Positions 1-20,439 of a stretch of 20,439 nt of DNA are shown here, in pieces. Positions within the stretch are counted from its first letter, which is position 1. Every line of letters starts with the position of its first letter. Source of the DNA: a virus; the IMG/VR virus record IMGVR_UViG_3300017752_000233, positions 1 to 20,439 of that record, one strand, 5' to 3'. The notes under the pieces are model-generated. The model worked only from the letters and a program-made list of their open reading frames with translations, had not been told where the DNA came from and did not search any database. Position numbers and translations under genes: made by a program.

Positions 1-168
1 AAACCAGGTGCTCAGAACTAAGGTGCTAACGCAGCTACATTAGACCTAGACGTTGAATCCAACGGACGTAGGATGGCAGAGTAGTTCAAAGGACTTATCT
101 ACCAGACTGAAAGAGATGCAAACGCAAACGTCTACTACAGACGCACCCGTGTTCTCAACCTTATGTGA
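1..168 (+). pseudogene. C-terminal end of probable major capsid protein (gp23-like), frame interrupted by two stops
   Basis: Frame 1 reads as a coherent protein end, with segments DVESNGRRMAE (49-81), FKGLIYQTERDANANVYYRR (85-144) and TRVLNLM before tandem stops TGA TAA (166-171). This resembles the C-terminus of T4-like gp23 capsid proteins, and the gene lies just upstream of late structural genes and uvsY, where gp23 sits in cyanophages. The frame also contains TAA at 19-21 and TAG at 82-84. Codons are rich in C-ending forms (AAC, TAC, CTC), unlike the AT-rich neighbours, as expected of a very highly expressed gene. Both stops are one C-to-T change from Gln codons. Sequencing or assembly error at a contig edge, a decayed duplicate, or stop readthrough are all possible. 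The gp23 assignment is from memory of family endings and is moderately sure. Confidence 0.5.
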
Positions 169-331
169 TAAAGGTTGCTGTGGGGCAGGATGTCCCACAT
201 GTCCTTTTAGACCTCCCTCAAAAGGGGGGTCTTTTTTTATAAATAGTTTTAAAACATCATGGCATATTTTGCTGACAACCCAAACTGCCCATCTAACTTC
301 CTGTCGGGAGCTGGATTTCAGTTTAGTCTAA
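149..331 (+). CDS. Possible small cysteine-motif peptide, doubtful
   Basis: Frame 2 overlaps the end of the capsid-like frame and encodes CDKGCCGAGCPTCPF at about 164-208. The pattern C-C-G-x-G-C-x-x-C-P-F recalls short cysteine motifs in several small bacterial and organellar proteins and would suit metal binding. There is no ATG in frame; the nearest start is GTG at 149, without a ribosome binding site. The frame then runs through the terminator and 73 bases into the next gene, so only the part before about 210 is likely to matter. It could also be reached by a +1 shift at the capsid stop (ATG TGA to TGT GAT). It may be chance. Confidence 0.22.
   Translation: MFSTLCDKGCCGAGCPTCPFRPPSKGGSFFINSFKTSWHILLTTQTAHLTSCRELDFSLV
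209..238 (+). terminator. Intrinsic terminator after capsid-like gene
   Basis: AGACCTCCC (209-217) pairs with GGGGGGTCT (224-232), with one T-G wobble, around the six-base loop TCAAAA. A run of T follows (to 238). This is a classic Rho-independent terminator. It probably insulates the highly transcribed capsid gene from the next late unit. Confidence 0.88.
238..245 (+). promoter_or_regulatory. T4-type late promoter (gp55-dependent)
   Basis: TATAAATA is an exact match to the T4 late -10 element, followed by G. It overlaps the last T of the terminator and lies 13 bases before the ATG at 259. There is no -35 box, as expected for late promoters recognised by gp55 with the clamp gp45, both encoded in this window. 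It should drive the block 259-4874. Confidence 0.75.
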
Positions 332-1281
332 AAAAATTGCCAGGTGTATCTTTTTACTGTCAGTCTGCTAATGTACCATCACAGAATCTAGCTGTTGCTA
401 TGCAAGCAACTAGATTCAATACAATACCAGAACCAGGTGATGAAGTAAATTATGATGATCTGACGGTTAGATTCCTGGTAGATGAAGACTTAAAAAATTA
501 CAGATCAATACACAATTGGATTAGATATCTAGGTCATCCAGAGTCAGATCAAGACTGGACTACATATGCTGATGGAGAGTCTTATCAAGAAAAACAATAT
601 AGCGATGGAATATTATTTGTATTAGATTCAAATTTCAATAGAAAATTTAAAATTTATTTTAAAGATCTTTTCCCAGTATCACTATCTGGATTGAATTTTG
701 ATTCTACCTATACAGACACAGAATATTTTGCTGTTGATGCTACATTTAAATTTACTATATTCGATATCGAGGAGGTAGGAGCGACTGGTTTTTTTACCCA
801 AAATAATTATGAAATTCCTACAGTTACATTAACTCATACAATAAGAGATACTGATGTTCTTTTAACATGGACTAGCGAAAACGCACAGTATTTAATTATA
901 GATAATGGAGTTGGTGAAGTTGAATTAAATGGATCCGGTGCTGTAAATTTTAATGATTATACAAATTTATTAAATTATAGGCCACAACCATTTACAGTTA
1001 CAGCATTTGGTAGAGGTGGAACTAAAGCTACAGCATCTACAGTTATAGCTAGATCACAACCAACAACAAATAACAACATTGTTTGTATTGCTGTGATTGA
1101 TGAAAATAGTTCTGGTAATCTCGCAACAATGACTGCTAAATGGGCACAGTTTAGAACTAATTGGCCAAATAGAAAATTCTATCTATTGCAACCACCGCAA
1201 GGATGTTGTGGCCATGATTTACGAGTACCAATAGACTTCCTAGAAACAACAGAACCATCAACATATAACGGAACGAGGTAA
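259..1281 (+). CDS. Tail-tube-like structural protein with C-terminal Ig-like and vWA-like extension
   Basis: 340 residues. Residues 1-175 have the look of marine T4-like phage tube proteins (gp19/gp54 fold): a start like NFLSGAGFQFSL, then IPEPGDEVNYDDLTVRFLVD (57-75), YRSIHNWIRYLG (81-92) and LFPVSLSGLNFDS. This is about twice the length of T4 gp19. Residues 185-265 look like a beta-rich Ig-like domain (LLTWTSENAQYLIIDNG). Residues 273-330 begin IVCIAVIDENSSG and resemble the first strand and metal site of a von Willebrand A-like fold, ending near LRVPIDFL. It is expected in the tail or baseplate of the virion. A late promoter lies just upstream and no Shine-Dalgarno is visible. The assignment is by pattern; a more general 'virion structural protein' label would be safe. 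Confidence 0.68.
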   Translation: MAYFADNPNCPSNFLSGAGFQFSLKKLPGVSFYCQSANVPSQNLAVAMQATRFNTIPEPGDEVNYDDLTVRFLVDEDLKNYRSIHNWIRYLGHPESDQDWTTYADGESYQEKQYSDGILFVLDSNFNRKFKIYFKDLFPVSLSGLNFDSTYTDTEYFAVDATFKFTIFDIEEVGATGFFTQNNYEIPTVTLTHTIRDTDVLLTWTSENAQYLIIDNGVGEVELNGSGAVNFNDYTNLLNYRPQPFTVTAFGRGGTKATASTVIARSQPTTNNNIVCIAVIDENSSGNLATMTAKWAQFRTNWPNRKFYLLQPPQGCCGHDLRVPIDFLETTEPSTYNGTR

Positions 1282-1283
1282 CT

Positions 1284-2762
1284 ATGAGTTGGAATTTAGA
1301 CTACACATTTAGCGGTGCATCCAGCGTATTAAACAGCTGGGCAAGCGGATTATCTACTTTTTATTCACAAGAAAGTGACTTTAATGGTATGGGACCATTT
1401 GATCCCAACAATAATAGTGTAAATGAAATATCAAATTTTATGACAGCTGCTACCACCCTTACTCAATGGTGGGATCTTAATAGAATTGGTAATTACAATG
1501 GACCAGGCACTAGTAGAGCAAATCCATATGAAGTACCTTTCAGTGAAAATGCAAAATCTAATATTGTTTCTTCTTTAGGATCAAATGCCGAATCAACAGC
1601 TCTTTGGAACGCTTATTACGATAAAACTAAATATAATTCAGCGGTTGGAAATACTTACTTTAATTTAAATAGTGATCCAAGATATGGTGGTGTTGCATTT
1701 CAAGATAACAAATTAGTAATATATGATGTATATAATTTTGAAGGTATTGGTGATTGGGGCACTGCTCCGACAGAAAGTTTAGATAAAGCTAGATTATCTG
1801 GAGATTTAGTTGGGATGGTTAAATCTCCAGATTTTTTACCATGGCTTATCAAAACAATAGGTGTTATTGTAGTAATGGCCCCAGCAGGAACTGTAACTGC
1901 TCTAATCAGACAACTTGTTATAGCTTTAGGATTTGACCCAACTACAGGACAGTTTGCGGATGGAACACCTATTAGCTCCGTTAATTCACCTTACGTATTA
2001 TATACCAGAGATTTTTTAAATTTACAAATAGGTAATTTAGCAAATTTATATATAAGAAATGAATTTACAGCAGAGGAAGTATGTAAATGGAATCCAGCTT
2101 TATATAGAGACGCTGTTTCAAAAGGATATTTACAAGTTGATGCAGAACCAACTGGATCTTGTTCTCAAATTGGAGCTCAAGCTGATTGTTTTGATGCTAC
2201 AAACAATGTAGTTCCTGTTGGTCAAGCCCAACCAATACCATTATTAGGATTTCCGTATTATGCTCCCCGAGTTATGGAAATATCATCAACTAATCCAACA
2301 TCATGGCAAGTTGGGTCAAATGATAAATATCCATCACCATTTACAAGTTATATACAACAAACATATAACACTGCAAATTATCTTGGTCCATATGCCATGT
2401 GGGGTCCTATAGCAGGTCGGATTTGTCAGATAAGAAGTGGTTCAAATTTTGGTGAACCTGGTTTTATAGCACAGTGCTGGGATGTTTTTGATGATACTCC
2501 TAATAATGTAGATGCTGATGGAGAGAGATATTCGTCAAAATTAGAATGGTGGAACAGTTGTGAATATGCTTATGTTGAGGTTAGAAATTTATTATTTTCA
2601 GGACAACCACCAACATTAGTTAAAGTAGCTGTCAAATCTTTTAGTGGTCCTGCAGCTGACGATGTATGGGGACCAAATTATCAACCAAGTGAATCACCAT
2701 TTGGTACTGTTAGTTTAGGTACTTTAATTCCATTAGTTGCATTAACTAGTAGATATTTTTAA
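1284..2762 (+). CDS. Probable virion structural protein, function unknown
   Basis: 492 residues, family not recognised. The protein is rich in Asn, Ser, Tyr and Trp, typical of virion proteins. Its one outstanding segment is a hydrophobic stretch at about 184-217 (FLPWLIKTIGVIVVMAPAG and on), long enough for one or two membrane-like helices. No signal peptide is seen, so it may be a buried core or a membrane-interacting part. The C-terminal half (about 290-475) has many aromatic and Pro-Gly turns. The ATG follows the previous stop by two bases and has GAGG six bases before it, so translation is probably coupled. Its place between two late structural proteins suggests a baseplate or tail-fibre-region component; this is inference. 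Confidence 0.6.
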   Translation: MSWNLDYTFSGASSVLNSWASGLSTFYSQESDFNGMGPFDPNNNSVNEISNFMTAATTLTQWWDLNRIGNYNGPGTSRANPYEVPFSENAKSNIVSSLGSNAESTALWNAYYDKTKYNSAVGNTYFNLNSDPRYGGVAFQDNKLVIYDVYNFEGIGDWGTAPTESLDKARLSGDLVGMVKSPDFLPWLIKTIGVIVVMAPAGTVTALIRQLVIALGFDPTTGQFADGTPISSVNSPYVLYTRDFLNLQIGNLANLYIRNEFTAEEVCKWNPALYRDAVSKGYLQVDAEPTGSCSQIGAQADCFDATNNVVPVGQAQPIPLLGFPYYAPRVMEISSTNPTSWQVGSNDKYPSPFTSYIQQTYNTANYLGPYAMWGPIAGRICQIRSGSNFGEPGFIAQCWDVFDDTPNNVDADGERYSSKLEWWNSCEYAYVEVRNLLFSGQPPTLVKVAVKSFSGPAADDVWGPNYQPSESPFGTVSLGTLIPLVALTSRYF

Positions 2763-2777
2763 TAGGAGGTTAATAAA

Positions 2778-4874
2778 ATGCCAGCAATTACATCAACAAA
2801 TAAAGAATCATTTAAATCTCATATAAAAACGTGGAGAAAAATATTTACTAGTCCATTACAACAAATAAATTTATCTGATATAGAAAACGTTTTTGAGTAT
2901 ACAAGTAGTTTACTTACAATAGGTTCTCAAACAGTAAAAGTTGGATTATTTGGAGGACGTGAAGGAGATGATGTCTTAGATATAAGTTCATTAACAGGTG
3001 GAGAACTATTATATTTGCCGGGACAAGTATCAGATTATGTTAAAATAAAAACTAATAATACAACAAATAATAATAATGAAGTAACATCTAGTCAAGAACA
3101 TATTGATACTATACATTGGCAATATGCACTTACGCCTAGAGTAGTTTTAGAAGATAATAGCAGTAATTATCTTTATTTAAACGAAACCTTCCAACTTGGA
3201 TCTAAAATATTAACGGTAAAAGCTCTTGGTGGATTATTAGTTTCGGTAGAAGATGCACCAACATATACAGTAACACATACTGCAACTCAGCATGAAGTAT
3301 TGCCTGATGGTTATTTTATAACAGAAGGTGATTCTATTACTTTCACGATAACTACTGCAAATTTTCCTAACGGAAGCAATAGTAGTAACAATACTGGTAA
3401 TGGTACACTATATTGGAGTTTAGGCGGAACAGTAGATAGTAGTGATTTTAATTCAAATAGTGGCAGCGTATATATTTCAAATAATACTGCTAATATAACT
3501 ATTGATTCATTTACTGATACTTCTATTGAATCAGAGTCTTTTAGATTATTTTTAAGAAAAGGTGATTCAGACGGAACAATAGTTGCAACTAGCGATTTTA
3601 TTAGTCTTCGTGATAAAGAAATATCAGTTGCAATTACACCATCAGTAACTACTATTGATGAAGGTGGTCAAGTAACATTTACAGTAAATACTGTTGGTTA
3701 TGATAATGGTGACGTATTATATTACAAACCATTATTTACTAGTGGTCAAGCAGATTCTTCTGATATATCAAATCAATATGGAAGTTTAACAATTAACAAT
3801 AGTACTGCTTCTTTTGTTGTAACTGCATCTCAAGATGTATATGAAGAATCCGCAGAAACATTTCAATATATCATATATGAAAACACAGATCAATCTGGTA
3901 ATGCAATACCTTTGGCCACAAGTTCCAGTGTATCTATTACAAACACCACATCATATAATTTTTCTGTTTCAGCATCTACTATCTCGGAAGTAAATAGTGT
4001 TGTATATACGGTAAACACTGTAGGTATACCAAATGGAACTAGCTTAAGATGGTATATTACAACAATGAGTATGACAGATTTTACTTATAGAAATGGAATT
4101 TTTTATATAAACAATAATACAGGATCATTTACTATCACACCAAAACAAGATTTTGATGTTGAAAGTGATGAAATATTAACAGTTGAATTAAGAGCTTCTT
4201 CATCTTCAACTAGTGTATTATCAACTGTAAATACTATCCCAAATGTAACTGTTACGGATACTCCTTATACAGTAACTGTTACACCATCTTCTCCATTAAC
4301 TATAGTTGAAAGTGCTCATGATTCTACAAGTCAGGTTGTACTTACAATAACAACTACAGGAGCTCCTGATGGCAGTCAATTAACTGTTCATGAAAGAACT
4401 AATACGGGAGATATTACTTTTGATAATTCAACTATAACTATTAATAATAATTCTGCTACTGTTACTGCTACAATTGTTAGGGACGGTAGAACTGAGGGTT
4501 CTGAAGATCATATTATTGATTTTAAAAATCAATCAAGTCAGGTAGTAGCATCATCCCCAACTATTACAATTACCGATACATCTTTTGTTGGTTCTAGAGC
4601 AGATGGGAAAACTTTTGGACCTATAGATGTAACTAGAGATAGCGGAATTGAACAGCTTGCTTCAGATTGGTATGATTTATGTGATATAGATAGTATTGGA
4701 GATGGATCTAAAATTTCATTATTTATAGATAACTCTGGTAGTTTAACAACAGGAAATGTTCAAAAAGCTCTTGAAAAATTTGTAGAAAAATTAGCAGCTA
4801 GAAATATTTCTATAGTAGTAGTTGAAAATTCCAATGAAGATTGGATTACACCTTTTGACACCGTATTAATTTAA
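2778..4874 (+). CDS. Repeat-containing structural/adhesin-like protein with Calx-beta-like repeats and C-terminal vWA-like tip
   Basis: 698 residues. The start is fixed by a strong Shine-Dalgarno, AGGAGG at 2764-2769, eight bases before ATG. Residues 1-160 form an N-terminal domain that may attach to the virion. Residues about 163-600 hold four imperfect beta-sandwich repeats of about 100 residues, each with E-G/S near the start, FTV.T strands, an NNSTA/NNTGS strand, an acidic ESAETF-type loop and a closing strand ending in D/N-T/K. This is the Calx-beta-like pattern common in marine phage structural proteins. Residues 644-698 read SKISLFIDNSGSLTTG and on, with a DxSxS metal site (D651, S653, S655), ending SNEDWITPFDTVLI. 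Only half of a full vWA domain fits. Probably a distal tail or fibre protein in host or surface contact. Confidence 0.65.
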   Translation: MPAITSTNKESFKSHIKTWRKIFTSPLQQINLSDIENVFEYTSSLLTIGSQTVKVGLFGGREGDDVLDISSLTGGELLYLPGQVSDYVKIKTNNTTNNNNEVTSSQEHIDTIHWQYALTPRVVLEDNSSNYLYLNETFQLGSKILTVKALGGLLVSVEDAPTYTVTHTATQHEVLPDGYFITEGDSITFTITTANFPNGSNSSNNTGNGTLYWSLGGTVDSSDFNSNSGSVYISNNTANITIDSFTDTSIESESFRLFLRKGDSDGTIVATSDFISLRDKEISVAITPSVTTIDEGGQVTFTVNTVGYDNGDVLYYKPLFTSGQADSSDISNQYGSLTINNSTASFVVTASQDVYEESAETFQYIIYENTDQSGNAIPLATSSSVSITNTTSYNFSVSASTISEVNSVVYTVNTVGIPNGTSLRWYITTMSMTDFTYRNGIFYINNNTGSFTITPKQDFDVESDEILTVELRASSSSTSVLSTVNTIPNVTVTDTPYTVTVTPSSPLTIVESAHDSTSQVVLTITTTGAPDGSQLTVHERTNTGDITFDNSTITINNNSATVTATIVRDGRTEGSEDHIIDFKNQSSQVVASSPTITITDTSFVGSRADGKTFGPIDVTRDSGIEQLASDWYDLCDIDSIGDGSKISLFIDNSGSLTTGNVQKALEKFVEKLAARNISIVVVENSNEDWITPFDTVLI
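3264..4577 (+). repeat. Four imperfect ~100-residue Calx-beta-like protein repeats
   Basis: Within the gene at 2778-4874. The repeats cover roughly residues 163-279, 282-389, 393-494 and 497-600. Shared landmarks are TVT/SVA openings, E near residue 20, VxFTVNTVG or TFTITTA strands, NN(S/N)(T/A) before the second long strand, and E-S-(A/D/E)-E-(T/S/I) loops. DNA identity between repeats is low, so these are old protein repeats and not recent DNA duplications. Confidence 0.6.
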
Positions 4875-4877
4875 CAT

Positions 4878-5309
4878 ATGATTACTCTTGACGATATTAA
4901 ATCCCAATGGGCTGAAGACTCAAAAATTGAACAAGATCTATTAGACGAAGAATCAATCAAAATTCCACAACTACACAGCAAGTATCTAAACTACTTGTCT
5001 GATGTGAGGTTGTTGAAAATAAAAAAAGAACATGAATATAAATCTCTGCTCAGAGATAAGTTTGAGTATTACACCGGTAAAGCAGAACCAAGTGTATATC
5101 AAGAAAAACCTTTTGATCTAAAAATACTAAAGTCAGACCTAGGACTGTACATGGATTCCGATCCTGAATTACAGCTCCTACAAACTCGTATAAATTATTA
5201 TGAAGAGATTATGTTTTTTCTTGAAAAAGTTCTCCAATGTTTAAACAATAGAGGATTTCAAATTAAGAATAGTATTGACTGGCAAAAATTTATGCAAGGT
5301 AGTATTTAA
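4878..5309 (+). CDS. uvsY: UvsY recombination mediator
   Basis: 143 residues, close to T4 UvsY (137). In T4, UvsY loads the UvsX recombinase onto single-stranded DNA covered by gp32. Matching features are the acidic N-terminus (MITLDDIKSQWAEDS), the basic helical middle (LLKIKKEHEYKSLLRDKFEYY followed by TGKAEP), and the C-terminal LNNRGFQIKNSIDWQKFMQG, which parallels T4 IKSRGFAIKHIQDMRAFEAG. The gene starts three bases after the late structural block and shares one base (TAATG) with uvsW, as in other cyanophages. No Shine-Dalgarno is visible. UvsX itself is not in the window. Confidence 0.92.
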   Translation: MITLDDIKSQWAEDSKIEQDLLDEESIKIPQLHSKYLNYLSDVRLLKIKKEHEYKSLLRDKFEYYTGKAEPSVYQEKPFDLKILKSDLGLYMDSDPELQLLQTRINYYEEIMFFLEKVLQCLNNRGFQIKNSIDWQKFMQGSI

Positions 5310-6784
5310 TGACTGATGTTACTATTCAGAAGAAAAATGAAGTATATTTAACGGTTGAGTGTGAACCTCATATTAAGTATGAACTTTCAGAGTATTTTAC
5401 ATTTGAGGTTCCAAACGCAAAGTTTATGCCCCAATATAAAAAAAGGTTATGGGATGGAACCATAAAACTTTTTAGTCCTGGAGATGGTAAAATATATTGT
5501 GGTCTGTATAGTTATTTGACTGAATGGTTAGACTTAAGGGGATATAGTTATGAAGATAAAGATAATGAATATTATGGATTACCGGAAGAAACAAATGATT
5601 TAGTTTCTGAAAGTGGTGTTGTAGATTTTGTAAAGAGTTTACACATTCCATTTAAAGTAAGAGACTACCAATATTATGCAATCTATCAAGCATTAAAATA
5701 CAATAGAAGATTGTTATTATCTCCGACTGCATCTGGTAAGTCGTTGATGATTTATTCTATTACCAGATTTTTTACTAATAGAGGAGACAATGTATTAATT
5801 GTTGTACCAACTACATCTCTAGTGGAACAGATGTGTGGTGACTTTGATACCTATGGTTGGTCATCTGCAGATAACTGTCACAAGATATATGCTGGTAAAG
5901 ATAAGAACACATCTAAACAAGTAACTGTAACCACATGGCAATCTATCTACAAGATGCCAAAAAATTACTTTGAAAATTTTGATTGTGTGATTGGAGACGA
6001 AGCACATTTATTTAAAGCAAAATCTCTTATCAATATCATGACCAAATTGCATAATTGCAAACATAGGATTGGATTTACTGGAACACTTGATGGGTCTAGT
6101 ACAAACCAGTTGGTATTGGAAGGATTGTTTGGTCCAGTTAATAAGGTTGTAAAAACTAAACAGTTAATTGATAAAGGACACTTATCACCATTAAAAATTA
6201 ATATTCTTTTATTACAGCATCAAGAATTATTATTTGACTCTTATCAAGATGAGATGGATCATATCTGTACTATGGATAAAAGAAATAAATTCATAGAAAA
6301 ATTAGCATTAAACCAGTCAGGCAATACTCTTATCTTATTTGCATACGTAGAGAAACATGGTCAAGTACTTTACGATATGATAAATAGCAGTGTAGCTGAG
6401 CATAGAAAAGTCTTCTTTGTTCACGGGGGAGTTGATACCGAAGACCGAGAAAAAGTAAGACAGATTACTGAACTTCAGAATGATGCCATAATCATTGCTT
6501 CTTACGGAACATTTTCCACAGGTATTAACATTAAAAGATTACACAATATTATATTTGCTAGTCCGAGTAAATCTAGGATTAGAAATTTGCAGTCAATTGG
6601 TAGAGCTCTACGTAAAGGTAACCAAAAAGAAATAGCAACTCTATATGATATTGCAGATGATTTTACAAAAGGAGAAAGAAGAAATTACACTCTAAATCAT
6701 ATGGTAGAAAGAGTAAAAACTTATTCTCAAGAAAGTTTTAGTTATGAAATTATTCCAATCAATTTTAGGAGAAAGGAAGAATGA
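5309..6784 (+). CDS. uvsW: UvsW-type superfamily 2 DNA/RNA helicase
   Basis: 491 residues (T4 UvsW about 503). In T4 it unwinds branched DNA and R-loops, promotes fork regression, and switches replication from origin- to recombination-dependent mode. Visible are an N-terminal domain with YKKRLWDGTIKLF (43-55) for DNA contact, Walker A SPTASGKS (138-145), VVPTTSLVEQ (motif Ia), DEAH box 230-233, TGT (257-259), GTFSTGIN (400-407), and motif VI QSIGRALRKG (428-437). All helicase motifs appear intact. It overlaps uvsY by one base and the next gene by four, so the three genes are translated as a unit. Confidence 0.94.
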   Translation: MTDVTIQKKNEVYLTVECEPHIKYELSEYFTFEVPNAKFMPQYKKRLWDGTIKLFSPGDGKIYCGLYSYLTEWLDLRGYSYEDKDNEYYGLPEETNDLVSESGVVDFVKSLHIPFKVRDYQYYAIYQALKYNRRLLLSPTASGKSLMIYSITRFFTNRGDNVLIVVPTTSLVEQMCGDFDTYGWSSADNCHKIYAGKDKNTSKQVTVTTWQSIYKMPKNYFENFDCVIGDEAHLFKAKSLINIMTKLHNCKHRIGFTGTLDGSSTNQLVLEGLFGPVNKVVKTKQLIDKGHLSPLKINILLLQHQELLFDSYQDEMDHICTMDKRNKFIEKLALNQSGNTLILFAYVEKHGQVLYDMINSSVAEHRKVFFVHGGVDTEDREKVRQITELQNDAIIIASYGTFSTGINIKRLHNIIFASPSKSRIRNLQSIGRALRKGNQKEIATLYDIADDFTKGERRNYTLNHMVERVKTYSQESFSYEIIPINFRRKEE

Positions 6785-7179
6785 TGTATTCAGAGTTTAT
6801 CGGGATGTTAAAATTAGTTAGCGGAGAAGAAATAATTGGTAGTGTATTGGTGTGTGATGAAGAGAATGGTTTTATTGTAGAAACTCCTTTTAATATTGAA
6901 GAAACTATTATAGAAACACCTGCAGGAGAAATGGTTAAAGTTGATTTACGACCATGGATTAAATTCTCTAGTGAAGAGATTATCTTTATTGAGAAAGAAA
7001 AGACTATTACTGTGTATGAGGCTGATGAAAGAATAACTAAAATATATAATCGAACACTTCGTAAATATCTACATCAAGAAGATAATACAAGTCAATTACC
7101 TTTAGATGAAGAGATGGGATTTAAAACAAAAGTAGATGATGCAAGAAGTAGCTTAGAGAAGATCTTTAAAGATAGCTAA
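6781..7179 (+). CDS. Sm/Lsm-like small protein
   Basis: 132 residues. The N-terminal 75 residues fit a Sm-like five-strand barrel: LKLVSGEEIIGSVLVCDEEN (10-29), then GFIVETPFNI, an inserted loop, and EEIIFIEKEKTITVYEA. Similar Sm-like proteins are known in cyanophages and other marine T4-like phages. A charged helical tail follows (ITKIYNRTLRKY and on). Sm-like proteins often form rings that bind RNA, so a role in phage RNA handling is possible but not shown. ATGA overlap with uvsW, preceded by the purine-rich AGGAGAAAGGAAGA; a second ATG at 6784 could also start it. This is the last gene before a promoter gap. Confidence 0.55.
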   Translation: MMYSEFIGMLKLVSGEEIIGSVLVCDEENGFIVETPFNIEETIIETPAGEMVKVDLRPWIKFSSEEIIFIEKEKTITVYEADERITKIYNRTLRKYLHQEDNTSQLPLDEEMGFKTKVDDARSSLEKIFKDS

Positions 7180-7227
7180 GTTGTTCTCTGAACCCTAGCA
7201 GAGTTATTATACAGAGATTTTAGCCAC

Positions 7228-7256
7228 TTGTCAAGTCTTTGATAATGTGGTATAGT
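7228..7256 (+). promoter_or_regulatory. Sigma70-like promoter upstream of gp55
   Basis: TTGTCA (7228-7233), 17-base spacer, TATAGT (7251-7256), each one base off consensus. It lies in the 115-base gap before the gene at 7295, the largest gap between plus-strand genes here. A weak five-base hairpin (CTCTG 7186-7190 with CAGAG 7199-7203) follows the preceding gene but lacks a T run. The promoter probably serves gp55-gp47-DUF3110-gp46-cpeT. Confidence 0.7.
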
Positions 7257-7294
7257 ACAAACAATTACAAAAGCTAATAGCTTAAATATGTACC

Positions 7295-7765
7295 ATGAAG
7301 AAAAAAGAACACTATGTAAATAACAAAGAATTTTTAGAGGCAATTACTGTCTATAGAAATAAGGTTCTAAAATCAAAAGAACTTGGTGAACCTAGACCAA
7401 GAGTTCCAGAATATATTGGTGAGTGTTTCCTAAAGATTGCAACCCACTTATCATATCGTCCTAACTTTGTAAACTATATGTTTAAAGACGATATGATTTG
7501 CGATGGCATAGAAAATTGTCTTCAGTATATTGATAACTTTGATCCACAAAAATCTTCTAATCCCTTTGCATATTTTACTCAAATAATTTACTTTGCTTTT
7601 CTACGCAGGATTCAGAGAGAGAAAAAACAATTAGATATTAAAACTAGAATTTTAGAAAAGTCTGGGTTTGATGAAGTATTTTCTGCTGATAGTTCAGTAA
7701 TGGGATATGATTCATCTACTATGAATAGTATTAAAGAGTCCCTTGAAATTAAAGTTAATCGATGA
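7295..7765 (+). CDS. 55: Late transcription sigma factor gp55
   Basis: 156 residues (T4 gp55 185). gp55 redirects host RNA polymerase to TATAAATA late promoters, with help from the sliding clamp gp45. The middle region matches the family: DDMICDGIENCLQYIDNFDP (65-84) and NPFAYFTQIIYFAFLRRIQR (89-108), which corresponds to sigma region 2. No region 4 is present, as in T4. The C-terminus (SIKESLEIKVNR) does not show an obvious hydrophobic-acidic clamp-binding tail like that described for T4 gp55, so coupling to gp45 may differ. It shares ATGA with gp47. No Shine-Dalgarno is visible before the ATG. Confidence 0.9.
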   Translation: MKKKEHYVNNKEFLEAITVYRNKVLKSKELGEPRPRVPEYIGECFLKIATHLSYRPNFVNYMFKDDMICDGIENCLQYIDNFDPQKSSNPFAYFTQIIYFAFLRRIQREKKQLDIKTRILEKSGFDEVFSADSSVMGYDSSTMNSIKESLEIKVNR

Positions 7766-8811
7766 CAATTGCTCTGATTACCGATCAACATTTAGATGGT
7801 CGTAAAAGTTCCCAGATTTTCTGGGATTATTTTATTAAATTTTATGAAAACGTATTCTTTCCATCACTAGAAAAATATAAAGTAAAAACTATTATTGATC
7901 TGGGAGATACATTCGATAATCGTAAAGGTATTGATCTTGGTGCATGGTATCGTATTAAGAAAAATTATTACGATAAACTTGCTAGTATGGGTATCACTGT
8001 TCACATGATCGTGGGCAATCACACTGCATATTATAAGAATACTAATACAATCAATACTCCTGATTTACTTCTAGAACAGTATGACAATATTCATATCTAT
8101 AGTGAAGTAGAAGATATTGTAGTGGATGGTTTGAAGATTACAATGCTTCCTTGGATTAATTCTGAGAATCAAGAATCATCTTTTGAACATCTAAAAAATA
8201 CTGACTCAACTATAGTTATGGGTCACCTTGAAATCTCTGGATTTCAGGCAATTCCTGGTCATGTATTTGAAGGTGGTATTCAAGCAAAAGCTTTTAGTAA
8301 ATTTGATAAAGTATTATCGGGACACTTTCATCATAAATCGGAACGTGGAAACATTAAGTATCTTGGAAATCCATACGAAATGTTCTGGAACGATTATAAG
8401 GCAGAAAGAGGATTTCATCTACTAGATCCTAAAACTAAAAAATTGGGATTCATTAAAAATCCTTATAGTATCTTTAAAAAAATTTACTATAATGATAAAA
8501 CTAATGACTACAATAAATTTGATCCATCGGAATATACTGATACGTATATTAAAATATTTGTAGAGGAGAGAACAGATAATGTTATGTTTGAAAAAATTCT
8601 AGAGAAGCTTTATGATATTGGAGTTCATGATATCAAAGTTATTGAAACTGATAATCTAGACCTAGGTGACAGTGAAGAAACTTTTGAAGGTGAAGATACC
8701 CTCACCACACTTAACAGATACATAGATGAAAGTGAAAATATAAATTTAGATAGAAATAGTATTAAAAATATTATTAAATCAATTTACGTTGAAGCCTGCG
8801 AGGTACAATAA
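7762..8811 (+). CDS. 47: gp47 recombination nuclease subunit (Mre11-like)
   Basis: 349 residues (T4 gp47 339). Together with gp46 it forms the Mre11/Rad50-type complex that resects DNA ends for recombination-dependent replication and host DNA breakdown. Calcineurin-type phosphoesterase motifs are complete: TDQH with D8 and H10, LGDTFDNR with D49, GNH 85-87, MGHLE with H155, and GHFH 187-190. The C-terminal part (about 240-349) is the capping and gp46-binding region. It overlaps gp55 by four bases, and the DUF3110 gene starts immediately after its stop. Confidence 0.95.
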   Translation: MTIALITDQHLDGRKSSQIFWDYFIKFYENVFFPSLEKYKVKTIIDLGDTFDNRKGIDLGAWYRIKKNYYDKLASMGITVHMIVGNHTAYYKNTNTINTPDLLLEQYDNIHIYSEVEDIVVDGLKITMLPWINSENQESSFEHLKNTDSTIVMGHLEISGFQAIPGHVFEGGIQAKAFSKFDKVLSGHFHHKSERGNIKYLGNPYEMFWNDYKAERGFHLLDPKTKKLGFIKNPYSIFKKIYYNDKTNDYNKFDPSEYTDTYIKIFVEERTDNVMFEKILEKLYDIGVHDIKVIETDNLDLGDSEETFEGEDTLTTLNRYIDESENINLDRNSIKNIIKSIYVEACEVQ

Positions 8812-9087
8812 ATGTTCATTCTAACGGTGACAGATGCGGATTCTGAAGGTGCGTATGCAGTGATCACAAAAGAAGGCGATAAAGTTCTTCAATTGTTTGA
8901 GCAATCTGATGATGCACAAAGATATATTGGACTCCTGGAAGCAGATGGTTTTCCTTCTGTGGAAGCAACTGAAATCGAAGGTGAACAGGTAGTTGCGGCA
9001 TGTGAGAGATTCGGGTATAATTACGTTATAATAACACCAGACGACTTTGTAATCCCACCAAAAACTGATTCGCATGATTTTATTTAA
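8812..9087 (+). CDS. DUF3110 family protein
   Basis: 91 residues. It matches the cyanobacterial DUF3110 pattern: MFILTVTDADSEGAYAV, then VLQLFEQSDDAQRYIGLLEA (26-45), DGFPSVEATEIEGEQVV and a GYNYVIITPDD ending. The family is found mainly in cyanobacteria and their phages and has no established function. GAGG eleven bases or so before the ATG is a plausible ribosome binding site. It sits between gp47 and gp46 and overlaps gp46 by 14 bases. In T4 this interval holds other small genes, so this is a lineage-specific insertion. A link to end-processing is only positional. Confidence 0.75.
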   Translation: MFILTVTDADSEGAYAVITKEGDKVLQLFEQSDDAQRYIGLLEADGFPSVEATEIEGEQVVAACERFGYNYVIITPDDFVIPPKTDSHDFI

Positions 9088-10792
9088 GAGTGTAACTTAT
9101 AAAAACTTCCTTGCCACTGGAAACAATCCTATAACAATTTGTTTAAATTCTACAAACACCACGTTGATTGTAGGACAAAATGGTGCTGGTAAGAGTACCA
9201 TAATTGAAGCAATTGTATTTGCGTTGTTTAATAAATCTTTTCGTAAGGTTAATAAGAGTCAACTTATTAACAGTATTAATGAAAAGGATTGTGTAGTAGA
9301 AGTTATATTTTCTATTGGTACTACAGAATGGTTGGTTCGCCGTGGAATGAAACCTGGTATCTTTGAAATTCATAAGAACGGAGTTTTACTAGATCAACAA
9401 TCTTCTGCCGTAGATCAACAAAAATGGTTTGAACAATATGTATTAAAACTAAACTACAAATCATTTACTCAGATTGTTGTACTAGGGTCTTCTACATTTG
9501 TTCCCTTCATGCAGTTACCAGCTGCATCGCGTAGAGAGATCATTGAAGATCTTTTAGACATTCGTATCTTCTCTACGATGAATGTTATTCTGAAAGACAA
9601 AGTAAAATCTTCGTCTGAAGAACTTAGGAGTTATGAGACTGATGTTTCTTTCCTAAAAGAGAAAGCTGATATGCAAAGTAATCATATTAAGTCATTAGAA
9701 AAAACCGCAAAGAAAACCATAACTCAAAAGGAAGATAAAATTGTAGAACTGGATAGTGGTATCGAATTATTGAATGAAGATATTGAACAAGCCAATACCC
9801 ATGCAACTCAACTGTTGGAAGAAGTAACCAAGTTTGATGGTATTGATAAACAAATTAAAAAACTTGAGAAAGAGATTACAACAAATACTAACTTAATTTC
9901 TAGGACGGAGAAAGAAGAAAACTTTTTTGTAGATAATGATGTATGTCCAAAGTGTACACAACCTATAACTAAAGATCTTAAGAAAAAGCATCTTCTTCAA
10001 TCCTCTAAAATTATTCATGATACAACTGAGCTAGTTGAAAAATATAAGAGTCAACTTCAGAAATCAAATAAACTAGTTAAAAAACAAACTGAAATGAATA
10101 GAGAGGTCTCTGATATTAATTGGGACATCAAAACAAAATTGCAAGCTATAAAAACAACTCAAAAAATTATCTTAGATATTAAAGGTGAGATTGAAGAGTT
10201 GAAGAATGATAATCTAGATATTGATGGTGAGAAAGAAAAACTTATTGCAATTGCAAATCAGGGATTAACAGTACAAAAATCTATAGGTGAAGTAAAAGAA
10301 ACTAAAAGAAATTATGATGTAATTTCTTCTTTGCTTAAGGATGGTGGTATTAAGTCAATGATTATTAGGAAGTATCTTCCTGTAATGAACCAACTTATTA
10401 ATAAGTACCTACAAGAACTTGACTTCTATGTAAACTTTACATTAGATGAAGAGTTTAATGAAAGTATTAAATCTAGACATAGAGATGATTTTACTTACAG
10501 CTCTTTCAGTGAAGGTGAGAAGATGAGAATTGATCTTGCTCTAATGTTTACTTGGAGATCTATTGCTAAACTAAAAAACTCTGCAAATACAAATCTTCTT
10601 ATTCTAGATGAAGTCTTTGATTCATCTCTAGACGTTGGTGGTACTGACGAGTTCCTTAGAATTATCCGAGGAGTTCAGGATGATACTAATGTTTTTATTA
10701 TCTCTCATAAAGGAGATGTACTTATGGATAAGTTTGATAGAGTTATGAAATTTGACAAGGTTAAAAACTTTAGTAAAGTAACAATCTCATGA
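9074..10792 (+). CDS. 46: gp46 recombination nuclease subunit (Rad50/SMC-like ATPase)
   Basis: 572 residues (T4 gp46 560). This is the ATPase partner of gp47. Walker A GQNGAGKST lies at 34-42. Two long coiled-coil arms (about 180-285 and 300-400) flank a zinc hook CPKC at 291-294. The ABC signature FSEGEK is at 478-483, Walker B LLILDEVFD at 508-516, and the switch His in IISHKGD near the C-terminus. All expected motifs are present, so the enzyme should be active. It starts inside the DUF3110 gene and shares ATGA with the cpeT-like gene, so all are translated together. Confidence 0.96.
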   Translation: MILFKSVTYKNFLATGNNPITICLNSTNTTLIVGQNGAGKSTIIEAIVFALFNKSFRKVNKSQLINSINEKDCVVEVIFSIGTTEWLVRRGMKPGIFEIHKNGVLLDQQSSAVDQQKWFEQYVLKLNYKSFTQIVVLGSSTFVPFMQLPAASRREIIEDLLDIRIFSTMNVILKDKVKSSSEELRSYETDVSFLKEKADMQSNHIKSLEKTAKKTITQKEDKIVELDSGIELLNEDIEQANTHATQLLEEVTKFDGIDKQIKKLEKEITTNTNLISRTEKEENFFVDNDVCPKCTQPITKDLKKKHLLQSSKIIHDTTELVEKYKSQLQKSNKLVKKQTEMNREVSDINWDIKTKLQAIKTTQKIILDIKGEIEELKNDNLDIDGEKEKLIAIANQGLTVQKSIGEVKETKRNYDVISSLLKDGGIKSMIIRKYLPVMNQLINKYLQELDFYVNFTLDEEFNESIKSRHRDDFTYSSFSEGEKMRIDLALMFTWRSIAKLKNSANTNLLILDEVFDSSLDVGGTDEFLRIIRGVQDDTNVFIISHKGDVLMDKFDRVMKFDKVKNFSKVTIS

Positions 10793-11277
10793 TAGATAAA
10801 TTTATAGATTGGTATGTTGGTTCATTTACGAATAGAAAACAAGCATTGTCTCATCCCTTTATGTTTAAAGAAGTTAACCTGAGTCACAAATACTTGGGTG
10901 ACAATACTTTTTATGGTGAACAAAAAACAATGTATACTAATACTACATATCGAAAATTTAAAAATGTAATATCAGAATCTGATGGTTTGATTATTGCAAA
11001 AAATTATACGTTGGATGATAAATATATGCCCAACTGTGATATGGTTTTTAAATTTGATGGTGAACAATTTGTTGGTGAAGTAGAAGGTTGTAATTGTTTC
11101 GTGGAGAGAGAAGGAAAAAAAACATATGTAAAAAATTCTACTTATCTTGGTGAAGATTCTTATAAAGTTTATGACAGAGGTTATGAGGTAGATACTGATG
11201 AATATATCTGGGGCTCTCGGTGGGGACATTTCAAGTTTATTCGGATTGATAAGGAACCCATATGGATTGAGGGTTGA
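10789..11277 (+). CDS. cpeT: CpeT/CpcT-like phycobiliprotein lyase
   Basis: 162 residues. CpeT/CpcT proteins attach or help attach bilin chromophores to phycobiliproteins in cyanobacteria; cyanophages carry short versions as host-derived auxiliary genes. Pattern matches: GSFTNRKQALSHPFMF (11-26), NCDMVFKFDGEQFVGE (82-97), TYVKNSTYLGEDSYKVYDRG (112-131) and EYIWGSRWGHFKF (138-150). The GSFxNxxQA start, the (G/N)CDM strand and the WGSxxGxF end are the family landmarks. Shorter than most host proteins (about 200). Overlaps gp46 by four bases and closes this operon. The family is clear; activity and bilin partner are not known. It suggests tuning of light harvesting in the infected cell. Confidence 0.85.
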   Translation: MIDKFIDWYVGSFTNRKQALSHPFMFKEVNLSHKYLGDNTFYGEQKTMYTNTTYRKFKNVISESDGLIIAKNYTLDDKYMPNCDMVFKFDGEQFVGEVEGCNCFVEREGKKTYVKNSTYLGEDSYKVYDRGYEVDTDEYIWGSRWGHFKFIRIDKEPIWIEG

Positions 11278-11302
11278 CACCCTCCTTCTTTCGTGATAGC
11301 TT
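11274..11302 (+). promoter_or_regulatory. Probable sigma70-like promoter upstream of the zincin-vWA gene
   Basis: Perfect -35 TTGACA (11274-11279), 17-base spacer, and a poor -10 TAGCTT (11297-11302), preceded by an extended TG (11294-11295). It overlaps the end of cpeT. It shares the pattern TTGAC-N2-CCTCC-N16-TAGCT, at identical spacing, with the promoter at 13470, which supports it being real. Confidence 0.55.
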
Positions 11303-11325
11303 AGCTGTATCGATCAAAGACATCT

Positions 11326-13473
11326 ATGTCCATCACACAAGTCAAGAGTAATCTCGCTAAACTGTTAGCAACAGAAAACCTGACCGTTGAACATAGTAAC
11401 GTCTCTACCGCTTCGTTTAATGTTGAGACAAGAGTTCTTCAACTTCCTGTGTGGGAAAATATATCAAATGATGTTTATGATCTCTTGGTAGGTCATGAAG
11501 TAGGACACGCTCTATATACCCCTTCTGCATATATTACAAGGGAAGTACCTCAATCATTTCTTAACGTTGTTGAGGATGCTCGTATTGAACGTAAAATTAA
11601 ATTAAAGTATCCTGGTATTACTAAATCATTTTACCGTGGATATACTGAACTTAATAAACAAGATTTTTTTGAGATCGGTGGAGAAAATCTTTCTGAAATG
11701 AATCTTATCGATAGGATAAATCTGTATTTTAAACTTGGTATTCATGATGTAAATACAATTATTCCTTTCGATGTAGAAGAGGAACAGTTTGTAAATATGT
11801 CAAAAGATGCTGAAACATTTGATGACGTTGTAAGTATTTGTAAAAAAATCCTTGAGTATATTGAAAGTAAATCCGAAAAACAAGAATCCAAATCATTAGA
11901 TGTATCTAATATTAAAGAAGATGGACTCTCTGGCACAGACCAAATTTCAGTTGATGTAACACCTTCTGATGAGTCTGATGAAATGACTCACGAAGAGATG
12001 TTGGATGAAGCTAATAAACGAGAGAAAGAAAATGAATTTGATGATGAAGATTTTGATGGTGAAGTAAAAGACAATGATGAATACACTTCACATACAGATA
12101 GTGCCTGGGGTAAGAATACTAAAACTCTTGTAGATTCTTCTGCTAAAGAACATATCTACATGATTCCTCCTACCATGGATTGGTCTAACTGTATTGAACC
12201 AGTTTCTATGTTCTCTGAAAACATGGATAAGAACATTAAATATTTTGAAGAAAAATATGAGACGATTTATAATGTAATTGATAATTTTAGAACTAAGTTT
12301 AATTCTTTTAAAGTAGAAAATGCTAAATCAGTTTCATTTTTGGTAAAAGAATTTGAAATGAAAAAACAAGCAGATGAATATAATCGTTCGGGTGTATCAA
12401 AAACAGGTGTATTGAATACAAACAAATTATTTTCATATAAATGGTCTGATGATATTTTCAAGAAAAATACAATTGTTCCTGATGGTAAGAATCATGGTCT
12501 TATCATGTATATCGATTGGTCTGGATCAATGGCAGATAATATGTCAGGTACAATCAAACAACTGATTAATCTGATTATGTTCTGTAAAAAAGTAAATATT
12601 CCTTTCCAAGTTTTTGCTTTTAGTGATACGGGTATTTACGATTATAGTAGAAATTATTATGCTCCAGCTAAAGAGTATGAGATTGCTGTAAGTCAAAGAT
12701 TCCGTCTGATTGAAATGTTTAATCATAAGATTAAAAAATCAGAATTTGATGAACAACTTTTCAGACTTTGGGTTCTCATGACCTTTATTGATAAACGTGT
12801 AGAGATTCCATTTGGAAGTTATAGTCTTGGTGGAACCCCATTGAACGATACTATTCTTGCAGCAACTTATGTCTTTAATAAATTCAAAAGAGAAACGGGT
12901 GTTGATAAAGTAAATACAGTATTCCTTACTGATGGTGAGTCTAATAATATGGCATATTCTGTGTTTAAAGGTGAGGGAGAAGAACAATATATTTCTAGAA
13001 AATCCTGTTCATATTCTTCTGAATATTCTGTTCTTTGTTTGAAAGATCCAGCAACTGGTTATAGTGATGTGAATATTAATAACTCTAAAGGGTGGCAAGA
13101 TTCTGGTATGAATATTACTTCTGCTCTACTTCGTTATTACAAGTGGATGACTGGATCTAACATAGTTGGTTTTAGGTTATCTCAATCCCATGATATTAAA
13201 TATATCATTCGATCAGCAGTTAGTTCCGGGGGACATGATTATGATTACTATAGAAAACTATGGCGGACTGCTAAATGTTTTGTTGTTGACTCTGTTGGGT
13301 ATGATGAACTATATGTTATATCAGCATCTTCTGAATTTAATGGAAGTCAAGCTGTAATAGAAGCATCTCATGATGATTCTAAGAGTAAAATCCGACGACA
13401 ATTTAAAAAATATATGAAAACCAAGATGATGAATAAGATAATCTTATCAAAATTTGTTGATCAAATCGCTTGA
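11326..13473 (+). CDS. CobT/NorD-like protein: N-terminal zincin metalloprotease motif plus vWA domain
   Basis: 715 residues. An N-terminal domain carries GHEVGHALYTP, giving HExxH at H57, E58, H61, followed by NVVEDARIERK with E83 as likely third zinc ligand, a gluzincin arrangement. An acidic, disordered-looking stretch (about 217-251) follows, as in CobT. The C-terminal vWA domain has a complete metal site: DWSGS (D397, S399, S401), T504 in GGTPLND and D536 in LTDGES. Proteins of this design pair with MoxR-type AAA+ ATPases, and the CobS-like ATPase is the next gene. In cyanophages such genes are often called peptidase or CobT-like. A true cobaltochelatase role is unproven; a protease or ATP-driven remodelling module fits equally well. 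It has its own promoter at 11274. Confidence 0.72.
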   Translation: MSITQVKSNLAKLLATENLTVEHSNVSTASFNVETRVLQLPVWENISNDVYDLLVGHEVGHALYTPSAYITREVPQSFLNVVEDARIERKIKLKYPGITKSFYRGYTELNKQDFFEIGGENLSEMNLIDRINLYFKLGIHDVNTIIPFDVEEEQFVNMSKDAETFDDVVSICKKILEYIESKSEKQESKSLDVSNIKEDGLSGTDQISVDVTPSDESDEMTHEEMLDEANKREKENEFDDEDFDGEVKDNDEYTSHTDSAWGKNTKTLVDSSAKEHIYMIPPTMDWSNCIEPVSMFSENMDKNIKYFEEKYETIYNVIDNFRTKFNSFKVENAKSVSFLVKEFEMKKQADEYNRSGVSKTGVLNTNKLFSYKWSDDIFKKNTIVPDGKNHGLIMYIDWSGSMADNMSGTIKQLINLIMFCKKVNIPFQVFAFSDTGIYDYSRNYYAPAKEYEIAVSQRFRLIEMFNHKIKKSEFDEQLFRLWVLMTFIDKRVEIPFGSYSLGGTPLNDTILAATYVFNKFKRETGVDKVNTVFLTDGESNNMAYSVFKGEGEEQYISRKSCSYSSEYSVLCLKDPATGYSDVNINNSKGWQDSGMNITSALLRYYKWMTGSNIVGFRLSQSHDIKYIIRSAVSSGGHDYDYYRKLWRTAKCFVVDSVGYDELYVISASSEFNGSQAVIEASHDDSKSKIRRQFKKYMKTKMMNKIILSKFVDQIA

Positions 13474-13498
13474 CGGCCTCCCAACTCTGTACTATAAT
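13470..13498 (+). promoter_or_regulatory. Strong sigma70-like promoter upstream of cobS-like gene
   Basis: TTGACG (13470-13475), 17-base spacer, perfect TATAAT (13493-13498), overlapping the stop of the upstream gene. The ATG at 13522 lies 23 bases after the -10, so the leader is short (about 15-17 bases) and has no Shine-Dalgarno. Confidence 0.82.
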
Positions 13499-13521
13499 AG
13501 CTAAGTAACCAACGAACCCCA

Positions 13522-14604
13522 ATGACCTCCACTGACGTGATGATTTCTGACCTGGTTTCTCAATACGGAACCAACGTCACTCGTAAAAATCTAATTGATT
13601 ATGCTGAAACCAGTGATGTTTCTTTTGCAACTATTTGCAATCGATTAAAAGATTATAAGGTTGGTCGTGGTGTATATAACCTCACGGTAAAAGAAAAACT
13701 AGAACAAACTTATAACAATATGTCTGATACTTCTGCAGTTGATGATGTAGTTAGTCTTATTCCTGATAACGATAAGAACTATGTTCCCTTTGGTAATTTC
13801 TGGGACATCAAGAAAATTATTAAGTCTAGAATTTTTTACCCATCATTTATTACTGGACTTTCTGGTAATGGTAAAACATTTGGTGTTGAACAAGCATGTT
13901 CTAAACTTGGTCGTGAATTGATTCGTGTAAATATTACTATTGAAACCGATGAAGACGATCTTATTGGTGGTTTCCGTCTTGTTAACGGAGAAACCGTTTG
14001 GCATGATGGACCAGTCATTGAAGCCTTGCAACGGGGTGCTGTGTTGCTCCTTGACGAAATCGACCTCGCAAGCAACAAAATTCTCTGTCTTCAATCTGTT
14101 CTCGAAGGAAAAGGAGTTTTCCTCAAGAAGATTAACAAGTACGTTAAAGCCTCAGAAGGTTTTAACGTATTCGCAACCGCTAACACAAAAGGTAAAGGTT
14201 CTGACGATGGACGATTCATCGGAACTAATGTGCTCAATGAAGCATTCCTTGAAAGGTTTGCGGTAACATTTGAACAAGAGTATCCTACAGTTACTGTTGA
14301 GACTAAGATCCTCAACAACTATTGTCTGGAACTTAATTGTTTGAATGATAAATTTATTGATGCTCTTGTTGCATGGGCAGATATTATCCGTAAGACATTT
14401 AACGAGGGTGGTATTGATGAAGTAATTTCTACCCGTCGTTTAGTTCACATTATTCGTGCATATAGTATCTTTGGTATTGAGACAAAGGCAATCAGTGTCT
14501 GTCTGAATAGGTTCGATGATGATACCAAACAGTCTTTCCTTGATCTCTTTGACAAAATTGTTGCTCCTGAAACGGAGGATGATGAAACATCAGATGTTAA
14601 TTGA
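13522..14604 (+). CDS. cobS: CobS-like MoxR-family AAA+ ATPase
   Basis: 360 residues. Residues 1-100 contain a small DNA-binding-like or adaptor region. The AAA+ core has Walker A GLSGNGKT (112-119), the family loop TDEDDLIGGFRL (142-153), Walker B LLLDEID (175-181), sensor 1 ATAN (218-221), and an arginine-finger segment NEAFLERF (239-246). In bacteria CobS and CobT work with CobN to insert cobalt in aerobic B12 synthesis. The cyanophage homologue is widely called CobS, but MoxR ATPases also activate or remodel many other proteins. The zincin-vWA gene just upstream is its natural partner. Codons in 14010-14230 are richer in C than flanking DNA. Confidence 0.8.
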   Translation: MTSTDVMISDLVSQYGTNVTRKNLIDYAETSDVSFATICNRLKDYKVGRGVYNLTVKEKLEQTYNNMSDTSAVDDVVSLIPDNDKNYVPFGNFWDIKKIIKSRIFYPSFITGLSGNGKTFGVEQACSKLGRELIRVNITIETDEDDLIGGFRLVNGETVWHDGPVIEALQRGAVLLLDEIDLASNKILCLQSVLEGKGVFLKKINKYVKASEGFNVFATANTKGKGSDDGRFIGTNVLNEAFLERFAVTFEQEYPTVTVETKILNNYCLELNCLNDKFIDALVAWADIIRKTFNEGGIDEVISTRRLVHIIRAYSIFGIETKAISVCLNRFDDDTKQSFLDLFDKIVAPETEDDETSDVN

Positions 14605-14629
14605 CAATGCTTAAATTCCCCTGTATAAT
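14601..14629 (+). promoter_or_regulatory. Consensus sigma70 promoter for the replication operon
   Basis: TTGACA (14601-14606), 17-base spacer, TATAAT (14624-14629): a perfect match in both boxes and spacing. It overlaps the stop of the cobS-like gene. It should give strong early transcription of DUF3310, gp45, gp44 and onward by host RNA polymerase. Confidence 0.92.
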
Positions 14630-14653
14630 CTAAAGGATAATCTTAAAAAACCT

Positions 14654-14941
14654 ATGACACTAAAATACAATGAAGAAGAACTCTTGGGCGAGTTACGTAG
14701 CTACATCATTGGAACTTATGGACAACACTATTCCGCTGGTAATGACCAGATCCAAACGTTAGATTTGATTGAAGCATGTGGTGACGCTGAAGCATTCTGC
14801 AGAAGCAATATCCTAAAGTACGCTTCCCGATATGATAAGAAAGGAACCGCTCGTCGTGATATTGTAAAGATCCTACACTACGGTCTCCTTCTTCTCCACT
14901 TCTCCGACAAATCTGCAGTTACTGAAACTTACCCACACTAA
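14654..14941 (+). CDS. DUF3310-like small protein
   Basis: 95 residues. The core QTLDLIEACGDAEAFCRSNI (34-53), then LKYASRYDKKG and IVKILHYGLLLLHF, follows the DUF3310 pattern (a helix with D-x-I-E, then FCxGNxxKYxxRxxxK, then DxxKAxxY). Members are small helical proteins common in phages, some annotated as nucleotide-kinase-like without firm biochemistry. It is the first gene after the strongest promoter of the window and ends two bases before the clamp gene, so it is probably expressed early with the replisome. Function unknown. Confidence 0.6.
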   Translation: MTLKYNEEELLGELRSYIIGTYGQHYSAGNDQIQTLDLIEACGDAEAFCRSNILKYASRYDKKGTARRDIVKILHYGLLLLHFSDKSAVTETYPH

Positions 14942-14943
14942 TT

Positions 14944-15609
14944 ATGAAAATTTCTATTGAAACTCTGAATATTCTAAAAAACTTTTCCACAATCAATTCT
15001 TCTTTGGTTGTGAAGAAAGGAAATATTCTGAGAACTATCTCTCCAGCAAAAAATATTCTTGCTAAATTCCAATGTCCAGAATCGTTTGAAAATGATTTTG
15101 CTGTATATGATCTAAATGAATTTCTGGGTGGTCTCTCTCTATTTAAGGATCCTGACTTTGATTTCGGTAATCCTTCTTATCTTTCTATTCGCAGTGGAAA
15201 ATCTAAAGTAAAGTATTTCTTTTCAGATCCCAGTGTAATTACTGCTCCCCCTGAAAAAGATATTGAACTTCCAACTATCGATGTGGAGTTTACTTTGACT
15301 GAAGAAGTTCTGTCATCTTTGCTTCGTGCAGCAAGTGTATATCAACTCCCCGATCTTTCCTTGGTTGGTGAGAATGGTGATATGAATCTTGTGGTTCGTA
15401 CAAAGAACAATGACACATCTAATAATTTCTCTGTAAAAGTTGGTGAAACTACTAATGATTTTTGTTTCAATTTTAAAGTAGAGAACCTTAAAATTCTTCC
15501 TGGAGTGTATAATGTTCAAGTATCTACTGCTAACATTTCCCAGTTCACTCACGATAAGTGGAACTTGTCTTACTTGATTGCATTGGAACCTGATTCTACT
15601 TTTAATTAA
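14944..15609 (+). CDS. 45: gp45 sliding clamp
   Basis: 221 residues (T4 gp45 228). Trimeric DNA polymerase processivity clamp, also the mobile activator of gp55-dependent late transcription. The start MKISIETLNILKNFSTINSS matches the T4 family opening, followed by VKKGNILRTISPAKNILA, an acidic FENDFAVYDLNEFLGGLSLF strand-helix unit, and a C-terminal strand WNLSYLIALEPDS. Two gp45-like domains fit (about 1-105 and 110-221). It is followed two bases later by gp44, the conserved order of T4. Confidence 0.93.
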   Translation: MKISIETLNILKNFSTINSSLVVKKGNILRTISPAKNILAKFQCPESFENDFAVYDLNEFLGGLSLFKDPDFDFGNPSYLSIRSGKSKVKYFFSDPSVITAPPEKDIELPTIDVEFTLTEEVLSSLLRAASVYQLPDLSLVGENGDMNLVVRTKNNDTSNNFSVKVGETTNDFCFNFKVENLKILPGVYNVQVSTANISQFTHDKWNLSYLIALEPDSTFN

Positions 15610-15611
15610 TT

Positions 15612-16553
15612 ATGAGTGACTTTATTTGGGTTGAGAAATATCGACCCAACAAAATTGAAGATTGTATTTTACCAGATAGCATCAAAACTACACTGTCTAG
15701 TTTTGTTGAGAAGGGAGAGGTTCCTAATCTTCTTCTCTCTGGACCTCCTGGTATTGGAAAAACCACAGTTGCGAAAGCTCTGTGTAATGAACTTGGCGTT
15801 GACTTTTACGTAATTAATGGATCTGACGAAGGACGATTTCTGGACACGGTACGGAACCAAGCAAAGAATTTTGCGACGACCGTATCACTTCAAGCAAATG
15901 GAAAACCAAAAGTTATCATCATCGATGAAGCTGATAACACAACCAATGATGTACAACTCCTCTTACGGGCAAACATTGAGGCGTATCATAACAACTGCAG
16001 ATTCATCTTCACCTGCAATTACAAAAACAAAATCATCGAACCCCTCCATTCCCGATGTGCAGTCATTGACTTCTCCGTCAACGGAAAAGAAAAGACAGCT
16101 ATTGCGGGGCAATTTTTCAACCGTATCAGGTCTATACTTGAGAAAGAAGCTGTTGATTATGATCCTAAAGTTGTCGCAGAAGTAATCAAAAAATATTTTC
16201 CTGATTGGAGACGTGTTCTTAATGAACTACAAAGATATTCTTCTGTCGGAAGTATTGATACTGGAATTCTGACTACAGTTTCAGAAGTTAATCTAAAAGA
16301 TCTTGTCACTAATATGAAAGGAAAAGATTTTAGTAGGGTCCGAAAGTGGGTAGTTGAAAATCTCGACAATGATCAGAGTGCAGTATATCGTAAAGTTTAT
16401 GATTCAATGTATACTGCTTTGGAACCATCATCTATTCCACAAGCAGTTTTGATCTTTGCTAAATATCAATATCAGTCTGCATTTGCTGTTGATCCAGAGA
16501 TCAATACTCTTGCATGTATGACTGAACTAATGTGTGACTGTAAATTTAAATGA
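15612..16553 (+). CDS. 44: gp44 clamp loader ATPase subunit
   Basis: 313 residues (T4 gp44 319). AAA+ clamp loader that opens gp45 and loads it on primer-template DNA with gp62. Visible are WVEKYRPNKIEDCILP (6-21), Walker A GPPGIGKTT (44-52), Walker B IIIDEAD (102-108), sensor 1 FTCNY (133-137), and the SRC motif (147-149) carrying the arginine finger. The part coding residues about 95-160 is GC-richer and C-rich in codon use (about 43 percent GC in 15961-16080 by hand count against about 30 percent in 16141-16200). It overlaps the next gene by ATGA. Confidence 0.95.
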   Translation: MSDFIWVEKYRPNKIEDCILPDSIKTTLSSFVEKGEVPNLLLSGPPGIGKTTVAKALCNELGVDFYVINGSDEGRFLDTVRNQAKNFATTVSLQANGKPKVIIIDEADNTTNDVQLLLRANIEAYHNNCRFIFTCNYKNKIIEPLHSRCAVIDFSVNGKEKTAIAGQFFNRIRSILEKEAVDYDPKVVAEVIKKYFPDWRRVLNELQRYSSVGSIDTGILTTVSEVNLKDLVTNMKGKDFSRVRKWVVENLDNDQSAVYRKVYDSMYTALEPSSIPQAVLIFAKYQYQSAFAVDPEINTLACMTELMCDCKFK

Positions 16554-17662
16554 TCCTTTCTCCAGAAGATACTCTATACGCATACGGTAAAATTAATGAA
16601 GCTTACGGTTCTATCAACCGTATCGATGACTTCTTTCGTATGAAAAAAATTGAACGTATTAAAGAGATTCCTCCAACTCTCTTTGGTTTGTCTCATGAAG
16701 ATGATCTGTTTCAGGATTTCTCTATGCATCCTGAGGACATGAACTTTCGTATTGTTCAACCAGATCACAGTACGTTTAATACTCTTCTGGAAATGACTGC
16801 ATCGTTTACCTATGAGGAAGCACCAGGTAAAGAGATGAAACTGATGATCCAGGAGACGACCACAGGCACCGCTGTGGGGTTCATCAAACTGGGTTCACCA
16901 ATCATCAATTCAAAACCACGTAACCAGTGGTTAGGAGGGGTTCCAGACCTCACCATCTTTAATAAGCGTGCGATCATGGGATTCATCATTGTTCCCACTC
17001 AACCTTTTGGTTTCAATTATCTTGGTGGTAAACTTCTATCATTGATCTGCTGCAGTCATGAAGTTCGTGAGGTGCTAAATAAAAAGTACAATACAGAAAT
17101 GTGTTTGTTTGAGACAACATCATTGTATGGTAATATAAAAGGAACAAGTCAATACGATGGTTTAAAACCATACCTTCGTTATCGTGGAGATACCGAATCT
17201 AAATTTCTATTGACTCTTCCAGACTCAATTTATCATGACTTGAGTAAGTGGTTTATTGAGAGAAACGGTGGTCCTTTAATTCACAAAGGTGCTTCGAGTC
17301 GTAAACTCAAAATTCAAACCAAGATGATTTCTATCATCAAAAATTCTCTTAAGGAATATTATCCAGATCTTTATATAGAGTTTGTTGCTTTCATCAAATC
17401 AAAACAGGATGTGACAACACAGAAGCGTTTCTATATGTCTGACTATGGATATGAAAATTCTAGAGATGTTATACTTGGTAAAACTGAAACACTAATTCCA
17501 AACAAACAAAACTTTGATAAATTTTATCTCGATAATATGATACAATGGTGGAAGCGTAAAGCTTCTAATCGGTATCAGAAACTTATTGCAGAAGGTTCTT
17601 TGAGAAATGAACTTGAAGTTTGGAATTCTAATACTATGAACACTATTGATATTATCAGATGA
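16550..17662 (+). CDS. DUF4338 / DruA-like protein
   Basis: 370 residues. The central part resembles DUF4338, the family of DruA of the Druantia defence system: AVGFIKLGSPI (108-118), RNQWLGG (124-130), AIMGFIIVPTQPFGFNYLGG (141-160), KLLSLICCSHEVREVLNKKY (161-180), EMCLFETTSLYGNIKGTSQY (183-202) and GLKPYLRYRG. The order of a GS(P) strand, a hydrophobic strand with VP, a long helix ending in Y, an ETTxLYGN/TFVD-type element and a Tyr-rich end is shared. The C-terminal basic helices (about 250-360) are not recognised. Cyanophages commonly have such a gene here. It sits between clamp loader genes, overlapping both neighbours by ATGA. It may act on DNA, but no activity can be read from the sequence. 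Homology is remote and judged by eye. Confidence 0.5.
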   Translation: MILSPEDTLYAYGKINEAYGSINRIDDFFRMKKIERIKEIPPTLFGLSHEDDLFQDFSMHPEDMNFRIVQPDHSTFNTLLEMTASFTYEEAPGKEMKLMIQETTTGTAVGFIKLGSPIINSKPRNQWLGGVPDLTIFNKRAIMGFIIVPTQPFGFNYLGGKLLSLICCSHEVREVLNKKYNTEMCLFETTSLYGNIKGTSQYDGLKPYLRYRGDTESKFLLTLPDSIYHDLSKWFIERNGGPLIHKGASSRKLKIQTKMISIIKNSLKEYYPDLYIEFVAFIKSKQDVTTQKRFYMSDYGYENSRDVILGKTETLIPNKQNFDKFYLDNMIQWWKRKASNRYQKLIAEGSLRNELEVWNSNTMNTIDIIR

Positions 17663-19002
17663 CTCTTACCAAATTTTTAACAGAACAAAAATTTGAAAAA
17701 ACAATACGAATCCTTGTCTATCCAAACATCACATTCTCTAAGGATCTGACTAAAGATAGTTACATTCAGGTAATCACTAATATGATTGCTGAACTAAACA
17801 AGATTCGTAGCGATTTGTTTTTTTATCTGGTCCTTCCAGAGTTCCTGGAGATGCTAGACTTCTATAATACTAAACAGTTTATAATGAAGTTCCCAACGTA
17901 TCCTCCTACGATGCGTTCACACTTTGATGTAGAACATTTTAGGAAACTGATCAATCATGATCTTGACGTTGATCTAGTATTTTCACACCTTCCAGAGCAT
18001 ACACATGCGATCAAAAATACTATCAGTAATGTAACTCACCACAGTCCTTCTTATTTTGGATACTGTCACTGGTTTGATCTGAACGAAGTTGTTGCTTGGA
18101 GTCAACCAAGTTTCAACCAAAATATTCTTGGTCTGCTTGAGATGCAACGTTGTTATCTGAATACACAGAGTCAAAAAAATCTTGTATTGAATCAAGCCTC
18201 TGAAGTCTTTAATAAAGGAACTGTATCTAAACTTAATGACATTCTAGTCCCGCATCATCTAGGTGTTAAAGAATCTGATATTGTAGAACCAAATAAGAAT
18301 ACTGATAAATTAATCGTCTTTAATCATAGACCAGATACATATAAGGACTTTGGTAACTTCATGAAGGTTCTAGAGTCTCTGAGAGACCTTAGACAAGACT
18401 TCACCGTATGGATTCCATTGCTAGAGAAATCAGATAAATCCTGGATTACTACTGAGAAGTTTAATAAGCAAAGATATTACAAAAAACTACAACAGTGTCG
18501 TGTTGGATTTTCACCTAAGCAAGTTTATGGTGGGTGGAGTGTATCGACTACTGATGGTATTATGAATGGTTGTCCATATATCATGTACGATGCTGATTAT
18601 TACCAGGAACTAAATCCAACTGCAGATTTCTTTACTGAGAATTCTGAAGCGGTGAGACTGTTAAACATGTATCTCGATGACAATGATTATCGAAATGATA
18701 TGTCTGTAAAATCTCAACAGTATATTAAAGATAATCTCATATATAAAAATGAGGTAAAGAAGATGAGTGATTATATTGATGATGTAATCAAGTCTCAAAA
18801 TTATATACTGTCTGATGTAACTGAAAGACTTATTTCTATTATTAAAATGAAAGGTCAGGTTACCAAAAAAGAATTGTTTAGTTCTTATCTTGGATGGGGT
18901 AGGGGAATTAAGTTTGGTCCTTACCGTAGAGCTTTACTAAAAAACAAAAACATTTATGATACAATAGATTCTACTCCTCACTACTGTTGGATTGACAATT
19001 AA
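17659..19002 (+). CDS. GT-B glycosyltransferase-like protein with C-terminal winged-helix-like tail
   Basis: 447 residues. Residues 16-200 look like an N-terminal Rossmann half (IRILVYPNITFSKDL, then LFFYLVLPEFLEML). Residues about 217-370 match a GT-B C-terminal half: LIVFNHRPDTYKDFGNFM (219-236), FTVWIPLL, KKLQQCRVGFSP and YGGWSVSTTDGIMNGCPYIM (290-309), the last being the typical sugar-nucleotide-binding loop region. Residues 385-447 (DVTERLISIIKMKG, TKKELFSSYLGWGRG, then a basic FGPYRRALLKNK) look like a winged helix. The gene lies between clamp loader subunits, overlaps the DruA-like gene by ATGA, and is followed three bases later by gp62. Whether it glycosylates DNA, protein or something else cannot be told here. 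Donor and acceptor unknown. Confidence 0.55.
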   Translation: MTLTKFLTEQKFEKTIRILVYPNITFSKDLTKDSYIQVITNMIAELNKIRSDLFFYLVLPEFLEMLDFYNTKQFIMKFPTYPPTMRSHFDVEHFRKLINHDLDVDLVFSHLPEHTHAIKNTISNVTHHSPSYFGYCHWFDLNEVVAWSQPSFNQNILGLLEMQRCYLNTQSQKNLVLNQASEVFNKGTVSKLNDILVPHHLGVKESDIVEPNKNTDKLIVFNHRPDTYKDFGNFMKVLESLRDLRQDFTVWIPLLEKSDKSWITTEKFNKQRYYKKLQQCRVGFSPKQVYGGWSVSTTDGIMNGCPYIMYDADYYQELNPTADFFTENSEAVRLLNMYLDDNDYRNDMSVKSQQYIKDNLIYKNEVKKMSDYIDDVIKSQNYILSDVTERLISIIKMKGQVTKKELFSSYLGWGRGIKFGPYRRALLKNKNIYDTIDSTPHYCWIDN

Positions 19003-19005
19003 ATT

Positions 19006-19389
19006 ATGGAACTAAAGGACTGGCTCAATTCAATTAATCAATCAAAAATTAATATGATTGATGAAGACTATGCTACAGAAAAAGATTATCCTCCATTCAT
19101 TATCAATAAGTGCTTGTCTGGATTTATAGATACAATTCTTATTGCAAATGAAATGAATATTCATTCTGATCTTTCTAAGAAGATGCAATATGATTTTTTT
19201 ATAAATATTGTGAGACCGAAAAAGCGTTTCTCTCCTTGGTTAAGGAAAGAAAAAATTGACTCACTAGAACTTGTCAAAAAGTATTACCACTACAATGATG
19301 AGAAAGCTAGAAGTGCTTTGAAACTTTTATCGGAAGAACAACTTGAATTTATCAAACAAAGGATGAAAACTGGAGGAAAAAATGAGTGA
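19006..19389 (+). CDS. 62: gp62 clamp loader small subunit
   Basis: 127 residues, shorter than T4 gp62 (187) but like cyanophage forms. It joins four gp44 subunits in the clamp loader. Recognisable parts are MELKDWLNSINQSK, the PFIINKCLSGFIDTILIANE segment (30-49), and PKKRFSPWLRKEK (76-88) followed by a helical tail. The same order gp45-gp44-(insert)-gp62-regA supports the call. It overlaps regA by eight bases, and the GGAGG for regA is inside its last codons. Confidence 0.87.
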   Translation: MELKDWLNSINQSKINMIDEDYATEKDYPPFIINKCLSGFIDTILIANEMNIHSDLSKKMQYDFFINIVRPKKRFSPWLRKEKIDSLELVKKYYHYNDEKARSALKLLSEEQLEFIKQRMKTGGKNE

Positions 19390-19807
19390 AGTTCTAGAGT
19401 ATAACTGGTCGCCAGACAAGATGATTGAGGTCACCTTGAAAGAACCAGATGATTTTCTAAAGGTTCGTGAAACTCTAACACGTATTGGTGTAGCGTCACG
19501 TAAAGAAAAGAAGATCTATCAATCCTGTCACATTCTGCATAAACAGGGCAAGTATTATATCGTTCACTTCAAAGAGTTATTTGCTCTTGATGGTAAAAAA
19601 GCAAATCTTTTTGTAAACGATGTCCAACGTAGAAATCGTATTTCACAACTATTATCTGATTGGGGACTTGTGGGTATTGTCAATTCTTCTTCAATTGAAG
19701 ATTGTGCTCCCCTGAGTCAAATCAAAGTTCTCTCCTATAAAGACAAAGGAGAATGGACTCTTGAGAGTAAGTATAACATTGGTAAAAAAAAGACGGCTAA
19801 TCCTTAA
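19382..19807 (+). CDS. regA: RegA translational repressor
   Basis: 141 residues. RegA binds start regions of early mRNAs (in T4 including gp44 and gp45) and blocks translation. The match to T4 RegA is strong: MIEVTLKEPDDFLKVRETLT (14-33), YQSCHILHKQGKYYIVHFKE (46-65), LLSDWGLVGIV and EWTLESKYNIG. T4 RegA (122 residues) begins at the equivalent of Met14, so this protein has 13 extra N-terminal residues (MSEVLEYNWSPDK). GGAGG five bases before the ATG at 19382 supports the long start, although ATG at 19421 is possible. The 3' end overlaps a convergent minus-strand gene and its terminator. Confidence 0.95.
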   Translation: MSEVLEYNWSPDKMIEVTLKEPDDFLKVRETLTRIGVASRKEKKIYQSCHILHKQGKYYIVHFKELFALDGKKANLFVNDVQRRNRISQLLSDWGLVGIVNSSSIEDCAPLSQIKVLSYKDKGEWTLESKYNIGKKKTANP

Positions 19808-19821
19808 TCAGGATAACCGTC
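19784..19821 (-). terminator. Minus-strand intrinsic terminator inside the end of regA
   Basis: On the minus strand GACGG-TT-ATCC pairs with GGAT-TA-GCCGTC (plus 19792-19803 and 19811-19821) around a loop of about seven bases, with a small internal mismatch. Eight T's follow directly (plus A run 19784-19791). It ends the 49-residue minus-strand gene. In the plus direction only a weak CTTCTTCTTC stretch follows, so it may slow plus-strand transcription less well. Confidence 0.75.
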
Positions 19822-19953
19822 ATCTTCTTCTATTAGAGTAATCCTACTTTTATTTTTCAAATACGAATCCTTGTCGGAATAGATCTCAGATTCTAATTCG
19901 TCAAGGATTTGTTTTAGGTGCTTGTGAATAATTTTTAATCTTGTTTTTTCCAT
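19804..19953 (-). CDS. Small conserved-looking hypothetical protein, 49 residues
   Basis: Read on the minus strand from ATG at 19953-19951 to TAA at 19806-19804. The 49-residue product starts MEKTRLKIIHKHLKQILDEL, continues ESEIYSDKDSYLKNKSRITL, and ends IEEDDGYPD. It is a basic amphipathic helix followed by an acidic tail; no family is recognised with certainty, though an EDDGYPD-type ending feels familiar from cyanophage small proteins after regA. Its stop overlaps that of regA by two bases in opposite direction. A late-promoter-like box (19972-19979) lies 18 bases upstream and a strong terminator follows. No Shine-Dalgarno is visible. These flanking signals are the main support for a real gene. 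Confidence 0.65.
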   Translation of the reverse strand: MEKTRLKIIHKHLKQILDELESEIYSDKDSYLKNKSRITLIEEDDGYPD

Positions 19954-19971
19954 AACTATATTTTGTTTTAC

Positions 19972-19979
19972 TATCTATA
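19972..19979 (-). promoter_or_regulatory. Late-promoter-like box for the 49-residue minus-strand gene
   Basis: On the minus strand TATAGATA, one base off the T4 late element TATAAATA and followed by G. It overlaps the end of the T run of the terminator of the preceding minus-strand gene, just as the late box at 238 overlaps its terminator. Confidence 0.5.
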
Positions 19980-20004
19980 AAAAAAGGAGAGGTCTCCCTC
20001 TCCT
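19979..20004 (-). terminator. Minus-strand intrinsic terminator of the 73-residue gene
   Basis: Perfect eight-base stem AGGAGAGG (minus side, plus 19997-20004 read in reverse as AGGAGAGG) with CCTCTCCT (plus 19985-19992 in reverse), loop of four. Seven T's on the minus strand (plus A run 19979-19985) follow. It begins four bases after the stop codon at 20009. Confidence 0.85.
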
Positions 20005-20008
20005 AATA

Positions 20009-20230
20009 TTACAATAGAATCTCTTTACATATTCTCTTGCATACATGTTGATCTAGAGCATCGCATTCTATTAGACACTCATAGTAATCGTTTAATCGAT
20101 CACTTTCTGATTCTAGAATATGGATTTTTTTGTCCAAATTTTTCCACTGTTCTGTTAATTCAATATCCTCCACAGTTTTTTCAAGATGTCGCCACTCATT
20201 TAATTGAGATCGAGACAGAAGACTATGCAT
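20009..20230 (-). CDS. Small helical protein with twin CxxxC motif, 73 residues
   Basis: Function not recognised. The protein is almost wholly helical by composition: SQLNEWRHLEKTVEDIELTE, a charged coiled-coil-like middle (LDKKIHILESESDRLNDYYE), and a C-terminal cysteine cluster YECLIECDALDQHVCKRICK. The cysteines form C52-x3-C56-x7-C64-x3-C68, which on two helices could make two disulfides or a metal site. The start at 20230 is supported by GAGG on the minus strand about eight bases upstream. A perfect terminator begins four bases past the stop. Expressed opposite to the replication operon. Confidence 0.7.
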   Translation of the reverse strand: MHSLLSRSQLNEWRHLEKTVEDIELTEQWKNLDKKIHILESESDRLNDYYECLIECDALDQHVCKRICKEILL

Positions 20231-20318
20231 AACTTAAACCTCATACAGTTAATAAGTGATATAGACAATTCTCATTTCATATTCAATTTCCCAATTCTGT
20301 ATTATTTAGTACACTTTG

Positions 20319-20334
20319 TGTTAGTTTACTAACA
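20319..20334. promoter_or_regulatory. Perfect inverted repeat in the upstream region of the 73-residue gene
   Basis: TGTTAGT-TT-ACTAACA, seven-base perfect arms with a two-base centre. The core AGTTTACTAA recurs at 20397-20405. It lies about 90 bases upstream of the start at 20230, where an operator could sit. A possible promoter on the minus strand between it and the gene (TTGAAT, 17 bases, TATATC) is weak. The stretch 20231-20357 otherwise shows no gene. Confidence 0.35.
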
Positions 20335-20357
20335 TTTATTTCATTTTTACATAAGTA

Positions 20358-20387
20358 CAAAAAAAGAGAGGGTTTGTAACCCTCTCT
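20358..20387 (-). terminator. Minus-strand intrinsic terminator of the gene running off the right edge
   Basis: Perfect ten-base stem AGAGAGGGTT (20365-20374) with AACCCTCTCT (20378-20387), three-base loop. A run of A on plus just before it (about 20359-20365) gives a T run after the hairpin on the minus strand. Confidence 0.87.
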
Positions 20388-20405
20388 GTTAAGTAAGTTT
20401 ACTAA

Positions 20406-20439
20406 TCACTTAGCATATACTTGACCACGATAGCAAAAT
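20406..20439 (-). CDS. C-terminal end of a minus-strand gene (partial)
   Basis: Only the last codons are in the window. One minus frame reads FCYRGQVYAK then TGA (20406-20408); another reads FAIVVKYMLSD then TAG (20402-20404). The first has the YRG-x-x-Y pattern seen in some small cyanobacterial and cyanophage proteins (for example DUF4278-type), but eleven residues cannot decide it. A strong minus-strand terminator at 20358-20387 supports a gene ending here. Confidence 0.4.
   Translation of the reverse strand, partial: FCYRGQVYAK

Follow-up and report, generated by a model that had tools for sequence, protein, structure and literature searches.

The acceptors of GT4 enzymes are mostly small molecules, lipids, or proteins. 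Phages commonly encode DruA/DUF4338 proteins, and DruA is a component of the Druantia defense system. In T4, gene 42 (hydroxymethylase) and b-gt lie between gp43 and uvsX, and the T4 enzymes AGT and BGT have the GT-B fold. In T6-like phages, a separate family, TAGT (PF20691), has been tied to di-glucosylated cytosine (PMC13390438). The coupling of a GNAT modification enzyme to nucleases has a precedent in the Mom of jumbo phages; momylation modules (Mu Mom and those of jumbo phages) carry REase domains (PMC7824862). DUF4338 has been assigned to the GNAT-type acetyltransferase fold (PMC10853773), and DruA-like folds in Synechococcus phages were noted independently by Phold (PMC12774648). In the open-licence PMC papers that we searched, no enzymatic activity, on DNA or otherwise, is reported for DruA, and no module that combines DruA, a winged-helix glycosyltransferase, and exchangeable partners is described.

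We analyzed a 20.4-kb virus record, IMGVR_UViG_3300017752_000233 (the whole stretch is referred to here as the window). It encodes UvsY, a UvsW-type helicase, gp55, gp47, gp46, a MoxR-like ATPase, gp45, gp44, gp62, and RegA, which are T4-like genes; by its gene content, the window represents part of a T4-like phage genome. A cyanomyophage is the most likely source because a CpeT antenna gene is present beside the T4-like set. This CpeT-like gene, a marker of a cyanobacterial host, is found at positions 10789 to 11277, between gp46 and a peptidase gene. The initial annotation had placed a glycosyltransferase gene among clamp loader genes, and Pfam and PHROG profiles bear this out. In order, and all on the plus strand, we identified the gp45 sliding clamp (14944 to 15609; phrog_223, E = 2.8e-87), the gp44 clamp-loader ATPase (15612 to 16553; phrog_168, E = 1.4e-134), a DruA/DUF4338-like gene of the GNAT-type family (16550 to 17662; 370 amino acids), the glycosyltransferase (17659 to 19002; 447 amino acids), the gp62 clamp-loader small subunit (19006 to 19389; Phage_clamp_A and phrog_225), and the RegA translational repressor (19382 to 19807; Translat_reg and phrog_242). 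The run from gp44 to regA is tightly packed. The gp44 stop and DruA start share an ATGA (16550 to 16553), as do the DruA stop and glycosyltransferase start (17659 to 17662), an arrangement that suggests translational coupling at both junctions.

The initial annotation had overlooked that the gene adjoining the glycosyltransferase belongs to the DruA/DUF4338 family (Pfam DruA, E = 1.3e-10 and 41.4 bits against a gathering cutoff of 27; phrog_19197, E = 4.9e-153; PADLOC DruA, E = 2.4e-6). It thus falls into the same Pfam/PADLOC family as DruA of Druantia type I, and cyanophage DruA-like proteins share fold similarity by Phold (PMC12774648). Unlike in Druantia type I, however, no DruB, DruC, DruD, or DruE gene was identified around the module. 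The Mom modules of phages likewise unite a GNAT-type enzyme with nucleases, but the partner here is a glycosyltransferase, and profile comparison did not demonstrate a relation between the DruA family and Mom: a test with a shallow profile and the single sequence of Mu Mom gave no significant relation.

The open reading frame of the glycosyltransferase is intact and begins with ATG. Homologs were found at about 150 loci, with 47 to 100% identity, in IMG/VR and on four metagenome-assembled genome (MAG) contigs, and the reading frame is confirmed as a real gene, far above chance. Searches with tblastn found no homologs in cultured phages or plasmids, and none was found by sequence in the PDB. 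In an alignment of 57 family members, 70 columns were invariant. The motif that the initial annotation had quoted as a GT-B-like donor site, YGGWSVSTTDGIMNGCPY, is present, and Q288, Y290, G292, W293, S294, T298, D299, M302, N303, and P306 are invariant among the 57 sequences; the donor-domain motif defined from the alignment, QVYGGWSVSTTDGIMNGCP, spans residues 288 to 306 (18520 to 18576, plus strand). Although D299 is invariant, the classical GT4 pair of EX7E glutamates is not recognizable. A second conserved motif, IVFNHRPDTYKDF, spans residues 219 to 231 (18313 to 18351, plus strand) and includes the invariant residues R224 and K229, which fall where GT4 enzymes bind donor phosphates and may have the same function. 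Pfam support for the single window sequence was below threshold (Glyco_trans_1_2, E = 0.0099); across the family, Glycos_transf_1 was matched in 14 of the 57 members and Glyco_trans_1_2 in 9. A match of the window protein to the Oedema-factor helical domain (E = 0.0023, below the cutoff) occurred in 1 of the 57 members and was attributed to chance.

Stronger evidence for a GT-B glycosyltransferase came from the predicted fold. An AlphaFold2 model built from the 57-sequence alignment (pLDDT, 91.1; pTM, 0.87) shows two Rossmann-like domains in a GT-B architecture; an earlier model from a shallow alignment (pLDDT, 54) was set aside. Foldseek matched the model to solved structures of GT4 enzymes with E values of about 1e-12, the nearest being MshA, BshA, PimB', methylmannose-polysaccharide mannosyltransferase, and a glycosyltransferase of phage HY126. 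On the basis of this model, we assign the window protein to the GT4-type GT-B glycosyltransferases. It shares with the retaining GT4 enzymes MshA, BshA, and PimB' the fold and the place of the Arg/Lys motif in the donor domain, but it is only 9 to 14% identical to them, is without a clear EX7E pair, and has an extra C-terminal domain. In the comparison with T4 AGT and BGT that the initial annotation had called for, the GT-B fold and the occurrence in T4-like phages are common to both, whereas hhalign found no profile relation (probability, <1%), and the window enzyme differs in its winged-helix tail and in having DruA rather than dCMP hydroxymethylase as a partner. A weaker viral structural match is a protein named "DNA alpha-glucosyltransferase" (E = 8.6e-10).

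The C-terminal domain (residues 386 to 447; 18814 to 18999, plus strand) comprises 62 residues with block pLDDT values of 74 to 95. In the model, DSSP assigns helices to residues 386 to 398, 403 to 411, and 420 to 428 and strands to residues 400 to 402, 432 to 435, and 441 to 444. This order (α-β-α-α-β-β) corresponds to a predicted winged-helix topology, with a conserved core of GWGRGIK(F/W)xPYRRAL. Searched alone, the domain gave no matches. The tail had been described as basic and as resembling a DNA-binding winged helix; its topology agrees with that description, but its basicity is only mild, with a net charge of +5 in the window protein and a family mean of +2.2 (outside the tail, the family mean is -8.6).

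The glycosyltransferase and DruA are obligately linked. In 37 of 37 loci retrieved by the glycosyltransferase sequence alone, counting only loci with 3.5 kb on both sides of the gene, DruA was one or two genes away. The same was true within three genes for all 28 loci of a nonredundant set (<90% identity) that adds MAG loci and a few loci found through DruA searches. The pair is found at several genomic sites: between gp44 and gp62, between Hsp20/peroxiredoxin genes and lysozyme genes, and between gp43 and uvsX, the site that gene 42 and b-gt occupy in T4. On a MAG contig assigned to Acidiferrobacteraceae (L152), an MTase_II/ParB-like N terminus is fused to DruA (9512 to 11374, minus strand) and is divergent from a glycosyltransferase homolog (7992 to 9491, plus strand), possibly a cellular version of the pair.

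The other genes of the modules are variable. In several modules the glycosyltransferase is followed by TAGT (PF20691, up to E = 1.4e-21; phrog_842, beta-glucosyl-HMC-alpha-glucosyltransferase, E = 9e-30), which is a separate family that the window enzyme does not match but probably acts in the same pathway. Further companions are a second GT-B enzyme and an RfaE/TagD-type nucleotidyltransferase (closest to rfaE_dom_II, E = 6.8e-24). Nuclease-type neighbors include Tsp45I, GmrSD_N plus HNH, and GIY-YIG/ParB-type genes, and additional neighbors were read as ParB/PD-(D/E)xK-like by eye only. DruA loci without the window-type glycosyltransferase often carry a 328-amino-acid protein (c24) instead. 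Among 40 well-flanked loci retrieved by c24, DruA was present in 39 and the window-type glycosyltransferase in none. We refer to c24 only as a putative glycosyltransferase because its relation to T4 AGT is merely suggestive (hhalign E = 0.016); one member matches phrog_7922, a beta-glucosyltransferase (E = 1.4e-4). At locus L177 (4421 to 6918), a putative 213-amino-acid nuclease and an N6_N4 methyltransferase are inserted between a putative alternative glycosyltransferase and TAGT, beside DruA. At locus L203, the gene that immediately follows a GIY-YIG/ParB-type gene encodes an amino acid:DNA transferase (2646 to 3644; PF18724, E = 2.1e-19), and DruA lies two genes downstream of it.

We consider DruA and the glycosyltransferase to be a DNA-modification pair, and DNA glycosylation is the best reading of the locus, one that we hold with moderate confidence. 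This reading rests on the GT-B body, the DNA-binding-type tail, the coupling to a GNAT-family gene and to replication genes, and the presence of a DNA-glucosylation family in the modules. Three features make DNA the likeliest substrate: the obligate link to DruA; the TAGT, other glycosyltransferase, and nuclease neighbors; and the positions of the modules. Glycosylation of viral DNA, as put forward in the initial annotation, gains from these same features, while the scheme based on T4-like hydroxymethylated pyrimidines does not. In the mechanism that we propose, the winged-helix-type tail would bring the enzyme to DNA, the DruA-like GNAT protein would probably install or prepare a group on a base, much as Mom modifies adenine, and the glycosyltransferase would add a sugar to the group made by DruA, either during replication or after it. 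In relatives, the sugar may be extended by TAGT or another GT-B enzyme, the RfaE/TagD-type nucleotidyltransferase may provide an activated sugar or polyol, and DNA without the mark may be the target of an exchangeable nuclease. Much more tentatively, DruA and the winged-helix glycosyltransferase (or the alternative one) could form a base-hypermodification pathway whose starting point is something other than a hydroxymethylated pyrimidine. In such a pathway, the GNAT protein would make the acceptor on a base, the glycosyltransferases would glycosylate it, and the nucleases would make use of the distinction between marked and unmarked DNA. If so, the DruA family would have a biochemical role. 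The occurrence of the DruA-glycosyltransferase pair in abundant marine phages allows a direct test for a new sugar-bearing base and, should such marks not simply block restriction, for what they do.

The main rival explanation is that the enzyme, together with RfaE-like and other glycosyltransferase partners, glycosylates host lipopolysaccharide (LPS) or surface glycans and blocks superinfection, and that its site among replication genes results from chance module shuffling. Glycosyltransferases of pelagimyophages have been interpreted in this way, with rfaE counted as LPS related (PMC7029224), and a link to capsule modification has been drawn for cyanophage glycosyltransferase clusters (PMC7824862). 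The nucleotidyltransferase, closest as it is to rfaE_dom_II, would fit LPS chemistry, and the GT4 structural neighbors are small-molecule, lipid, or polysaccharide enzymes. However, the RfaE-type gene is missing from the cassettes of the window's own clade, and an envelope function would not lead one to expect DruA in every testable locus, a winged-helix tail, TAGT and nuclease neighbors, or ATGA coupling to gp44. We therefore regard this explanation as unlikely. Modification of a DNA-bound or replication protein, of phage or host, with the tail localizing the enzyme, is improbable: it would fit the operon position, the winged helix, a GNAT fold in DruA that could acylate proteins, and the presence of the protein glycosyltransferase SdgB among the Foldseek matches, but the frequent TAGT and nuclease partners and ADDT, a DNA hypermodification enzyme, in related modules point to nucleic acid.

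The initial annotation had reported no base hydroxylase gene in the window and had suggested a search for a dCMP hydroxymethylase or a J-binding-type oxygenase as partner. We likewise identified no acceptor-making enzyme in the window or in the related contigs searched. Thymidylate-synthase-family (PF00303) hydroxymethylases were not found in 20 contigs (up to 87 kb for those with the glycosyltransferase and 140 to 161 kb for the sister DruA module), no C5-methylase was matched in the contigs searched, and there was no Tet/JBP match in these contigs, in a search that gave no signal in any control genome and so leaves absence unproven. A classical T4-like system, in which the enzyme would glucosylate 5-hydroxymethylcytosine or -uracil supplied by a hydroxymethylase or TET enzyme encoded elsewhere in the genome, could draw on TAGT (known from hmC glucosylation) in some modules, on 2OG-Fe(II) oxygenase genes near some modules, and on the window being only a fragment, but these null searches, the missing AGT/BGT relation, and strong avoidance of restriction sites, the C-containing sites CCGG and CGCG included, make it very improbable.

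Site avoidance also bears on restriction evasion, which the initial annotation had named as the purpose of DNA glucosylation in T4. In several distant phages with the glycosyltransferase, GATC is nearly absent, and the same holds for CCGG, CGCG, or ACGT in some. The window itself, like its clade, shows mild avoidance only (GATC, 79 versus 102 expected; CCGG, 5 versus 11.6; GTAC, 37 versus 66; GTSAC, 19 versus 16.8). Because recognition sites have been purged in several of these phages, a genome-wide protective mark is argued against, and any mark in the site-avoiding phages is sparse, site specific, or not for restriction evasion. The only nuclease that could be tested for protection by modification was Tsp45I. 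The 47.8-kb contig that carries it (L312 to L314, the contig of L070) has 0 GTSAC sites compared to 37.8 expected, so that the enzyme is tolerated through the total absence of sites, whereas GTSAC counts are normal in L084, a related module without Tsp45I. A classical restriction-modification pair of Tsp45I and the glycosyltransferase module is thus ruled out. The Tsp45I-family type II enzyme is encoded at L070 (5247 to 6011), and its contig has no recognizable N6/N4- or C5-methyltransferase; GGWCC and ACGT are absent there too, and GATC occurs 33 times against 192. GTSAC and GGWCC are also both missing from the 9 to 11 kb of another DruA group (L195, L296, and L298), which has an REase-like 181-amino-acid gene by DruA.

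Related genes also occur in cultured phages. S-PRM1 and S-SSM7 carry DruA but not the window-type glycosyltransferase. In Pelagibacter phage HTVC008M, likewise without the window-type enzyme, a DruA-like gene and a putative alternative glycosyltransferase are ∼15 kb apart (L308, 3001 to 4008; L150, 4001 to 5125). The best viral structural matches of the window enzyme include full-length glycosyltransferases of the Arthrobacter phages Kitkat (gp93) and BeatusComedenti (TMq, 0.76 to 0.77; hhalign E = 6.6e-4 over 332 columns). The Kitkat genome is not T4-like, and no DruA-like gene was recognized near gp93, but a ParB_N gene is two genes away and gp88 is a second glycosyltransferase-like gene. 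The region from gp87 to gp95 (L364, 4110 to 9444), with a Vsr/REase-like gene at gp87 and ParB_N at gp95, makes this unrelated phage a possible model in culture for DNA glycosylation.
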